Positions 1 through 64,000 of a DNA stretch of 64,000 nt are shown here, piece after piece (positions within the stretch are counted from its first letter, which is position 1; the number at the start of each line of letters is the position of its first letter). This stretch comes from Xylanimicrobium pachnodae JCM 13526 = NBRC 107786 (lineage in GTDB: Bacteria > Actinomycetota > Actinomycetes > Actinomycetales > Cellulomonadaceae). The position numbers and the translations under genes are program-made. Below the pieces are notes generated by a model that worked only from the letters and a program-made list of their open reading frames with translations, ran no database searches and was not told the origin of the DNA. Location: positions 124,001-188,000 of the forward strand of contig BCWJ01000002.1 of NCBI GenBank assembly GCA_001592145.1, in the 5' to 3' direction.

Positions 1-212
1 CGGGCCGCGACCCGGCACAGATCCGCCGCCTGCTCAACGTGGGCGCCCCGACCGGGAGCACGTCGCAGTGGGTCGACGACCTGGTGCGTCTCGCGCTCGA
101 GGACGGCATCGGCACGTTCCTCGCGATGGGCGACGACCCCGACGCCATCCGCGTCTTCGGCCGGGAGGTCGCGCCCGCGGTGCGCGAGGCCGTCGACGCT
201 GAACGCCGGTAG
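1..212 (+). CDS. LLM-class flavin-dependent oxidoreductase, C-terminal fragment
   Basis: The window opens inside this gene; the reading frame begins at base 3 and ends at TAG 210-212. The visible 69 residues contain a stretch reading TSQWVDDLVRLALEDGIGTF followed by a short segment ending FGREVAPAVREAV. This is how bacterial luciferase-like monooxygenases (FMN or F420 dependent) end: a substrate-side helix, a G-[IT]-[DG]-x-F strand, then the last helix with E-[VI]-x-P-x-[VL]-R. The catalytic barrel lies outside the window, so substrate and cofactor cannot be judged. The next gene is 190 bp away behind its own presumed promoter, so the two are probably not one operon. Confidence 0.7.
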   Translation, partial: GRDPAQIRRLLNVGAPTGSTSQWVDDLVRLALEDGIGTFLAMGDDPDAIRVFGREVAPAVREAVDAERR

Positions 213-405
213 GTCCTCGCGGGTCGACGGTGCACCGTCACGAGGTGCCGCGTACCGGGCTCAACATCACGTGTAGTTCACTCAACGCCACGTTGAATCC
301 GTTTTGTCCGAAATCTCCTAGTGTTCGTGACATCAGCGCGACGGCGTGGACCGAGCCGGCTCCCGCCCCGCCCACGATCACAGAGGATCACGCGAGGCAA
401 CCACC
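213..405. promoter_or_regulatory. Intergenic regulatory region with palindrome ahead of the PAS-regulator operon
   Basis: This 193-bp gap contains a perfect inverted repeat at 282-296 (TCAACG-CCA-CGTTGA). It lies about 110 bp upstream of the regulator start, in a locally AT-richer stretch (about 265-320). The position suits an operator for the adjacent regulator or its promoter. That role is inference; no clear -35/-10 pair could be assigned. Confidence 0.4.
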
Positions 406-1107
406 ATGTCCGACCCATCCAGGCACGCCGACGAGGCCCTGATCCACGCCGCACGCGCGCTCGAAGGAGCCCCCGCGAGCCTCGTCATCGACGTGCTCGC
501 GCAGATCGTCGTCCCGCTCGCCGCCGCACTCGACCGCTCCGAGGTGGTCCTCCACGACCTGGCGAGGCTCCCCCACTCGATCGTCGCGATCGGTGGAAGG
601 CTCACGGGGCGCAAGGCAGGCGACCCGGCGACCGACCTGCTTCTGGAGCAGGCGGCGACCGGGAGCTTCGCCACGCGGGTGGGATACCGCTCCCGGCTGA
701 CGGACGGACGCGAGGTCCGCTCGACGACGATGATCGTGCGCGACGGCTCCGGCACCGCCGTCGCCGCCCTGTGCCTCAACTCCGACGTCGGCATCTGGCA
801 GGAGATCGAGCGCATGGCCAGGGCCATGACCGGATCGGGCGAGCACGCCCAGGGCGAGCACTTCGCACGCGACGTCGACGAGCTGGCAGACGTCCTCATC
901 CACCGCGCGATCGACGCCCAGGGCCTGCCCGTCGACCTCATGCACAAGGAGCACAAGCTCGACGTCGTGCGCCGCGTCAAGGCGGGCGGCATGTTCCTCC
1001 TGCGCGACGCCGCCGAGTCCGTCGCCCGCGAGCTCGGTGTCACCCGGTTCACGATCTACAACTACCTCAAGGAGATCGAAGGCCGCGTCGAGGGCGAGGG
1101 CCGGTGA
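406..1107 (+). CDS. YheO/DauR-type PAS transcriptional regulator
   Basis: The 233-residue product matches the YheO-like PAS regulator layout. An N-terminal ligand-sensing PAS-like domain occupies about residues 25-135 (with VLHDLARLPHSIVAIGG and later AALCLNSDVG). A C-terminal DauR-type HTH lies at about 195-225 (SVARELGVTRFTIYNYLKEIE). Family members such as DauR regulate D-amino-acid catabolism genes. The start at ATG 406 is preferred over an in-frame ATG at 346 because a GAGGCAA ribosome-binding site lies about 10 nt before it and conserved sequence begins soon after. The stop overlaps the next gene in a GTGA, so regulator and aminotransferase are translationally coupled. It probably controls its own operon; the ligand is unknown. 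Confidence 0.85.
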   Translation: MSDPSRHADEALIHAARALEGAPASLVIDVLAQIVVPLAAALDRSEVVLHDLARLPHSIVAIGGRLTGRKAGDPATDLLLEQAATGSFATRVGYRSRLTDGREVRSTTMIVRDGSGTAVAALCLNSDVGIWQEIERMARAMTGSGEHAQGEHFARDVDELADVLIHRAIDAQGLPVDLMHKEHKLDVVRRVKAGGMFLLRDAAESVARELGVTRFTIYNYLKEIEGRVEGEGR

Positions 1108-2252
1108 GCCTGCTCGTCCCCGCCACGCGTCACGACATCGCGTCCGTCCGGTGGGACGACGCCGTCCGGGCCTGCGGACCCGACGTCGTCGCCCTCTCGG
1201 TGGCCGACATGGACTTCCGCGCCCCCCAGGCCGTCATCGATGCCGTGGTGGAACGGGCCGCGACGGGCGCGTACCGCTACACCTACACGACCGACGACGT
1301 CGCTCGGTCGGTGTGCGACTGGTTCGGCGCCCGGCACGGCTGGCCCATCACCCCCGACGAGGTGGTCAGCGTCGGCCGGGTCGTCGAGTCCATGCCCGCC
1401 ATCCTGCGCGACCTGCTGCCCACCGGGGCCCGCGTCATCGTGCCCCAGCCCGCGTACGGACCCATCCCGGCCGCCGTCCGGGCGGCAGGCTGCCAGGTCG
1501 TCGACTGGCCGCTGCAGCTCGACGGCGCCCGCTACGAGCACGACCTCGCCACCCTCGAGACCCTGTGCGTGGACGCCTCCGCGATCGTCCTGACGAACCC
1601 GCACAACCCGACCGGGCGCGTGTGGCGCCCGTCCGAGCTGGGCGCGCTCACCAGGATCGCCGCCGAGGCGGGCCTGTACGTGATGTCCGACGAGGTCCAC
1701 GCGGACATCCTTCTCGGGGACGCGCGGTTCACCTCGGCTCTGCAGGCGACGCCGGACCCGGCGCGCACGCTGTCCTTCACCTCTCCCGGCAAGTCCTTCA
1801 ACCTGGCCGGACTCGAGACCGTCAACATCGTCGTCCCGGACACCGCGCTGCGCTCACGCGTCCGGCACGCCGTCGAGAACGCCGGCTGCCGCAACCCCCG
1901 CTTCTTCGCGGGCGTCGCCACCGCTGCCGCCTACCGCGAGGGGGCCGCCTGGCTCGACGAGCTGCGCGGACTCGTCGGCCACCACCTCGACGTGCTCCGC
2001 GACGCGCTCACCGCCATGCACCCCGCCGTCCGCCTGGTCGAGCCCGAGGGCACCTTCCTCGCCTGGATCGACCTGCGCGACCTGCACGTCCCCGACGCGG
2101 CGATCGCCGCACGGCTCGCAGCAGCAGGTCTCGTCCTCAGCGGCGGCCCGTCGTTCGGCCCAGCCGGCAGCGGGTTCGTCCGGATGAACCTCGCCGCACC
2201 GTCCGCCCTCGTCACCGAGGGGATCCGGCGGCTCGTCACCGCGTGGGCCTGA
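1104..2252 (+). CDS. MalY/PatB-like PLP-dependent C-S lyase/aminotransferase
   Basis: A 382-residue fold-type I PLP enzyme. Visible motifs are ALSVADMDF near the N-terminus (MalY/PatB signature), NPHNPTGR around residue 170, SDEVHADIL around 200 (the PLP-contacting Asp), and SPGKSFNLAGL with the Schiff-base Lys230. This subgroup includes cystathionine beta-lyases and aminotransferases, so a role in cleaving C-S bonds of sulfur amino acids is likely but not proven. The start is GTG 1104, inside the GTGA overlap with the upstream regulator; a longer upstream frame is only the shadow of that gene. The next gene, an NhaC antiporter, follows after 127 bp on the same strand, which suggests transport of a substrate, product or counter-ion. 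Confidence 0.88.
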   Translation: MSLLVPATRHDIASVRWDDAVRACGPDVVALSVADMDFRAPQAVIDAVVERAATGAYRYTYTTDDVARSVCDWFGARHGWPITPDEVVSVGRVVESMPAILRDLLPTGARVIVPQPAYGPIPAAVRAAGCQVVDWPLQLDGARYEHDLATLETLCVDASAIVLTNPHNPTGRVWRPSELGALTRIAAEAGLYVMSDEVHADILLGDARFTSALQATPDPARTLSFTSPGKSFNLAGLETVNIVVPDTALRSRVRHAVENAGCRNPRFFAGVATAAAYREGAAWLDELRGLVGHHLDVLRDALTAMHPAVRLVEPEGTFLAWIDLRDLHVPDAAIAARLAAAGLVLSGGPSFGPAGSGFVRMNLAAPSALVTEGIRRLVTAWA

Positions 2253-2379
2253 CCCGGCTCACCGGACCTGAGCATCCACCCGACCTGAACGGGCGCACGC
2301 CCACCACAGGACCCGGCGCGGGACCACGAGGCTCGCGTCGCTACCCCACCGCGCCATGACACCACGGAGGAGACCCGAA

Positions 2380-3864
2380 ATGCGGCCAAAGAAGGCCCCG
2401 TCACTCACGCTCGCGCTGGCCCCGATCGTCGCGATGTTCGCCCTCATGGGCATCGGCTCGGTCGGCCTCGGCCTCCCGGCAGAAGCCATGCTCATCGCCT
2501 CCGGCATCATCGCGGGCGTCGTCGCGTGGTCGCTCGGCCACCGGTACCACGAGATGATCGCCGTCATCGCCGAGAAGATCGCCAAGGTCATGCCCGCCCT
2601 GCTCATCCTCGTCACGGTGGGCATGCTGATCGGCTCATGGATGGCAGGCGGCACGATCCCGATGCTCATCTACTACGGCCTGGAGGTCGTCTCGCCGCAG
2701 TACATCTACATCACCGCCCTGGTCGTGACGTCGATCGTCGCCATCTGCACCGGGACGTCCTGGGGTTCGGCCGGGACCATCGGCGTCGCGTTCATGGGCG
2801 TCGCGCTGGGCCTACCCGGCGTGAACGTCGCCATCGTCGCGGGCGCCGTCATCTCCGGTGCCTACTTCGGCGACAAGCTCTCGCCGCTGTCGGACTCGAC
2901 CAACCTTGCCGCGGCGGTCACGCGCGTCGACCTCTTCGCCCACATCCGCCACCTCCTGTGGACGACCGTGCCCTCGTGGGCGATCGCCGCCGTCGTCACG
3001 CTGGTCGCCGGCCTGGTGCTGTACACCCCGACGACCCCGGGCGGGTCCGACCAGGTGGCCGCCATCAACGGCGCGTTGTCCTCCGCGTTCACCTGGAACC
3101 CGCTGCTGCTGGTACCGGTCGTGATCATCATCGTGGGGTCGATGCGCAAGATGCCCACCATCCCCGTCATGATCACGTCGTCCGCCGTCGCGATGGTCAA
3201 CGCGATCACCCTGCAGGGCTTCTCGGCGGCCGACACGTTCAACGCCGCGGTCACCGGCTTCTCGACCGACATGCTCGGCGACGGGTTCGACCTCGGGCCG
3301 GCCGCGAGCGACATCATGAGGCTCCTCAACCGCGGGGGCATGGCGTCCATGATGAGCACCCTGCTCATCGCGTTCTGCGCCCTGTGCTTCGCCGGGATCC
3401 TGTCGTGCATGGGATCGCTCGACGTCATCGTCGGGAACCTGCTCAGGGTCGTCAAGAGCACCGGCTCGCTCATCGTCGCAACGATCGCGACCGGCGCCCT
3501 GACCATCGCGACCACCTGCAACGGCCAGGTCTCGGTGCTCCTGCCCGGGGAGCTGCTGCGCCCCGCTTATATCCGCCGCGGTCTGCACCCGAAGAACCTC
3601 GGCCGCACCGTCGAGGACGCCGGGACGATCATCGAGCCGATCCTCCCCTGGACCGCGGCAGGCGCCTATATGGCCGCGACCCTGGGCGTCGCCACGATCG
3701 CGTACCTGCCGTGGGCCACGCTGTGCTGGACCGGGATCATCTTCGCCACCCTGTGGGGCTTCACCGGCATCGGCATCCAGCGCCTCACCCCCGATGAGCA
3801 GGCGCGCATGCTCGCCGAGCTCGACGAGGAGGACTCGGTCAGCGTCGCCGCCGTCGGCGCCTGA
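2380..3864 (+). CDS. nhaC: NhaC-family Na+/H+ antiporter
   Basis: The product is 494 residues with about 11-12 hydrophobic segments and belongs to the NhaC family of the ion-transporter superfamily. The hallmark GAYFGDKLSPLSDSTNL lies at about 160-177 and a matching second-half motif, DAGTIIEPILPWTAAGAY, near the C-terminus. Family members exchange Na+ for H+ or, as in MleN, organic anions. ATG 2380 is chosen because GGAGGAG sits 8 nt upstream; an ATG nine codons earlier lacks a site. The position behind a PLP lyase and PAS regulator suggests it may carry an amino- or organic-acid rather than only regulate pH; this is inference. Strong hairpins follow the stop. Confidence 0.88.
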   Translation: MRPKKAPSLTLALAPIVAMFALMGIGSVGLGLPAEAMLIASGIIAGVVAWSLGHRYHEMIAVIAEKIAKVMPALLILVTVGMLIGSWMAGGTIPMLIYYGLEVVSPQYIYITALVVTSIVAICTGTSWGSAGTIGVAFMGVALGLPGVNVAIVAGAVISGAYFGDKLSPLSDSTNLAAAVTRVDLFAHIRHLLWTTVPSWAIAAVVTLVAGLVLYTPTTPGGSDQVAAINGALSSAFTWNPLLLVPVVIIIVGSMRKMPTIPVMITSSAVAMVNAITLQGFSAADTFNAAVTGFSTDMLGDGFDLGPAASDIMRLLNRGGMASMMSTLLIAFCALCFAGILSCMGSLDVIVGNLLRVVKSTGSLIVATIATGALTIATTCNGQVSVLLPGELLRPAYIRRGLHPKNLGRTVEDAGTIIEPILPWTAAGAYMAATLGVATIAYLPWATLCWTGIIFATLWGFTGIGIQRLTPDEQARMLAELDEEDSVSVAAVGA

Positions 3865-3879
3865 CGCGAGAACCCACGG

Positions 3880-3921
3880 GCGAGCCCCCGCCGCCGCCCA
3901 CAGGCGGTTGCGGGGGCTCGC
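3880..3921 (+). terminator. Rho-independent-like hairpin after nhaC
   Basis: A perfect 12-bp stem (GCGAGCCCCCGC 3880-3891 with its complement 3910-3921) and an 18-nt loop begin 15 bp after the nhaC stop. No U-tract follows, which is common in actinobacteria. Confidence 0.7.
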
Positions 3922-3952
3922 GCGCGGTGACGCCCGCGGGCGTCACCGCGCG
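3921..3952. terminator. Perfect 32-bp palindrome between convergent genes
   Basis: Arms 3921-3935 and 3938-3952 (CGCGCGGTGACGCCC and its exact complement) are separated by 2 nt. The palindrome abuts the nhaC terminator and spans the stop codon (3943-3945) of the leftward DUF2180 gene. It could end transcription from both sides. It shares base 3921 with the preceding hairpin, so the two structures touch. Confidence 0.6.
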
Positions 3953-4185
3953 TCGAGCAGCGCCGCCTCCGGGAGCGCGTCCTGGACCACGTACGCGGGA
4001 GCGCACGCGCTGCAGAAGAGCCGCCGGCCCGGCAGGCGGCGCGACGCCGGGTTGCCGACGCTGACGACCGGCTCCTCCTGGTGGCCCGTCAGCGTGTGCT
4101 GCAGACACAGGCCGGCGCCGCAGCTCACACAGATCGCCACCGCCGACGTCGTCGCCATCTCATCGGTGCACTCGAAACACTGCAC
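3943..4185 (-). CDS. DUF2180 zinc-ribbon-like small protein
   Basis: An 80-residue cysteine-rich protein with CFEC at the very N-terminus, CVSCGAGLC in the middle and a late CSAC. Paired CxxC knuckles with LQHTLTGHQE between them match DUF2180, a family of small putative metal-binding proteins in archaea and actinobacteria with no known function. GTG 4185 is preferred because AGGGGGC lies 5 nt upstream and the first CxxC follows at once; an in-frame GTG at 4224 would add 13 residues without a ribosome site. It is convergent with nhaC and its last codons lie inside a 32-bp palindrome. Confidence 0.75.
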   Translation of the reverse strand: MQCFECTDEMATTSAVAICVSCGAGLCLQHTLTGHQEEPVVSVGNPASRRLPGRRLFCSACAPAYVVQDALPEAALLDAR

Positions 4186-4308
4186 GGCCGCCCCCTGGTG
4201 GTCCCGTCCGGATGAAGCGCTCACCGTAGCCGGGTGGCCGCGTCTGACTGCCGGGTGGCGCTGGGTGCTCGTCTCCGCATCGACGGACCACCGCCGTGTC
4301 CCGGCCGG

Positions 4309-5127
4309 TCACGCCTTGCGCATGTAGGCGCGCACGGCCAGCGGGGCGAAGATCGCCGCGATGCCGACGGCGCCCAGCAGCGTCCACCCGACGTCGGCCC
4401 CGAAGACGCCGTCGTTCGCGAGCTCGCGGATCGCGGTGATCAGGTGGGACAGCGGGTTCCACTCGGCCACGACCCGCAGCCAGTCGGGCAGGGTCTGCGT
4501 GGGGACGAACGCGTTCGACAGGAACGTCAGCGGCATCATGATGAGCATCGCGATGCCCTGCACGGTGCCCGCGGTGCGCGCCGTGACGCCGAGCAGGGCC
4601 CAGCACCAGCTCAGGGACCACGCCGTGAGGATGACGAGCAGCCCGGCCAGCACGATGGCCCCGCCGCCGCCCGGGCGCCACCCGATCATGACGCCGACGA
4701 GCATCGTCAGCACCGTCAGGACGGCGTAGCGGATGGTGTCGGTGAGCAGCGCCCCGGCCAGCGGCGCGATGCGGGCCATGGGCAGGGACCGGAACCGGTC
4801 GAAGACGCCGGTGTCCATGTCCTCACGCAGCTGGGTTCCCGTGACCACGGACGCCTGCACGACTCCCTGCACGATGATCGCGGGGATGAGGGCGGGCAGG
4901 TAGTCGGTGACGCTCCCGGCGATCGCCCCACCGAACAGGTAGGCGAACATGAACGTGAACAGGAACGGCATCACGAGCACGTCGGCCCACTGCTCGGGGG
5001 TGCGGCGCAGCCGGAGCAGGGCCCGGTAGGCCATCGTCAGGGTGTGGGACAGGGTCTCGCGCGGCCCGACGTGCCGGGAGAGCTGTGCCGGGAAGACGGC
5101 GGGCTGGGTCTCGATGATCGCGCTCAC
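4309..5127 (-). CDS. ABC-2 type transporter permease, DrrB-like
   Basis: The 272-residue product is an ABC-2 membrane subunit of the daunorubicin-resistance (DrrB) type. It has about six hydrophobic segments, and the conserved loop REDMDTGVFDRFRSLPMAR sits about residues 95-115. The late segment ending LVVAEWNPLSHLITAIREL is also typical. Such permeases pair with DrrA-like ATPases to export drugs or lipids. The start is GTG 5127, which overlaps the ATPase stop in GTGA; a longer open frame upstream is a shadow of the ATPase. The two therefore form one coupled transporter operon read leftward. The substrate is unknown. Confidence 0.88.
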   Translation of the reverse strand: MSAIIETQPAVFPAQLSRHVGPRETLSHTLTMAYRALLRLRRTPEQWADVLVMPFLFTFMFAYLFGGAIAGSVTDYLPALIPAIIVQGVVQASVVTGTQLREDMDTGVFDRFRSLPMARIAPLAGALLTDTIRYAVLTVLTMLVGVMIGWRPGGGGAIVLAGLLVILTAWSLSWCWALLGVTARTAGTVQGIAMLIMMPLTFLSNAFVPTQTLPDWLRVVAEWNPLSHLITAIRELANDGVFGADVGWTLLGAVGIAAIFAPLAVRAYMRKA

Positions 5128-6119
5128 GCCGCGACCTCCTCGGTCTCGTGCTCGGCGGACGCGGCGTCGTCGGTCGCGTGGCCGGTGATGGTCAGGAACA
5201 CCTCGTCGAGGGTGGGCTTGGTGACACTCACCTCGGCCAGGGGGATGCCGCGCTCGCGCAGGGCGAGCAGCAGGTCGGTGACGCGGTCGGGGTCCCCCAT
5301 GGGTGCCGTGATGCGGGCCGCCTCGGGGGTGGCCGTGGCGCTCACGCCCAGCACCTGCTCGATGACGGTGAGGGCCACGGCCGTCTGCGCCGTGTCGGCC
5401 AGCCGGAGCTGGAGGGCGGCCGTGCCGACGGACGACTTGAGCTCGTCGGCGGTGCCCTCGGCCACGACCCTGCCGCGGTCGATGACGGCGATCCGGTCGG
5501 CGAGCTGGTCGGCCTCGTCGAGGTACTGCGTCGTGAGCAGCACGGTCGACCCGCCTGCCACCAGACCCCTGATGACGTCCCACATCTGCCCGCGGGTGCG
5601 CGGGTCGAGCCCCGTGGTGGGCTCGTCGAGGAAGATCAGCGGCGGGTGCGCGATCAGGCTCGACGCGAGGTCCAGGCGGCGGCGCATCCCGCCGGAGTAC
5701 TTGCCCACGGGCCGCTTGGCCGCCTCGGCGAGCCCGAACGCCTCCAGCAGCTCGCGCCCCTTGAGCTTCGCGGCGCGGTGGGACAGGCCCAGCAGGCGAC
5801 CGAAGACGATCATGTTCTCGATGCCCGAGACCTTCTCGTCGACGCTCGCGTACTGGCCGGTGACCCCGATGAGCTGGCGCACGGTATGGGGCTCGCCGAC
5901 GACGTCGTGCCCGAAGATGCGGGCGTTGCCGCCGTCGGGCCTCAGCAGCGTGGCGAGCATGGAGATGGTGGTGGTCTTCCCGGCACCGTTCGGGCCCAGG
6001 ACCCCGTAGACGGTGCCGGTGTCCACGCGCAGGTCGACGCCGTCGACGGCGCGGTTCGTGCCGAAGACCTTGACGAGGCCGTCGGCCTCGATCGCCCGGT
6101 CGGGCAGGGTGGATGGCAT
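5124..6119 (-). CDS. ABC transporter ATP-binding protein, DrrA-like
   Basis: A 331-residue ATPase with Walker A GPNGAGKTT (42-50), the Q-loop segment GVTGQYASVDE (about 86-95), ABC signature YSGGMRRRLD (141-150) and Walker B LIFLDEPTTGLD (161-172). The sequence after about residue 235 is the C-terminal domain typical of DrrA/NodI-type exporters. ATG 6119 has an AAGGGGA site about 7 nt upstream. It is the partner of the overlapping DrrB-like permease. Upstream, 95 bp away, is the Clp-N gene on the same strand, so the HTH/Clp-N pair and the exporter could be one transcript, though a separate promoter in the gap is equally possible. Confidence 0.9.
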   Translation of the reverse strand: MPSTLPDRAIEADGLVKVFGTNRAVDGVDLRVDTGTVYGVLGPNGAGKTTTISMLATLLRPDGGNARIFGHDVVGEPHTVRQLIGVTGQYASVDEKVSGIENMIVFGRLLGLSHRAAKLKGRELLEAFGLAEAAKRPVGKYSGGMRRRLDLASSLIAHPPLIFLDEPTTGLDPRTRGQMWDVIRGLVAGGSTVLLTTQYLDEADQLADRIAVIDRGRVVAEGTADELKSSVGTAALQLRLADTAQTAVALTVIEQVLGVSATATPEAARITAPMGDPDRVTDLLLALRERGIPLAEVSVTKPTLDEVFLTITGHATDDAASAEHETEEVAA

Positions 6120-6214
6120 GACGAATCCCCTTTTCAGGCATGGGTGTACCCCGTCACGAGCGCGGCATGGGTTCTAAGCGGGTCGGTGGCGCGGTCACGC
6201 GCCGGGCGAGCAGG

Positions 6215-6751
6215 TCAGCTCGACGTGGCGGCGCCCTGGGTGAGCGCCGCGAGCAGTGCGTGCCGGTCGAAGCCGGCCTGAACGAGAGCACGCGGCACGG
6301 TGCCGAGCTCCGCGGAGACGATGGCGGCGAGGAAGTCGGCGGCGCCCGGACGCTGGGCGCGCCCCCGACGGCCCCGGAACGTGCGCACCCCGCGCTCCCA
6401 GACGTCCTTGGCCGACGCACCGAACCGCGGCTGGCGAGCCACCCGGGTCGCGGTCAGGCGCGACGGGTCGGGCAGGGTGATGCCGATGGCGGCCAGCGTC
6501 CGGGCACGCTCGGACTTGAGCGCGGCGTCGAACGCCTCGTAGGTGAGGCCCGCGCTCGCGAGCGCCTGCGTCGCAGCGTTGGTGCGGTCGAAGAGGAAGG
6601 CGAGCAGCAGGTGCTCAGCCTCGATCGCGGCCGAGCCGCGGTTGGACGCCTCGACGGTCGCGACGCCGATGGCGGAGCGCAGATCGACGCGGAACGCCTG
6701 GTCCTCGAACGGGTTGGACCGGGGGTTGGGCCGGCCCTGGTGCTCAACCAT
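6215..6751 (-). CDS. Clp N-terminal-domain-only protein
   Basis: A 178-residue protein made of two Clp_N-like repeats without any AAA+ ATPase domain. Repeat one contains AEHLLLAFLFD with LASAGLTYEAFDAAL; repeat two contains AADFLAAIVSAE with LVQAGFDRHALLAAL. In ClpA/ClpC this domain binds adaptors and substrates. Stand-alone versions are common in actinobacteria but their job is not established; acting as an adaptor or decoy for ClpC is inference. Its start overlaps the stop of the upstream HTH gene by 8 nt, so the two are coupled. The unit lies behind twin palindromes, and a DrrAB-like exporter follows. Confidence 0.8.
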   Translation of the reverse strand: MVEHQGRPNPRSNPFEDQAFRVDLRSAIGVATVEASNRGSAAIEAEHLLLAFLFDRTNAATQALASAGLTYEAFDAALKSERARTLAAIGITLPDPSRLTATRVARQPRFGASAKDVWERGVRTFRGRRGRAQRPGAADFLAAIVSAELGTVPRALVQAGFDRHALLAALTQGAATSS

Positions 6752-6980
6752 TGCGCCTCCTGAGGTCGATGCCGGCCTGCTCGACGCGGCGCAGGTGCTT
6801 CTTGTGGACGGCCTGGCGGGTGACGCCGAGCGCGGCGGCCACCTGGGCCCAGGACCAGCCCTCGCGCAGGGCGCGCTCGACGCCGGCGTCCTCGAGCTGG
6901 TCCGCCAGCTCGCGCAGCGCGACGACGGCCGCCAGGTCGTCGGCGATCCCCCCTGTGGGTGAGGGCGCTTCCGGGGTCAT
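6744..6980 (-). CDS. Small helix-turn-helix protein
   Basis: The 78-residue product has one recognisable HTH at about 43-66 (SWAQVAAALGVTRQAVHKKH), resembling sigma-70 region 4 or Homeodomain-like folds, after a helical lead of about 25 residues. The short basic tail ends DLRRRNG. ATG 6980 is taken as start; another in-frame ATG at 6992 falls inside the first palindrome. Neither has a good ribosome site, so the mRNA may be leaderless. It overlaps the Clp-N gene by 8 nt. The palindromes directly upstream suggest autoregulation by this protein, with Clp-N as a regulatory partner or target; this is inference. Confidence 0.75.
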   Translation of the reverse strand: MTPEAPSPTGGIADDLAAVVALRELADQLEDAGVERALREGWSWAQVAAALGVTRQAVHKKHLRRVEQAGIDLRRRNG

Positions 6981-6982
6981 GC

Positions 6983-7028
6983 AAGCAACCATAGTTGCTT
7001 ATTCACCAGATAAGCAACCCTGGTTGCT
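6983..7028 (-). promoter_or_regulatory. Twin palindromic operators of the HTH/Clp-N module
   Basis: Two near-identical inverted repeats lie just upstream of the HTH gene: 6983-7000 (AAGCAAC-CATA-GTTGCTT) and 7013-7028 (AGCAACC-CT-GGTTGCT). Their centres are 29 bp apart, close to three helical turns, so dimers bound to both would sit on one face of the DNA. The sites lie within 50 bp of the start, where a promoter is expected. They also begin 12 bp from the stop of the dinB-like gene. Confidence 0.75.
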
Positions 7029-7040
7029 AAGACGTGCCCC

Positions 7041-7538
7041 TCAGCTCGCGGCTCCCCCGGCGCGGACCTGCTCGCGCAGGATGTCGGCGTGCCCGCAGTG
7101 CTGCGCCAGCTCGGCCACCATGTGCAGGTACACCCACCTCAGCGGGAGCGGGCCACGCCGGTTGCCGGTGACGACGTCGTCCAGGTCCATCCCCGCCACC
7201 GCACGCCGGGACGCCGCGCACGCCGCCGCGTAGTCCGCCAGGACGGAGGCGACCGTGTCCTCCTCCGTGAGAACGAACGACTCATCAGGCGTCGCGGGGA
7301 TGCCGATCTCGGCGCGTGAGCGGCCCATGACGGCCTCGTCGAACCAGACCTTTTCGACGAACACAGCGTGCTTGACCAGGCCCAGCAACGTCGTCCTCGA
7401 CGGGACCAGACGCCGCCGCACCTGCTCCTCGGACAGCCCGTCCAGCGACGCGGCGAGCAGCGCACGGTAGTCGTCCACGACGATCGGGAGCTGGTCGTCG
7501 ATCGGGAGGAAGAACGTCTCGGGGTCCAGGCGGTGCAC
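7041..7538 (-). CDS. DinB-family (DUF664-like) protein
   Basis: A 165-residue four-helix protein of the DinB/YfiT superfamily. It has SLDGLSEEQVRRRLVPSRTT near residue 30, KHAVFVEKVWF (about 56-66) and the C-terminal HMVAELAQHCGHADILRE. Histidines in these segments correspond to the family's metal ligands. Actinobacterial members include mycothiol-dependent transferases, so thiol-linked detoxification is possible but not shown. It starts 24 nt after the permease stop on the same strand and may be the last gene of the iron-uptake operon. The start at 7538 follows from the conserved N-terminus. Confidence 0.8.
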   Translation of the reverse strand: MHRLDPETFFLPIDDQLPIVVDDYRALLAASLDGLSEEQVRRRLVPSRTTLLGLVKHAVFVEKVWFDEAVMGRSRAEIGIPATPDESFVLTEEDTVASVLADYAAACAASRRAVAGMDLDDVVTGNRRGPLPLRWVYLHMVAELAQHCGHADILREQVRAGGAAS

Positions 7539-7562
7539 GGTCCGACCGTACGGTGCCGCCCC

Positions 7563-9692
7563 CTACCGGCGCGACCGGGCCAGCAGCCACACGAAGTACG
7601 GCGCCCCGAGGAGCGCGACGGCGAGCCCTGCGGGTAGCTGAGCGGGCGCGATCACGGTGCGCCCCAGCAGGTCCGCCAGACCGAGGAGCACGGCACCCAG
7701 GAGCATCGCGACGGGCAGCACGCGGGCGTGCCGGCCGCCGACGAGCGCCCGTGCGGCATGCGGTGCCACCAGGCCGACGAACCCGACGACGCCCACGGCA
7801 GTGACGCTCGTGGCGGCGAGGGCCGCGGCCACGGCCAGGACGAGCAGCCGGGTCCGCTCCAGCCCGACACCCACCAGCCGGGGGGTGTCGTCGTCGAGCG
7901 CGAGCAGGTCCAGCTCGCGCGGCATCGACGCCGCGAGCGGAACCGCCAGGGCGAGCAGGACCAGGACGGGCAGCACCTCGGCGAAGCCGCGCCCATAGGT
8001 GGTGCCGGACAGCCAGGTGTAGATGCGGGGCGTGTTCCACGGGTCGGAGCGCAGCAGCAGGAACGTCGTCAGTGCCGCCGTCAGGTTCCACAGGCCGATG
8101 CCGACGAGCACGAGCCGGTCGGCGAGGAGCCCGGACCGCCACGCCAGCAGGTAGACCAGCGCGAACGCGACCATGCCCCCGATCACCGCCGCGACCAGCG
8201 TGGCACCCGTCCCGGCCGCGATCCCGTTGCCCCAGGCCGTGCCGGCCACGGAGGTCACGACGATCACCGCCCCGAGGCCGGCGCCCCCGGTGATGCCCAG
8301 GATGCCGGGCTCGGCCAGCGGGTTGCGGGCGGTGGCCTGCACCATCGTCCCGGACAGCGCGAGCGCCGCCCCGGCGACCACCGCGGCCGCGACGCGGGGG
8401 GCGCGCTCGTCGAGGGCGAACCGCACCACGGCCGGTCCCTCGCCCTGCAGCCACAGGGCGATGTCCCCCGTGCGCAGCCAGGTGGACCCGGCGAGCAGAC
8501 CGGCGACGACCACGACGACGGCGAGCGCGGCCACGGCCACCACGACGACGACGAAGCGCCGCGTGCTGCGCGGCCCGCCGACCGCGGCGGGCGGGCGGCG
8601 CGTCGGCCCGGCGTCTCGGAGCCGGCGCGCGAGCAGCACCATGATCACGGCGCCCACCACGGTGGTCGCCACCCCGGTGGGCACCGCCAGCGCCGCCTGA
8701 GCCCCCAGCAACGCCCGGACGATCGCGTCGGCGAGCACGACGACGAGGGAGCCGAGCAGACCCGCGGCCGGCAGGAGGAACGCGTGGCGGTGCAGGGCTG
8801 GGACGAGTCCCGCGAGCAGGCGGGTGATCGCCGGCGCGGCCAGGCCCACGAACCCGATCGGCCCGGCCAGCGTGATGGCCGCCGCGGTCAGGACGACGGC
8901 CAGCACCACCCCGAGGGCGCGGGTCGCGCGGACCGGGATCCCCAGGGCCCCGGCCGTGTCGTCTCCCAGGCCGAGCACGTCGAGGCGTCGCGAGAGCAGC
9001 AGCCCGCCGGCCGTGGCGAGGACGACGACGGGCAGCGCACGCCAGAACGCGGTGAGGTCGAGCTGGCTCAGCGAGCCGCTGCCCCACGCGAACAGCCCGG
9101 TCGTCTCGGTCTGGAACAGGATCAGCAGGGCTGAGACGGCCGCTTGGAGTGCCATCGCGACGGCGGCCCCCGCCAGGACCAGGCGGCTGCCTCCGGCCCC
9201 GGCTCCACCGGCGAGACCCAGCACGAGCGCGGCCGCCGCGAGCCCGCCGGCGAAGGCGACCGCACCCGACGCCCAGAACGGCACGGTCAGGCCGAAGGCG
9301 GCGACGATGACGACCGCGAGGTAGGAGCCCGCGGTGACCGCGAGGGTGTCGGGTGACGCGAGCGGGTTGCGCGAGACGGACTGGAAGAGCGCGCCGGCCA
9401 CCCCGAGGGCGAAGCCGACGGCCACGCCTGCCGCAAGGCGCGGCAGGCGTGAGCCCACCAGGATGTCGCGGACCGCCACGTCGCCGTCGCTGCCGCCGGT
9501 CAGCAGCCCGAGCAGCTCGCGCGGACCGACGTCCGACGTGCCCTGGGTCAGGTGCCAGGCCCCGACCAGGACGACGGCGACGACGAGCGCGAGCACGACT
9601 GCCGTTCCGGTGACGCGGCCCACGCGCGTCGGAAACGGCACGCCGATCGGTGCCGACGGCGGCGCATCGGCGACGGGCTTCGTGGCGGTCAT
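7563..9692 (-). CDS. FhuB-like fused FecCD permease of an iron-siderophore ABC importer
   Basis: The 709-residue protein is two FecCD permease domains joined head to tail (about 25-350 and 370-709), as in FhuB. Each half carries the family signature: SRNPLASPDTLAVT in the first half and ARNPLAEPGILGITGG in the second. The paired GFVGLAAPAITRLL and GFVGLVAPHAARAL motifs, which contact the ATPase, are also present. A fused permease supplies both membrane subunits, explaining why only one permease gene is here. ATG 9692 lies 4 nt after the binding-protein stop; an open frame extending upstream is a shadow of that gene. It should move a ferric siderophore across the membrane. Confidence 0.92.
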   Translation of the reverse strand: MTATKPVADAPPSAPIGVPFPTRVGRVTGTAVVLALVVAVVLVGAWHLTQGTSDVGPRELLGLLTGGSDGDVAVRDILVGSRLPRLAAGVAVGFALGVAGALFQSVSRNPLASPDTLAVTAGSYLAVVIVAAFGLTVPFWASGAVAFAGGLAAAALVLGLAGGAGAGGSRLVLAGAAVAMALQAAVSALLILFQTETTGLFAWGSGSLSQLDLTAFWRALPVVVLATAGGLLLSRRLDVLGLGDDTAGALGIPVRATRALGVVLAVVLTAAAITLAGPIGFVGLAAPAITRLLAGLVPALHRHAFLLPAAGLLGSLVVVLADAIVRALLGAQAALAVPTGVATTVVGAVIMVLLARRLRDAGPTRRPPAAVGGPRSTRRFVVVVVAVAALAVVVVVAGLLAGSTWLRTGDIALWLQGEGPAVVRFALDERAPRVAAAVVAGAALALSGTMVQATARNPLAEPGILGITGGAGLGAVIVVTSVAGTAWGNGIAAGTGATLVAAVIGGMVAFALVYLLAWRSGLLADRLVLVGIGLWNLTAALTTFLLLRSDPWNTPRIYTWLSGTTYGRGFAEVLPVLVLLALAVPLAASMPRELDLLALDDDTPRLVGVGLERTRLLVLAVAAALAATSVTAVGVVGFVGLVAPHAARALVGGRHARVLPVAMLLGAVLLGLADLLGRTVIAPAQLPAGLAVALLGAPYFVWLLARSRR

Positions 9693-9696
9693 CGGG

Positions 9697-10719
9697 TCAG
9701 TGCGCGAAGACGTCGACGTACGCGTCGACGATCTTCTCCGCCGAGCGGGGCCCGCCGAAGGTCCAGATGTGCTCCGGGAACGCGTGCACGCGACCCTCGG
9801 CCACCGACGGCAGGTTCGCCCACACGGCGTTCTTCGCCAGCGCGGCGGTCCAGTCGTCACCGTCCTGCGTGCCCGTGTACAGGAACGTCGCATCGCCGAC
9901 GGCGGACATGCCCTCGATGTCGGACTGACCGAGGCCGTAGGCGGGGTCGACGTCGCCGGTCCACGCGTTGGTGAGGCCGATCTTCTCGCCGAGCTCACCG
10001 ACGAGCGACCCCTGACCGAACGGGCGCAGCGACACGTTGCCGCCGTCGACCCAGCCGTCGAAGTAGACGAAGCCGGTGTGCTCGGGCGCGGCCGCCACGA
10101 TCTTCGCCGTCGCATCGGCGAGGTGCGCCTCGAACTCGTGGGTGACGCTCGCGGCCCGGTCGGCGCGGCCGGTCGCCTGGGCGATGAGGTCGAACGTGGC
10201 GAGCATGTTCGCGATCGGGTCCGCAGCGTCGGCGCCCTTGGTCGCCAGGACCGGCACGTCGTAGGCCTCGAGCTTCGCGATGATCTCGTCGTCCGGCGTG
10301 TACGCCTCGATGATCACCAGGTCGGGGTCGGCGGCGTAGAGGGCGTCGAGGTTCGGCTCACCACGGGTCCCGACGTCGGCGACCCCCTCGGGGAGCTTCT
10401 CCGCCTCGTTCCACGTCGTGTACCCGGCGACGTCGGCGACGGCGACGGGCGTGACGCACAGCGTGAGCGCGTCCTCCACCTGCTGCCACTCGAGCACCGC
10501 GACGCGTTCCGCGGGCTTGTCGAGCTCGACGGTGCGACCGAACGAGTCCGTCAGCGAGACGGGTCCGGTCGAGGTCGAGACGTCGGCACACTGGTCGGTG
10601 GCGTTCTCGACCGGGGCGGCGGCCGCCGCACCGGGGTCGGTCGTGCCACACGCCGACAGGCTCAGGGTGAGCACGAGGGCGGCGGAGCCCGCCAGGGACG
10701 CGGTTCTGCGCAGAGACAT
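9697..10719 (-). CDS. Iron-siderophore ABC transporter substrate-binding lipoprotein
   Basis: A 340-residue protein with a lipoprotein signal peptide: MSLRR, a hydrophobic core and lipobox LSAC with Cys24. A FecB/FepB-type type-III periplasmic-binding domain follows (DSFGRTVELDKPAERVAVLE near 60, PDLVIIEAY near 150). It captures the iron complex outside the membrane and hands it to the fused permease. It lies between the ATPase gene (20 nt away) and the permease gene (4 nt away), all leftward, so this is one transporter. The exact siderophore cannot be read from sequence; hydroxamate or citrate types are both possible. Confidence 0.9.
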   Translation of the reverse strand: MSLRRTASLAGSAALVLTLSLSACGTTDPGAAAAAPVENATDQCADVSTSTGPVSLTDSFGRTVELDKPAERVAVLEWQQVEDALTLCVTPVAVADVAGYTTWNEAEKLPEGVADVGTRGEPNLDALYAADPDLVIIEAYTPDDEIIAKLEAYDVPVLATKGADAADPIANMLATFDLIAQATGRADRAASVTHEFEAHLADATAKIVAAAPEHTGFVYFDGWVDGGNVSLRPFGQGSLVGELGEKIGLTNAWTGDVDPAYGLGQSDIEGMSAVGDATFLYTGTQDGDDWTAALAKNAVWANLPSVAEGRVHAFPEHIWTFGGPRSAEKIVDAYVDVFAH

Positions 10720-10739
10720 CGGGATTCCTACTCGTCGGT

Positions 10740-11561
<822 letters not shown>

Positions 11562-11652
11562 AGTGCTTCTCCTCACGAAGCTGGGTCCCGGCCTGACCCA
11601 GCTCCACGCGCGGGAGGTTCCGCACGGGCGAGAAGGGCAGAGCAGCGCCCTG

Positions 11653-11678
11653 ACTACCGGCAGTCGATCGCCGGTAGT
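11653..11678 (-). other. Leader hairpin of the iron-uptake operon
   Basis: A 9-bp stem (11653-11661 with 11670-11678, built on ACTACCGGC) and 8-nt loop lie between the iron box and the ATPase start. It would sit in the 5' leader of the mRNA. Function is unknown; it could stabilise or attenuate the message. Confidence 0.4.
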
Positions 11679-11696
11679 TAGGGATGCCTTGCCTAA
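11678..11696 (-). promoter_or_regulatory. DtxR/IdeR-type iron box
   Basis: The 19-bp sequence TTAGGGATGCCTTGCCTAA matches the actinobacterial iron-box consensus TTAGGTTAGGCTAACCTAA at 13 of 19 positions, with both five-base ends perfect. It lies between the iron-transporter ATPase gene and the 3' end of the MMPL gene, where the operon promoter must be. An iron-loaded DtxR/IdeR repressor would be expected to bind here. Confidence 0.75.
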
Positions 11697-11701
11697 GTTA
11701 T

Positions 11702-14200
11702 TTACGCAACGCCGGACTTGGCAAACTCCTCCGGGCTGCTCTCGCTGGGTGAGATGGTCGACGTCTTCGCGGCCTCGGCCTGGGGGTGGCTGCGCTCGAG
11801 CGCGGACCCCTCGACGTCGACGTTCGGCAGGAGCCTGTCGAGCCAGCGCGGCAACCACCACGCGGCATCGCCCAGCAGGTGCATCAGGGCGGGCACCACG
11901 AGCATCCGGACCACGAACGCGTCGACGAGCACGCCGAACGCCAGCGCGAAGCCGATGGGCCGGATCATCGCGGACTCGGAGAACACGAACCCGCCGAACA
12001 CGGAGATCATGATGATCGCGGCCGCCGTGACCACGGACCGCCCGGCCCGGAACCCTTGCACCACGGCATGCCGGGCCGGGGCGCCGTGCGCGTACGCCTC
12101 CCGCATGCCGGACCCGAGGAAGAGCATGTAGTCCATCGCGAGCCCGAACAGGATGCCGACCAGGATGGTGGGCAGGAAGTTGAGGATCGCGCCCGGGTTG
12201 TCGACCCCGAACACGCTGGACAGCCAGCCCCACTGGTAGATCGCGACGACACCGCCGAGCGCCGCGAAGTACGACAGCACGAAACCGAGCGTCGCGATGA
12301 CGGGTACGAGCAGCGACCGGAACACGACGATCAGGATGATCAGCGACAGCCCGATGACGACGCCGAGGTAGAGGGGCAGCGCGTCGGACAGCTTCTGCGA
12401 GATGTCGATGTTGCCCGACGCCGCGCCCGCGACGCCGATCTCGACGTCGCCGGAGACAGGCGCGTCACCCGTGCCCGGTGTGCCGAGGGTGAGCGGGGAC
12501 AGGTCCCGCAGGGCGTGCACGAGCTGCTCGGTGGACTCGCTGGTGGGCCCGTCGGCGGGGATCACCTGGAATGCGAGCACCGTGCCGTCCTGCGACGTCG
12601 CGGCCGGCGCAACGGCGACGACGTCGTCCACGGCTGCGAGCTGCTGGGCGATCGCGAGCTGCGTCGCCACCGCGTCGTCGTCGGTGACGGCCTGCGGCAG
12701 GTCCGCCACCACGAGCAGGGGGCCGTTGACACCCGGGCCGAACTTCTCGGCGACGGTCGTGTACGCCTGGTACTGCGTCGAGTCGGGCGACTCCGAGGAG
12801 CCGTCCGGAAGGTTCGTGTGCAGGTCCATGGCGGGGATCGCCACCAGGGCCAGCACCCCGACACCGAGGATCACGCGGCCCACCGCGAGCGAGGTCCGCA
12901 TCGGCCGCACCGGGCGGGACGTCGTCGTCGACCCGTGCTTCGCCTGGCCGCGACCCGACGCCTGAGGTGTGGCGGTGAGCCGGGCGCGCTCCTTGCGGCT
13001 GAGGATCCGCGGCCCGATGGCGGACAGCAGCGCCGGCGTCAGGGTGATGGCGACGAGCACCGCGATCGCGACGCTGACCGCGCCGACGGTGCCCATCAGG
13101 CCCAGGAACGGGATGCCGGTGACGTTGAGCGCCAGCAGCGCGATGACCACGGTGGTCCCGGCGAACACCACCGCGTTGCCGGACGTGCCGTTCGCGAGCG
13201 CGATCGACTCGCGCACGTCCATCCCGGCCTTGAGCTGACGGCGGTGCCGGTTCACGATGAACAGGGCGTAGTCGATGCCGACCGCCAGGCCCAGCATGAG
13301 GCCCAGCACGGGGGTCACCGACGACATCTGCACCAGGCCGGAGAACGCGAGCGCCCCGAGGGCCGCGACGCCCACACCCACGAGGGCGGTGAGCAGCGGC
13401 AGGCCCGCGCCGATGAGGGTACCGAGCATGAGGACGAGCACGACTGCGGCGACGATCAGCCCGACCACCTCGCCGGGTCCGACGACGGCCGGGGTCTCCA
13501 TCGCGACGTCGGAGCCGAAGTCGACCTGCACGCCGTCGATCCCGGCGACGCCGTCCTCGACCGCCGCGATCACGGCATCCTTCGTCTCCTGCGTGATGTC
13601 GTACTGGTCCTGCGTGAAGACGATGGTCGCGACGGCGGCGGAGCCGTCCTGCGAGACCGTGCGGATGCCGGACGCGAGCTCCATGAGCTGCTGCCCCTGG
13701 TCGAGCACGGCGGCCCGCGCATCGAGCTCGGCGGCGGCGGCCTCCAGCTCAGCGGACTCCTCGTCGAGCGCGCTTCGCTGCGCATCGAGCTCGGCACGAC
13801 CGGCGGCGATCTGTGCCGCACCGTCCGCGACCTGATCGGCCTGCTCCTGCCGGTCCGCCTCCGTGGCGAACGGGTCGACGACCGTCTCGACGCCGTCGAC
13901 CTTCCCGACCTCGGCCAGCACGGTGCCGACGGCGTCCCGCTGGTCGCGGGTGAAGGCCGCACCGTCGGTGGTGCTCAGCACGACTGTTCCGGTGCCGCCG
14001 ACGGCGTCCGGCATCGCGGAGGCGAGCCGGTCGGTCACCTCCTGCGTGGGCGTGCCAGGGATCGAGAAGCTGTCGCTCAGCGTCCCCGCCCCGGTGGCGT
14101 AGCCCACGCCCGCGATGGCGAGGAGCGCGACCCACGCGACGATGACGGTGGCGACGCGCCGGGACGCGAAACGCCCCAGGCGGTAGAGAAGCTCAGCCAT
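11702..14200 (-). CDS. MMPL/RND-family transporter
   Basis: An 832-residue MMPL protein with two halves, each a leading helix, a large extracellular domain and a five- or six-helix bundle. The proton-relay motifs are GLAVGIDYALFI (first half, about 305-316) and GLAMDYMLFL (second half). Between about residues 115 and 185 the first extracellular domain holds a heptad-rich coiled coil (RAELDAQRSALDEESAELEA), longer than in the mycobacterial lipid exporters. Relatives export lipids, siderophores or drugs. The start ATG 14200 overlaps the upstream TetR stop by 8 nt, so pump and repressor are coupled and probably induced by the pump's substrate. Its stop lies 6 bp from the iron box of the next operon. 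Confidence 0.9.
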   Translation of the reverse strand: MAELLYRLGRFASRRVATVIVAWVALLAIAGVGYATGAGTLSDSFSIPGTPTQEVTDRLASAMPDAVGGTGTVVLSTTDGAAFTRDQRDAVGTVLAEVGKVDGVETVVDPFATEADRQEQADQVADGAAQIAAGRAELDAQRSALDEESAELEAAAAELDARAAVLDQGQQLMELASGIRTVSQDGSAAVATIVFTQDQYDITQETKDAVIAAVEDGVAGIDGVQVDFGSDVAMETPAVVGPGEVVGLIVAAVVLVLMLGTLIGAGLPLLTALVGVGVAALGALAFSGLVQMSSVTPVLGLMLGLAVGIDYALFIVNRHRRQLKAGMDVRESIALANGTSGNAVVFAGTTVVIALLALNVTGIPFLGLMGTVGAVSVAIAVLVAITLTPALLSAIGPRILSRKERARLTATPQASGRGQAKHGSTTTSRPVRPMRTSLAVGRVILGVGVLALVAIPAMDLHTNLPDGSSESPDSTQYQAYTTVAEKFGPGVNGPLLVVADLPQAVTDDDAVATQLAIAQQLAAVDDVVAVAPAATSQDGTVLAFQVIPADGPTSESTEQLVHALRDLSPLTLGTPGTGDAPVSGDVEIGVAGAASGNIDISQKLSDALPLYLGVVIGLSLIILIVVFRSLLVPVIATLGFVLSYFAALGGVVAIYQWGWLSSVFGVDNPGAILNFLPTILVGILFGLAMDYMLFLGSGMREAYAHGAPARHAVVQGFRAGRSVVTAAAIIMISVFGGFVFSESAMIRPIGFALAFGVLVDAFVVRMLVVPALMHLLGDAAWWLPRWLDRLLPNVDVEGSALERSHPQAEAAKTSTISPSESSPEEFAKSGVA

Positions 14201-14903
14201 GGTGTCCTTCCGAAGGGCGGGCGGGGGTAGCGCCCGGAGCGAGGTGATCGAGCAGGCCGGCCCAGATCGCCCGGGACGCGGCGTCGGTGGCCGCGCCCGT
14301 CTCCTGGAGCCAGTGGCGGTGCAGCACGACGAGGCTGCTCATGGTCTGGCCGACCACGAGGTCGACGTCGAGACGGCTCAGCCGGGGGTGTCGCCGGGCG
14401 AGGTCACCGGCGATGTCGTCGCTGATCTCCGACAGCGCTCGCAGCAGGAGCATCGCCTGGTGCTGCGGGATCACGCCGCCCCGGCCGCTCTCCCGGTCCA
14501 GGCCGAGGCCCCGGGTGAGCGAGGCCATCTGACCCACGAGGTCGGCGCGGCGTAGTGCCGCGACGAGGTCCGCGACGGCGACGGCCCGCGGGTCGCCCAC
14601 ATCCTGGCCGGTCGGGTGCACCGGAACGTCGGTCGCCCGGAGCGCATCACGGATCGACCCGAACGCCCCCGCACCCACCGCCGCCACGACGTCGTCCAAC
14701 GAGGCGAAATGGTTGAAGACCGTGCGGCGGGAGACACCGGCACGGGCCGCGAGATCGTCCACCGAGAACTCGACGCCGGCGGTCTCGTGCATGAGCACCC
14801 GCGCGGCGTCCACGATGCTCTGCCGGGTGACGGCCTTCAGGCGTGCTCGGGAGCCGGAGCGCGCGGGGTGGTCCGGTTCACCTGATGGACGGGATGCGGG
14901 CAC
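14193..14903 (-). CDS. TetR-family transcriptional repressor
   Basis: The 236-residue product has an N-terminal TetR HTH at about residues 40-70 (FSVDDLAARAGVSRRTVFNHF) and a divergent ligand-binding domain ending in a helical segment SRAIWAGLLDHL. Local repressors of this type control efflux pumps. GTG 14903 is the first plausible start; it lacks a clear ribosome site and lies 16 bp from a 27-bp palindrome, so a short or leaderless message is likely. The gene overlaps the MMPL pump by 8 nt and should autoregulate both. The inducer is unknown. Confidence 0.88.
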   Translation of the reverse strand: MPASRPSGEPDHPARSGSRARLKAVTRQSIVDAARVLMHETAGVEFSVDDLAARAGVSRRTVFNHFASLDDVVAAVGAGAFGSIRDALRATDVPVHPTGQDVGDPRAVAVADLVAALRRADLVGQMASLTRGLGLDRESGRGGVIPQHQAMLLLRALSEISDDIAGDLARRHPRLSRLDVDLVVGQTMSSLVVLHRHWLQETGAATDAASRAIWAGLLDHLAPGATPARPSEGHHG

Positions 14904-14918
14904 CCGGCGACGCTAGGC

Positions 14919-14945
14919 GTTTGGCTGCACTCAGTGCAACCAAAC
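14919..14945 (-). promoter_or_regulatory. TetR operator palindrome
   Basis: A 27-bp inverted repeat is centred on C14932. Outer arms are GTTTGG and CCAAAC; the inner core TGCACT-C-AGTGCA is perfect; only one symmetric pair (14925/14939) mismatches. It is directly upstream of the tetR start, the usual place for an autoregulatory TetR operator. Confidence 0.8.
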
Positions 14946-15009
14946 ACCTGGTGACCTCCGTCACGCGAGCCACCTCGCGGCGTTCACCCATGGCTGCATC
15001 TGGCACTGA

Positions 15010-15330
15010 TGCACCAGCCAGCTGCTGCTCGTCGGCGCGGTCCGCGGTGGCCTGAACGCGCTGGGCATCGACGTCGTGGCGATGAGCACCCAGGATCCCG
15101 AGATCGGGCCCATGCGAACCATGCCCGACACCGCGGTGCGCGTCACCTCCGACGTCGCCGAGCGGCTCCCGCACGCCGACCTCGACGGCTCCGGCCACCT
15201 CACCCGGTTCACCCTGACCCTGGGCGGCACCCTCGACGGCACGGTCTTCGACGAGATCACCGACTCGGTGGCCCACACCAAGGCCGTCGTCGACCTCGTC
15301 ACCGACGCCTGGACACGGCAGGCCGGATGA
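15010..15330 (+). pseudogene. 3' remnant of an unidentified gene
   Basis: An open frame runs from just after a stop (15007-15009) to TGA 15328-15330. It begins TSQLLLVGAVRGGLNALGID and continues through MSTQDPEIGPMR, with later TLTLGGTLDGTVFDEITDSV and a charged end VDLVTDAWTRQAG. Codon use is strongly GC3-biased and the peptide looks like the C-terminal third of a globular enzyme, but there is no start or ribosome site before residue 20 (first candidates GTG 15073 or ATG 15076). The family was not recognised. It lies divergent from tetR and may be what is left of a gene once controlled by that repressor. It could also be a short real gene starting at 15076. Confidence 0.4.
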
Positions 15331-15396
15331 CCTGACCGCGTGGGCGGATCCGGGACCGTCGTTCGACCCGGCGCTCCGCTCGCGGGTGCGGCTCGG

Positions 15397-15639
15397 CTAC
15401 AGGACGAGGGCCAGCACCACCAGGGCGATCCCCACGAGAACGGCTCCGCCCAGGAGTCCCAGGCCGATCCGGCGAACGTACCGAGATCGTGCCCTGCCCA
15501 GCGCGCCGGGCAGGTCCGTCGCGATCCTGATGGCCTGAGCAGTCGGGTCGTACGACGAGAAGTGGCTGTCCATCCGGGACACGTCCGCCGGGTCTTGCCA
15601 GGCACCGCTGGGAACAAGGCCTCCGTGCTCGTCCGACAC
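15397..15639 (-). CDS. Small single-span membrane protein
   Basis: An 80-residue protein with a polar N-terminal half (DPADVSRMDSHFSSYDPTAQ) and one C-terminal membrane helix (about 58-80, starting after RRIG and rich in Leu, Val and Gly). GTG 15639 has GGAGGCG 8 nt upstream, a good ribosome site, so the gene is probably real. The basic YVRRIG stretch before the helix favours the N-terminus inside. No family is recognised. It has no obvious operon partner; a tandem repeat lies about 50-90 bp upstream in its presumed promoter region. Confidence 0.65.
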   Translation of the reverse strand: MSDEHGGLVPSGAWQDPADVSRMDSHFSSYDPTAQAIRIATDLPGALGRARSRYVRRIGLGLLGGAVLVGIALVVLALVL

Positions 15640-15971
15640 GAGTCATCGCCTCCAACGTCGTCGTTGTGGCCACGGGCTGCGCCTACCTCAACTCTGACAC
15701 ACGCGCATCAACTCTGACACACGCGCGGCCCTCACCAGGGGCCACCGGCCCTCGAACCACGGAGACCGACCGTGCCGATGCCACTCTCGACACCAGGGTC
15801 GGGGCCGTCCAGCACCAGCCCGGAACCGCCGCACACCCGGCCGCCCAGGCCCTGCACCGACACGGCCACCGGACGGTCACGGCGCCCGAGTTCTTCCCTC
15901 CGAACCGCCATCCGACAGGTCCGTCCGGCTCTGCCGAGCTCCGCTACCCCGTCGGCGCGGGCCTTCTTCGG
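15640..15971. other. Gene-poor interval before tRNA-Val
   Basis: This 332-bp stretch holds the promoter side of the small membrane gene and a 20-bp tandem repeat (15688-15726). Open frames here have no ribosome sites and no recognisable protein features. No integrase, att duplication or terminator could be identified next to the tRNA. Confidence 0.5.
15688..15726. repeat. Two-copy 19-bp direct repeat
   Basis: Two perfect copies of TCAACTCTGACACACGCGC lie at 15688-15706 and 15708-15726, one base apart (period 20). They lie upstream of the leftward small membrane gene. They could be paired binding sites or a simple duplication. Confidence 0.8.
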
Positions 15972-16044
15972 TGGGCCCGGCCGGACTCGAACCGACGACA
16001 TCCACGGTGTAAACGTGGCGCTCTACCAACTGAGCTACAGGCCC
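15972..16044 (-). tRNA. tRNA-Val (anticodon TAC)
   Basis: A 73-nt cloverleaf. The acceptor stem GGGCCTG pairs with CGGGCCC with one G-T pair. The D-arm has AGCTCAGTTGGTAGAGC, the anticodon stem is CCACG/CGTGG with loop TTTACAC, and the T-arm contains GGTTCGAGTCC. The anticodon TAC is complementary to 16009-16011 and reads GUA valine codons, rare in this GC-rich genome. The 3' CCA is not fully encoded (A then CCG), so CCA must be added after transcription. It is transcribed leftward, 46 bp downstream of the peroxiredoxin gene. Confidence 0.93.
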
Positions 16045-16090
16045 CTGCACACGCCGCCAGCGGGCGCGCGACTCGCACAGAATAATCGAG

Positions 16091-16555
16091 TCAGATCTCC
16101 GCGAGCGCCGTCCGGTAGGCGTCGAGGTCGCGGCGCTGACCTCGGGGGTTGACGACGGCCCAGCGCACGACGCCGCCGGCGTCGATGAGGAAGGTGCCGC
16201 GCAGTGCGTGGCCGTGGTCTTCGTCGAGCACACCGTAGGCGCGGGCGACGTCGCCGTGGGGCCAAAAGTCGGAGAGCAGGTCGAACCCGTAGCCTTCGGC
16301 CTGCTGCCAGGCCTTGAGCGCAAACACGGGGTCGGTGGACACGGCGATGAGGCGCACGCCGGCGGTGTCGAACTCGTCGATGTTGTCGCGCAGCTCGCAC
16401 AGCTCTCCGGTGCAGATGCCGGAGAAGGCGAAGGGGAAGAACACGAGGAGCACGGGTGCTCCGGTCTCGGCGAGCACGTCGGCGAGGTGCACGGGGGTGC
16501 CGTGCGTGTCCGGGAGGGTGAAGTCGGGTGCGGGGTCGCCCGGCTGCGGTGTCAT
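16091..16555 (-). CDS. AhpE-like peroxiredoxin
   Basis: A 154-residue thioredoxin-fold peroxidase. The active-site segment is FFPFAFSGICTGELCELRDN with peroxidatic Cys48 and a second cysteine at 53. The PFAFSGIC context is that of actinobacterial AhpE rather than the shorter PxxxTxxC of most families. It reduces hydroperoxides in the cytoplasm, probably using mycothiol/mycoredoxin as reductant (family knowledge). Cys53 is close enough for an intramolecular disulfide, an atypical 2-Cys possibility. ATG 16555 overlaps the upstream DUF3052 stop by one base (TGATG), so the two are coupled. Confidence 0.88.
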   Translation of the reverse strand: MTPQPGDPAPDFTLPDTHGTPVHLADVLAETGAPVLLVFFPFAFSGICTGELCELRDNIDEFDTAGVRLIAVSTDPVFALKAWQQAEGYGFDLLSDFWPHGDVARAYGVLDEDHGHALRGTFLIDAGGVVRWAVVNPRGQRRDLDAYRTALAEI

Positions 16556-16965
16556 CAGCGGCCGCGGCCTCGGTTGGCGAGCTGTGTCGCCGACCAGTCG
16601 TCGGCGACGGCGAAGGTGCTCATGGCGTGGAGGCCGGCGGTGGTCGAGGCCTCCTGGATCACGTCGTGGCCCACGGTGCCGGTACGGCCGGGCTTACGGG
16701 TGAACAACCACACCGCTCCGCCGTCGTCGAGCACGGTGAGCGCGTCGACGAGCATGTCGGTGAGGTCGCCGTCGTCGGCCCGCCACCAGACGATCACGGC
16801 GTCGGCGACGTCGTCGTAGTCCTCGTCGGCGAGCTCGGTGCCGGTGACCGCCTCGATCGCGAGGCGCAGGTCGTCATCGACGTCGTCGTCCCACCCGAAC
16901 TCCTGCACCACTTGGCCGGCGGCGAAGCCGAGTCGGTCGGCCAGGTGATCCGTCTGCTTACCCAC
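16555..16965 (-). CDS. DUF3052 domain protein
   Basis: A 136-residue protein of the actinobacterial DUF3052 family. It opens KQTDHLADRLGFAAGQVVQE and has an acidic middle (ELADEDYDDVADAVIVWWR) and a conserved KPGRTGTVGHDVIQEA stretch. DUF3052 genes commonly sit beside the AhpE-like peroxiredoxin and aceE in actinobacteria, as here, but no biochemical function is known. GTG 16965 is the only upstream start. It is divergent from aceE across a 281-bp region and coupled to the peroxiredoxin, so a link to redox balance around pyruvate oxidation is plausible inference. Confidence 0.85.
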   Translation of the reverse strand: MGKQTDHLADRLGFAAGQVVQEFGWDDDVDDDLRLAIEAVTGTELADEDYDDVADAVIVWWRADDGDLTDMLVDALTVLDDGGAVWLFTRKPGRTGTVGHDVIQEASTTAGLHAMSTFAVADDWSATQLANRGRGR

Positions 16966-17246
16966 GGGGTTGATCCGTTCCTTCCATGGTGGTCTGCCCG
17001 GTGCGGGACCGTCCCGGGATGGTGGTCAAGTTAGTCCACCTGAGCCGTCGATGCCCGCCGTCCGGCACCGATGCGCAGGGTTGCGGGCGGCGTCGGCACC
17101 CCTTCAGCATGACCGACGTCACGCGAACCGCGTGCGGAACGGGTAGGCCCGATCACGCGTTGGGGCCACAATGGTGCTGATCCCCGTACAGGCGTGTCCG
17201 ATCCTGCGCGTTCGAATGGCCGGACACGAACAGAGAGAAGGTGCTG
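16966..17246. promoter_or_regulatory. Divergent promoter region of DUF3052 and aceE
   Basis: This 281-bp gap separates divergent genes and must hold promoters for both. On the aceE side a relatively AT-rich patch lies at about 17158-17185 (CGTTGGGGCCACAATGGTGC), a possible -35/-10 region about 65-90 bp before the start. No clear operator palindrome was seen. Confidence 0.4.
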
Positions 17247-20018
17247 GTGGCTTCGTACGACGAGTCCGGGCCGTTGATCAACGGTCTGCTCAGCTCGGTT
17301 CCCGACATCGACCCCGCGGAGACCGCCGAGTGGGTCGAGTCCTTCGACGGTCTGCTCGACGACAAGGGCGGCCCGCGCGCCCGCTACGTGATGCTCAACC
17401 TGCTGCGGCGGGCACGTGAGCGCAACGTGACCATCCCGGCGTCGTTCGTGACCCCGTACGTGAACACGATCGGCGTGCACGAGGAGCCGTACTTCCCCGG
17501 CGACGAGGTGATCGAGCGCCAGTACCGCGGCTGGATCCGGTGGAACGCCGCGGTCATGGTGACCCGAGCACAGAAGCCGGGGATCGGCGTGGGCGGGCAC
17601 ATCTCCTCGTACGCCTCGACGGCGACCCTCACCGAGGTGGGCCTGAACCACTTCTTCCGTGGCAAGGACCACCCGGGCGGCGGCGACCAGATCTACTTCC
17701 AGGGTCACTCCTCCCCCGGCCAGTACGCGCGCGGTTACCTGGAGGGCCGGCTGGGCGCGGAGGACCTGGACGGGTTCCGCCAGGAGAAGTCGAAGGCCGG
17801 GCACGCTCTGCCGTCGTACCCCCACCCGCGTCTGCTGCCGGAGTTCTGGGAGTTCCCCACGGTGTCGATGGGCCTGGGCCCGTCGTCGGCGATCTACCAG
17901 GCGTGGACGAACAAGTACCTGCACAACCGCGGCGTCAAGGACACCTCGCAGCAGGACGTGTGGGCGTTCCTGGGCGACGGGGAGATGGACGAGCCCGAGT
18001 CGCGCGGCATGCTCCAGCTCGCGGCGCATCAGCAGCTCGACAACCTGACGTTCGTGGTCAACTGCAACCTGCAGCGGCTCGACGGCCCGGTGCGCGGCAA
18101 CGGCAAGATCATCCAGGAGCTGGAGGCCCAGTTCAAGGGTGCCGGCTGGAACGTCATCAAGGTGATCTGGGGCCGCGAGTGGGACGCCCTGCTCAACGCG
18201 GACAAGGACCGCGCGCTGGTCAACCTCATGAACGTCACGCCGGACGGCGACTACCAGACGTACCGTGCGGAGTCGGGCGCGTTCATCCGCGAGCACTTCT
18301 TCGGTCGCGACCCGCGCACCAAGGCTCTCGTCCAGAACATGACGGACGACGACATCTGGGGCATGAAGCGCGGTGGCCACGACTACCGCAAGATCTACGC
18401 GGCGTACGCCGCGGCGCGGGCGCACCAGGGCCAGCCCACGGTGATCCTGGCGCAGACGGTCAAGGGCTACGGCCTGGGCTCCGGGTTCGCGGGGCGCAAC
18501 TCGACGCACCAGATGAAGAAGCTGAAGTCGGACGACCTGAAGGCGCTGCGGGACTCGCTGCGCATCCCGATCCCGGACGAGCAGCTCGAGGACCCGTACA
18601 GCGCCCCGTACTACCACCCGGGTGCCGACGACCCGGCGATCCAGTACATGCTGGAGCGCCGTCGTCAGCTCGGCGGGTTCGTGCCGGAGCGTCGGCACGC
18701 GCCCAAACCGCTCACCTTGCCCGACCCGAAGGTGTACGAGCTGCTGAAGAAGGGCTCGGGACACCAGGAGGTCGCCTCGACGATGGCGTTCGTCCGCCTG
18801 CTCAAGGACCTCATCAAGGACAAGGAGTTCGGCAAGCGCATCGTGCCGATCATCCCGGACGAGGCGCGCACGTTCGGCCTGGACGCCATCTTCCCGTCGG
18901 CGAAGATCTTCAACACGGGTGGCCAGCACTACCTGGCGGTGGACCGCGAGCTGATGCTGTCCTACAAGGAGTCCGAGGCCGGGCAGATCATGCACACCGG
19001 CATCAACGAGGCCGGTTCGGCGTCGGCGTTCCAGGCCGTCGGTACCTCGTACGCGACGCACGGTGAGCACCTCGTCCCGTTCTACATCTTCTACTCGATG
19101 TTCGGGTTCCAGCGCACGGGCGACCAGTTCTGGGCGGCGGGCGACCAGCTCACGCGCGGCTTCATCGTCGGCGCCACCGCGGGCCGCACCACGCTCGCCG
19201 GCGAGGGCCTGCAGCACATGGACGGTCACTCGCCGATCCTCGCGGCGACCAACACCGCGATGGTCATCTACGACCCCGCCTACGGGTACGAGATCCGGCA
19301 CATCGTCCGCGACGGCATCGAGCGCATGTTCGGCGAGTCCGCCGACGGCGTGCACGACGCGCTGGGCCGCGACCAGAACGTCATGTACTACCTCACGGTG
19401 TACAACGAGCCGATGATCCAGCCGGTCGAGCCGGAGGACGTGGACGTCGAGGGCATCAAGCGCGGCATCCACCGCGTCTCCACCTCGGACATCGCCGACG
19501 GCGGGCGCCCCCGCGCTCAGCTCCTCGCGTCCGGTGTGGGCGTGCCGTGGGCACTCGAGGCCCAGCAGCTGCTGCGCGACGACTGGGGTGTCTCGGCCGA
19601 CGTGTGGTCGGTGACGAGCTGGACCGAGCTGCGCCGCGACGCGCTGGCCGCCGAGCGTGACGCGTTCGTCAACCCGGGCGCCGAGGTGCGGGTGCCGTTC
19701 GTGACCCAGAAGCTGCAGGGCACGGGCGGTCCGTTCATCGCGTCGAGCGACTTCGACCACATGGTCCCCGACCAGATCCGCAAGTGGGTCCCGGGCGACT
19801 ACGAGGTGCTGGGTGCCGACGGCTTCGGCTTCTCGGACACCCGTGCCGCCGCCCGGCGGTTCTTCCTGATCGACGGTCCGTCGATGGTGGTCAAGACGCT
19901 CCAGACGCTCGCGCGTCGTGGTGAGATCGACCCCGCCGTCGTCGGCCAGGCCATCGAGAAGTACCAGCTCATGGACGTCAACGCGGGCACCTCGGGCAAC
20001 GCGGGCGGCGACAGCTGA
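17247..20018 (+). CDS. aceE: Pyruvate dehydrogenase E1 component, homodimeric type
   Basis: The 923-residue product is the single-chain E1p typical of actinobacteria and proteobacteria. The thiamine-diphosphate motif starts [10 protein letters not shown] (about 243) and ends NCN about 28 residues later. [12 protein letters not shown] and [17 protein letters not shown] precede it, and the C-terminal half has the transketolase-like [12 protein letters not shown]. It decarboxylates pyruvate and acetylates the lipoyl groups of E2, feeding acetyl-CoA to the TCA cycle and to the fab operon just downstream. GTG 17247 follows AGAGAAGG at a proper distance; GTG 17241 is closer to that site than usual. 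A strong terminator follows. Confidence 0.96.
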
Positions 20019-20048
20019 GCCTGCAGCACCGACGGCGCCGGCCGCACT

Positions 20049-20095
20049 GACGTCGCAGGGCCTCCACCCGAACTGGGTGGAGGCCCTGCGACGTC
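20049..20095 (+). terminator. Strong hairpin after aceE
   Basis: A perfect 21-bp stem (20049-20069 with 20075-20095) and 5-nt loop GAACT begin 30 bp after the aceE stop. They lie between aceE and the convergent TPR-like gene, so they may terminate both. Confidence 0.85.
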
Positions 20096-20111
20096 GCCGG
20101 ACAGGTGCCCG

Positions 20112-20816
20112 TCAGTGTGCCGTCTGCTGCGACGCGGTGTACTCGGCGATCGCCTTGTCCAGCGCGGGTCGCAACCGTGCGACCGCAGCCGCATCGGGGT
20201 GGGCCGCGAGGGCCTCCAGGTGCTGCCTGGCCTCGTCCGGCCGGCCGGCCTCCAAGGCGGCAAGCACCATCTGACCGCCCACCGCGCTGTCGTGCTCCCG
20301 GGACCGCCAGTGACCGACGCCGAGGCTCAGCGCCTCCCCCGGCAGCCCGGCGTCCCGCAGGATCTCCAGCCCGGCGGCCAGCGCCTCTCCCGCAGGGTCG
20401 CGGTCGGCGGCCGTCGCAAGGCGTCGCACCGCACCCTCCGGATCCGAAGCCAGCGACAGCCGGCCCAGCTCGATCAGCGGGTACCAGGCCCGCGGATGCC
20501 CCGCGAGCTCGGCCGCGAGCGCCCACACGGCCACCTCTTCGGCGCGCTGGCGCTGTTCGGCGGCCGTCTCGTCGTCCGCCGGAGCGGTCAGCGGGTCCTC
20601 GGGGTTGGCGGACGCGACGGCCCGGCGGCGCACGAGGTCGGCGAGGGCGTCGAACGCCCGCACGTCGTTGGGGTCATCGATCAGCATGGTGCGCAGGGCG
20701 TCCTCCAGGACGGTCTCGCCGCGGCGGTGGTCCGGCGGCTGTGGTCGACGCGCACCTGCTGTGGCGGCCGCGAACGGCCGGCGCAGCAGCGAACGTATCC
20801 GGGGCATCAAAGCCAT
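20112..20816 (-). CDS. TPR-like helical protein
   Basis: The 234-residue product begins MALMPRIRSLLRRPFAAATA, a basic amphipathic start, followed by alanine-rich helical repeats. Examples are EEVAVWALAAELAGHPRAW and DPEGAVRRLATAADRDPAGEA, with a final ALEAGRPDEARQHLEALAAHP. The repeat pattern resembles degenerate tetratricopeptide repeats, usually protein-interaction scaffolds. No specific family is recognised. ATG 20816 is chosen; frames extending further upstream run into the fasR promoter. It is convergent with aceE and divergent from fasR, so it may share the fasR promoter region. Confidence 0.7.
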   Translation of the reverse strand: MALMPRIRSLLRRPFAAATAGARRPQPPDHRRGETVLEDALRTMLIDDPNDVRAFDALADLVRRRAVASANPEDPLTAPADDETAAEQRQRAEEVAVWALAAELAGHPRAWYPLIELGRLSLASDPEGAVRRLATAADRDPAGEALAAGLEILRDAGLPGEALSLGVGHWRSREHDSAVGGQMVLAALEAGRPDEARQHLEALAAHPDAAAVARLRPALDKAIAEYTASQQTAH

Positions 20817-20890
20817 GCCTTGACCATATCCACATCCCACGCCGGTGGGACCTCCCCGCTGGGTCAAACCGAGCGATTCTTCTGGCAGGT

Positions 20891-20907
20891 TTGTCGCTTC
20901 TCCACAA
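20891..20907 (+). promoter_or_regulatory. Degenerate FasR-type site upstream of fasR
   Basis: TTGTCGCTTCTCCACAA matches the perfect palindrome found before fabD (22198-22214) at 11 of 17 positions, with both ends conserved. A GGCAGGTTYGT block accompanies both sites (20884-20894 and 22224-22234). It lies 43 bp before the fasR start. Autoregulation is inference. Confidence 0.4.
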
Positions 20908-20950
20908 GAGCCTCCCGGGTTTCGCGCCCGTCCCCCCGTATCCTCGTGCC

Positions 20951-22195
20951 GTGCCCGCCAACTCTGCCCACACCGTTCCCGACACCGGGCCCGCCGCCGC
21001 CCGCGACGCGGAGCCCGACGCGGGGGCCGATACGCAGCGGCGGGCGGCGACCGTACAGCGGGTCCGCGAGGGGACGGGCGTCCTGACGGCCGCGGCGCTG
21101 CACCGCCTGGACGAGGAGCTGCCCTGGTATCGCGGCCTGCCCGCCGAGGAGCGCTCCTACGTGGGCATGGTCGCGCAGTCCGGCATCACCTCGTTCGTGA
21201 CCTGGTTCGCGGACCCGTCCGGCACGCCCACCGGCGTCGGCGAGATGTTCTCCGCGGCGCCGCGCGAGCTGACGCAGTCGATCTCGCTGCAGCACACGCT
21301 CCAGCTCGTGCGGCTGATGGTCGACGTCGTCGAGACGCACGCCGACCAGATCGCGGCGCCTGGCGCGGAGCGCGAGGTGCGCGAGGCGGTGCTGCGCTAC
21401 TCGCGCGAGGTCGCGTTCTCGGCGGCCGAGGTCTACGCGCGCGCCGCCGAGATGCGCGGTGCCTGGGACGCGCGCCTGGAGGCGCTCGTGGTCGACGCGC
21501 TGGTGCGCGACGATCCCGGCGGCGACGGCCTCGACAGCATCCGCTCGCGCGTGTCCGCGCTCGGTTGGTCGGGCACCGGGCAGACCCTCGTCGTCGTCGG
21601 GACGGCGACGACGGCGCTGGACGAGCTGCGCACGGCGGACCTGCGCCGGGCGGCGCGGCGGGTAGCGGGCGACGCCCTCGTGGGCATCCACGGCGACCGC
21701 ATCATCCTGGTGCTGGGCGGGCAGAGCGACCTCATGGCGGCGGCGTCGGCGCTGCTGCCGAAGTTCGGCCCGGGGCCTGTCGTGGTGGGCGGCCTGGTGC
21801 CGTCCGTCGCGGAGGCGTCCCGGTCGGCCGCGGCGGCGTTGTCGGGGCTGGCCGCGGCTCCGGCGTGGCCGCACGCCCCGCGTCCGGCGCTGGCGGACGA
21901 CCTGCTGCCCGAGCGGGTGCTCATCGGGGACGAGTCGGCGCGCACCCAGCTGGTCGAGCAAGCGTACCGGCCGCTCCTGACGGCGGGCGCCGCCGTGCTG
22001 GAGACCTTGTCGGCCTACCTGGGCAACGGCCGCTCGTTGGAGGCGGCGGCCCGCGAGCTGTACGTGCACCCCAACACGGTGCGCTACCGCCTGCGCAAGG
22101 TCTCCGAGATCACCGGCTGGGACCCGCTGGACGCACGGGAGTCGTTCGTGCTCCAGGTGGCCCTGGCGCTGGGCCGGCTCGCGACGGCGGCATGA
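20951..22195 (+). CDS. fasR: FasR-like PucR-family activator of fatty-acid synthesis
   Basis: A 414-residue regulator whose C-terminus (about 350-414) is a PucR-type HTH: LSAYLGNGRSLEAAARELYV, then HPNTVRYRLRKVSEITGWDP. The upstream domain has a GGDEF-like degenerate PucR sensor fold. In Streptomyces the equivalent gene (fasR, directly upstream of fabDHPF) activates that operon; position and domain match here. GTG 20951 has no ribosome site, but a TATCCT element ends 6 nt before it, suggesting a leaderless transcript. The gene precedes fabD by 86 bp, with a palindrome between them. Confidence 0.88.
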   Translation: MPANSAHTVPDTGPAAARDAEPDAGADTQRRAATVQRVREGTGVLTAAALHRLDEELPWYRGLPAEERSYVGMVAQSGITSFVTWFADPSGTPTGVGEMFSAAPRELTQSISLQHTLQLVRLMVDVVETHADQIAAPGAEREVREAVLRYSREVAFSAAEVYARAAEMRGAWDARLEALVVDALVRDDPGGDGLDSIRSRVSALGWSGTGQTLVVVGTATTALDELRTADLRRAARRVAGDALVGIHGDRIILVLGGQSDLMAAASALLPKFGPGPVVVGGLVPSVAEASRSAAAALSGLAAAPAWPHAPRPALADDLLPERVLIGDESARTQLVEQAYRPLLTAGAAVLETLSAYLGNGRSLEAAARELYVHPNTVRYRLRKVSEITGWDPLDARESFVLQVALALGRLATAA

Positions 22196-22197
22196 CG

Positions 22198-22214
22198 TTG
22201 TGGGAATCCCACAA
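22198..22214 (+). promoter_or_regulatory. Palindrome between fasR and fabD
   Basis: A perfect 17-bp inverted repeat (TTGTGGGA-A-TCCCACAA) starts 3 bp after the fasR stop and 68 bp before fabD. A likely operator for FasR or another lipid-responsive regulator at the fab operon promoter; a related site precedes fasR. Confidence 0.65.
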
Positions 22215-22281
22215 GCCGTCTCCGGCAGGTTCGTGCCCGTCGGTACGGTGCACAGCGCGGCACGTCTGACAACGTTGACCC

Positions 22282-23241
22282 GTGCTTGCCGTCGTCTGCC
22301 CTGGACAGGGCTCCCAGACTCCCGGAATGCTCGCCCCCTGGCTTGAGCTGCCGGGCGTCGCCGAACAGCTCGCCGCGTTGTCGGCTGCCGCCGACAGTGA
22401 CCTGGTCGCCCACGGCACGACGTCCGACGCGGACACCATCCGGGACACCGCCGTGGCCCAGCCGCTCATCGTGGCCTCGTCGCTGCTCGCGCTGCGCGTC
22501 ATCCTCGACGGCCGTGCCGCGTCCGACGTCGTCGACGTCACCGCCGGTCACTCGGTCGGCGAGATCTCCGCGGCCGCCGTCGCGGGCGTGCTCGACGACG
22601 CCGGAGCGGTGGGCCTGGTGGCGCGCCGCGCGCAGGCCATGGCCCGGGCGGCGGCGGCCGCACCCTCGGGGATGAGCGCGGTGGTCGGCGGAGACCCGGC
22701 CGAGGTGCTGGCCGCGATCGAGGCCGCCGGGCTGTGGCCGGCGAACGTCAACGGCGCCGGCCAGACGGTGGCGGGCGGCGCGCTCGATGGTCTCGGACGG
22801 CTCGCGCAGCACCCGCCCACCCGCGCCCGTGTCATCCCGCTCCAGGTGGCCGGTGCGTTCCACACGCCGTTCATGGACGCCGCCCGCGAGGAGTTCGCGC
22901 CCGTCGCCGCCGCGTGGCCCGCGAACGACCCGCAGCTCACGTTCCTCGCCGATGCCGACGGTGCCCCCCACGGGGACGCCGCGACCACCCTCGCGACGAT
23001 CGCCGCGCAGGTCACCGCGCCCGTGCGCTGGGACCTGGTCATGGACGAGCTCGCCGCCCGCGGGGTCACCGCCCTGCTCGAGCTCGCCCCCGGCGGGGTG
23101 CTCACCGGGCTCGCCAAGCGCGCCCTGAAGGGCGTCGAGCTGGTCGCCGTGAAGTCACCCGCCGACGTCGAGGCCGCGCGCGACCTCATCGAGCGTCACT
23201 CCCTGGCCGCCGCCGGGGCAACCGAAGGAGCCGCGCAATGA
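22282..23241 (+). CDS. fabD: Malonyl-CoA:ACP transacylase
   Basis: A 319-residue acyltransferase with GQGSQ at 8-12, nucleophile motif GHSVGE with Ser91, and AFHTPFM (about 193-199) carrying the catalytic His. It loads malonyl groups onto AcpP for chain extension. GTG 22282 gives the conserved MLAVVCPGQG start. The stop overlaps fabH in an ATGA, so the two are coupled. First gene of the FasII operon fabD-fabH-acpP-fabF. Confidence 0.96.
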   Translation: MLAVVCPGQGSQTPGMLAPWLELPGVAEQLAALSAAADSDLVAHGTTSDADTIRDTAVAQPLIVASSLLALRVILDGRAASDVVDVTAGHSVGEISAAAVAGVLDDAGAVGLVARRAQAMARAAAAAPSGMSAVVGGDPAEVLAAIEAAGLWPANVNGAGQTVAGGALDGLGRLAQHPPTRARVIPLQVAGAFHTPFMDAAREEFAPVAAAWPANDPQLTFLADADGAPHGDAATTLATIAAQVTAPVRWDLVMDELAARGVTALLELAPGGVLTGLAKRALKGVELVAVKSPADVEAARDLIERHSLAAAGATEGAAQ

Positions 23242-24239
23242 CCACCCTGACGCAGGCGACACCCGTCGCCCACTCGCGGATCCTCGGCATCGGGGCGGAG
23301 CGCGGCGAGCTCTTCGTCACGAACGACGACATCGCCGGCCCCATCGACTCGTCCGACGAGTGGATCCGCCAGCGCACCGGCATCGTCACGCGCCGCCGCG
23401 CAGGCGCCGACCGGGACGTGCTCGACCTGTCCGAGGCGGCGGCCACCAAGGCCATCGCCGCCTCCGGGGTGGCGCTGGACGAGATCGACGCGATCATCAC
23501 GTCCACCATCACCCACTTCGTGCAGACGCCGTCGGCCGCCGCGATCCTCGCCGACCGGCTGGGCATCACCCCCGCCGCCGCCTTCGACATCTCCGCGGCC
23601 TGCGCCGGGTACTGCTACGCCATCGGGCAGGCGGACGCGCTCGTGCGCTCCGGCGCCGCGCGCAACGTGCTGGTGATCGGGGCCGAGAAGCTGTCCGACA
23701 TCATCGACCCCACCGACCGGTCGATCTCGTTCCTGCTGGGCGACGGTGCGGGCGCCGCCGTCGTCGGCGCCTCCACGTTCCCCGGCATCGGCCCCACCGT
23801 GTGGGGATCGGACGGCTCCAAGGCGGGCACCATCCGCCAGACCCACACCTGGATGGAGCTGCGCGAGGACCCCTCGCTCGGGTGGCCGACGCTGCGCCAG
23901 GACGGCCCCAGCGTGTTCAAGTGGGCCAGCTTCCAGGTGGGCAAGTTCGCCCAGGCCGCCATGGAGGCGGCCGGCGTCGGACCACAGGACATCGACGTGT
24001 TCGTGCCGCACCAGGCCAACCTGCGGATCATCGACCAGATGGTCAAGCAGCTCAGGCTCCCGGAGAACGTCGTCGTCGGCCGCGACATCGTCGAGACCGG
24101 CAACACCTCCGCCGCGTCGATCCCGCTCGCGATCGAACGACTGCTCGCGGAGGGCCAGGCCAAGTCGGGTGACGTGTGCCTGCAGATCGGCTTCGGCGCC
24201 GGGCTGGTCTACGCCGCCCAGGTCGTCGTGCTCCCCTAG
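23238..24239 (+). CDS. fabH: Beta-ketoacyl-ACP synthase III
   Basis: A 333-residue KAS III with nucleophile Cys122 in FDISAACAGYCYAIG, His in FVPHQANLRI and Asn in ETGNTSAAS, the complete Cys-His-Asn triad. It condenses a CoA primer with malonyl-AcpP and starts chains; in actinobacteria it also accepts branched primers. ATG 23238 overlaps fabD's stop and has GAAGGAG upstream. A frame extending into fabD is a shadow. Confidence 0.96.
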   Translation: MTTLTQATPVAHSRILGIGAERGELFVTNDDIAGPIDSSDEWIRQRTGIVTRRRAGADRDVLDLSEAAATKAIAASGVALDEIDAIITSTITHFVQTPSAAAILADRLGITPAAAFDISAACAGYCYAIGQADALVRSGAARNVLVIGAEKLSDIIDPTDRSISFLLGDGAGAAVVGASTFPGIGPTVWGSDGSKAGTIRQTHTWMELREDPSLGWPTLRQDGPSVFKWASFQVGKFAQAAMEAAGVGPQDIDVFVPHQANLRIIDQMVKQLRLPENVVVGRDIVETGNTSAASIPLAIERLLAEGQAKSGDVCLQIGFGAGLVYAAQVVVLP

Positions 24240-24243
24240 TTCC

Positions 24244-24279
24244 CGACCACCCTCGGTGGTCGAGCCTGTCGAGACCACC
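24244..24279. repeat. REP-like hairpin between fabH and acpP
   Basis: CGACCACC-CTC-GGTGGTCG forms an 8-bp stem (24244-24262). It overlaps a second alternative stem, GGTGGTC with GACCACC around GAGCCTGTCGA (24255-24279). The core GGTGGTCGAGCCTGTCGAGA resembles a dispersed intergenic repeat seen in many high-GC actinobacteria. It could tune mRNA stability between fabH and the abundant acpP message. Confidence 0.6.
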
Positions 24280-24308
24280 ACACCTCCCCCACGAAAGAAG
24301 GAACCACC

Positions 24309-24557
24309 ATGGCTTTCAGCAACGAAGAGATCCTCGAGGGCCTCGCCGAGATCGTCGCCGAGGAGACCGGCCTGCCCACCGACGCCGTCCAGCTCGGCAA
24401 GTCCTTCACCGACGACCTCGACATCGACTCGCTGTCGATGATGACGATCGTGACGCACGCCGAGGACAAGTTCTCGGTGCGCATCCCCGACGAGGAGGTC
24501 AAGAACCTCAACACCGTCGGCGACGCCGTCACCTACATCGCGGGCGCCCAGGCCTGA
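24309..24557 (+). CDS. acpP: Acyl carrier protein
   Basis: An 82-residue acidic helical protein. The phosphopantetheine site is Ser41 in DLDIDSLSMM, and the sequence KFSVRIPDEEVKNLNTVGDAV is typical of helix II-III. It carries the growing chain between Fab enzymes. ATG 24309 has AAGAAGGAACC a few bases upstream, a strong ribosome site matching the high level of ACP needed. Confidence 0.97.
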   Translation: MAFSNEEILEGLAEIVAEETGLPTDAVQLGKSFTDDLDIDSLSMMTIVTHAEDKFSVRIPDEEVKNLNTVGDAVTYIAGAQA

Positions 24558-24600
24558 CCTTGCGGCGCGCGCCCCACCTCATCGACCCAGGAGCCACCCC

Positions 24601-25845
<1,245 letters not shown>

Positions 25846-25858
25846 CATCCGAGCACAC

Positions 25859-25894
25859 GACGGCGCCCCACCCGATCTCGGGTGGGGCGCCGTC
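25859..25894 (+). terminator. Terminator of the fab operon
   Basis: A perfect 17-bp inverted repeat (arms 25859-25875 and 25878-25894, core GGCGCCCCACCC) begins 14 bp after the fabF stop. It lies before the convergent DUF3145 gene, so it is likely bidirectional. Confidence 0.85.
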
Positions 25895-25935
25895 CGACGT
25901 TCCCAGGGATGCGGTGCGCTACAGCGCGTCCACGG

Positions 25936-26436
25936 TCAGCCCACGCGGTGGAGCCATCGCACAGGGGCGCCCGCGCCCGCGTACCGGAACGGCTCGAGCT
26001 CCTCGTCCCACGCCGTGCCGAGCGCCAGGTCCAGTGCGTCCTGCATGGCGCGAGGGTCGTGCGCCAGGTCGAGCGCCGCACGCACCCGATCCTCCGGGAT
26101 GACGACGTTGCCGTGCACGTCGGCCATCGCGTAGTAGATGCCCAGGTCAGGCGTGTGCGACCAGCGTGCGCCGTCAGCCCCGTAGCTCGGCTCCTCGGTC
26201 ACCTCATAACGCAGGTGCGCCCAGCCGCGCAGTGCCGAGGCGAGGCGCGCTCCCGTACCCTGGGGCCCCTGCCAGGACAGCTCCGCGCGGTGCAGGCCAC
26301 GCGCTGCGGGCTGCACCGTCCAGTCGAGCGATACGCGCGCACCAAGCACACCCCCTGCCGCCCACTCCACGTGGGGGCACAGGGCGCGCGGGGCCGAATG
26401 CACGAACAACACACCGCGTGTGATGGCGCCGGACAT
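25936..26436 (-). CDS. DUF3145 protein
   Basis: A 166-residue protein that reads SGAITRGVLFVHSAPRALCP at the start and ends with EELEPFRYAGAGAPVRWLHR. DUF3145 is an actinobacterial family of unknown function found next to fabF, as in Streptomyces. ATG 26436 has GGGAGGA 5-8 nt upstream and the conserved sequence starts immediately; an earlier in-frame start is unsupported. Convergent with fabF. Confidence 0.88.
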   Translation of the reverse strand: MSGAITRGVLFVHSAPRALCPHVEWAAGGVLGARVSLDWTVQPAARGLHRAELSWQGPQGTGARLASALRGWAHLRYEVTEEPSYGADGARWSHTPDLGIYYAMADVHGNVVIPEDRVRAALDLAHDPRAMQDALDLALGTAWDEELEPFRYAGAGAPVRWLHRVG

Positions 26437-26654
26437 AAATCCTCCCTGGGTCGAGGTCCGTCTTCCCCTACGTCCTCGATCACGGTGAGTCACTGTCGGC
26501 GTGTCACCAGCGGTGCATGACTGCTCCGCGCCATGATGCACGATTGCGCGCCGATGCGCGAGCGGCAGCGGCGCTCCCACGACGGGTCCGCGGGCGCGGG
26601 CCTCGCAGCATCGCGTCCCTCAGCATCGCGGGTGACTGCGGCCCTGACGACCGA

Positions 26655-27140
26655 TCAGAGCCGGGCGCGGAGCTCACGCATCGCCTTGACCCGTACCCCC
26701 CGCTCCAACCGGTCCAGGTAGAGATGCCCGTCCAGGTGATCGCACTCGTGCTGGAGACACCGGGCCATCAGGCCCGTCCCCTCGACGACCACCGGGTTAC
26801 CGTCCAGGTCGATCCCCTCGACCCGGGCGTAATTGGCGCGCGTCGTCGGGTACCACAGACCCGGCACCGACAGGCACCCCTCATCGCCGTCCTGCACGTC
26901 CTCCCCGAGCGCGACGATCCGGGGGTTCAGCACGTAACCGACCTCGTCGTCGATGTTCCAGGAGAACGCCCGAAGGTTCACCCCGATCTGGTTGGCCGCC
27001 AGGCCCGCACGGCCCTCCATGTCGACCGTCTCCAGCAGATCGGTCACCAGGGACCGGACGCGGTCGTCGATCGTGGTGATCTCGTCACACGGGGTGCGCA
27101 GCACGGGGTCGGGAACCACACGGATCTCTCGGGTCGCCAT
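26655..27140 (-). CDS. def: Peptide deformylase
   Basis: A 161-residue metallo-deformylase with all three motifs: GLAANQIG (46-53), EGCLSVPG (87-94, metal ligand Cys89) and HECDHLDG (131-138, ligands His131 and His135, catalytic Glu132). It removes formyl groups from nascent proteins. ATG 27140 is chosen over an upstream start at 27161 because conserved sequence begins there. A 218-bp gap of no recognisable content separates it from DUF3145. Confidence 0.95.
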
Positions 27141-27201
27141 GCGTGCATTCTTCCACGCCACCCGCCGCGCAACCCGCCCCCGACGCCCGCCGTGGACCGG
27201 G

Positions 27202-27402
27202 TCAGCCGCGAGTCACCAGCCCGACAGCCGCGGCCACCAGCCCCCAGAACACCAGTGCCAGGCCGACGGCGATCGCGATCCCCGAGCCGGGCACCGCCCG
27301 CGAATCGGGTGCGCCTCGCATCATCCACCACGTGAGCAACCCGCCGAGGAGCACCAGTACTCCGCCTGCCACAAACCACACACTTCGAACAGTACGTGCC
27401 AC
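27202..27402 (-). CDS. Small two-span membrane protein
   Basis: A 66-residue protein with two hydrophobic segments (about 8-27, [20 protein letters not shown], and about 43-63) joined by a polar loop [13 protein letters not shown]. It begins GTG 27402, 14 nt after the recX stop, and is read in the same direction, so it may be cotranscribed with recA-recX. No family is recognised. Confidence 0.65.
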
Positions 27403-27416
27403 GGCGCCCGCCGCCC

Positions 27417-28057
27417 TCAGCCGAGGCAGGCCGCGTCGTCCAGCTCCTCACCATCCGCCGCGAGCGCATCGCGGACGGCGCCGAAGGCGAGCCCCGGCCC
27501 GTAACCCTTGCGAGCCAGCGCGGAGACGGCACGCCGGACGCGAGTGTCACGGTCCAGGCCGCGGGTGCGGGCGATCAGTTTGGCCGCCAGCAGGGTGACG
27601 GTCTCCCGCTCGTCCTCGTCGCCAACAATCTCCAGCGCCTCGACGGCGGTGTCGTCGTCGATGCCACGGCGGCGCAGCTCCGCCGCGATCGCCCGCCGGG
27701 CGAGCCCTCGCTCGGCATGTCTCGTACGGACCACCATCTGTGCGTACTCGGCGTCGTCGACCAGACCGACCTCACCGAACCGGTCGAGCAACGGCGCGAC
27801 CACGTGCTCCGGGTACCCTTTGCGCCCCATCGACGCCTCGAGCTCGCGCCGACTCTTCGGGCCCGCGGCGAGAATGCGCAGCAGCCGCTCACGGGCCAGC
27901 TCTGAAGCCTCCTGGGGGGTGAGCGAGCCCTCGTCGAGGCGTTCACCCACCGTCTTGCGTGGAGCCCGGACGCGCGCCGCCGGTCCCTCGCGGCCATCCG
28001 GCGACCGACCGGAGCGGCCGCGACGCTTCCCCACGCCGCGACCGCCCAGGTCATCCA

Positions 28058-28058
<1 letters not shown>
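27417..28058 (-). CDS. recX: RecX regulatory protein
   Basis: A 213-residue RecX with a basic N-terminal extension (GKRRGRSGRSPDGREG) and three-helix repeats: ARERLLRILAAGPKSRRELE, a middle LLDRFGEVGLVDDAEYAQ-type repeat, and a C-terminal ARKGYGPGLAFGAVRDAL. It modulates RecA filaments. ATG 28058 overlaps the recA stop by one base (TGATG). Longer upstream frames are shadows of recA. Confidence 0.92.
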
Positions 28059-29191
<1,133 letters not shown>

Positions 29192-29352
29192 GTCGTTCAC
29201 CTTCGTGGTCGGGGCGCGGCGTGCGCGCGTTGCGGAGCGTGTCTGCGGACTCATCGGTAGGGACCGTATGCGCAGCCACCGACACGGGTACCTTCTCCGG
29301 CCCTCGGCATGTTGACGAGGTTCCGGAACCCGTGCCTGTGCACAGAGCGTAC

Positions 29353-29368
29353 TCGCACATCTGTTCGA
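29353..29368 (-). promoter_or_regulatory. LexA/SOS box upstream of recA
   Basis: On the recA strand the site reads TCGAACAGATGTGCGA, one mismatch from the Gram-positive consensus TCGAAC-N4-GTTCGA. It lies between the DUF3046 stop and recA, 162 bp before the start, so the recA promoter and a long leader are expected in 29192-29407. Confidence 0.8.
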
Positions 29369-29407
29369 ACGCGACGTCGTCGGCCGCGTGTCGCGCGCCT
29401 GACCCGT

Positions 29408-29644
29408 TCAGCGTGACGGGGGCGGCGCCTGCCGCCCCGGGTCGCTCCCCCAACGCACCGCATCGGGCACGTCGAGCGCATCGCACAGCGCGTGCCAGAC
29501 GTCACGGGGCTGAGCCCCGGCGTCCAGCGCTTCCAACGGGGTGCGCCCGTCGAGTGCGCTCAGCACTTGCTCGCGCACCAGCACGCGGCCGTACCCGGGT
29601 CCGAAGACCTCGTCGACCAGCTGCCAGAACTCCCGCAGACGCAC
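29408..29644 (-). CDS. DUF3046 protein
   Basis: A 78-residue protein reading RLREFWQLVDEVFGPGYGRV with a later GAQPRDVWHALCDALDVP. DUF3046 is a small actinobacterial family that lies upstream of recA, as here; its function is unknown. GTG 29644 gives the conserved N-terminus. It may be cotranscribed with recA, though the SOS box between them allows separate induction. Confidence 0.85.
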   Translation of the reverse strand: MRLREFWQLVDEVFGPGYGRVLVREQVLSALDGRTPLEALDAGAQPRDVWHALCDALDVPDAVRWGSDPGRQAPPPSR

Positions 29645-29735
29645 GCCTACAGCCTGCCATGTCCATCACTTCGCCGTCCCTCGCCCAGCGCCCCACCGGC
29701 TCGAACCCACCCGTCCGAACCTCATCGGAGCGCAC

Positions 29736-29774
29736 TGATCCCCGCAGCCCCCCGGGCGGGGGCTGCGGGGATCA
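29736..29774 (-). terminator. Terminator of the surface-protein gene
   Basis: A perfect 17-bp stem (29736-29752 with 29758-29774) and 5-nt loop CGGGC begin 14 bp past the stop of the leftward surface-protein gene and before DUF3046. Confidence 0.85.
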
Positions 29775-29788
29775 CGGACCTGCGGGCG

Positions 29789-31291
29789 TCAGGCCTCGAC
29801 GGTGTGACGGCCCGAGCGGCGGCGGAGCCGGAGCAGCACCAGGCCCCCGGCAACCAGCACGACGGCGGCCACGATGCCGCCCGAGACGGCTGCACCCGTG
29901 TGGGCCAGGCCGTCCTGGTCGGCCGGCGCGGCGTCACCGCCGGTGTCACCGCTCCCGTCGTCACCGGCGGCAACAGCCACCGGGGACGCCAACGACTCCG
30001 GCGAGTCGGCCGCGAGGATCACGGTGGCGGCAGGCTCGGCAGACTCGACCTGCTCGGGGTTCGCGGTCGGCTCGGCGGTCGCTGTCGGTTCGGCGGTCGC
30101 TGTCGGCTCGGTGGTCTCGGTCACCTCGGGAGACGGCGACGTCGAGGGCTCGTCGGCGGCGAAGGGCTCCGGAGAGGGCGCCGCGTCATCGCCCTCGGCG
30201 GTCGACGGGGAGGATGACGGGGAGGGGGTGGACGAGCGCCCGGGGGCAGGGGTGTCGTCGCACTCGCTGCTCCACGGGTAGTTGTGGTGCTCGATGCCGG
30301 CGCCACCGCGGTACGCGACGTCACCGGCGGCCAGGATCCGGCCGTTGGTGCTGGTGGCCACCGACAGCGTGCTGTTGTCGCGCGGCACGACGACGGTTCC
30401 GGGGAACTGGTCGTTCGTCCCGAGCCGGACGGTGGTCGCGTCCGGGAACACCCATCGGATGTCGCGGGAGAGGTACTCGGTCTTCTGGTAGACCCGCGTG
30501 CCGCCGACCTCGACGTGCCGAAGGCCTTCGATCGCGACCGAGGTGCCACGCACGGCGATCGTGACGGCACCGCGCGAGGTGATGTCCAGCCGGGAGAGGC
30601 GCGCGGCGTCCGCCGCACTGATCTCGTGCACACCCGGAGCGATCGTGAGCACGCCGCCCACCACCCGGGCGGGGGTGGCGCCCACGGCGTCGTCCGCTGC
30701 CTGTGTGATGAGCCGGCCCAGGTCCGCGTAGCCCTTCAGCGCGTCAGCACCCAGGTTCTTGCGCACCGACCCGGCGCTACCGCGATATGACTTCGTGCTC
30801 ACGTTCCCGGTGACGTGCCCGCCGACCCGCACGTTGCCACCACCGCCCGCCGCGTTGAACCCGACCTGCACCGTGGGGCCGGTCGTGAGGTTCCCGCCGA
30901 CGACCAGGTGGTCCGTACGGCCCCGGGGTGCGATCGCCGAGCCGCCACCGCCCGCGGTGCCGACGTTCAGCGTGCCCGAGCCGGTGAAGTCGGCATCCCC
31001 TGCGACGACGACGCGACCCTCGATCTCCGTCGCGGAGTCGACGGTCAGGTCACCGCCCACATACACCGCGACGCCCGGGTCGACGACCTGCGCCTGGTCG
31101 TACGTGTTGACCGAGCGGTCCACCTGCTTGGTCGTGCACCAGCAGTCCGACGCTCCTGATCGGCCCGACGTCGCCGAGGCGCTCGTGGCCGCCACGAGCG
31201 AGACGGACGCCATCAGCATCGCGCCGGCGCCGATCGCAAGGACCCTGGACACCACCTTGGGCCCGCCGATGCGTGTAGTGACAGTATGCAA
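29789..31291 (-). CDS. Secreted choice-of-anchor A protein with LAxTG-type sorting signal
   Basis: A 500-residue wall protein. The signal peptide covers about 1-40 (basic start, hydrophobic AIGAGAMLMASVSL, cleavage near SASA). The choice-of-anchor-A beta domain (about 55-340) has repeats such as VAVYVGGDLTVDSATEIEGR. A linker rich in Pro/Ser/Thr/Glu (about 345-415, with EPTATAEPTATAEPTA) is followed by LAHTG at 462-466, a membrane span and RRRSGR tail. LAxTG signals are used by class E sortases in high-GC Gram-positives. The start is TTG 31291, preceded by GAGAAGG. No sortase gene is in the window. Function of the surface domain is unknown. Confidence 0.85.
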   Translation of the reverse strand: MHTVTTRIGGPKVVSRVLAIGAGAMLMASVSLVAATSASATSGRSGASDCWCTTKQVDRSVNTYDQAQVVDPGVAVYVGGDLTVDSATEIEGRVVVAGDADFTGSGTLNVGTAGGGGSAIAPRGRTDHLVVGGNLTTGPTVQVGFNAAGGGGNVRVGGHVTGNVSTKSYRGSAGSVRKNLGADALKGYADLGRLITQAADDAVGATPARVVGGVLTIAPGVHEISAADAARLSRLDITSRGAVTIAVRGTSVAIEGLRHVEVGGTRVYQKTEYLSRDIRWVFPDATTVRLGTNDQFPGTVVVPRDNSTLSVATSTNGRILAAGDVAYRGGAGIEHHNYPWSSECDDTPAPGRSSTPSPSSSPSTAEGDDAAPSPEPFAADEPSTSPSPEVTETTEPTATAEPTATAEPTANPEQVESAEPAATVILAADSPESLASPVAVAAGDDGSGDTGGDAAPADQDGLAHTGAAVSGGIVAAVVLVAGGLVLLRLRRRSGRHTVEA

Positions 31292-31488
31292 TTCTTCTCA
31301 ACCTTCTCCGGGCAGCAGTGACCGGACGCGCACAGGGCGCCATCCGAGTGGAGACTCGCCCGCACATGGGGTAAATGGGGCGGGTCGCGCACACCATAGC
31401 GGCACGCACGCAGCCCCGATGCCCCCGTCCAGGAACTTTCACCCGCCGTTCGGCTGGACGCGAGCCGATGTCGGTGCCTCAGGGCAAG
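31292..31488. promoter_or_regulatory. Divergent promoter region of the surface-protein gene and lhr
   Basis: A 197-bp gap between divergent starts; it must carry both promoters. The patch around 31372-31400 is the AT-richest part. No operator palindrome was found. Confidence 0.35.
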
Positions 31489-34400
31489 ATGGGCGGGGTG
31501 ACCAGCCCTTTCGACCTCCTCGGTGCCGCCACCCGCGAGTGGTTCGAGGGCGCCTTCAGGAGCCCGACGGCGGCGCAGCACGGGGCCTGGGAGGCCATCG
31601 GTGAGGGCAAGCACGCGCTCGTGGTCGCGCCCACCGGTTCGGGCAAGACGCTCGCCGCGTTCCTCTGGGCGATCGACCGGCTCCATCACGAACCCGTTCC
31701 GGAGCGTTCCCGACGCTGCCGGGTCGTGTACGTGTCCCCGCTCAAGGCGCTGGCCGCGGACGTACAGCGCAACCTGCGCTCCCCGCTGACGGGCATCCGG
31801 CAGGCCGCGGCGCGCGGTGGGACCTCGACTCCCGAGATCACGGTCGGCATGCGCACCGGTGACACCCCCGCGACCGAGCGTCGCGCCTTCGCGACGCGCC
31901 CGCCGGACATCCTGGTCACCACCCCGGAGTCACTGTTCCTGGTGCTCACCTCGCAGGCACGCGCGGGGCTGCTCGGTACCCAGACCGTGATCGTCGACGA
32001 GATCCACGCCGTCGCCGGCACCAAGCGGGGCGCGCACCTGGCGGTGAGCCTGGAACGTCTCGACGCCCTGCTCGTGGCTGCGGGCGGGCGTCCCGTCCAG
32101 CGCGTCGGGCTCTCGGCGACAGTACGTCCCGTCGAGGCGGTCGCACAGTTCCTGGGTGGTCACCGAGCGTCCGACGACGGAGGCCGCGACGTGGTGGTCG
32201 TCCAGCCGGCGTCGGCCAAGCAGTGGGCCATCGACGTCGTCGTCCCCGTGCCCGACCTGGCCGACCTCGACGCCGTCGGAACGACCGCGACCCCGACAGC
32301 GACCCCGACAGCGACGAGTGCCGACCACGGAGCCACCCCCGCGGACGACGCCGTACGCCGCGCGTCGGTGTGGCCGCACGTCGAGGAGCGCGTGGTCGAC
32401 CTGGTTGCGGCACACCGCAGCACGCTCGTGTTCACGAACTCACGGCGCGGCGCGGAGCGGCTGACCAGCCGGATGAACGAGCTGTGGGCCCAGCGACACG
32501 GCGGCGCAGCCCCCGACCCGGGCGGTACCTGGCCCGCGCAGGCACCGGGGCAGTCGGGCACCGCCGCGGCGCGACCGCCCGAGGGCGAGGTCCTCGCGCG
32601 CGCCCATCACGGGTCGATGAGCCGCACCGAGCGCACCCGCACCGAGTCGGAGCTCAAGGAGGGACGCCTGCCCGCCGTCGTCGCCACGAGCTCGCTCGAG
32701 CTGGGGATCGACATGGGCGCCGTCGACCTGGTGGTGCAGGTCGGGGCACCACCCTCGGTGGCCAGCGGGCTCCAGCGCATCGGGCGTGCCGGGCACCAGG
32801 TGGGGGCGGTGTCGCACGGGGTCGTCTTCCCGACGCACCGCGGCGATCTGGTGCCGGCGACGGTGGTGGCACAGCGTATGCGCACCGGTGAGATCGAACC
32901 GCTGCACGTCCCCACGAACCCGCTCGACGTGCTGGCGCAGCAGGTGGTCGCCGCGCTGGCGACCGACGACTGGGACGCGGGAGACCTGCTCGCGCTGGTC
33001 CGCCGCGCGCACCCGTACGCCCACCTGGGCGACGCGACCTGGCATGCCGTGCTCGACATGCTCGCGGGACGCTACCCCAGCGAGGACTTCGCCGAGCTGC
33101 GCGCGCGCATCGTGTGGGACCGGGCCACCGACCTGCTCAGCGCCCGCCCGGGCGCGTTGCGGCTCGCGGCCACGAGCGGGGGCACGATCCCCGACCGCGG
33201 CCTGTACGGCGTGTTCATCGCGGGCGCCGAGGGCTCCGAGCAGCGCGGCGGCAAACGGGTCGGCGAGCTGGACGAGGAGATGGTCTACGAGTCGCGCGTG
33301 GGCGACACGTTCACCCTCGGGTCCTCGACCTGGCGGATCGAGGACATCACCCCGGACCGCGTGCTCGTCACGCCCGCGCCGGGCCTGCCCGGGCGCCTGC
33401 CCTTCTGGAAGGGTGACTCGCAGGGCCGCCCGGCCGAGCTCGGCCGGGCCATGGGTGCGTTCGTCCGCACCGCGGGAGCACTCCTCGCGGACGACGCCGC
33501 GGCGGGCCGCGAGCGCCTGCGCGCCGAGGGGCTGGACGCGTGGGCGGCCGACAACCTGGCCTCGTACCTGGTGGAGCAGCGCACCGCGACGGGCCGCGTG
33601 CCGGACGACCGGACCGTCGTCGTCGAGCGGTTCCGCGACGAGCTGGGCGACTGGCGAGTGGTGGTCCACTCCCCGTTCGGGGCGCGGGTGCACGCCCCGT
33701 GGGCGCTCATCCTGGGCGGGCGCCTGCGGGAGCGGTACGGCATCGACGTCGCGGTGATGCACGCGGACGACGGGATCGTGCTGCGCCTGCCCGACACCGG
33801 CGCGGGCTGGGACGACCTGGGGACGGCTCCGGCGCGGGCGGATGGCGGCCTGGATGCGGGTGAGGCGCCGCAGGTCACCGCGGAGGACCTGCTGGTCGAC
33901 CCCGAGGACGTGGTGGGGCTGGTGCGGGACGAGCTCGGTTCGTCGGTGCTGTTCGCGGCGCGGTTCCGGGAGGCGGCGGCCCGTGCGCTGCTGCTCCCCC
34001 GGCGTCGCCCGGACCGGCGTCAGCCGCTGTGGCAGCAGCGGCAGCGCGCGGCCGCCCTGCTCGGCGTGGCGGCGCAGTTCCCGGACTTCCCGATGACGCT
34101 CGAGGCGGCGCGCGAGTGCCTCCAGGACGACTTCGACGTCGCGGCTCTCGCCGCGCTCATGGGTGACGTCGGTGCGGGGCGCGTGCAGATCGTCGAGGTG
34201 ACGACGCCCAGCCCGTCACCGTTCGCGCAGTCTCTGCTGTTCGGGTACACCGCGCAGTTCCTGTACGACGGCGACGCGCCGCTCGCGGAACGGCGTGCGG
34301 CGGCGCTGTCGCTCGATCCGGAGCTGCTGGCGGAGCTGCTGGGCGACCAGGGGGCGACGGCGATCGCCGACCTCCTGGACCCGGACACGGTCGAGCGCAC

Positions 34401-36393
34401 GGAGGCCGAGCTCCAGGCGCTGGCGCCGGGCCGGCAGGCCAGGGACGCGGAGGGGCTGTGGGACGTGCTGCGCCGCACCGGCCCGCACCCCGTGGCGGCG
34501 CTCGAGGCGCGCACGCGTGCGGAGGTGCGCGACCGGACGGCCGCGTGGCTGGACGAGCTGAACCAGGCCCGGCGGGTGATCCGGGTCCGGCTCGCCGGTG
34601 CCGATCAGTGGGCGGTGGTCGAGGACGCGGGGCGGCTTCGTGACGCGCTGGGGGCGGCGCTGCCCACCGGGGTGCCGGAGGCGTTCACGGAGCCGGTGGC
34701 CGACCCGTTGGGCGACCTGGTGCGACGGCACGTGCGGACCCACGGACCCGTGGGTGCCGCCGGGGTCGCGGCACGGTTCGGGTTGGGCATCGCCGTCGTG
34801 CAGCACACGCTCGCACGGCTCGAGGCTGCGGGCCTCGTGGTGCGGGGTGCGTTGCGACCGTCTGCGCTGGGCGGTACGGGCGACGAGTGGTGCGATCCCG
34901 AGGTGCTGCGCCTGCTGCGGCGCCGCTCCCTTGCCGCGCTGCGCGCCGAGGTCGAGCCCGTCGAGCCGCAGGCGCTCGGGGTGTTCCTGCCGCGCTGGCA
35001 GCACGTGGGCACGGCAGCGGGCACGGCGGCGGGCCTGCGGGGCGCGGACGGGGTGCTGCGGGCGGTGGAGCAGCTCGCGGGGGCGGCGGTCCCGGCGAGC
35101 GCTCTGGAGACACTGGTGCTGCCCGCGCGGGTGCGCGACTACTCGCCCGCGCTGCTCGACGAGCTGACGACGTCGGGCGAGGTGCTGTGGTGCGGTCACG
35201 CCCGCCTGCCGGGCTCGGGCGGCGGGGACGGCATGGTCTCCCTGCACCTGGCCGACGGCGCGGCCCTGACCTTGCGCGGACCCGACCCCGTCGAGGGCCC
35301 GCTCGACACGCCGCTGCACCGGGCCGTGCTCGACCTGCTGGACGGCTCCGGCGGGTTCTTCCTGACCCGCCTGGCCGAGCGGGCGGGGGCGCCGGTGGCG
35401 GACACCCTCACCGTGCTGTGGGACCTCGTGTGGGCGGGCCGGGTCACCAACGACGGGCTCGGGCCGCTGCGCGAGTCGGTGGGTGCGGGCTCCGGGGGTG
35501 CTCACCGGGCGCCGCGAGCCCCGGCGCGCGCACGGCCCGTGCGGGGAGCACGGTTCAGCGGACTGGCCCGGGTGGCGCCGACGGGGTCTCCCGCGGCCGT
35601 GACGGTCCGCACGGGCGGTGGCCGGTGGTCTGCCCTGCCCGCGGTCGAGCCGGACCCCACGGTGCGCGCCCACGCGCTCACCCAGGTGCTCCTGGAACGG
35701 CACGGCGTGCTCACCCGGGCGGTGGCCCCGTCCGAGGGGGCCACGGCAGCGTTCCGTGATGTGTACCGGGTGCTGCGCGGCCTCGAGGAGCGCGGCGCAG
35801 TACGCCGCGGCTACTTCGTCGAGGGGCTGGGAGGGTCCCAGTTCGCACTGCCCGGTGCGGTCGACGTGCTGCGTTCCGACGCCGCCGACCGCGCCCGCAG
35901 CCACGACGCCGATGACGCCGACGTGTCACGCGTCGCGAGCACCCGCCCGTCCGGTGCCGTGCTGCTCGCCGCCACCGACCCGGCCAACCCGTACGGCGCC
36001 GCGCTGCCGTGGCCTCGCCAGGGCGGGAACCGCACCGGGCCCACGACGCCGGCGCACGACCGGTCCGACGCGCCATCCCCGCACCGACCGGGACGCAAGG
36101 CGGGCGCCGTGGTCGTGCTGGCCGACGGTGACCTGGTGCTGTACGTCGAGCGGGGTGGACGGACCGTCCTGTCGTTCACCGCGGCCCACCCCGGGGACGT
36201 CCGGCGGCTCGCCACCGCGGCACACGAGCTCGCCACGGCGACGCGGGCCGGAGTGCTCGGGCGGGTTCTGGTGCAGCGGGTCGACGGCGTGCCCGCGCTG
36301 ACCGCGGCCCGGGACCGCACGCCGCCGGCCGCGGCTCTGCTGGACGCGGGCTTCGCGGTCACGCCGCGTGGCCTGCGCGTCGCGGGCGGCTGA
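31489..36393 (+). CDS. lhr: Large helicase-related protein Lhr
   Basis: About 1634 residues, full-length for actinobacterial Lhr. The SF2 core has Walker A APTGSGKT (about 46-53), VDEIHAVAGTKRG (about 168) and LSATVRP. Motif IV-VI features are HHGSMSRTERTRTE, SSLELGIDMGAVD and QRIGRAGHQVG. The remaining two thirds hold the Lhr winged-helix and core domains and the large C-terminal region, which ends FTAAHPGDVRRLATAAHEL. It is a 3'-5' DNA/RNA-DNA helicase implicated in repair. Start choice is uncertain: ATG 31489 (CAGGG just upstream), GTG 31498 and ATG 31468 are all in frame. Confidence 0.93.
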   Translation: MGGVTSPFDLLGAATREWFEGAFRSPTAAQHGAWEAIGEGKHALVVAPTGSGKTLAAFLWAIDRLHHEPVPERSRRCRVVYVSPLKALAADVQRNLRSPLTGIRQAAARGGTSTPEITVGMRTGDTPATERRAFATRPPDILVTTPESLFLVLTSQARAGLLGTQTVIVDEIHAVAGTKRGAHLAVSLERLDALLVAAGGRPVQRVGLSATVRPVEAVAQFLGGHRASDDGGRDVVVVQPASAKQWAIDVVVPVPDLADLDAVGTTATPTATPTATSADHGATPADDAVRRASVWPHVEERVVDLVAAHRSTLVFTNSRRGAERLTSRMNELWAQRHGGAAPDPGGTWPAQAPGQSGTAAARPPEGEVLARAHHGSMSRTERTRTESELKEGRLPAVVATSSLELGIDMGAVDLVVQVGAPPSVASGLQRIGRAGHQVGAVSHGVVFPTHRGDLVPATVVAQRMRTGEIEPLHVPTNPLDVLAQQVVAALATDDWDAGDLLALVRRAHPYAHLGDATWHAVLDMLAGRYPSEDFAELRARIVWDRATDLLSARPGALRLAATSGGTIPDRGLYGVFIAGAEGSEQRGGKRVGELDEEMVYESRVGDTFTLGSSTWRIEDITPDRVLVTPAPGLPGRLPFWKGDSQGRPAELGRAMGAFVRTAGALLADDAAAGRERLRAEGLDAWAADNLASYLVEQRTATGRVPDDRTVVVERFRDELGDWRVVVHSPFGARVHAPWALILGGRLRERYGIDVAVMHADDGIVLRLPDTGAGWDDLGTAPARADGGLDAGEAPQVTAEDLLVDPEDVVGLVRDELGSSVLFAARFREAAARALLLPRRRPDRRQPLWQQRQRAAALLGVAAQFPDFPMTLEAARECLQDDFDVAALAALMGDVGAGRVQIVEVTTPSPSPFAQSLLFGYTAQFLYDGDAPLAERRAAALSLDPELLAELLGDQGATAIADLLDPDTVERTEAELQALAPGRQARDAEGLWDVLRRTGPHPVAALEARTRAEVRDRTAAWLDELNQARRVIRVRLAGADQWAVVEDAGRLRDALGAALPTGVPEAFTEPVADPLGDLVRRHVRTHGPVGAAGVAARFGLGIAVVQHTLARLEAAGLVVRGALRPSALGGTGDEWCDPEVLRLLRRRSLAALRAEVEPVEPQALGVFLPRWQHVGTAAGTAAGLRGADGVLRAVEQLAGAAVPASALETLVLPARVRDYSPALLDELTTSGEVLWCGHARLPGSGGGDGMVSLHLADGAALTLRGPDPVEGPLDTPLHRAVLDLLDGSGGFFLTRLAERAGAPVADTLTVLWDLVWAGRVTNDGLGPLRESVGAGSGGAHRAPRAPARARPVRGARFSGLARVAPTGSPAAVTVRTGGGRWSALPAVEPDPTVRAHALTQVLLERHGVLTRAVAPSEGATAAFRDVYRVLRGLEERGAVRRGYFVEGLGGSQFALPGAVDVLRSDAADRARSHDADDADVSRVASTRPSGAVLLAATDPANPYGAALPWPRQGGNRTGPTTPAHDRSDAPSPHRPGRKAGAVVVLADGDLVLYVERGGRTVLSFTAAHPGDVRRLATAAHELATATRAGVLGRVLVQRVDGVPALTAARDRTPPAAALLDAGFAVTPRGLRVAGG

Positions 36394-36466
36394 GCCCCAC
36401 GGCCCATGGCCCGTGGCGGGGTCGGCCGCCTCGCTCTCCGGCAGGCGGGTCTCCGGGCGCGCGAAA

Positions 36467-36500
36467 GACGGGCACCCCACCCGGCGGTGGGGTGCCCGTC
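36467..36500. terminator. Bidirectional terminator between lhr and clgR
   Basis: A perfect 15-bp stem (GACGGGCACCCCACC 36467-36481 with 36486-36500) and 4-nt loop lie between the convergent lhr and clgR genes. Confidence 0.85.
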
Positions 36501-36523
36501 CATGACGTGCTGGATGCTGCCGG

Positions 36524-36847
36524 TCAGCCGACGGGGGCGAGCTCCGCGCGCTCGACGCCGCGCCACTGGCTGCCTGCGAAGTCGGCAGGGATCGTGTCGG
36601 GGATCGTGAAACCCTCGGCGACGGCGATGCGGTCGGAGACCTCACGCAGCACCAGGAACATCGGAAGGTGCAGTGCCTCGCAGATCGAGGCGAGCAGCTC
36701 CGACGACGCTTCCTTCTGGCCGCGCTCGACCTCGCTCAGGTAGCCCAGAGAGACTCGCGCCGCCGATGACACCTCGCGAAGGGTGCGTCCCTGATTCTGC
36801 CGCGCGTCGCGCAGCACGTCTCCGATCTCACGTCGAAGTACGACCAT
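36524..36847 (-). CDS. clgR: ClgR-like XRE-family regulator
   Basis: A 107-residue XRE regulator with N-terminal [23 protein letters not shown], then [20 protein letters not shown] and [16 protein letters not shown]. This is the highly conserved ClgR sequence; ClgR activates clp protease genes and stress repair genes in actinobacteria, and is itself degraded by Clp. Its position beside cinA and pgsA is typical. ATG 36847 begins the conserved MVVLRREI; a longer frame covers the leader. A TACGGT -10-like element lies at 36899-36904 upstream. Confidence 0.93.
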
Positions 36848-37111
36848 CTCACGCCCCCTCTCATTGCCCGTCCGGCCGATCTGGCCCGGAGTCGACCTAC
36901 CGTACCCTGTGCGCCCGGCTTCCGGCCGGGTCTGACGCAGTTGCGGCCGTCCCGACGGCCTGGTGGTGATCACGACGGTCCCAACGCCGCACGCCAGGGG
37001 GTTGTTCCCCACACCACCGGGCCGTGATGTCCGTCACAGGCGCCGATACCTACGAACCTCCCACGCTCAGCGGACGTGCGCCACCGCCAGGCGTGAATCG
37101 TGACCTCAGAA
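36848..37111 (-). promoter_or_regulatory. clgR promoter region
   Basis: A 264-bp gap between the cinA-like gene and clgR. A TACGGT hexamer on the clgR strand (36899-36904) may be its -10 element, giving a leader of about 45 nt. An inverted repeat CCGGC-TT-CCGGCCGG lies just beyond it. Nothing else was recognised. Confidence 0.35.
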
Positions 37112-37615
37112 TCACCCACGGGCGATCTCGTGAGCCGCGAGCGCAAGCACACTGCTGACCGCCTGGGCGCGAACCGCCGACCGGTCCCCGGACAGGTCGA
37201 GGCGCCGGACCGCCGCGACGGCAGGGGTCACGACGGCGACGAACACCAGCCCGGGCGGGCACCCGTCCTGCGGGTCGGGCCCGGCCACGCCGGTGGTCGC
37301 CAGCCCGACGTCGGCGCCGGTGGCGTGACGCACTCCCGCCGCCATGGCCGTCGCGACGTCGGCGTCCACGGCACCACGCCGCGCGAGCAGCCCCGCGTCG
37401 ACCGCGAGCAGGGACGTCTTGAGGTCGGTGGCGTAGGCGACGACCGCGCCACGGAACACCGTCGACGCACCGGGCACGGCCACGAGCGTCGCCGCGACCA
37501 GCCCACCCGTCAGCGACTCGGCCACGCCGATGGTCCAGCCGCGCTCGGCGGCCGCGCCCAGGATGCCCTCCGGGGTCACGGCGCGGCCGGGAAGCGGCGG
37601 CGTGGGGTCGGACAT
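37112..37615 (-). CDS. pncC: CinA C-terminal-domain protein (nicotinamide-nucleotide amidase)
   Basis: A 167-residue stand-alone CinA C-terminal domain, with GVAESLTGGLVAATL (about 30-44) carrying the catalytic Ser/Thr cluster and LATTGVAGPDPQDGCPPGLV in the second half. It hydrolyses NMN to nicotinate mononucleotide and ammonia in NAD recycling. ATG 37615 is preferred because GGGAGG lies about 7 nt upstream. An alternative GTG 37651 would overlap the pgsA stop in GTGA. It lies between pgsA and clgR, the standard actinobacterial order. Confidence 0.9.
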   Translation of the reverse strand: MSDPTPPLPGRAVTPEGILGAAAERGWTIGVAESLTGGLVAATLVAVPGASTVFRGAVVAYATDLKTSLLAVDAGLLARRGAVDADVATAMAAGVRHATGADVGLATTGVAGPDPQDGCPPGLVFVAVVTPAVAAVRRLDLSGDRSAVRAQAVSSVLALAAHEIARG

Positions 37616-37647
37616 CGCGGCCCTCCCGTCGTCGCGAGACACCACGG

Positions 37648-38253
37648 TCACCGAGCCGGCGGGACCACGCCTGGCGCGCGGTGCGCATCCCGGTAGATCC
37701 GCCAGCCGGTCACCGCGTAGTCGACACCCGTGACCACGGTGACGAGGATCGCCGCGGCGAGCACCACCCAGGCGATCACGAGCACCGCCGCGGGGAGGTG
37801 AGCGAGCGGCAGCAGGAACAGCGTGATGGCGGCCACCTGGAGGGCTGTCTTGAGCTTGCCGCCCTTCGACGCCGGAAGGACGACGTACTTCTTGAGCACC
37901 ATCCGCATCACGGTGATCCCCAGCTCACGCACCAGCACGACGACGGGCACCCACCAGGGCAGCTCCCCCAGGGGAACCCACAGGAGGATCAGCGCGGTTC
38001 CCACGAGCGCCTTGTCGGCGATCGGGTCGAGCAGCTTGCCCAGGTCGGTGATGAGGTTGCGGGACCGGGCGATGTGACCGTCCACGCGGTCGCTGAGAGC
38101 CGCGACCAGGAAGATTCCGGTCGCGACGAGCCGCCACATGACGGTGCCCCCGCCTTCCGTGAGCAACGCCCACGCGAAGAACGGTACGAGCACGATGCGT
38201 GCCATCGTCACCAGGTTGGCGGCGTTCCACGGGGAGGGTGTTGGGTCGGCCAC
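37648..38253 (-). CDS. pgsA: CDP-diacylglycerol-glycerol-3-phosphate 3-phosphatidyltransferase
   Basis: A 201-residue CDP-alcohol phosphatidyltransferase. The catalytic signature DG-x2-AR-x8-G-x3-D-x3-D is complete (DGHIARSRNLITDLGKLLDP, then IAD). About five membrane segments are visible. It makes phosphatidylglycerol phosphate at the membrane. GTG 38253 gives VADPTPSPWNAANLVTMARI, the conserved start. Much longer upstream frames are shadows of the divergent CapA gene. Confidence 0.93.
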   Translation of the reverse strand: MADPTPSPWNAANLVTMARIVLVPFFAWALLTEGGGTVMWRLVATGIFLVAALSDRVDGHIARSRNLITDLGKLLDPIADKALVGTALILLWVPLGELPWWVPVVVLVRELGITVMRMVLKKYVVLPASKGGKLKTALQVAAITLFLLPLAHLPAAVLVIAWVVLAAAILVTVVTGVDYAVTGWRIYRDAHRAPGVVPPAR

Positions 38254-38343
38254 CTGCCCAGAGTAGATGGTCTCCCCAGATCGCCCCCGCACCGTGACGA
38301 CACTGCATGCCTTCGCGGGCAGGCGATGCCCTACGGTTGCGCT

Positions 38344-39681
38344 GTGCGCGACGCAGGATCCCGGTCGAGCGGACCCGCTACGGCGCGGCACCGCTCCCCT
38401 TCGTCGACGTCCCGGCGCCTGCCGACGGCGGTCGCCGCCATCGCCGTCGCCGCTGCGCTGCTCGGTGGCGGAGCGGCCGCACTCGCCTTCGCGCACCGGC
38501 CCGACGGCGCCGGAGCCACGGCGGACGTGGCGGGTCCGGTGGCTGCCGCGGCCTCCCCCGTCGCCGAGCGGAGCCCCGAACCAAGCCCGACGCCGCGCGA
38601 GCCTGCGGTGTTCACGATCCTCGGCGCGGGCGACGTGCTGCTGCACAACGCCGTGACCTTCGCGGCCACCCAGGGCGGCGTGATCGACTACTCCACGGTG
38701 CTGTCGGGGCTGGACCCGTGGGTCCAGGGCGCCGATCTGGCCCTGTGCCACTTCGAGACGCCGGTCGTGCCGCCGGGCGAGAAGGTGACCACCTACCCCA
38801 TGTTCGGGGTGCCCACCCAGATCGTCACGGACCTCGCCGAGCAGGGCTGGGACGGCTGTTCGACGGCGTCGAACCACTCGATCGACCGTGGCTTCGCGGG
38901 CATCGAGGCCACGCTCGGCGCGTTCGACGCCGCGGGGCTCGGTCACGTGGGCACCGCGCGCAACCAGGCCGAGTCGGACGCGCCCCAGCTGTACCGGTTG
39001 GAGCGCGCGGGGCGGACCTTCACGGTGGCCCAGCTCTCGATGGCTTACGGCCTCAACGGTCTGGCGCTGCCCGCTGACAAGCCGTGGGCGGTCGACCTCA
39101 TCGACGTGGACCGGACCGTCGCCCGGGCCACCGCCGCACGAGCCGCCGGCGCCGACCTGGTGGTGGTCAGCCTGCACGACGGCACCGAGTACCGCGAGGC
39201 GCCCACCGAGAGCCAGCTCACGGTCACCCAGGCGTTGGCGGACTCCGGCGTCGTCGACCTGGTGCTGGGCCATCACGCACACGTACCGCAGGCCGTCGCC
39301 CGGCTGGCCGGTGGCCCGGGCGGTACCGGCATGTGGGTCGCCTACGGGCTGGGCAACATGGTGTCGAACCAGAGCGCGGAATGCTGCACCGCGGCGACCT
39401 CCAACGGGCTGCTGCTCACGGCGACCGTCACCGCCGAGCCGGACGAGCCCGCGCGGGTGACCGGGGTCGAATGGACCGGGATCACCGTGGACCGCGCCGC
39501 CGGTCACCGCGTGCGCGCGCTGGTCGATGCGGCCGCCGACCCGGGCGCCGGAACGCTCTCCGCCGACGAGCTCGCGGCCCGCGAGCAGCGGGTGCGCGAC
39601 GTCGTCGGTACCGAGGCGCCCGAGCGGACCACGCCGCCGACGCCGACCGGCCCCGCGCCTACCGTCCTGCGGCGCCCGTAG
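38344..39681 (+). CDS. CapA-family metallophosphatase-like protein
   Basis: A 445-residue membrane-anchored protein: signal-anchor helix at about 22-45 (TAVAAIAVAAALLGGGAAAL), a Pro/Ser linker (ERSPEPSPTPREPA), then a CapA/PgsA-type domain. Conserved motifs are GAGDVLLH, ASNHSIDRG, LGHHAHVPQ and YGLGNMVSNQ. The family is linked to poly-gamma-glutamate or other capsule-polymer handling; substrate here unknown. GTG 38344 is preceded by TACGGT 6 nt earlier, suggesting a leaderless message; ATG 38326 is an alternative. It interrupts the usual ftsK-pgsA order on the opposite strand. Confidence 0.85.
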   Translation: MRDAGSRSSGPATARHRSPSSTSRRLPTAVAAIAVAAALLGGGAAALAFAHRPDGAGATADVAGPVAAAASPVAERSPEPSPTPREPAVFTILGAGDVLLHNAVTFAATQGGVIDYSTVLSGLDPWVQGADLALCHFETPVVPPGEKVTTYPMFGVPTQIVTDLAEQGWDGCSTASNHSIDRGFAGIEATLGAFDAAGLGHVGTARNQAESDAPQLYRLERAGRTFTVAQLSMAYGLNGLALPADKPWAVDLIDVDRTVARATAARAAGADLVVVSLHDGTEYREAPTESQLTVTQALADSGVVDLVLGHHAHVPQAVARLAGGPGGTGMWVAYGLGNMVSNQSAECCTAATSNGLLLTATVTAEPDEPARVTGVEWTGITVDRAAGHRVRALVDAAADPGAGTLSADELAAREQRVRDVVGTEAPERTTPPTPTGPAPTVLRRP

Positions 39682-39712
39682 CGCGGCCCGCCCGGTGCGC
39701 GGCCCGCCCGGT
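39681..39712. repeat. 16-bp tandem duplication after capA
   Basis: Two adjacent copies of GCGCGGCCCGCCCGGT (39681-39696 and 39697-39712) start at the last base of the capA-like stop. They lie between convergent genes. Confidence 0.8.
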
Positions 39713-39730
39713 GCGGCGCCGGAGGGTGCC

Positions 39731-42589
39731 TCAGCGCCAGCCGTGCTCCGGGTCCGTGTCCGCGTCGTCGTGGTAGTCCGTGGCTTCCTGCGGGCGGTGG
39801 CCGTCGACGCCGTCGGCGTACTGGTCGGCACCCGGATCCGCCTGGTCGTACACCTGGGCCGGCTCGCCGCGCAGCAGGGCCAGCGCGGCGGGCAGGTCGT
39901 CGGGCTGGACCAGCACCTCGCGCGCCTTGGACCCCTCGGACGGCCCGACGATCTCCCGCGACTCCAGCAGGTCCATGAGCCGCCCCGCCTTGGCGAAGCC
40001 GACCCGCAGCTTGCGCTGGAGCATCGACGTCGACCCGAACTGGGTGGTGACCACCAGCTCGGCCGCCTGGAGCAGCACGTCGAGGTCGTCGCCGATGTCG
40101 TCGTCCACCTGCTTCTTGGCCGCGGCCGGTGCGGTGACGTCCTGGCGGTAGACGGGCTTGAGCTGCGCCTTGACGTGCTCGACGACGGTGTGCACCTCGG
40201 ACTCCGAGACCCACGCCCCCTGCACACGCATGGGCTTGGCAGCACCCATCGGGAGGAACAGCGCGTCACCCTGGCCGATGAGCTTCTCGGCGCCGGGCTG
40301 GTCGAGGACCACGCGGGAGTCCGCGAGCGACGACGTGGCGAACGCGAGCCGCGAGGGCACGTTCGCCTTGATGAGGCCCGTGACGACGTCGACCGACGGA
40401 CGCTGGGTGGCGAGCACCAGGTGGATGCCTGCCGCGCGCGCGAGCTGCGTGATGCGCTGGATCGACGCCTCGACGTCGCGCGGGGCCACCATCATGAGGT
40501 CCGCGAGCTCGTCGACCACGACGAGCAGGTACGGGTAGGTGGCGATCTTCCGCTCGGAGCCGGGCAGCGGCTTGACCTTCCCGGCGCGCACCGCAGCGTT
40601 GAAGTCGTCGATGTGCTTGAACCCGAACGCGGCCAGGTCGTCGTAGCGCGCGTCCATCTCGCGCACCACCCACTCGAGGGCCTCAGCGGCCTTCTTGGGG
40701 CTGGTGATGATGGGCGTGATCAGGTGCGGGATGCCCTCGTAGATCGTGAGCTCGACGCGCTTGGGGTCCACGAGGATCATGCGGACCTGCTCGGGGGTCG
40801 AGCGCATCATGATCGAGACGATCATCGAGTTGATGAAGCTGGACTTACCGGCTCCGGTGGCACCCGCGACCAGGATGTGCGGCATCTTCGCCAGGTTCGC
40901 GACGACGTACCCGCCCTCGACGTCCTTGCCGATCCCGGCGACCATGGGGTGCTCGGTGCGCCGGGCGGCACCGGAGCGCAGCACGTCGCCCAGCACCACG
41001 ATCTCGCGGTCGGTGTTCGGGATCTCGATGCCGATGGCCGACTTGCCGGGGATGGGCGCCAGGATGCGCACGTCCGCCGACGCGACGGCGTACGCGATGT
41101 TGTTGGACAGCGACGTGATGCGCTCGACCTTGACCTTGGGCCCCACCTCGACCTCGTAGCGCGTGACCGTCGGGCCCCGCGTGAAGCCGGTGACCGAGGC
41201 GTCGACCTCGAACTGCTCGAACACGCCCGTCAGCGCCTCGACCACGCGGTCGTTGGCCGCGGACCGCGTCTTGTGCGGGGCACCCTTGACCAGGGCGTCC
41301 TCGTCGGGCAGCACGTACACGGTGTCCCCGTCGAGCATGGGCTGCACCGGGCGGCCGCTCGGTGCAGGCGGCGGCGGTGGCGGCGTCGTCCCGGCGGCCG
41401 GGGCTGCGACCAGGATCTCCGTGGCGGGGTTCGGGATGTCGGTGTCCGCGGCCGCGACCGGAACGGTCGGCCCCGGCGCCGTGGCCGGGCTCCCGGCACC
41501 GCGACGGCGCTTCTTGCCGCCGGCGGCACCCTCCTCCTCCAGCATCGCCGCCTTGGTGAACGCCTCGTCGCCCGCGAACCCGCCGTCGGGCAGGTCGAGG
41601 TCCCGCTTCTCGGCGGCGCGTTCCGCGCGCGTCTTGCGGCGACGCTTCGGCTTCTCGCCGGTGCCGTCGTGCGCGGAGACGCCGTCGGCCAGCTCGAGCC
41701 CGTCACCGTCGTCGGGCACCGCGTCATGGTTCCCCGTGAGCCGCTCGTACCCGGCCCGCAACCGGTCCGGGATCTTGCGCACCGGCGTCGCCGTGATGAC
41801 CAGCAGCGCGAAGAACCCGAGCAGCAGGAACAGCGGGATGGCAGCCCACTCGGTGAGCCCGGCGACCACCGGGTTGCCCACCAGGTAGCCGACGATCCCG
41901 CCCGCCGCCTGGACGGGGGCGAACCCGTCCTGGGGGCGCGGGTTGCCCGCGGTGACGGCGAGCAGCGCGCACACGGCAACCACCAGGAGGGTCACGCCGA
42001 TGCCGACCCGCGAGTTCGACTCCGGCCGCTCCGGATGCCGCATGACCCGCACGCCGAGCCACAGCAGCAGCACGGGGACGGCCACCCCGGCCGCACCGAC
42101 GGTGCCCGCGACGACGGCGTGGATGACGGTGCCCACGGCGCCCTGGATGTTCCACCACTCGCGCGCGGCCACCACGATGGCCAGGGCGACAAGGAAGAAG
42201 GCGACGCCGTCTCGGCGGTGCTCGGGGTCCAGGTCTCTCGCTCCTTTGAAGATCGTGCGGATGGTCGCGCCCACGCCGTGGGCGATGCCGAGCCACGTGG
42301 CGCGGACGGCTCGCACCGGCCAGGGGGCGCGCCGCGGTGCCTTGCGGGCCGGGCGCCCCGACGCCGCGCCGGCCTTGGCCCGGGGCGCGGCCTGCCTGCC
42401 TGCCGCGCTGCTCGCGGGTTGCGTCCTGCGCTGCGCCGACCGAACGGCCGTCGCCTGCTCGCGCACCACCGCCGTCGGGCGCGAAGAACCACCCACGCGC
42501 CCGGTCCGGGACGACGCCGCAGAGCGCCCGGTCCCGGCCGATGACGTGCGGGAAGTGGTGGACCGCGGTGCGGGTGTCCGGCTCGGCAT
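39731..42589 (-). CDS. ftsK: DNA translocase FtsK/SpoIIIE
   Basis: A 952-residue translocase: a basic, Ser/Ala-rich first 110 residues, four membrane segments (about 128-145, 155-180, 194-215, 245-270), and a low-complexity linker (about 300-400). The motor has Walker A GATGAGKSS (about 573-581), RMILVDPKRVELTIYEGIPH, and LLVVVDELADLMM as Walker B. The C-terminal gamma winged helix contains TTQFGSTSMLQRKLRVGFAK. It pumps DNA during division. ATG 42589 is the first start. First gene of the leftward ftsK side of the recA region. Confidence 0.95.
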   Translation of the reverse strand: MPSRTPAPRSTTSRTSSAGTGRSAASSRTGRVGGSSRPTAVVREQATAVRSAQRRTQPASSAAGRQAAPRAKAGAASGRPARKAPRRAPWPVRAVRATWLGIAHGVGATIRTIFKGARDLDPEHRRDGVAFFLVALAIVVAAREWWNIQGAVGTVIHAVVAGTVGAAGVAVPVLLLWLGVRVMRHPERPESNSRVGIGVTLLVVAVCALLAVTAGNPRPQDGFAPVQAAGGIVGYLVGNPVVAGLTEWAAIPLFLLLGFFALLVITATPVRKIPDRLRAGYERLTGNHDAVPDDGDGLELADGVSAHDGTGEKPKRRRKTRAERAAEKRDLDLPDGGFAGDEAFTKAAMLEEEGAAGGKKRRRGAGSPATAPGPTVPVAAADTDIPNPATEILVAAPAAGTTPPPPPPAPSGRPVQPMLDGDTVYVLPDEDALVKGAPHKTRSAANDRVVEALTGVFEQFEVDASVTGFTRGPTVTRYEVEVGPKVKVERITSLSNNIAYAVASADVRILAPIPGKSAIGIEIPNTDREIVVLGDVLRSGAARRTEHPMVAGIGKDVEGGYVVANLAKMPHILVAGATGAGKSSFINSMIVSIMMRSTPEQVRMILVDPKRVELTIYEGIPHLITPIITSPKKAAEALEWVVREMDARYDDLAAFGFKHIDDFNAAVRAGKVKPLPGSERKIATYPYLLVVVDELADLMMVAPRDVEASIQRITQLARAAGIHLVLATQRPSVDVVTGLIKANVPSRLAFATSSLADSRVVLDQPGAEKLIGQGDALFLPMGAAKPMRVQGAWVSESEVHTVVEHVKAQLKPVYRQDVTAPAAAKKQVDDDIGDDLDVLLQAAELVVTTQFGSTSMLQRKLRVGFAKAGRLMDLLESREIVGPSEGSKAREVLVQPDDLPAALALLRGEPAQVYDQADPGADQYADGVDGHRPQEATDYHDDADTDPEHGWR

Positions 42590-42778
42590 GGTGCCTCTAC
42601 GTTAGCGGCGCGGCCGGACACCACCCGGGACCGACACGGCACCCCCGCTGGTCGCACCACCTGCCCCGGCCTCGTCAGGTGCCGCGCGCCCGGTGCGACC
42701 GTCTCGGCGAACCGACGGCCGGCCCGGAGCCACTGGCGTGCGACGATGTCACGACCACGACAGCCGAGGGGGAGCCTG

Positions 42779-43642
42779 ATGAGCCGTGACCTGGCGGAAG
42801 TCTCCCCCGGCGTCTGGGTGGCCACCGCCGCGATCTGGACGTCCAACACCACGGTCGTGGTGGATGACGACGGCGGGGCGCTCGTGATCGACCCCGGGAT
42901 CACGCGCACCGAGCTCGACTCGCTGGCCGACGCGATCCACGGCCGCGGGTGGCGGGTGGTCGCCGGGCTGTCCACGCACCCGCACTGGGACCACGTGCTG
43001 TGGGCTCTCTCGCTGGGCGACGTACCCCGTTTCGCGAGCCCGGCGGCGATCGCGGCGCTGGCCTCCGACGTCGAGCGGTGCTGGGCCGAGGCGTCGTCCG
43101 TGGATCCCGCGCACGACCGGGCGCTCTTCGGCGCACTGACCCCCATCGGCCGCCTCGCAGGGGCACCGGTGGGCACAGAGGTCCCGCTCGGGCTGCCCGC
43201 CCCGCACCACTGCCACGTCGTGTCGCACCGCGCCCACGCCCCCGGACACGTGGCCCTGGTGGCTCGCGGCGTCCTGGTGGCCGGGGACATGCTGTCCGAC
43301 GTGGAGGTGCCGCTGCTCGACGTCGGACCGGGGCGTGACGCCGCCCGCGCACCCGCGGACCCCCTGGCCGACTACGAGCAGGCCCTGGACGTCCTCGAAC
43401 GGGCGGTCGCGGTGCACGACGTCGACGTCCTGGTCCCCGGGCACGGGACGGTGGCGGTGGGCCGCCCGGCGGTTCGGCGCCGCTTCGAGGCCGACCGTGC
43501 CTACCTGCGGGAGCTGCGCGCAGCCTCGGCAGGGCGACCGGGCCGCGGGCAGGCACCGATGGCCGACCCACGCCTCGCGGACGCCTGGGTCGCCGGCGAG
43601 CACGCAGCACAGGCCGCCTTCCTCGGAGCGCGACACGGGTGA
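42779..43642 (+). CDS. Metallo-beta-lactamase-fold hydrolase
   Basis: A 287-residue MBL-fold protein with STHPHWDHV (metal ligands His67, His69, Asp71, His72), later PGHVALVARGVLVAGDML and VLVPGHGTVA, completing the binuclear site. Relatives hydrolyse thioesters, lactones or other small molecules; specificity is not evident. ATG 42779 has GAGGGGGAG upstream; an in-frame ATG 11 codons earlier lacks one. It is divergent from ftsK across 189 bp. Confidence 0.85.
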   Translation: MSRDLAEVSPGVWVATAAIWTSNTTVVVDDDGGALVIDPGITRTELDSLADAIHGRGWRVVAGLSTHPHWDHVLWALSLGDVPRFASPAAIAALASDVERCWAEASSVDPAHDRALFGALTPIGRLAGAPVGTEVPLGLPAPHHCHVVSHRAHAPGHVALVARGVLVAGDMLSDVEVPLLDVGPGRDAARAPADPLADYEQALDVLERAVAVHDVDVLVPGHGTVAVGRPAVRRRFEADRAYLRELRAASAGRPGRGQAPMADPRLADAWVAGEHAAQAAFLGARHG

Positions 43643-43735
43643 CGAGTCGCGGGTACCACCGGGTCGCCCCGGATGCCTCCGGCGCGACGTGCCAGCACCA
43701 CCGCCGCGGACCTCAGGCCGAGCGGCACCGGTCGT

Positions 43736-44383
43736 CTACCGGGCGGCCTCCACCACCGCCACCCGCGCACGCCGCCACTTGACGTAGGCGCTGATGGCGA
43801 CGGGCACGACCGAGACGAGCACGATGACGACCGCAAGCACGTCGATGTGGTCGCGCACGAGCGGCACATGACCGAGAGCGACGCCGATGAACACCATGGA
43901 GCAGGCCCACAGGGTCCCGCCCAGCGCATTCCACCGCGCGAACCGCGGATAGTGCAGATCGCTGACACCTGCCGCGAGCGGCACGTACGTGCGCACCACG
44001 GGGACGAACCGGCCCAGCACCAGGGCCAGCGGCCCGTACCTGCGGAAGAAGGACTCCGCCTCCGCGAGATGGCTCGTCTTGAGCACGCGCGCGTCGGGGG
44101 TGAACAGGCGCCGGCCGAACCGGCGTCCGATCGTGTACCCCACCTGGTCGCCCGCGACCGCGGCTGCGCTCGCGACGAGCGCGACCAGCCACGGCGAGAG
44201 TCCCAGCACGGGCCCCAGGATCGCGGCGGTCACGAGCAGCGAGTCACCCGGCAGGAACGGGAACAGCACCCCCGACTCGATGAAGACGACGACGGCGATG
44301 CCCAGCAGCGCCCACCCGCCGAACGAGTGCAGCAGGGAGGTCGCGTCCAGCAGGCCGGACGTCAAGGGTGTCGCGGTGACCAT
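43736..44383 (-). CDS. DedA-family membrane protein
   Basis: A 215-residue DedA protein with the conserved FIESGVLFPFLPGDSLLVTA and RRYGPLALVLGRFVPVVRTY, and the GxxxG-rich second half. DedA proteins are flippases for polyprenyl phosphates or phospholipids, supporting envelope synthesis. ATG 44383 has GGAAGGAG 7 nt upstream. It is convergent with the MBL gene and separated from rnj by a repeat-bearing 194-bp gap. Confidence 0.9.
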   Translation of the reverse strand: MVTATPLTSGLLDATSLLHSFGGWALLGIAVVVFIESGVLFPFLPGDSLLVTAAILGPVLGLSPWLVALVASAAAVAGDQVGYTIGRRFGRRLFTPDARVLKTSHLAEAESFFRRYGPLALVLGRFVPVVRTYVPLAAGVSDLHYPRFARWNALGGTLWACSMVFIGVALGHVPLVRDHIDVLAVVIVLVSVVPVAISAYVKWRRARVAVVEAAR

Positions 44384-44459
44384 GAAGCTCCTTCCATCGG
44401 CACGATCATCGCCGCCCCCGGCGGCTCAACTGCGACGGAGCACCGAAACTCACACAGTC

Positions 44460-44491
44460 CCCACACCGTCCGCTGCGCTCCGGCTCACGCC
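44460..44491. repeat. 32-bp direct repeat, copy 1
   Basis: A 32-bp sequence with core GTCCGCTGCGCTCCGGCTCA occurs here and again, identically, at 44553-44584; starts are 93 bp apart. This copy is wholly intergenic between rnj and the DedA gene. Confidence 0.85.
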
Positions 44492-44552
44492 ACCGGTCCC
44501 ACTCTTCGGCGCGAACCTGCGCTCCACTCCCGGCGCGTGCCTCGTCCCTCGG

Positions 44553-44584
44553 CCCACACCGTCCGCTGCGCTCCGGCTCACGCC
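44553..44584. repeat. 32-bp direct repeat, copy 2, overlapping the rnj stop
   Basis: Identical to 44460-44491. Its last 7 bp cover the rnj stop codon (44578-44580) and the two codons before it are partly included, so the repeat forms the 3' boundary of the gene. Confidence 0.85.
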
Positions 44585-46263
44585 TCGACGACGACGGGGA
44601 CGATCATCGGGCGGCGGCGCAGGCGACGGCTGACCCACTGGCCGACGACGCGGCGCATCACCTGCTGGAGCTGGTAGGTGTCGGCGGCACCGCCCGTGAT
44701 CGCGTCCTCCAGGGCCCTGACGACCTCCGGCTGGATCTCGTCGAACACGGCGGCGTCCTCGGCCATGCCGCGGGCCAGGATCTGAGGCCCGGCCAGCACC
44801 TTGCCGGTCGCGGTGTCGACGACGGCGAAGACGGACACGAAGCCCTCCTCGCCCAGGATGCGGCGGTCCTTGAGCTCGGCCTCGGTGATCTCCCCGACGC
44901 TGGAGCCGTCCACGTACACGTACCCGCAGGGCACCGCACCCACCACGGACGCCTTGCCGTCCACGAGGTCGATGACCACGCCGTCCTCGGCGAGCACCAC
45001 CCGCTCGGGCGGCACACCGGTCTTGACCGCGAGCGCCCCGTTGGCCACCAGGTGGCGCACCTCGCCGTGCACGGGCATCACGTTGCGCGGCTTGAGGATG
45101 TTGTAGCAGTACAGGAGCTCGCCGGCGCTCGCGTGCCCCGAGACGTGCACCTTCGCGTTGCCGGAGTGCACCACGCGCGCACCCAGGCGGGTCAGGCCGT
45201 TGATCACCCGGAACACCGAGTTCTCGTTGCCCGGGATGAGCGAGGACGCGAGGATCACGGTGTCGCCGTAGTTGATCTTGACCTGGTGGTCACCGTTTGC
45301 CATGCGGCTCAGGGCGGCCATGGGTTCGCCCTGCGAGCCGGTGGACATGTAGACGATCTGGTCGTCGGGCAGGTCGCCGGCCTTCTTGAGGTCGATGAGG
45401 ACGCCGTCGGGCACGGTGAGGTAGCCGAGCTCGGCGGCGATGGCCATGTTGCGCACCATGGACCGACCGACGAGCGCGACCCGGCGCCCGTGGTGGTGGG
45501 CCGCGTTGATCACCTGCTGGACGCGGTGCACGTGCGAGGCGAACGACGCGACGATGATGCGCTTCTCCGCCTGCGCGAACACGGAGTCGAGCACGGGGCC
45601 GATCTCGACCTCGGGCGTGACGAAGCCCGGCACCTCGGCGTTGGTGGAGTCGACCATGAACAGGTCGACCCCCTTCTCCCCCAGCCGCGCGAAGGCGCGC
45701 AGGTCGGTGACCCGCCCGTCGAGCGGGAGCTGGTCCATCTTGAAGTCACCGGTGTGCAGCACCGTGCCGGCGGCCGTGGTGACGGCGACGGCGAGCGCGT
45801 CCGGGATGGAGTGGTTGACGGCCACGAACTCGAGCGCGAACGGCCCGACCTGCTCGGTCTGGCCCTCCTTGACCGCCACGGTGAGCGGGGAGATGCGGTG
45901 CTCCTTGAGCTTCGCCTCGACGAACGCGAGCGTGAGCTGCGAGCCGAACAGCGGGATGTCGCGCCGCAGGCGCAGCAGGTACGGCACGGCACCGATGTGG
46001 TCCTCGTGGCCGTGCGTGAGGACGACCGCCTCGACGTCGTCGAGCCGGTCCCGGATGTAGTCGAAGTCGGGGAGGATCAGGTCGACGCCCGGCTGGTTGT
46101 CCTCGGGGAACAGGACGCCGCAGTCGATGATGAGCAGGCGCCCGGCTTGCTCCAGCACGGCCATGTTGCGGCCGACCTCGCCGAGGCCGCCGAGCGCGAC
46201 GATGCGCAGGCCGTCGGCCGGCAACGCAGGGGGCAGGGGCATGTCGGGGTGCGGGTGACTCAC
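44578..46263 (-). CDS. rnj: Ribonuclease J
   Basis: A 561-residue MBL/beta-CASP RNase. Zinc motif THGHEDHIG (83-91), LHTGDFKMD, the beta-CASP ASFASHVHRVQQ and VYMSTGSQGEP, and the late VHVSGHASAGEL and PVHGEVRHL are all present, so the active site is complete. It degrades and matures RNA by 5'-3' exo- and endonuclease action. ATG 46263 follows a GGAGACCCCGTG leader. It is 54 bp behind dapA on the same strand, the conserved dapA-rnj pair of actinobacteria. Confidence 0.95.
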   Translation of the reverse strand: MSHPHPDMPLPPALPADGLRIVALGGLGEVGRNMAVLEQAGRLLIIDCGVLFPEDNQPGVDLILPDFDYIRDRLDDVEAVVLTHGHEDHIGAVPYLLRLRRDIPLFGSQLTLAFVEAKLKEHRISPLTVAVKEGQTEQVGPFALEFVAVNHSIPDALAVAVTTAAGTVLHTGDFKMDQLPLDGRVTDLRAFARLGEKGVDLFMVDSTNAEVPGFVTPEVEIGPVLDSVFAQAEKRIIVASFASHVHRVQQVINAAHHHGRRVALVGRSMVRNMAIAAELGYLTVPDGVLIDLKKAGDLPDDQIVYMSTGSQGEPMAALSRMANGDHQVKINYGDTVILASSLIPGNENSVFRVINGLTRLGARVVHSGNAKVHVSGHASAGELLYCYNILKPRNVMPVHGEVRHLVANGALAVKTGVPPERVVLAEDGVVIDLVDGKASVVGAVPCGYVYVDGSSVGEITEAELKDRRILGEEGFVSVFAVVDTATGKVLAGPQILARGMAEDAAVFDEIQPEVVRALEDAITGGAADTYQLQQVMRRVVGQWVSRRLRRRPMIVPVVVEA

Positions 46264-46317
46264 GGGGTCTCCTCGTCGTGTGCGGGCAAGCTGTGGATCA
46301 GGCGGTGGGGCGGGGTG

Positions 46318-47229
46318 TCACGCGGCGGCGAGCACGCCGGCGGCCACGAGTCCGGCGCGGACCTCGGCCGCCTCGTCGTCGGACGCCTCGACGAGCGGCG
46401 GGCGTACGGTGCGGCCGCGCACGACGCCGAGCGCCTCGACGGCGGCCTTGGCCATGACGGCCTGGAACCCGGCGCCGTTGAGCGCCTGGATCGCGGGCAG
46501 GGTGGTGCGGAACGCGGCGAGCGCGCCGGCGTGGTCACCGGCGTCCCACGCGGCGATCGTGGCGGCGAACGCGGCCGGCGTGGCGTGGGCGGCCACCGAC
46601 ACCAGGCCCGCTCCCCCGTGTGCGAGGAACGGCAGCAGCAGCGCGTCGTCGCCCGAGTACCAGGCCAGGCCCGTGCGCGCCGCGAGACCCGCGGCAGCGG
46701 CGACGTCGCCCGTGGCGTCCTTCGTGGCGACGATGAGCGGATGCTGCGCGAGCCGTTCGTAGGCGGCGGCGGAGACGCGCACCCCGGTGCGGCCCGGGAC
46801 GTCGTAGATCATGACGGGCTTGCCGCCCGCCTCGGCGACGGCCTCGATGTGCCGCGCCAGCCCCTCCTGCGACGGGCGGGAGTAGTACGGCGAGACCACC
46901 AGCAGACCGTCCGCACCCGCCGCGACGGCCTGCTCCGCCATCCGGGAGGCGTGCGCCGTGTCGTTGGACCCCGCACCCGCCACGATGGTGGCGCGGTCCC
47001 CGACGGCGTCGGCGACGGCCGCGACCAGGTCCGCCTTCTCCGGGGAGTACGTGGTGGGGGACTCGCCCGTGGTCCCGCTGAGCACCAGTCCGTCGCAGCC
47101 CTGGTCGACCAGCCAGGTGGCCAGGGTGCGGGCCTGCTCCAGGTCCACCGCCCCGTCCGGTGTCAGGGGGGTCACCATCGCGGTGAGCAGGGCACCGAAC
47201 GGGCGCGCGGCGTTGGAGGTCAGGACCAT
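46318..47229 (-). CDS. dapA: 4-hydroxy-tetrahydrodipicolinate synthase
   Basis: A 303-residue aldolase-fold enzyme with SGTTGESPTTYSPEK (about 51-65), catalytic Tyr in MIYDVPGRTG (about 140-149) and Schiff-base Lys170 in VATKDATGD. It condenses pyruvate with aspartate semialdehyde for lysine and diaminopimelate. ATG 47229 is exactly 6 nt after a TACGGT hexamer and has no ribosome site, so the mRNA is probably leaderless. It is read with rnj downstream and divergent from a GNAT gene. Confidence 0.95.
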   Translation of the reverse strand: MVLTSNAARPFGALLTAMVTPLTPDGAVDLEQARTLATWLVDQGCDGLVLSGTTGESPTTYSPEKADLVAAVADAVGDRATIVAGAGSNDTAHASRMAEQAVAAGADGLLVVSPYYSRPSQEGLARHIEAVAEAGGKPVMIYDVPGRTGVRVSAAAYERLAQHPLIVATKDATGDVAAAAGLAARTGLAWYSGDDALLLPFLAHGGAGLVSVAAHATPAAFAATIAAWDAGDHAGALAAFRTTLPAIQALNGAGFQAVMAKAAVEALGVVRGRTVRPPLVEASDDEAAEVRAGLVAAGVLAAA

Positions 47230-47304
47230 GGGATCACCGTACCGGCCTGGGGAGGCCCGTTCGCGGCAACCAGGCCGTAGGCCCGCACGCGGTACCGTCA
47301 CCCC
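47230..47304. promoter_or_regulatory. Divergent leaderless promoters of dapA and the GNAT gene
   Basis: Both genes have a TANNNT -10 hexamer exactly 6 nt before their ATG: TACGGT on the minus strand (complement of 47236-47241) and TACCGT at 47293-47298. This spacing places transcription start at or next to the start codon. The whole divergent region is only 75 bp. Confidence 0.6.
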
Positions 47305-47835
47305 ATGGCCCTCTTCACGTCCGCCGACGGCGCCGCCGCCGACGTCTCCGTGCGCCCCGCCGTCGTCGGCGACGAGACGGCCGTCACCCGCGTGCAGCGG
47401 GCCGCGTGGCGCGTCGCACCGGCGATCGGCGACGACGTCGTCGACCTCATCGACGCCGACGCCGTCCAGGCGCGCTGGGCCGACGCCGTCGCGAAACCAC
47501 CCGCGCGCGGGTTCGCGGTGCTCGTGGCGCAGGACGGACCGACGATCGTCGGGTTCGCAGCCGTCGCCCCCGGCCAGCTCCTCAACCTGGAGGTGGACCC
47601 GGCACACCGGCAGCGCGGCCACGGGTCACGCCTGCTCTCGGCGGCGGTCGACCGCCTGCGCACGGACGGCGCCGAGGAGATCGTCACCTGGGTGCTCGAC
47701 GGCGACACGGGCCGGGAACGGTTCCTCACCCAGTCCGGCATGGGACCGGACGGCCACGAGCGCGCGCTCGCCGTCGGAGTGGACGAGGAGGACGTGCGCT
47801 CGGTGGTCGAACGCCGGTGGTCAGCGCTGCTGTGA
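47305..47835 (+). CDS. GNAT-family N-acetyltransferase
   Basis: A 176-residue GNAT protein. Motif A is LEVDPAHRQRGHGSRLLSAA (the R-x-x-G-x-G acetyl-CoA loop), preceded by FAVLVAQDGPTIVGFAAVAP. The substrate could be an amine, a protein N-terminus or an antibiotic; nothing here decides. The start lacks a Shine-Dalgarno but has a -10 hexamer 6 nt upstream. An MFS gene follows 51 bp later on the same strand. Confidence 0.85.
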   Translation: MALFTSADGAAADVSVRPAVVGDETAVTRVQRAAWRVAPAIGDDVVDLIDADAVQARWADAVAKPPARGFAVLVAQDGPTIVGFAAVAPGQLLNLEVDPAHRQRGHGSRLLSAAVDRLRTDGAEEIVTWVLDGDTGRERFLTQSGMGPDGHERALAVGVDEEDVRSVVERRWSALL

Positions 47836-47886
47836 TCGAGCGCCGCACCGGCGGCACGCACTCCTGACGGCTGGTTGACTTGCCCG

Positions 47887-49185
47887 ATGCCCACCACCCG
47901 TGACTCCATGTGGCGCAGCCTCGTCCAGCTGCGCGGCAACCCGCGTGCCTGCGTGTGGACCGAGCCGCTGTGGGGCCTGTCGATGGCCCTCGCGCTCCCC
48001 TACCTGTCGGTGTTCATGCTCGCCGTCGGCCTGCACGACCAGCAGATCGGTCTGCTGGCGACCATCGGCATGGTGTCGCAGGTGGTCTTCGGGCTGGCCG
48101 GCGGCATCATCACCGACAAGCTGGGACGCCGGGCCACCACGGCATGGTTCGACGTCGTCGCCTGGGTGATCCCCTGCCTGATCTGGGCGTTCGCGCAGAA
48201 CTTCTGGGCGTTCCTGGCCGCCTCCCTCATCAACGGCACCTGGCAGGTCACCCAGAACTCCTGGGACGCCCTCATGGTCGAGGACGCGGAGCGCGGGCAG
48301 ATCACCCGGATCTACGGCCTGGTCAAGGTGGCGGCCGACTGCTCGGCCCTGTTCGCACCCATCGCCGCGATCCTCGTGTCCCGGCTGGGCCTCGACACGG
48401 CCGTGCGCATCCTGTTCGTCAACGCCGCCGTCATCATGACCGCCAAGATCATCTGGCTCTACCGGTGGTCCTCGGAGACCCGCCAGGGCGCGATCCGCAG
48501 GGAGCAGACGCGCGGAGTGAGCGTCTGGACGCTGCTGGCCCAGTACCGCCAGGTCGCCCGGCTGCTGCGCGGGTCGCGCGGTTCCCTGCTGTCCCTGGCC
48601 ATCATGGCCGTGGTCGCCGCGGTCACCCTGGTCAACGCCACCTTCTGGCAGGTGCTCGCCAACCAGCACCTGCACGTGCCCGACGCCGTGCTCCCGTTCT
48701 TCCCCATGGTGCGCTCGCTGCTGTCGGTGCTGCTCTTCTTCACGCTGATCCCGCGGCTCATGGCGTCGGTCGACCTCAAGAGGCCCACACTCTGGGGGTT
48801 CGGCATCTACCTGGCCGGGCAGGTCCTGCTCGTGCTCGTGCCGGCCGCAGACGGCAGCGCGACACTGGGCACCTACCTGTTCCTGGCCGTGTGCCTGCTG
48901 CTCGACGCGTTCGGCGGCGGCATGATGTTCATGCTGTCGGAGTCCCTCGTGGCCCTCCATGTCGACGAGGCCGAGCGGTCCCGCGTCATGGCCCTGCAGC
49001 GCACCGCGGTCATGCTGGCCGCCGCGCCGTTCGGCTGGATCGGCGGGTGGCTCTCGGGCATCGACCGCACCTACCCGTTCCTGCTCACCGCCGTGCTCCT
49101 CGCCGTCGGGCTCGTCATGACCGTGCTCGCCTGGGTGCCCCCGCACGACGTCGAACAGGAGTTGGCGCACGCCGACGCCGCCTGA
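47887..49185 (+). CDS. MFS transporter
   Basis: A 432-residue major-facilitator permease with about 12 hydrophobic segments. The loop 2-3 signature GGIITDKLGRRATT is present, and a long cytoplasmic loop lies near the middle (RWSSETRQGAIRREQTRG). The C-terminal half has MASVDLKRPTLWGFGIYLAG. Relatives export drugs or take up small solutes; specificity is unknown. ATG 47887 is chosen; the TTG 12 bp earlier is part of a TTGACTTGCCCG leader. Convergent with the TPR-like membrane gene, 19 bp apart. Confidence 0.85.
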   Translation: MPTTRDSMWRSLVQLRGNPRACVWTEPLWGLSMALALPYLSVFMLAVGLHDQQIGLLATIGMVSQVVFGLAGGIITDKLGRRATTAWFDVVAWVIPCLIWAFAQNFWAFLAASLINGTWQVTQNSWDALMVEDAERGQITRIYGLVKVAADCSALFAPIAAILVSRLGLDTAVRILFVNAAVIMTAKIIWLYRWSSETRQGAIRREQTRGVSVWTLLAQYRQVARLLRGSRGSLLSLAIMAVVAAVTLVNATFWQVLANQHLHVPDAVLPFFPMVRSLLSVLLFFTLIPRLMASVDLKRPTLWGFGIYLAGQVLLVLVPAADGSATLGTYLFLAVCLLLDAFGGGMMFMLSESLVALHVDEAERSRVMALQRTAVMLAAAPFGWIGGWLSGIDRTYPFLLTAVLLAVGLVMTVLAWVPPHDVEQELAHADAA

Positions 49186-49204
49186 CCACGCGCGATCCCC
49201 GCGC

Positions 49205-49672
49205 TCAGTGGAGGGAGGCGGCCCTGCGCAGTGCGGCACGGGCGCGACGGCGGTCACCCGCGGCGTCGTACGCGAAGGCGAGCCGGTACCAGGCCTGCCA
49301 GCTCTCGGGTGCCGCCTCGACGGCATCCCGGTAGGGGCCGAACGCGGCGTCCGCGGCCGCGCGGTCCACGCGACCCCCGGGTGAGCGCGGCAGGTCGTCC
49401 ACCGGCAGCTGCCCGGCGTCGGACAGCTCGTCGGCCATGCGCTGCACCCGGGTGGCGAGGCGGAACTCCGCGGCGATGAGCAGCAGGACCAGGAGCGGGA
49501 TCACCAGCGCCGCCGCACCGATCGCGATGAGGACGGGCTCGCCCGTGCGGATCATCGCGATCCCGCGCCCGGCGACCGCCCAGCCGTACAGGCCCAGCAA
49601 CGCGGTCACCGCGACGACGCCCACCAGCCCGCGGGGCAGGCGGCGGCGCTTCTCCTCGGCCACCTGGGTCAC
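49205..49672 (-). CDS. Membrane protein with C-terminal TPR-like helices
   Basis: A 155-residue protein: two membrane spans (about 14-36 and 46-68) followed by a soluble tail with AFGPYRDAVEAAPESWQAWY and RLAFAYDAAGDRRRARAALR, which is one TPR-like helical pair. GTG 49672 overlaps the dapB stop in GTGA, so it is translationally coupled to dapB. No family is recognised. It may organise an envelope protein complex; this is inference from the domain order. Confidence 0.75.
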   Translation of the reverse strand: MTQVAEEKRRRLPRGLVGVVAVTALLGLYGWAVAGRGIAMIRTGEPVLIAIGAAALVIPLLVLLLIAAEFRLATRVQRMADELSDAGQLPVDDLPRSPGGRVDRAAADAAFGPYRDAVEAAPESWQAWYRLAFAYDAAGDRRRARAALRRAASLH

Positions 49673-50436
49673 CCCAGGTCCAGCAGGTGCTCCAGGCCCA
49701 CGGTCAGGCCCGGGCGGGTCGCCACCTGACGCACGGCCAGCAGCACCCCGGGCATGAACGACACCCGGTCGAACGAGTCCTGCCGGATCACGAGCTGCTC
49801 GCCCGGGTTGCCCAGCAGCACCTCCTCGTGCGCCACCAGGCCGCGCAGGCGCACCGCGTGCACGCGCACGCCGTCGACGTCCGCGCCGCGGGCATCCCAA
49901 CCCTCTGCGGTCGCGTCCGGCATCGCGGGCAGGCCCGCGTCCCGGCGTGCCGCGGCGATGGCGGTGGCGGTGTGCCGCGCTGTCCCCGAGGGGGCGTCCA
50001 CCTTGTTCGGGTGGTGCAGCTCGATCACCTCCGCCGACTCGAAGTACGCGGCCGCCTTCGCCGCGAACTGCATCGCGAGGACGGCGGAGAGGCCGAAGTT
50101 CGGCGCGACGACCACGCCCAGGCCCGCGCCCCCCGCGTTCAGCCGGTCCACGTGCTCGGACACGCGAGCCAGGGACTCGTCCGTCCAGCCGGTGGCCCCG
50201 ACGACGGCGTGCGCGCCCGCGTCGAGCACGGCGTGCACGTTCGCCTCGGTGACGCTCGGCACGGTGAAGTCGACCGCCACCTGGGCGCCGGAGTCCCGGA
50301 CGGCGGTACCGACGTCGTCACCCACGTCGACGCGGGCGACAAGGTCCAGGTCAGCGGCTGCTTCGATCGCGGCACACGTCGTCGCGCCCATGCGGCCTGC
50401 GGCGCCGAGCACGGCCACGCGAGTCTTCTCGGTCAA
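49669..50436 (-). CDS. dapB: 4-hydroxy-tetrahydrodipicolinate reductase
   Basis: A 255-residue enzyme with NAD(P)-binding GAAGRMG (about 11-17), VVGATGWTD, APNFGLSAVL, and the catalytic ELHHPNKVDAPSGTA. It performs the second step of diaminopimelate synthesis, after DapA encoded 2.5 kb away. The start is TTG 50436 with AAGGGAG 6 nt upstream. Same-strand neighbours are an M16 protease upstream and the overlapping membrane gene downstream. Confidence 0.95.
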   Translation of the reverse strand: MTEKTRVAVLGAAGRMGATTCAAIEAAADLDLVARVDVGDDVGTAVRDSGAQVAVDFTVPSVTEANVHAVLDAGAHAVVGATGWTDESLARVSEHVDRLNAGGAGLGVVVAPNFGLSAVLAMQFAAKAAAYFESAEVIELHHPNKVDAPSGTARHTATAIAAARRDAGLPAMPDATAEGWDARGADVDGVRVHAVRLRGLVAHEEVLLGNPGEQLVIRQDSFDRVSFMPGVLLAVRQVATRPGLTVGLEHLLDLG

Positions 50437-50477
50437 CGGATCTCCCTTGGCGGTGGTGGAACGCGGGCGCGGCGACG

Positions 50478-51806
50478 TCAGTCGCCGAAGGGGCCCACGC
50501 GGACGGTCGTGCGCGGGCGACCCGCGAGCTCGGCGGCCAGGTCCCGCACGTCGTCGGCCGTGACCGCGCGGATGCGGTCGAGCGACTCCTCCAGGCTGAG
50601 GATCTCGCCGAACACCAGCTCGGCCTTGCCCAGGCGGCTCATGCGCGAGCCCGAGTCCTCCAGGCCCAGCACCAGCCCGCCCGAGAGCTGCCCGACCGAC
50701 CGGGCGAGCTCGGCGGCGGTGACGCCGTCGTTCGCGAGCATGTCCAGCTCGTGGTGCAGCAGCTTCTCGACGGCGTCGACCTTCCCCGGGGCGCAGCCCG
50801 CGTACAGGCCGAAGGTCCCCAGTCCCCCGTGACCGGCCGCGAACGAGTACGTGGAGTACGCCAGGCCGCGCTTCTCGCGGATCTCCTGGAACAGGCGCGA
50901 GCTCATGCCACCACCGAGGACGGCGTTGAGCACGGACAGCGCGAACCGTCGGTCATCGGTGGCGCTGAGCCCCGTGGTGCCGACGACGACGTTCGCCTGC
51001 TCGACCGTGCGGCGCACGGACAGCGTGACACCATCCGTCGGGACGCCCGCGACGTCAGCCGTGTCGGTGCGACGGGCGCGCGGCGGCACCGGTCCCTGGA
51101 GGGACCAGCCGCCCCGGCTGAGCGCATCGGTGACCTGGGCCACGACGGTGTCGTGATCCACGCCGCCTGCCGCGGCGACCACCAGGGTCTCGGGGCGATA
51201 GTGCTGGCGATAGTGCTCCCAGACGGCGTCGCGCGGGACGGCGTTGATCGCGTCCGGGGTGCCACCGATCGGGCGGCCCAGCGGGTGCGTGCCGAGCACG
51301 GCCTGCGAGAACTCCTCGTGCACGACGTCGGACGGGTCGTCGTCGTTCATCGCGAGCTCTTCGAGGATGACGCCGCGCTCGACCTCCAGCTCGTCAGGGT
51401 CGAGCCGCGCGGAGGTCACCATGTCCAAGATGACGTCGATCGCCATCGGCAGGTCGGAGTCGAGCACCCGGGCGTAGTAGCAGGTGTGCTCCTTGCCCGT
51501 GGCCGCGTTGGCCTCACCCCCGACGGCGTCGAACGCCTCGGCGATGTCCATGGCGCTGCGCCGGGCCGTGCCCTTGAACAGCAGGTGCTCCAGGAAGTGG
51601 GTGGAGCCGAAGTGCCCGTCGGTCTCGTCACGGGAGCCGACGCCGACCCAGGCGCCCACGGTCGCCGAGCGCTGACCCGGCATGTGCTCGGTGAGCACGC
51701 GGACGCCGCCGGGCAGGACGGAACGACGGATCGTCGCACCGTCCTGCCCGGCGGTCAGCTCGGCACCCGGTTCGCCCGCGGAGACGAGCGGAAGGTGCCA
51801 GGTCAT
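50478..51806 (-). CDS. M16-family zinc peptidase
   Basis: A 442-residue M16B peptidase. The inverted zinc motif HFLEH is at 70-74 (catalytic Glu73), with the third ligand Glu expected in LEVERGVILEELAMNDDDP; the R-Y pair region of the C-terminal half is present (FQEIREKRGLAYSTYSF). This protease is found directly behind pnp in actinobacteria; substrates are probably peptides. ATG 51806 lies 2 nt after the pnp stop, so it is coupled to pnp. Confidence 0.92.
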   Translation of the reverse strand: MTWHLPLVSAGEPGAELTAGQDGATIRRSVLPGGVRVLTEHMPGQRSATVGAWVGVGSRDETDGHFGSTHFLEHLLFKGTARRSAMDIAEAFDAVGGEANAATGKEHTCYYARVLDSDLPMAIDVILDMVTSARLDPDELEVERGVILEELAMNDDDPSDVVHEEFSQAVLGTHPLGRPIGGTPDAINAVPRDAVWEHYRQHYRPETLVVAAAGGVDHDTVVAQVTDALSRGGWSLQGPVPPRARRTDTADVAGVPTDGVTLSVRRTVEQANVVVGTTGLSATDDRRFALSVLNAVLGGGMSSRLFQEIREKRGLAYSTYSFAAGHGGLGTFGLYAGCAPGKVDAVEKLLHHELDMLANDGVTAAELARSVGQLSGGLVLGLEDSGSRMSRLGKAELVFGEILSLEESLDRIRAVTADDVRDLAAELAGRPRTTVRVGPFGD

Positions 51807-51808
51807 GC

Positions 51809-54028
51809 TCAGGCCTCGGTGGTCTCGGGAGCAGCCTCGGCGGCCTCGTCCTCCGTGACGGCCACGAGCGACAGCTTGCCGCGCGGGTCGATCTCACCGA
51901 TCTCGACCTGGACCTTCTGGCCCACGGACAGCACGTCGTCGACGTTCTCGACGCGCTTGCCACCCACGAGCTTGCGGATCTGCGAGATGTGCAGCAGCCC
52001 GTCCTTGCCCGGGGACAGCGAGATGAACGCGCCGAACGACGTCGTCTTGACGACGGTGCCGACGAACCGCTCGCCCACCTCGGGAACGTGCGGGTTCGCG
52101 ATCGCGTTGATCGCCGCACGCGCGGCCTCCGCCGACGGGCCGTCGGTGGCGCCGATGTAGACCGTGCCGTCGTCCTCGATCGAGATGTCGGCGCCGGTCT
52201 CCTCCTGGATCTGGTTGATCATCTTGCCCTTCGGGCCGATGACCTCGCCGATCTTGTCGACCGGGACCTTCACCGTGATGACGCGCGGAGCGTTCGGGGA
52301 CATCTCGTCGGGCACGTCGATGGCCTCGTTGATGACGTCGAGGATCGTCAGGCGAGCCTCGTGCGCCTGGGTCAGCGCGCCGGCCAGCACCGAGGCGGGG
52401 ATGCCGTCGAGCTTGGTGTCGAGCTGGATGGCCGTGACGAAGTCACGCGTGCCGGCGACCTTGAAGTCCATGTCGCCCAGCGCGTCCTCGGCACCCAGGA
52501 TGTCCGTCAGCGCGACGAAGCGGGTCTCGCCGTCGATCTCGTCCGAGATGAGGCCCATCGCGATGCCGGCCACGGGCGCGCGCAGCGGCACACCCGCGTT
52601 GAGCATGGCGAGCGTCGAGGCGCACACCGAGCCCATCGACGTCGAACCGTTGGAGCCGAGCGCCTCGGACACCTGGCGGATCGCGTAGGGGAACTCCTCG
52701 CGGCTCGGCAGCACCGGCACGAGCGCACGCTCGGCGAGCGCACCGTGGCCGATCTCGCGGCGCTTGGGCGAGCCCACGCGACCCGTCTCACCGGTCGAGT
52801 ACGGCGGGAAGTTGTAGTTGTGCATGTAGCGCTTGCGCGTGACCGGCCCGAGCGAGTCGATCTGCTGCTCCATGCGCAGCATGTTCAGCGTGGTGACGCC
52901 CAGGATCTGGGTCTCGCCGCGCTCGAAGATGGCCGAGCCGTGGACGCGGGGCAGCACCTCGACCTCGGCACCCAGGGTGCGGATGTCGCGCGGGCCGCGA
53001 CCGTCGATGCGGATCTGCTCGGTGAGCACGCGGCGGCGCATGAGCTTCTTCTGCAGCGACTTGAACGCGGCGGAGAGCTCCTTCTCGCGGCCCTCGAACC
53101 GGTCGCCCAGCTCGGCGACCAGCGCGGCCTTGATCTCGTCGAGCCGGCCCTCGCGGGCCTGCTTGTCGGCGATCGTCAGCGCCTGAGCGGTCCAGGCGCC
53201 GGCCGTCGAGGCCTCGACGGCCTCGTACGCGTCGGGCTGGTAGTCCGGGAACAGCGGGAACTCCTGGACGTCCTTGGCGGCCTGGGCGGCCAGCGCGGCC
53301 TGGGCCTCGCACAGCGCGCGCAGGAACGGCTTGGCAGCCTCGATGCCCTCGGCCACGACGGCCTCGGTGGGCGCCTGGACGCCCTCCTGGATCAGCTTCC
53401 AGGCGTCGTCGGTGGCCTCCGCCTCGATCATCGCGATAGCAACGTCATCGCCGGCGATACGGCCGGCGACGACCATCTCGAAGACCGCGCGCTCCTTGTC
53501 CGAGTACTTCGGGAAGGCGACCCACTGGCCGTCGATGAGCGCGATGCGCACCCCCGCGACCGGGCCCGAGAAGGGCAGGCCGGAGATCTGCGTGGACAGC
53601 GACGCGGCGTTGATCGCGAGCACGTCGTACGCGTCGTCCGGGTGGATGGCCAGGACGGTGACGACCACCTGGACCTCGTTGCGCAGGCCCTTGACGAACA
53701 GGGGGCGCAGCGGGCGGTCGATCAGGCGGCAGGCCAGGATCGCCTCGGTCGAGGGACGGCCCTCGCGGCGGAAGAACGAGCCGGGGATACGGCCCGCGGC
53801 GTACATGCGCTCCTCGACGTCCACCGTCAGGGGGAAGAAGTCGAACTGGTCCTTGGGGTGCTTGCCGGCCGTCGTGGCCGACAGCAGCATCGTCTCGCCG
53901 TCCAGGTACGCGGCGACGGAGCCGGCGGCCTGGCGGGCCAGGCGGCCCGTCTCGAAACGGACGGTGCGGGTGCCGAAGCGACCGTTGTCGATCACGGCCT
54001 CGGCGAACTGGATCTCGGGACCCTCCAC
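51809..54028 (-). CDS. pnp: Polyribonucleotide nucleotidyltransferase
   Basis: A 739-residue PNPase with two RNase PH domains (about 15-150 and 340-545; active-site [19 protein letters not shown]), a KH domain ([20 protein letters not shown]) and S1 domain ([20 protein letters not shown]). It degrades RNA phosphorolytically and makes tails. GTG 54028 has AAGGAGGG about 6 nt upstream, an excellent site; the longer ATG frame at 54085 is unlikely. Preceded by rpsO and a 299-bp leader, as in most bacteria. Confidence 0.96.
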
Positions 54029-54327
54029 GGGTGCCCTCCTTGTCTGCGATGGCGCCAGCCCCGGCGGCCTTCGATCGAGGCCCACCGACGTCGTCCCGCC
54101 CGCGATCGAACGCGGGGCGAGGGTCGGGAGGCCACTACCGAGGACCGGGCGGAGGCTCGGCGCGGCGGGTTCTACGAATCGGGTGGTGGTACGGGGACCA
54201 TCACACCAGAGAGGCCCGACCCCTGCGAAAGGGGCCGGGCCAGTCTGGCGTCAGGTGTAGCAGCGGCGCAGGCGTCCAGCCGGAAGCGGAGCACAGTCAC
54301 CGCCGCGAGCGGCTCGGCCGAAGGGCG
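54029..54327 (-). other. rpsO-pnp intergenic leader
   Basis: A 299-bp gap between rpsO and pnp on the same strand. It contains the hairpin at 54213-54241 and, nearer pnp, a near-palindrome (GGCCTTCGATCGAGGCC, 54066-54082). The leader is long enough for the processing-based autoregulation of pnp known in other bacteria, but no conserved RNase III site could be recognised. Confidence 0.4.
54213..54241 (-). terminator. Hairpin after rpsO
   Basis: Arms 54213-54224 and 54230-54241 (GGCCCGACCCCT on the plus strand) pair with one mismatch around a 5-nt loop. Located about 87 bp past the rpsO stop; likely a terminator or processing structure. Confidence 0.65.
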
Positions 54328-54597
54328 TCAGCGGCGCAGGCCGAGACGCTCGATCAGCGAGCGGTAGCGCGCGATGTCGATCTTCTGGAGGTAGCCCAGG
54401 AGGCGACGACGCTGGCCGACCAGCAGGAGCAGGCCGCGGCGCGAGTGGTGGTCGTGCTTGTGGGCCTTCAGGTGCTCCGTCAGGTCCTTGATGCGCTGCG
54501 TGAGGAGCGCGATCTGCACCTCGGGCGAGCCCGTGTCACCCTCGTGGGTGGCGTACTCGGTCATGATCGCCTTCTTGGTGGCGGTGTCGAGCGGCAT
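54328..54597 (-). CDS. rpsO: 30S ribosomal protein S15
   Basis: The 89-residue S15 shows the classic [38 protein letters not shown] and [20 protein letters not shown] segments. It binds 16S rRNA at the central domain junction. ATG 54597 has AAGGAGAG just upstream; a frame extending to 54684 is not supported. Upstream of pnp in conserved order. Confidence 0.98.
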
Positions 54598-54736
54598 ATG
54601 GCTCTCCTTGGGTGTCGTTGCGCGGTGCACCGGGGCTGTTCCACCGGGCGCTCTGTCTCCGCGGCCGTTACACGGCGACCCCATCCTACCAGCGCATCCG
54701 TGCCCACCGGGCCACCACAGCCCGCCACCGCCCCGC

Positions 54737-55732
54737 TCAGCGGCTCAGGATCTCCCGGGCCCGGTCCACGTCGTCCTGGATCTGGCGGACCAGCGGGTCG
54801 ACGCCGTCGAACCGGAGCGTGGGGCGCAACCGGTCCACGAACTCGACCACCACCTCCTGGTCGTACAGCTCCAGGTCGTCGCGGTCCAGCACGTAGGACT
54901 CGACGCGGCGGTCGACGCCGTCGAACGTCGGGTTGGTGCCCACGGACACCGCAGCCGGCAGTTCCCGGTCCGCGTCCCCCGCATCGAGCTGCGGGCGCAG
55001 CAGCCGTCCGGCGTAGACGCCGTCGGCGGGGACCATGCCGCTGATCGCGCCCAGGTTCGCCGTCGGGAAGCCCAGCTGACGCCCCCGGGCGTCACCGTGC
55101 ACCACGACGCCGCGCAGGCGGTGCGGGCGGCCCAGCATCGCGGCCGCGCCCGCCACGTCCCCCTCGGCCAGCAACATCCTGGCCGCCGAGCTCGACCAGC
55201 GCGCGCTGCCCCCCGGGGTCCGCAGCCGCGAGACACCGACGTCGTCGACCGCCACGACCTCGAACCCGTGCAGCCCGCCCAGCTCGACCATCGTCGCGAG
55301 CGTGCCCGCGTTGCGCGCACCGAACCGCACGTCGTGCCCGACGACGACGGTGCGCGCCGCCAACGCCTCGACCAGGTACCGCGTGACGAACTCGTCCGGT
55401 GTCAGCGCCGCCACGTCGAGCGAGTACGGCGCCACCAGGACCCCGTCGAGCCCGGTGGCCGCCATGAGGTCCAGGCGATCGGCGAGCCCCGTGAGCAGCT
55501 CCGGTGCGGCGTCCGGACGGTGCACCTGCGCCGGGTGCGGGTCGAACGTCACCGCCACCGCCGCCCGCCCGTCCGCGCGGGCCAGAGCCACCACGCGGCC
55601 CAGCACCGCCTGGTGGCCGCGGTGCACACCGTCGAAGTTGCCGATCGTCACCACCGACGACGTGCAGCCACCCTCCCCGACGCCCGTTGCGAAGGCCTCA
55701 GCGGCCTGGGCCAAGTCATGCCACACCTGCAC
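54737..55732 (-). CDS. ribF: Bifunctional riboflavin kinase/FAD synthetase
   Basis: A 331-residue fusion. N-terminal FMN adenylyltransferase domain with [10 protein letters not shown] (31-40), AVTFDPHP and the late [14 protein letters not shown]-terminal riboflavin kinase with [16 protein letters not shown] and [11 protein letters not shown]. It turns riboflavin into FMN and FAD. GTG 55732 begins the conserved sequence. Order ribF-rpsO-pnp follows truB in most actinobacteria; here an excalibur gene is inserted between truB and ribF. Confidence 0.95.
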
Positions 55733-55851
55733 GCGCGCATCTCCTCGGGTCGGTTGCGGTGGCCGCCGTTCTCACCCGGCGCCGCCCCAGCGTACGCATC
55801 CCGCACGCCCGCTGCCGCCAGGACGGGCACACCCGGGCGTCACGCGCGGGG

Positions 55852-56913
55852 TCACTGCCAGGGGCTGTTCTCGCACGCGACGCCGTCACCGTCTCGGTCG
55901 AGGTGACGCCCGTATCCCGGGTCACCGGCGTACAGCGGCGCCGCGCCCGCATCCCACGCCGCCCGGCAGCTGGCGTAGACCACGGCCTCGGCATCGCCGC
56001 GCTCCGCCTGCTCCGCAGCCGCCTGCTCCGCCGCCGCCTGCTCCGCCGCCGCCTGTTCCGCGGCTGCCTGCTCCGCCGCCGCCTGCTCCGCCGCCGCCTG
56101 TTCCGCGGCTGCCTGCTCCGCCGCCGCCTGTTCTGCGGCAATGCGGTCGGCCTCGTCCTGGGCGGCGACCGCCGCGGTCACCGCGTCGCTCGCCACCTCC
56201 GCCTGCCGTCCCGCGGCCACGACCTGCTCCGTCGCGGCGCCGTAGGCCCGGTGGTCCTGGTCGGGCTGCGCTCCGCTCGCGGTGCGTGCCGCCTCGATCG
56301 CGACGCGCAACTGGTCTCGCACCGACTCGTCGGCCACGCGGCCCGCCGAGCCGCTCAGCACCTGGTCGGCGGCGTCGAGGATCACGCGCAGGGCCTGGCG
56401 CGCATCGTCGAAGGCCGATCTGGCGTCCGTCAACGCGCTGGCGAGGAACGCCTCGTGCGACGCCGCTGCCGCGTCCATGGCCGCGCGCAGCTCCTGGTGG
56501 ACGGACTCGAGTCCGGCCAGATGTGCCTCCGCCTCGGCATGGGCCTTCTTCGCCTCCGCGAGCGACATCTGCGGCGTCGCCGTCACGGGCGCGTCCCCCG
56601 CCACCGACTGCGCTGCCGCGATCGCCTCCTGCAGGTCGGCCTCGTCGGCCGCGTCGAGTTCGCCGCGCACCTGCGTCGCCAGCAGCACGGCCTCCTCGAT
56701 GGTGTCGGCCAGCGCGCCGTGCGCCGCGTCGATCTGCACGGACGTCTGCTCCGCCTCGCCGACGACGGCGTCCACCGCAGCCGCGTCCACCCCGGAGACC
56801 AGGGCGACGACGCCGGCGAACAGGCTCATCGCCACGCCAGCGCCCACGGCAGCGAGAACCTTGTGCCGCCGGGGCACGCCGAGGAGCGCGCGGAGCCCCC
56901 GTGCGTTCGCCAT
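55852..56913 (-). CDS. Excalibur-domain protein with tandem pentapeptide coiled coil
   Basis: A 353-residue protein: basic start and a membrane helix at about 18-40 (KVLAAVGAGVAMSLFAGVVA), then long helical, Ala/Glu-rich regions (about 45-260). A run of EQAAA pentads (about 258-302) is encoded by nine 15-bp units. The C-terminal excalibur calcium-binding motif DRDGDGVACE is at 339-348. Excalibur domains occur in surface proteins and nucleases of Gram-positives. ATG 56913 begins the conserved MANARG. No partner gene is obvious; it sits alone between truB and ribF. Confidence 0.8.
   Translation of the reverse strand: MANARGLRALLGVPRRHKVLAAVGAGVAMSLFAGVVALVSGVDAAAVDAVVGEAEQTSVQIDAAHGALADTIEEAVLLATQVRGELDAADEADLQEAIAAAQSVAGDAPVTATPQMSLAEAKKAHAEAEAHLAGLESVHQELRAAMDAAAASHEAFLASALTDARSAFDDARQALRVILDAADQVLSGSAGRVADESVRDQLRVAIEAARTASGAQPDQDHRAYGAATEQVVAAGRQAEVASDAVTAAVAAQDEADRIAAEQAAAEQAAAEQAAAEQAAAEQAAAEQAAAEQAAAEQAAAEQAERGDAEAVVYASCRAAWDAGAAPLYAGDPGYGRHLDRDGDGVACENSPWQ
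56006..56140 (-). repeat. Nine-unit 15-bp tandem repeat inside the excalibur gene
   Basis: Nine 15-bp units, mostly GCCTGCTCCGCCGCC on the plus strand, encode EQAAA pentads. Units 2-4 and 5-7 form two identical 45-bp blocks of pattern A-A-B (B is GCCTGTTCCGCGGCT), showing recent higher-order duplication. Length variation between strains is expected and leaves the frame intact. Confidence 0.9.
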
Positions 56914-57047
56914 GGCGATGTCATAGCAGTCCGGCCCGCCCGCTGGGCCGCCGCGGGCACCGGGTGCAGGGAGGATCCCGTCCCGTGTGACCGATCTCAC
57001 CGCGTGGCGGCCCTGGCGTCGGGGTCGGTGGTGGCGAGGCCGGGGCG

Positions 57048-58049
57048 TCAGGCGGGGGCGAGCACCAGGACCGGCCTGGCGAGCGGAACGCCCTGACGGC
57101 GGGTGTCCTCCAGCAGCGCGACCAGGGTGCCGTCCGGGCCGATCGCCGCGACGGTGCCCGGGCGACCGCTGGGCGTCACCCAGCGGCCGAAGCCCAGGTC
57201 GATCGCCTCGGCGTCGTTGAGCCGGCGCACGGGCAGGTGCGCGGCCGCTGCCTGCGCCGGCGGGATCGTGGCGAGCACGCCGTCGGCGTCGGCCTGTGCC
57301 TCCAGCCGGGCCAGCGTGAGTGCCTCGTCGAGCGTGTGGCCCCCGACGCGCGTGCGACGCAGCGCCGTGAGGTGACCGGCGCTCTCCACTGCCGCGCCCA
57401 GGTCGCGGGCGAGCGCCCGGACGTAGGTGCCCGAGGAGACCGTGACGGTGACGTCCAGGTCGAGGACGGGCGTTCCGGCGAACGTGGCCGCGCGGGTGGC
57501 GTGAACGGTGAACTCGCTGACCGTGACGGGTCGGGCCGCGAGCTCCACGGACTCTCCGGCGCGAGCCAGGGCATATGCCCGCTTCCCGTCCACCTTGATC
57601 GCGGAGACGGTGGTGGGTACCTGGAGGATGTCGCCGGTCAGGGACGCGATCGCGGTCCGGACGGCGGCCGGCAGGTGCTGCGCCGCGGAGTCCGACGCCC
57701 GCGCCGCAGGCAGGTATCCCGGGGTGCTCGAGGTCTCACCCTCGGCGTCGTCGGTCGTGGTGCCGACACCCAGCCGGATGGTCGCGTCGTACGTCTTGTC
57801 CGCACCGACGACGTAGGTGAGCAGCTTGGTGGCACGGCCGACACCGACCACGAGGACGCCGGTAGCCATCGGGTCGAGGGTCCCGGCGTGTCCCACCTTC
57901 CGGGTTCCGGCCAGTCGCCGCACCGCGGCGACGACGTCGTGCGACGTCCACCCGGCCGGCTTGTCGACCACGACGAAGCCGTCCGGTGCGACGGGGCGCC
58001 GCGGGGGACGCTCCCCCGCGGCGCGGCCGTGCTCACCGGTGCGCGCCAC
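57048..58049 (-). CDS. truB: tRNA pseudouridine(55) synthase
   Basis: A 333-residue enzyme with VVVDKPAGWTSHDVV, RKVGHAGTLDPMATGVL (catalytic Asp59), LTGDILQVPTTVSAIKVDGK and RALARDLG. It makes pseudouridine 55 in tRNAs. GTG 58049 lies 1 nt after the rbfA stop; an in-frame TTG at 58076 would overlap rbfA. Last gene of the rimP-nusA-ylxR-infB-rbfA-truB run. Confidence 0.95.
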   Translation of the reverse strand: MARTGEHGRAAGERPPRRPVAPDGFVVVDKPAGWTSHDVVAAVRRLAGTRKVGHAGTLDPMATGVLVVGVGRATKLLTYVVGADKTYDATIRLGVGTTTDDAEGETSSTPGYLPAARASDSAAQHLPAAVRTAIASLTGDILQVPTTVSAIKVDGKRAYALARAGESVELAARPVTVSEFTVHATRAATFAGTPVLDLDVTVTVSSGTYVRALARDLGAAVESAGHLTALRRTRVGGHTLDEALTLARLEAQADADGVLATIPPAQAAAAHLPVRRLNDAEAIDLGFGRWVTPSGRPGTVAAIGPDGTLVALLEDTRRQGVPLARPVLVLAPA

Positions 58050-58050
58050 G

Positions 58051-58641
58051 TCAGCGCTCGTCGTCGTAGCCCGCAAACCCGGCGGCGTCGTCGAGCTTCT
58101 CGATCACGGCGCCCGCCGACGGCTGGGCGTCGCGATCCACGTCGTCGTAGCCCGCGAACCCCGCGGTCTCGTCGAACTGGTCCTCGGTCGACTCTGACTC
58201 GGTCATCTCCGTCACCTCCTCGTGCGGTGAACGGTACGGGTCCGCGTCGCCGGCGTACGACTTTCCGGCGCGAAGTGCCGCGAGCTCGGCGTCGCGGCGG
58301 CGCGCCTCGTCCAGGGCGGCCGTCAGATGTGCGGAGGTCTCGGGGACCGTGTCGAGGTGGAACTCGATCGTGGGGGTCAGGCGCACGCCGGTCTGCTTGC
58401 CGACCTCGGAACGGATCAGCCCCTTCGCGCTGTTCAGCGCGGCCGCCGTACCGGCACGCTCCTCGTCCGAGCCGTAGACGGTGTAGAAGACGGACGCCAT
58501 CTGCAGGTCGCCCGTCACCCGCACGTCCGTGACGGTGACGAAGCCCAGGCGAGGGTCCTTGATCCGGGTGTCGAGCAGCTGCGCGACGATGACCTTGATC
58601 CGGTCGGCGAGCCGCTTGGCGCGCGGGTTCTCGGTGCTCAT
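58051..58641 (-). CDS. rbfA: Ribosome-binding factor A with repeat-bearing tail
   Basis: A 196-residue RbfA. The KH-like core (residues 1-125) has [31 protein letters not shown] and TPTIEFHLD. The last 70 residues are an acidic extension ending in two copies of AGFAGYDD (160-167 and 187-194), longer than the 110-150 residues usual for the family. The core matures the 30S subunit; the tail's role is unknown. ATG 58641 is preceded by GGAGCCACC. Confidence 0.93.
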
Positions 58642-58666
58642 GGTGGCTCCATTCTGCGATGCGGCA

Positions 58667-58700
58667 GCGGCCCGAAGCGTCCGTGGACGCTCCGGGCCGC
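58667..58700 (-). terminator. Hairpin between infB and rbfA
   Basis: Arms 58667-58682 and 58685-58700 (GCGGCCCG, AGCGTCC) pair over 16 positions with one mismatch in the 104-bp gap. It may partially terminate transcription or stabilise the infB 3' end. Confidence 0.6.
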
Positions 58701-58745
58701 CGCTGGTTCCGGTCCTGCGACACCGCGCAGGATCACGGGAGTCGG

Positions 58746-61601
58746 TCAGTTGCGCGGCTTCTCACGCATCTCGAACGTCTCGATGATGTCGCCCTCGGTG
58801 ATGTCGTTGTACGACCCGAGGCCGATACCACACTCGAAGCCCTCGCGGACCTCGGTGACGTCGTCCTTCTCGCGGCGCAGCGAGTCGATCGTCAGGTTGT
58901 CCCCGATGACCTTGCCGCCACGCAGGACGCGCGCCTTCGAGTTCCGTCGGATGGTGCCCGAGCGGATGATCGAACCGGCGATGTTGCCGAACTTGGAGGA
59001 ACGGAACACCTGACGGATCTCGGCGGTCCCGAGCTGGACCTCCTCGAACTCCGGCTTGAGCATGCCCTTGAGCGCTGCCTCGACGTCCTCGATCGCCTGG
59101 TAGATGACCGAGTAGAACTTGACCTCGACGCCCTCGCGGTCCGCCAGCTCCTCGACGCGCTCACCGAACTTGACGTTGAAGCCGATGATCACGGCCGAGT
59201 CGACCGTGGCCAGGTTCACGTCGTTCTGCGTGACCGCACCGACACCGCGGTGGATGACGTTGAGCGACACCTCGTCGCCCACGTCGATCTTGAGCAGCGC
59301 GTCCTCGAGTGCCTCGACGGCACCGGACACGTCACCCTTGATGACCAGGTTGAGGGTCTCGACCTTGCCCTGCTCGAGCGCCTTGGTGAAGTCCTCGAGG
59401 CTGATGCGCTTGCGGCGCTTGGCCAGGAGGGCGGCACGCTCGGCGGCCTCGCGCTTCTCCGCGATCTGCCGGGCGGTGCGCTCGTCCGGCGCCACCAGGA
59501 AGGTGTCGCCGGCACTCGGCACCGACGAGAGTCCCAGCACCTGGACCGGCCGGGCCGGCTCGGCGGCGGTCACGGACTCGCCGTGCTCGTCGAACATGGC
59601 GCGCACACGCCCGTGGGCCGTGCCCGCGACGATCGCGTCGCCCACGTGGAGCGTGCCGGACTGCACCAGGACGGTGGCCACGGCACCGCGGCCACGGTCG
59701 AGGTTGGCCTCGATCGCGACACCGCGCGCGTCCTTGTCCGGGTTGGCCCGCAGGTCGAGCGCGGCGTCCGCGGTGAGCAGGACGGCCTCCAGGAGGCTGT
59801 CGATACCCATGCGGTTCTTCGCCGAGACGTCGACGAACATGGTGTCGCCGCCGTACTCCTCGGCCACCAGGTTGTACTCGGTGAGCTGCTGGCGGATCTT
59901 CGCCGGGTTGGCCGACTCCTTGTCCACCTTGTTGACCGCGACCACGATCGGCACACCGGCCGCCTGGGCGTGGTTCAGCGCCTCGATGGTCTGCGGCATC
60001 ACGCCGTCATCGGCCGCGACCACGAGGATCGCGATGTCGGTGACCTGCGCACCACGGGCACGCATGGCGGTGAACGCCTCGTGACCCGGGGTGTCGATGA
60101 ACGTGATGGCCCGCTCGACGCCCTCGTGCTCGGCACGGATCTGGTAGGCACCGATGTGCTGCGTGATCCCGCCGGCCTCGCCCGCGACGACGTCCGTGCG
60201 CCGGATGGCGTCGAGGAGCTTCGTCTTGCCGTGGTCGACGTGACCCATGACGGTCACGACCGGCGGACGCGGCTGCAGGTCCTCGTCGCCCTCCGCCTCG
60301 AGCTCGGCGTCCAGGTCGATGTCGAAGGCCCCAAGCAGCTCGCGGTCCTCCTCCTCGGCCGAGACCATCTCGATCTTGTAGCCCAGCTCCTCGCCGAGCA
60401 CACCGAACGTGGCCTCGTCGAGGGACTGCGTCGCCGTGGCCATCTCACCCAGGTGGAACAGGACCGTGACGAGCGACGCCGGGTTGGCATCGATCTTGTC
60501 GGCGAAGTCGTTCAGGGACGAACCCTGCCGCAGGCGGATCGTGGTCTCGCCGCTACCGCGCGGGACGGACACGCCGCCCAGCGACGGAGCCTGCATCGCC
60601 TCGAACTCCTGGCGCTTCGCCCGCTTCGACTTGCGCCCCCGGACGGGACGACCGCCGGCGCGACCGAACGCACCCTGCGTGGAACCGCGACCGGCACCGC
60701 CACGACCGCCACCACCGGGACGACCGGCGAAGCCGCCGCCGCCACCGGGTGCGCCGCCACCACCGGGGCGACCACCGAAGCCGCCACCGCCGCCGCCGGG
60801 GCGACCACGACCGCCGCCGGCACCCGCGGCCGGGCGCTCACCCGGACGCGGCATCGACGTGCGGCCGGGCATCATGCCCGGGTTGGGACGCGGGCCGCCC
60901 GGACGCGGCGCCGCGGGACGCGGGCCGCCGGGACGAGGACCGCCGGGGCGGGGACCGCCCGGACGCTCGCCCGCCGCCGCCGCAGGTGCGTTCTCGCCGC
61001 GCTCGGGGCGCTGGCCCGGGCGGGGCATCCCCTGGCTCGTCGCGAACGGGTTGTTGCCCGGACGCGGGGTCCGCTCGCCGCCGCCGGGACGACCGCCCTG
61101 GCGGGGCATGCCCTGCGACGGGGCGAAGGGGTTGTTCCCGGGACGCGGCGCGCCGGGGCGGCCGCCACGGTCGCCGCCACCGGCGGGACGTGGAGCGGCA
61201 GGACGCGGTCCCGGTGCCGCAGCCGGACGACCCGGCGCGGGCGCCGGACGGTCCTGGGTGCCACGGTCCTGAGCCGCATCCGGACGGGTGGGCGCGGACG
61301 CGGCCGGAGCCGGGGCCTGGGGCGCGGGGGCAGCCGGGGCGGGAGCCGCCGGAGCCTTCGCGGCCGGAGCCGGACGGGCCGGGGTGGGCGCCGCGGGGGC
61401 AGCCTTGGGCGCGGGCGCAGCAGCGGCCTCGGCCGGTGCCGGGGCGCTCTTGTGCTTCTCGCGCATCATGCGCTCGACCGGGGCCTCGAGCGTCGAGGAC
61501 GCCGACCGGACGAATTCGCCTGCTGCCTTCAGATCGTCCAGCAGGGCCTTGCTAGTCACGCCGAGCTCTTTCGCGAGCTCGTGCACGCGGACCTTCGCCA
61601 C
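58746..61601 (-). CDS. infB: Translation initiation factor IF-2
   Basis: A 951-residue IF-2. N-terminal IF2-N fragment ([20 protein letters not shown]) is followed by a 300-residue Ala/Pro then Gly/Arg/Pro-rich disordered stretch with GGPRP repeats. The GTPase has GHVDHGKT (about 452), DTPGHEAF and NKVDKE, and the IF-2 domains follow. It recruits fMet-tRNA to the 30S subunit. GTG 61601 gives the conserved start. Confidence 0.96.
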
Positions 61602-61656
61602 TTCTCTCCTGTCTCGGCCCTCCCGGGACAGGGGGACCGTGGTTAGTACCGAGTAC

Positions 61657-62121
61657 TCATCGCTGGGGACTCATCGGGTGCCCATCGGCTTCTGACCCGC
61701 TTCCTTGTCGACGTACGCGTGAGGTGCTCTCCAGGTGTTCGCGGACCTGCGCCAGGTCCACACCGGTCGTGACGCGCAATGCGCGCGGCACGGCCCGGCG
61801 CCGAACGGCGAGGTCCAGGCACGCGAGCGTGGGATGGACCCAGGCGCCGCGTCCCGGAAGGTCCGCGCGCACATCCGCCACGACCCGGGGAATCCCGGTG
61901 GGGGCGTCCGGCACGAGGGCCAACCTCAGGAGCACCGACCGCAGGTCGCGCTTCCGGCATCCCACACAGGTGCGCACCGGTCCGACGTCGCGTGACGGCG
62001 AGGGGGTGGCGGAGTGTGCAGGATCCTGGGCGCGCGGCCCGGTCGGCGACAGTCTAGCGCGCGACGACGCGTTCCCGGGCATCCAGGGGGACTCCCCTGC
62101 TCCGTGCCCGGCGCGGGTCAC
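61657..62121 (-). CDS. ylxR: YlxR family protein
   Basis: Up to 154 residues. The conserved YlxR (DUF448) domain begins [20 protein letters not shown] and continues through [20 protein letters not shown]. It is an RNA-binding or nucleoid-associated protein between nusA and infB. GTG 62121 overlaps the nusA stop in GTGA and is adopted, but the first 48 residues are low-complexity and GTG 61977, right before RTCVGC, is an alternative. A TAGACT hexamer at 62051-62056 (complement) could be a promoter for the shorter form. Confidence 0.85.
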
Positions 62122-63152
62122 GGTGCGTCGGCGTCCGCAGCAGCCGCCGGACCGGGGGCTTCGTCCGAACGGATGTCGATGCGCCAGCCGGTGAGCTTGG
62201 CGGCCAGGCGGGCGTTCTGCCCCTCCTTGCCGATCGCCAGCGACAGCTGGTAGTCGGGGACGACGGCACGAGCGGCTCGGGCGGCCTCATCGACCACGGT
62301 GACCGACGTCACGCGCGCCGGGGACAGGGCGTTGGCCACGAACCGGGCCGGATCGTCCGAGTGGTCGACGATGTCGATCTTCTCCCCGTGCAGCTCCGCC
62401 ATCACGGCCCGGACCCGGGCACCCATCGGACCGATGCACGCACCCTTGGCGCCCAGGCCCGGCACCCGCGAACGCACCGCCACCTTGGACCGGTGCCCGG
62501 CCTCCCGCGCGATCGCCGTGATCTCCACCGATCCGTCGGCAACCTCCGGGACCTCCAGCTCGAAGAGCTTGCGCACCAGCCCGGGGTGCGTGCGGCTGAG
62601 CGTCACCTGCGCACCCTTGGGGCCGCGCGCCACCTCGGTCACGTACGCGCGCAGACGCTCGCCGTGGACGTACTGCTCGGTGGGCACCTGCTCGTGCGGG
62701 GGCAGCACCGCCTCGGTGCCGCCGACGTCGACCAAGACCACGCGCGGGTCGCGGCCCTGCTGGATGACGCCCGCGATGACCTCGCCCTCCTTGCCACGGA
62801 ACATGCCGAGCACCTGGTCGTCCTCGGCATCACGCAGCCGCTGGACGATGACCTGGCGGGCCGTCGCCGTCGCGATCCGGCCGAAGTCGTGCGGTGTGTG
62901 GTCGAACTCGGGGCCGTACTCCACGAGCGGCCTGCCCTCGGGATCGGCGGGGTCCGGGGTGCGGATCTCCTCGCGCGCCCAGACCGTCACGTGCCCGGAG
63001 CGCCGCTCCACCTCGACGCGTGCGCGGTCGTACGCGTCCGGGGTGCGGTGGTAGGCGTGCAGCAGCGCCGACTCGATCGCCTCGACCAGCACGTCCAGGC
63101 TGATGTCCCGCTCACGTTCGAGCAGCCGCAGCGTGCTCATGTCGATCTCCAT
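62118..63152 (-). CDS. nusA: Transcription termination/antitermination factor NusA
   Basis: A 344-residue NusA of the actinobacterial length: N-terminal RNAP-binding domain ([20 protein letters not shown]), S1 domain ([20 protein letters not shown]) and two KH domains ([20 protein letters not shown] and [20 protein letters not shown]). It lacks the acidic C-terminal repeats of enterobacteria, as expected. ATG 63152 has GGAGGG 6 nt upstream and lies 1 nt after rimP; an ATG at 63140 is also in frame. Confidence 0.95.
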
Positions 63153-63153
63153 G

Positions 63154-63768
63154 TCAGCCCTCCTGGGTGCGGGACTCGCCCGCGTCGTCATCGTCATCGT
63201 CATCGGCGAGGACCGCGTCGTCCAGGTCACCATCATCAAGATCCACGTCGTCCAGCACGACGTCGTCGAGCCGCTTCAGCTCGACCTCCACCCGACCCTT
63301 GCGCACCGCGGCGAGCGGGACGCGCGTGCCGTCGTCGAGCACCAGCTCGGCGCCGTCGGCGCCCTCGACCACGTCCACCAGTCGGCCCGCCGACTCGCCG
63401 CCGTCTACCAGCGCGAGGGTCACGAGGCGCGTGCGGGCGCGCTTGAAGTGGCGCAGCTGCGTCAGCGGCCGCGCCGTCCCCGGCGTCGACACCTCCAGCA
63501 CATAGACCCCCGGGACGACGTCGTCGACGTCGAGCGCCGCGGACACGGCGCGGGACGCGGCGTCCAGGGCGTCCGAACCGAGCGCACCGACGGCGTCGTC
63601 GGGGAGGTCCACCGTCACCCGCACCACGGATCGCGCGCCCGCGCGCGACACGGTCACGGTCTCGACGACGAGCCCCTGCTCGGCAACCACGGGGGCCACG
63701 ACGCGGCGCACCGCGTCAGCGATCGCGGAACCGTCCGCGCTCCTGCGGTCGTCCTTCGGCGCTGCCAT
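63154..63768 (-). CDS. rimP: Ribosome maturation factor RimP with acidic tail
   Basis: A 204-residue RimP. Core sequence includes [39 protein letters not shown] and [12 protein letters not shown]. Residues 168-204 form an Asp-rich tail ending in a run of seven Asp, from GAT/GAC repeats. It assists 30S assembly. ATG 63768 has GGAGGCAGG upstream; the longer frame to 63843 is not supported. First gene of the operon. Confidence 0.93.
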
Positions 63769-63953
63769 CGTCCTGCCTCCCGTCGGGCTACCGGCTGGCC
63801 GCTGAGGGTCAGGCACGACCGGTGTGTTGTTGTGCGACGTCAAGCCTAACGGGCGCGGGCCGTCGCACGACCCGAACCACCACGTCGCACCCGGGAACGC
63901 GACGCGACGTACCCCACACCGACAGGCGCTGCCAGATGGGATGATCGGGGACG

Positions 63954-64000
63954 ATGAGCCGCCTTCCCGCCCCCGAGACCCGCCCGCGGCGCGCCGCCCG
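63954..64000 (+). CDS. 5' end of an unidentified rightward gene
   Basis: ATG 63954 follows GATCGGGGACG, a weak ribosome site, and opens SRLPAPETRPRRAA before the window ends. It is divergent from rimP across 185 bp. Fifteen codons are too few to identify the product; a basic start could precede a signal peptide. Confidence 0.35.
   Translation, partial: MSRLPAPETRPRRAA

Follow-up and report, generated by a model that had tools for sequence, protein, structure and literature searches.

A proposed split relative of the ClpC2 autorepressor, with twin operators and an adjoining ABC exporter, in Xylanimicrobium pachnodae

A Clp N-domain protein without an ATPase, encoded together with a small helix-turn-helix (HTH) protein and followed by an ABC exporter, raises the question of what such a gene pair regulates and to which signal it would respond. 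A locus of this kind is present in the 64,000-nucleotide stretch of X. pachnodae DNA that was analysed here as a whole (the window). ClpC1 is targeted by drugs; ClpC2 is known to act as a sponge and so to weaken the action of cyclomarin. In our assessment the locus is probably a split ClpC2-type system, in which an HTH autorepressor has Clp_N as its ligand-sensing partner and in which Clp_N and the exporter would be induced together. New here is that split pairs are widespread and fall into three classes, set apart by half-site, HTH tail and cargo, and that only in the class of the window do they often stand before an ABC exporter or, failing that, a PF00144 hydrolase.

Gene pair, operators and embedded promoter

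The two-gene module recognized in a first-pass annotation is real: the genes of a 78-aa HTH protein and of a Clp_N-only protein share an overlap of 8 bp, and a Pfam run on the 178-aa Clp_N protein found no AAA domain and hence no ATPase. The features of the locus are the following:

4309-5127, reverse strand: ABC-2 (DrrB-like) permease gene; PF01061 clear, TIGR01247 61 against a cut-off of 223
5124-6119, reverse strand: gene of a DrrA-like ABC exporter ATPase, the likely output; TIGR01188 361 bits, cut-off 312
6215-6751, reverse strand: gene of the Clp_N-only protein, 178 aa; Clp_N 5.1e-9 (Pfam)
6744-6980, reverse strand: gene of the proposed HTH autorepressor, 78 aa, start ATG at 6980; HTH_23 1.7e-6 (Pfam)
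6984-6999, reverse strand: start-proximal (downstream) predicted operator, AGCAACCATAGTTGCT (AGCAAC-TATG-GTTGCT), containing the -10
6988-6993, reverse strand: putative -10 TATGGT; spacer to the -35 18 bp, ATG 6980 after 7 nt
7012-7017, reverse strand: putative -35 TTGCTT (family consensus TTGACN), weak by plain consensus
7013-7028, reverse strand: upstream predicted operator, AGCAACCCTGGTTGCT (AGCAAC-CAGG-GTTGCT), containing the -35
7041-7538, reverse strand (as the module): gene of a mycothiol-transferase/DinB-type protein, the upstream neighbour

The HTH protein consists of a long dimer-type helix (residues 12-39), HTH helices at 44-51 and 55-68 and a C-terminal basic arm, GIDLRRRNG; an in-frame ATG at 6992 would extend it to 82 aa, the gene then overlapping the operator. 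The upstream neighbour lies on the same strand, so that the operators serve the direction of the module only. Just upstream of the module, positions 7563-10719 of the reverse strand, read by eye, hold one or more FecCD-like permease genes together with a gene like those of substrate-binding proteins, which looks like a system for iron-siderophore uptake.

Both AGCAAC palindromes seen at first pass directly upstream of the pair were confirmed at a distance of 29 bp, start to start, and no other site in the 4.0-Mb genome matches the strict pattern AGCAACC-NN-RGTTGCT. We compared 80 named actinobacterial loci from GTDB genomes, in which the Clp_N gene usually comes next after the HTH gene. Two CAAC-n4-GTTG palindromes are present in 57 of these and one in 17, the twin sites being 27 bp (12 loci), 28 bp (32) or 29 bp (13) apart, compared to the 29-31 bp proposed beforehand for orthologous pairs; shuffled upstream regions gave 0.09 loci with one site and 0 with two. 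The reverse test, a search of 118 genomes with the twin DNA motif alone and independent of protein homology, returned 26 places versus 0 for the reversed-pattern control, and 18 of the 21 places examined sit 0-30 bp before a strong member of the HTH family (two have a weak match and one has none). A chance origin of the palindromes is excluded, because twin sites are conserved at homologous loci and absent from shuffled sequence. The first-pass idea thereby survived the check, set in advance, of whether the palindromes are missing at orthologues. These results argue very strongly that the HTH protein binds the palindromes, which the first-pass annotation had predicted to be its operators, and they make autorepression by this protein a near certainty. 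Relatives of the HTH protein were found by profile in 279 of the 394 genomes of the taxonomic class. At G130:C1:2762750 and G103:C19:131400 (L162, L180), twin CAAC/GTTG sites are followed by a weak match to the HTH family or by none that could be detected.

The same genome contains a paralogous HTH/Clp_N pair of canonical form (L035:2076-2902, on G000:C3), which adjoins sucC/sucD-like succinyl-CoA synthetase genes and is divergent from them. Its operators, GTCAAC-n4-GTTGAC at 28 bp from each other, are the sole two of this kind in the genome. The two copies thus have different operator codes, each of which is found genome-wide solely before its own pair.

The palindromes also appear to embed a promoter. 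Of the 80 loci, 64 have a -35, mostly TTGACN, supplied by the right-hand half of the upstream palindrome; a TANNNT-like -10 follows within the downstream palindrome after 16-18 bp (17-18 bp in 60 loci), and the start codon lies 6-7 nt past this -10 in 62 loci. A plain sigma-70 consensus scan of the window detected no promoter because both TTGCTT and TATGGT are weak, and the promoter position comes from conservation instead. We predict a leaderless transcript from a module promoter of which both elements lie under the operators. At first pass the spacing of the operators had been equated with about three helical turns; the distance of 29 bp holds, but the embedded promoter accounts for it at least as well. 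Helical phasing was dropped as the main cause, since the observed 27, 28 and 29 bp match a -35/-10 gap of 17-18 bp and phasing is unneeded, though it may contribute.

Kinship with ClpC2 and the reading of DNA

The arrangement had been thought to be without a described mechanism, which is incorrect, given that ClpC2 has been described with autorepression, twin operators and relief by cyclomarin (PMC10030653). This mycobacterial protein (Rv2667) joins a four-helix N-terminal domain to a Clp N-domain and represses its own gene from CGTCAAC-n5-GTTGACG sites, often two, at a promoter proposed to be leaderless; cyclomarin relieves this repression, and the drug is soaked up by ClpC2 (PMC10030653). 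Clp-linked regulation, as suggested at first pass, thereby has its precedent in a fusion of the same two domains.

The profile of the HTH family matches the ClpC2 N-terminal domain (8ADA, E 0.001) and RelI (9SDC, 9e-7), and in mycobacterial-type genomes it recovers fused ClpC2 at E ~1e-9, into the recognition helix GVTKQAAQKRF. These fused proteins count 240-255 aa and have twin n5 operators 28-29 bp apart, and a fused ClpC2-type sequence (..GASWTDIGKSMGVTKQAAQKRF..) displays a full HTH. The homology of the window's HTH domain to ClpC2 covers residues 4-72 and extends through the next helix. When the HTH model by itself was used for a fold search, no match stood out, and 8ADA and RelI were absent among the matches listed; this is no evidence against kinship, because the profile finds both. 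For the Clp_N protein, AlphaFold predicts a complete two-repeat N-domain (pLDDT 89), for which the fold search gave Z 18.4 and rmsd 1.8 to the ClpC1 N-terminal domain 8b9u, and 18.1 to 3wdc (with cyclomarin). When the Clp_N protein was searched singly against PDB sequences, chance matches to DinJ came out on top; this fold search supersedes them.

The module thus has in common with ClpC2 the HTH-type N-terminal domain, the two-repeat Clp N-domain without ATPase, and two CAAC/GTTG palindromes over the promoter with the ATG right after. It differs in being encoded by two overlapping genes instead of one fused polypeptide and in having AGCAAC-n4 instead of GTCAAC-n5 half-sites; moreover, the ligand residues are conserved in ClpC2 and eroded in the window's class, and the parts of PMC10030653 used here describe no exporter cargo for ClpC2. 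Judged from sequence, the module is a split, diverged relative of ClpC2, related in both domains, and we have not filed it as ClpC2.

This kinship bears on which domain reads the DNA. In the published ClpC2 model, DNA is contacted by Arg185/189 in the Clp_N domain and not by the N-terminal domain (PMC10030653). The crystallised N-terminal fragment ends at residue 72, at a turn, and leaves the recognition helix outside. In the window's class, the position of Arg185 is occupied by Ala in 11 and by Arg in 7 of 30 proteins. Because this arginine is often lost while the operators persist, and because the HTH has a gene of its own, the comparison favours reading of the DNA by the HTH rather than by Clp_N, which in part contradicts the published model. 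Since nature has assigned the reading of DNA and of ligand to different proteins in the split form, the DNA-recognition site of ClpC2 could be tested with the HTH protein alone.

It had also been suggested that Clp_N brings the HTH protein to ClpC or masks it; ClpC might then degrade the repressor, and Clp activity would set the level of repression. A Clp_N domain co-translated with the HTH protein agrees with this proposal, but the sequences tested contain no pointer to degradation and, to our knowledge, Clp N-domains have adaptors and substrates as their binding partners, whereas docking of such a domain on ClpC is not known. Since, in addition, the fused form, ClpC2, is a DNA-bound repressor, and ligand binding to Clp_N is the precedent that has been tested, we consider delivery or masking improbable.

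RelI (Rv2664), the antitoxin of RelSI in M. tuberculosis, carries a homologous HTH domain, of which the authors noted the similarity to ClpC2 (PMC13284704). Together with the overlapping genes, this relative recalls a toxin-antitoxin pair, with a small HTH antitoxin first, a toxin second and operators over the promoter. However, the second protein of the module is a Clp N-domain and not a nuclease, whereas RelI has the RelS toxin as its partner; RelI was reported without evidence of DNA binding (PMC13284704) and no palindromes have been shown for it, and both fused ClpC2 and a derepressed mutant are harmless to growth (PMC10030653). A toxin-antitoxin function is therefore very improbable.

Classes of split pairs and their cargo

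Three classes of split pairs were distinguished. Class A has a short HTH protein, a Clp_N protein of ~180 aa and GTCAAC sites. Class B, to which the window belongs together with Agromyces, Leifsonia, Nonomuraea, Nocardia, Streptosporangium and others, has an HTH tail ..GV.LRRR, a Clp_N protein of 150-190 aa ending ..GTVPRALALAGV.. and AGCAAC half-sites, its operators often forming the mirror pair AGCAAC..GTTGAC / GTCAAC..GTTGCT. Class C (Microbacterium, Arthrobacter and others) combines an HTH tail ..PRRN with a Clp_N fused to a Polyketide_cyc2 domain. Half-site type and HTH tail are associated near-perfectly (47/47 versus 26/27), which is suggestive only, as the arm pattern was drawn up with the data already in view and two changes suffice on the tree. 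The tree places the window within class B, in a Micrococcales group with support of 100/98. Within its own family, class-B Clp_N occurs in 2 of 150 genomes, the second copy (L181) having AGCAAC operators 28 bp apart, and this patchiness suggests horizontal spread.

The Clp_N-Polyketide_cyc2 (SRPBCC) fusion occurs at L106, L113, L118, L121-L123, L125, L127, L130, L132, L137, L144 and L148, assigned by a Pfam run at L118 and by length and likeness at the other loci; it possibly joins a small-molecule pocket to the Clp N-domain. A further HTH subfamily (..GLTWAEIAVLLGVSKQAVHKKYGGSRF..; L026, L027, L028, L030, L031) has no Clp_N gene behind it; some of its loci share twin GTCAAC operators, and in L027 an ABC transporter comes next.

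The classes differ as well in what lies behind Clp_N. In class B, an ABC ATPase gene comes immediately downstream at 12 of 34 loci, compared to 0 of 30 in class A and 0 of 15 in class C. Orthologues of the window's DrrAB (70-80% and 55-85% identity) adjoin the pair in L069, L072, L073, L074 and L110, all of the Micrococcales group, in line with the earlier suggestion that the DrrAB-like exporter is a possible output. Like DrrAB exporters, the window's ATPase passes TIGR01188; unlike them, its permease stays under the TIGR01247 cut-off and the exporter is tied to an HTH/Clp_N cassette. Nonomuraea and others have a different ABC-2 exporter (35-40% identity; PF00005 and PF01061 in L085). At L076, L078, L079, L081 and L087, all class B, a PF00144 (beta-lactamase/S12) hydrolase gene, Pfam-checked at four of these loci and by position only at L078, takes the exporter's place and overlaps the Clp_N gene or stands close behind it. 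PF00144 is the Pfam counterpart of peptidase family S12. One S12 member, BogQ, is tied to peptide-antibiotic resistance (PMC9541196 and its reference list). Interchangeable export and hydrolysis cargo would fit an antibiotic-induced switch. Conversely, about half of the class-B loci lack both an exporter and a hydrolase next to the pair, which counts against induction of a dedicated output, as does the gap of 95 bp between Clp_N and drrA in the window.

Ligand sensing and the proposed mechanism

Residues F110 and E119 of the window's Clp_N match the cyclomarin contacts F80 and E89 of ClpC1. F15 may lie at ClpC1 F2, by the range of the structural superposition only and at low pLDDT, and in the MAFFT alignment F2 is lost. 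Class-B Clp_N domains mostly lack the cyclomarin-contact pair F2/F80, with mostly W, L, I, V or M at the F80 position, whereas the paralogue in the same genome and most of class A retain it. The ligand of the window's Clp_N is not predictable, and because its class has mostly lost this pair it need not be a ClpC1 drug. The loss of the pair also counts against our preferred explanation, as does the fact that ilamycin and ecumicin bind ClpC2 without inducing it.

In the split ClpC2-type mechanism that we prefer, HTH dimers would bind both palindromes, cover the -35 and -10 of their own leaderless promoter and keep it shut. The co-translated Clp_N would be the counterpart of the C-terminal domain of ClpC2 and the sensing partner of the HTH protein, a contact that we infer from the natural fusion. 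Clp_N, or its complex with the HTH protein, would bind a ligand of the ClpC N-domain type, either an exposed peptide or a peptide antibiotic that targets ClpC, and repression would be relieved; Clp_N would accumulate and could mop up the ligand, and in class B the downstream ABC exporter would be induced as well and remove it. By analogy with ClpC2, Clp_N is the likely sensor; relief by ligand with induction of the exporter is what ClpC2 and the gene order lead us to infer, and export induced by a drug is plausible.

As an alternative, the pair might sense proteotoxic stress: free Clp_N would bind unfolded or ClpC-bound substrates, and overload would titrate it off the HTH protein and cause derepression, with no drug as ligand and the exporter as a passenger. 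This would agree with the decay of drug-contact residues in the window's class, with the cold induction of clpC3 in M. smegmatis given in secondary descriptions, and with the ~twofold heat induction of clpC2 and the holdase role proposed for ClpC2 (PMC10030653). The heat effect is small, however, compared to the 263-fold induction with cyclomarin (PMC10030653), and exporter or S12 hydrolase cargo recurring in the window's class only is unexpected for a general folding sensor, which makes stress sensing unlikely.

The ligand-relieved, split ClpC2-type mechanism can be extended, with rather less than even confidence, to class B as an exchangeable drug switch, in which an HTH protein and a decoy Clp N-domain no longer tied to ligands of the ClpC1 type would read a peptide antibiotic and turn on a dedicated exporter or S12-type peptidase. 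This extension implies that ClpC2 reads DNA via its N-terminal HTH, with the recognition helix past residue 72, and not mainly via Clp_N. If split relatives do extend across most Actinobacteria, and if exporters and hydrolases are indeed coupled to one class, decoy Clp N-domains would be a general part for the sensing of peptide antibiotics.

ClpC3 of M. smegmatis is likewise a free Clp N-domain protein, said in secondary descriptions to share the ligand site of ClpC1; these descriptions mention no HTH partner or operator, unlike the pair in the window. A mycobacterial-family genome (G098, at L149) contains, besides a fused ClpC2, a split HTH/Clp_N pair with one GTCAAC operator, which is perhaps the source of ClpC3.

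Follow-up and report, generated by a model that had tools for sequence, protein, structure and literature searches.

An inverted repeat lies on either side of fasR in the window, i.e. the whole stretch of 64,000 nucleotides of Xylanimicrobium pachnodae DNA that was analysed, and the locus raises the question of which protein reads these repeats and which genes it controls by doing so. fasR (20951..22195, plus strand) is located directly upstream of fabD (22282..23241, plus strand; PF00698), the first gene of the putatively regulated operon, and fabD is followed by fabH, acpP (24309-24557), and fabF (24601-25845). On its other side, fasR shares a gap of 134 bp with a divergent gene (20112..20816, minus strand) that had no Pfam match and to which no function was assigned. 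The annotations of fabH, acpP, and fabF, and those of fabG, fabI, accD, birA, and accBC below, were made by eye from the translations except where a search is named.

A Pfam scan of FasR returned only a PucR C-terminal helix-turn-helix domain (PF13556, E 3.7e-23) and a GGDEF-like domain (PF17853, E 4e-13), and no TetR DNA-binding domain, the mark of the TetR-type FasR of Corynebacterium glutamicum and Mycobacterium tuberculosis, was found. FasR matched the crystal structures of MabR (PDB 9f80, E 8e-53; 9fb1, E 1.5e-18), with residues 7-167 aligning by phmmer, a comparison of sequence, to the globin-like N-terminal domain in 9fb1 (N-MabR). We regard this PucR-type regulator as a homolog, and probably an ortholog, of MabR (Rv2242). 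At three loci of one genus in family f8 (L119, L120, and L121), the FasR match was split in two with a gap near residue 258, as if there were an insertion inside the GGDEF-like region.

The first-pass annotation of this DNA had described a perfect palindrome 3 bp after the fasR stop and a weaker copy, matching at 11 of 17 positions, 43 bp before fasR. Both placements were confirmed. The first repeat, TTGTGGGAATCCCACAA (22198..22214, no strand assigned), starts at the third base past the stop codon at 22193-22195 and covers -84 to -68 from the fabD GTG, while the second, TTGTCGCTTCTCCACAA (20891..20907, no strand assigned), covers -60 to -44 and ends 43 bases ahead of the fasR GTG at 20951, the 11/17 agreement being reproduced by eye. 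The description of the second repeat as weaker did not hold, since both repeats match all eight core bases of TTGT-N9-ACAA; the site before fasR had been scored as weak because all 17 bases were compared, including the N9 spacer. This spacer is not fixed in the family.

Exact TTGT-N9-ACAA occurs at only two places in the window, namely the fasR-fabD gap and the region before fasR, and at eight places in the whole 4.0-Mb genome. Shuffling produced it by chance in 29 of 20,000 trials with the fasR-fabD gap and in 11 of 20,000 with the gap before fasR. When the TTGTGGGAATCCCACAA palindrome was searched with a free centre, one match with up to three mismatches was found in 64 kb, as against 0.09 expected from shuffles. 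Palindromy by itself was dropped as evidence, because the window holds ten perfect 8-1-8 palindromes, TTGTGGGAATCCCACAA among them. The reversed control, AACA-N9-TGTT, outnumbered the box in this genome (27 vs. 8 exact matches) and was also the commoner of the two in nine of ten other genomes of the window's family; this pattern may be recognised by a different regulator.

The core shared by the two boxes is that of a published operator. According to the available part of PMC5541348, MabR is an activator that recognises TTTTGT(N)9ACAAAA, and the FasR of Streptomyces coelicolor, which is called its ortholog there, has a highly similar predicted inverted repeat at about -67 from the transcription start. 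MabR also binds a 23-mer containing TTGT-N9-ACAA, as stated in the accessible text of PMC11617747. The suggestion of the first-pass annotation that the motif could define the site of PucR-type FasR was thus anticipated by these reports; the operator class is already known, since the MabR/FasR site has been published and both boxes match its core. On sequence, the operators of the window are ordinary in kind and belong to the published MabR/FasR type.

FasR was found, at E 1e-30 or better, in 129 of the 149 genomes of the order. For the 129 fasR loci read, the upstream region was scored at 124 and the fasR-fabD gap at 114; 14 loci were without a downstream fabD match. Upstream of fasR, the exact box with the N9 spacer was present at 75 of the 124 loci vs. 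0-3 for spacers N4-N8 and N10-N15, and in the gap, at 53 of 114 loci vs. 0-2 for other spacers. The motif search across fasR-fabD gaps that had been proposed earlier recovered the box with at most one mismatch at 93 of the 114 order loci (vs. 2-14 at the other spacers from 4 to 15), and the box was not found at this threshold in 21 of these gaps. A second set consisted of 80 named GTDB loci, mostly of Cellulosimicrobium, Isoptericola, Promicromonospora, and Cellulomonas, of which at least 10 are the same records as in the order set. The exact upstream box was present in 68 of the 80, and the gap box with at most one mismatch in 68 of 79, one locus that ends at a contig edge (L355) being left out of the gap count. 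Nine of the 11 named loci in whose gap no box was found belong to Isoptericola or Xylanimonas.

At the class level, 60 loci from 168 FasR-positive genomes were read, picked to spread over families and not at random. The gap box (at most one mismatch) was present at 50 of them, in 47 cases with its end 67-70 bp ahead of fabD, and the exact upstream box at 16 of the 60. The gap box was found in 6/6 loci of family f35 and 8/8 of family f22. In the named set, it was likewise found at the 5/5 loci from Actinopolymorpha (two), Kribbella, Nocardioides, and one Nocardioidaceae genome, where the exact upstream box was present in 0/5.

As the inverted repeat of the window starts right past the fasR stop, it might be taken for a transcription terminator or another RNA hairpin of fasR, with no protein site involved. 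A loop of one base cannot be a hairpin loop, and the loop of this palindrome has only one; no T run follows it, and the same box lies upstream of fasR, fabG, accD, and accBC in many genomes. Among 115 loci with fabD, 93 had a box starting 61-95 bp before the start codon, and all 93 fell at 80-86 bp, while the place of the box relative to the fasR stop varied, from within fasR itself to over 100 bases past the stop. The terminator reading was rejected because the distance between the box and fabD is nearly fixed, and we leave it hardly any probability. In family f7 (L088, L089, L092, and others), the last fasR codons contain the fabD box, and the same bases thus serve both as operator and as part of the gene.

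Returning to the box as a protein-binding site, a FasR/MabR-type operator is present at activator distance from fabD, the transcription start being placed by inference. A candidate -10 hexamer of fabD, CAACGT (22270..22275, plus strand), was picked out by eye 6 bases before the GTG and is weak. The alignment suggests that fabD is leaderless, in which case the box would be centred near -76 and a second, weaker dyad near -42. Positions near -76 and -42 are typical of activators. The second dyad, CGT-N10-ACG (22232..22247, no strand assigned), starts inside TTCGT (22230-22234) and covers about -50 to -35 of fabD. TTSGT stood at an offset of exactly 32 from the box start at 36 of 93 loci, with a single occurrence at other offsets from 20 to 59, and the dyad SGT-N10-ACS stood at offset 34 at 30 of 93 loci, as against 0-6 for other spacers from 6 to 14. 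In three loci of family f19, TTGT-N9-ACAC occupied the place of the second dyad. This dyad may offer FasR another point of contact, or it may belong to the promoter that is activated.

The boxes had also been described as paired with GGCAGGTTYGT blocks. Both blocks are present, but they are placed differently relative to the boxes and are not conserved: GGCAGGTTTGT (20884..20894, plus strand) extends into the left arm of the box before fasR, while GGCAGGTTCGT (22224..22234, plus strand) begins 10 bases past the fabD box, consists of the first half of the fabD dyad together with unconserved bases, and is conserved only in its TTCGT end. Among the 124 upstream regions and the 114 gaps, the complete block turned up once each, both times at the window's own locus, and bare GGCAGG in 22 of 124 and 24 of 114, respectively. 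The block was thus ruled out as part of the motif, and its pairing with the boxes is an accident of the window's genome. It was also considered as the site of the TetR regulator SCO3201, TGGCAGATTCTGCCA (available part of PMC7324645), and set aside, as only the left half is similar, the remainder misfits, and the block is not conserved.

Upstream of fasR, a probable -10 hexamer, TATCCT (20939..20944, plus strand), lies 6 bases before the GTG and points to a leaderless promoter. At all 75 order loci that have the upstream box, TANNNT precedes an in-frame start codon by 5-8 bases. The count uses the first such start, so that chance cases are possible; four are wrong (L049, L052, L058, and L070), as an ATG directly after ACAA gives -1 there and a later start is taken as the true one. 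The right edge of the box lay at -21 to -24 of fasR at 44 of these 75 loci and at 63 of 68 named loci. In the window, it lies at -44, shifted away from the gene by about 22 bp, or two helical turns, compared with most relatives. An edge at -43 to -45 was also found in Xylanimonas oleitrophica, in Puerhibacterium puerhi, and in two genome bins, one of them from the Promicromonosporaceae. With a FasR site placed ahead of its own gene, autoregulation is implied. Since the box overlaps the -35 region in most relatives, repression of fasR is predicted there; from the more distant box of the window, FasR may act with either sign.

FasR might bind both boxes while the upstream box serves the divergent gene and not fasR. 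The 134-bp gap is common to both genes, the box stands 75-91 bp ahead of the probable start of the divergent gene, and homologs of this gene were found on the opposite strand at 40 of the 129 loci, many of which had only 500 upstream bases. Against this, the distance between box and fasR is narrow, as the clustering at -21 to -24 shows, and the box is present without a detected divergent homolog at five loci for which more than 1200 bases upstream were available. We therefore consider this assignment improbable, and control of fasR remains the preferred role of the upstream box. The divergent gene itself, judged by eye, is apparently leaderless too.

Twelve genomes of the order that have fabD and are without FasR were available for comparison; they represent three genera, with nine in one genus, and two second matches (L297 and L298) were excluded. 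No box with at most one mismatch was found within 250 bases at any of the 12 main fabD promoters of these genomes. Two of the genomes are from family f6, in which FasR-positive members do have the fabD box. In the same family, the exact accBC box was present at 7 of 8 FasR-positive loci, and the two FasR-less members were without an accBC box. Thus, the earlier proposal of FasR operators and autoregulation gains support, as judged from sequence, from boxes conserved at the expected places across the order and from the missing fabD box in FasR-less genomes.

It is conceivable that the boxes are read by a different regulator that co-occurs with FasR. The boxes are linked to FasR through sequence, and the recognition helix of FasR is common to many PucR-type proteins, both of which would allow for such a regulator. 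In addition, SCO3201 binds the S. coelicolor fasR promoter when over-expressed, at a different palindrome, according to the accessible part of PMC7324645. The boxes, however, flank fasR itself and match the site bound by MabR (PMC11617747, available text), and they are missing before fabD in the FasR-less genomes described above. We regard a co-travelling regulator as very improbable and FasR as the probable reader of the boxes.

Boxes were also found outside the locus. The genome of the window has an exact box before fabG-fabI, one of its six exact matches outside the window. A fabI search matched 97 of 149 genomes, and the best 30 of the 97 loci were read: in the window's family, the fabG-fabI box was present with at most one mismatch at 10 of 11 loci, 6 of them exact, with no exact match at other spacers, and outside this family, it was found at 0 of 18 scored loci. 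An accD search matched 54 of 59 genomes; among the best 30 loci read, 7 had an exact box and 11 had one with at most one mismatch (a spacer control was run), and in three genomes of one genus, the exact box lies between accD and birA. The accD-birA box of the window's genome has one mismatch, as does its accBC box, TTGGGGGGTTCCCACAA. In a first accBC set, 20 of 29 loci had an exact box and 26 had one with at most one mismatch (L408 was left out), and among 30 further order loci, these numbers were 8 and 11, respectively, with 19 loci without a box. The accBC box was found at 0 of 12 main upstream regions of FasR-less genomes, one of which had only 92 readable bases. Among 16 main loci of FasR-positive genomes of the class outside the order, it was absent from 13 and present with one mismatch in 3. 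Upstream stretches of 400 bases were searched for the FasR-less and class-level accBC loci and of 300 bases for accD, fabG, and both order sets of accBC; L412 and L454 had fewer than 100 bases upstream, and two accBC paralogs (L437 and L438) were not counted. Because the genome of the window contains 209 one-mismatch matches, its own accD and accBC boxes are weak when taken alone and rest on the comparison with other genomes.

In the first accBC set, 15 of 16 pairs of boxes (at most one mismatch) were 53 or 54 bases apart, and the accD pairs were 54 or 55 bases apart in 3/3 cases, which corresponds to roughly five helical turns. No pair was present among the 30 order loci of the second accBC set. 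In the genome of the window, no second box with at most one mismatch was found 52-55 bp from any of its five boxes, the best candidate being one at accD, at 53 bp, with 6 of 8 core bases. MabR has been reported as a dimer and a tetramer, with the dimer favoured on DNA (available part of PMC11617747), which speaks against a bound tetramer at the acc pairs. Some further matches were inspected. No lipid synthesis gene was recognised at L134, L137, and L138 (open frames searched) or at L139 and L140 (local DNA searched). One exact box of the window's genome, TTGTAGGGTTTCGACAA, at positions 2958-2974 of L143 (contig C16; L137/L143), lies near a gene for a ROK-type kinase, again with no recognised lipid gene next to it, and we claim none of these places as FasR targets. 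A near match (L003) was rejected as a target because it is inside a coding frame, and an exact match of genome G043 (L181) because it is beside a different gene.

Taken together, we are confident, though short of certain, that both repeats are operators of PucR-type FasR, which would activate the fab operon, control its own gene, and govern a wider regulon of acc genes and fabG-fabI. A FasR dimer would read TTGT on one strand and TTGT nine bases on, on the other strand. The fabD promoter is probably leaderless, and its box, at about -84 to -68, would lie upstream of RNA polymerase; FasR would therefore activate fabD-fabH-acpP-fabF from there, probably aided by the weaker dyad near -42. The second box would put fasR under the control of FasR, and the supply of malonyl-CoA and chain elongation would then be set together by FasR. 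Binding of MabR is modulated by acyl-CoA longer than C18 (PMC5541348, accessible part), and by analogy, we infer that long-chain acyl-CoA may be the signal of FasR. A broader model, which we favour only slightly over its negation, extends these roles to a large part of the order: FasR would be an autoregulated master of fasR, fabD-fabH-acpP-fabF, accBC, and accD-birA, together with fabG-fabI in the window's family, activating fab from -76 and repressing or tuning itself, while at some acc promoters two dimers bound on the same face 53-55 bp apart would cooperate or loop through a dimer-tetramer equilibrium of the MabR type.

Two features appear less ordinary than the operator type. The comparison of families suggests a conserved autoregulatory operator without counterpart in two other sampled families (f22 and f35), and the box is predicted at acetyl-CoA carboxylase genes in several families. 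No report of autoregulation of PucR-type FasR or of boxes at accBC, accD, or fabG-fabI was found among the matches listed, in a search that lay outside most subscription papers, including the original 2010 papers on FasR and MabR. The present data provide a precise, testable definition of the FasR operator in a group for which the matches listed held no FasR study, and they suggest that the families of the model organisms are apparently without the autoregulatory site. They also name acetyl-CoA carboxylase genes as likely targets of FasR; before the LysR-type regulator of 2024, some acc operons had confirmed regulators from the TetR family only, according to the available part of PMC11602165. 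The fixed spacings of the boxes also allow natural DNA to be used for testing in which oligomeric mode a PucR regulator binds.

Among known systems, the TetR-type FasR of Corynebacterium glutamicum is similar in that acc and fas genes are under joint control (PMC10933834 and PMC11602165, as far as available); it differs as a TetR-family repressor with another operator, so that the resemblance ends with the name and some of the function. The fasII promoter of Mycobacterium, with MabR (Rv2242), is closer: its regulator is a homolog with the same three-part architecture, is encoded directly upstream of fabD, and has an operator with the core TTGT-N9-ACAA at activator distance. MabR differs in that it governs mycolic acid elongation, with no MabR site found before mabA-inhA or fabH, according to the available part of PMC5541348. 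Family f22, inferred to be mycobacterial from its low FasR identity, differs in having the exact box upstream of the regulator at 0 of 8 loci and a one-mismatch box at one. FasR of S. coelicolor (SCO2386) resembles the FasR of the window as an activator of fabDHPF with a highly similar predicted repeat (PMC7324645 and PMC5541348, available parts). Family f35, which has genomes of 6-11 Mb and is Streptomyces-like by this size only, differs in that the exact box upstream of fasR was present at 0 of 6 loci; its accBC genes had a one-mismatch box at 3/3 main loci. These comparisons suggest, at the level of sequence, a known kind of operator serving a regulon that is enlarged and in part lineage-specific.
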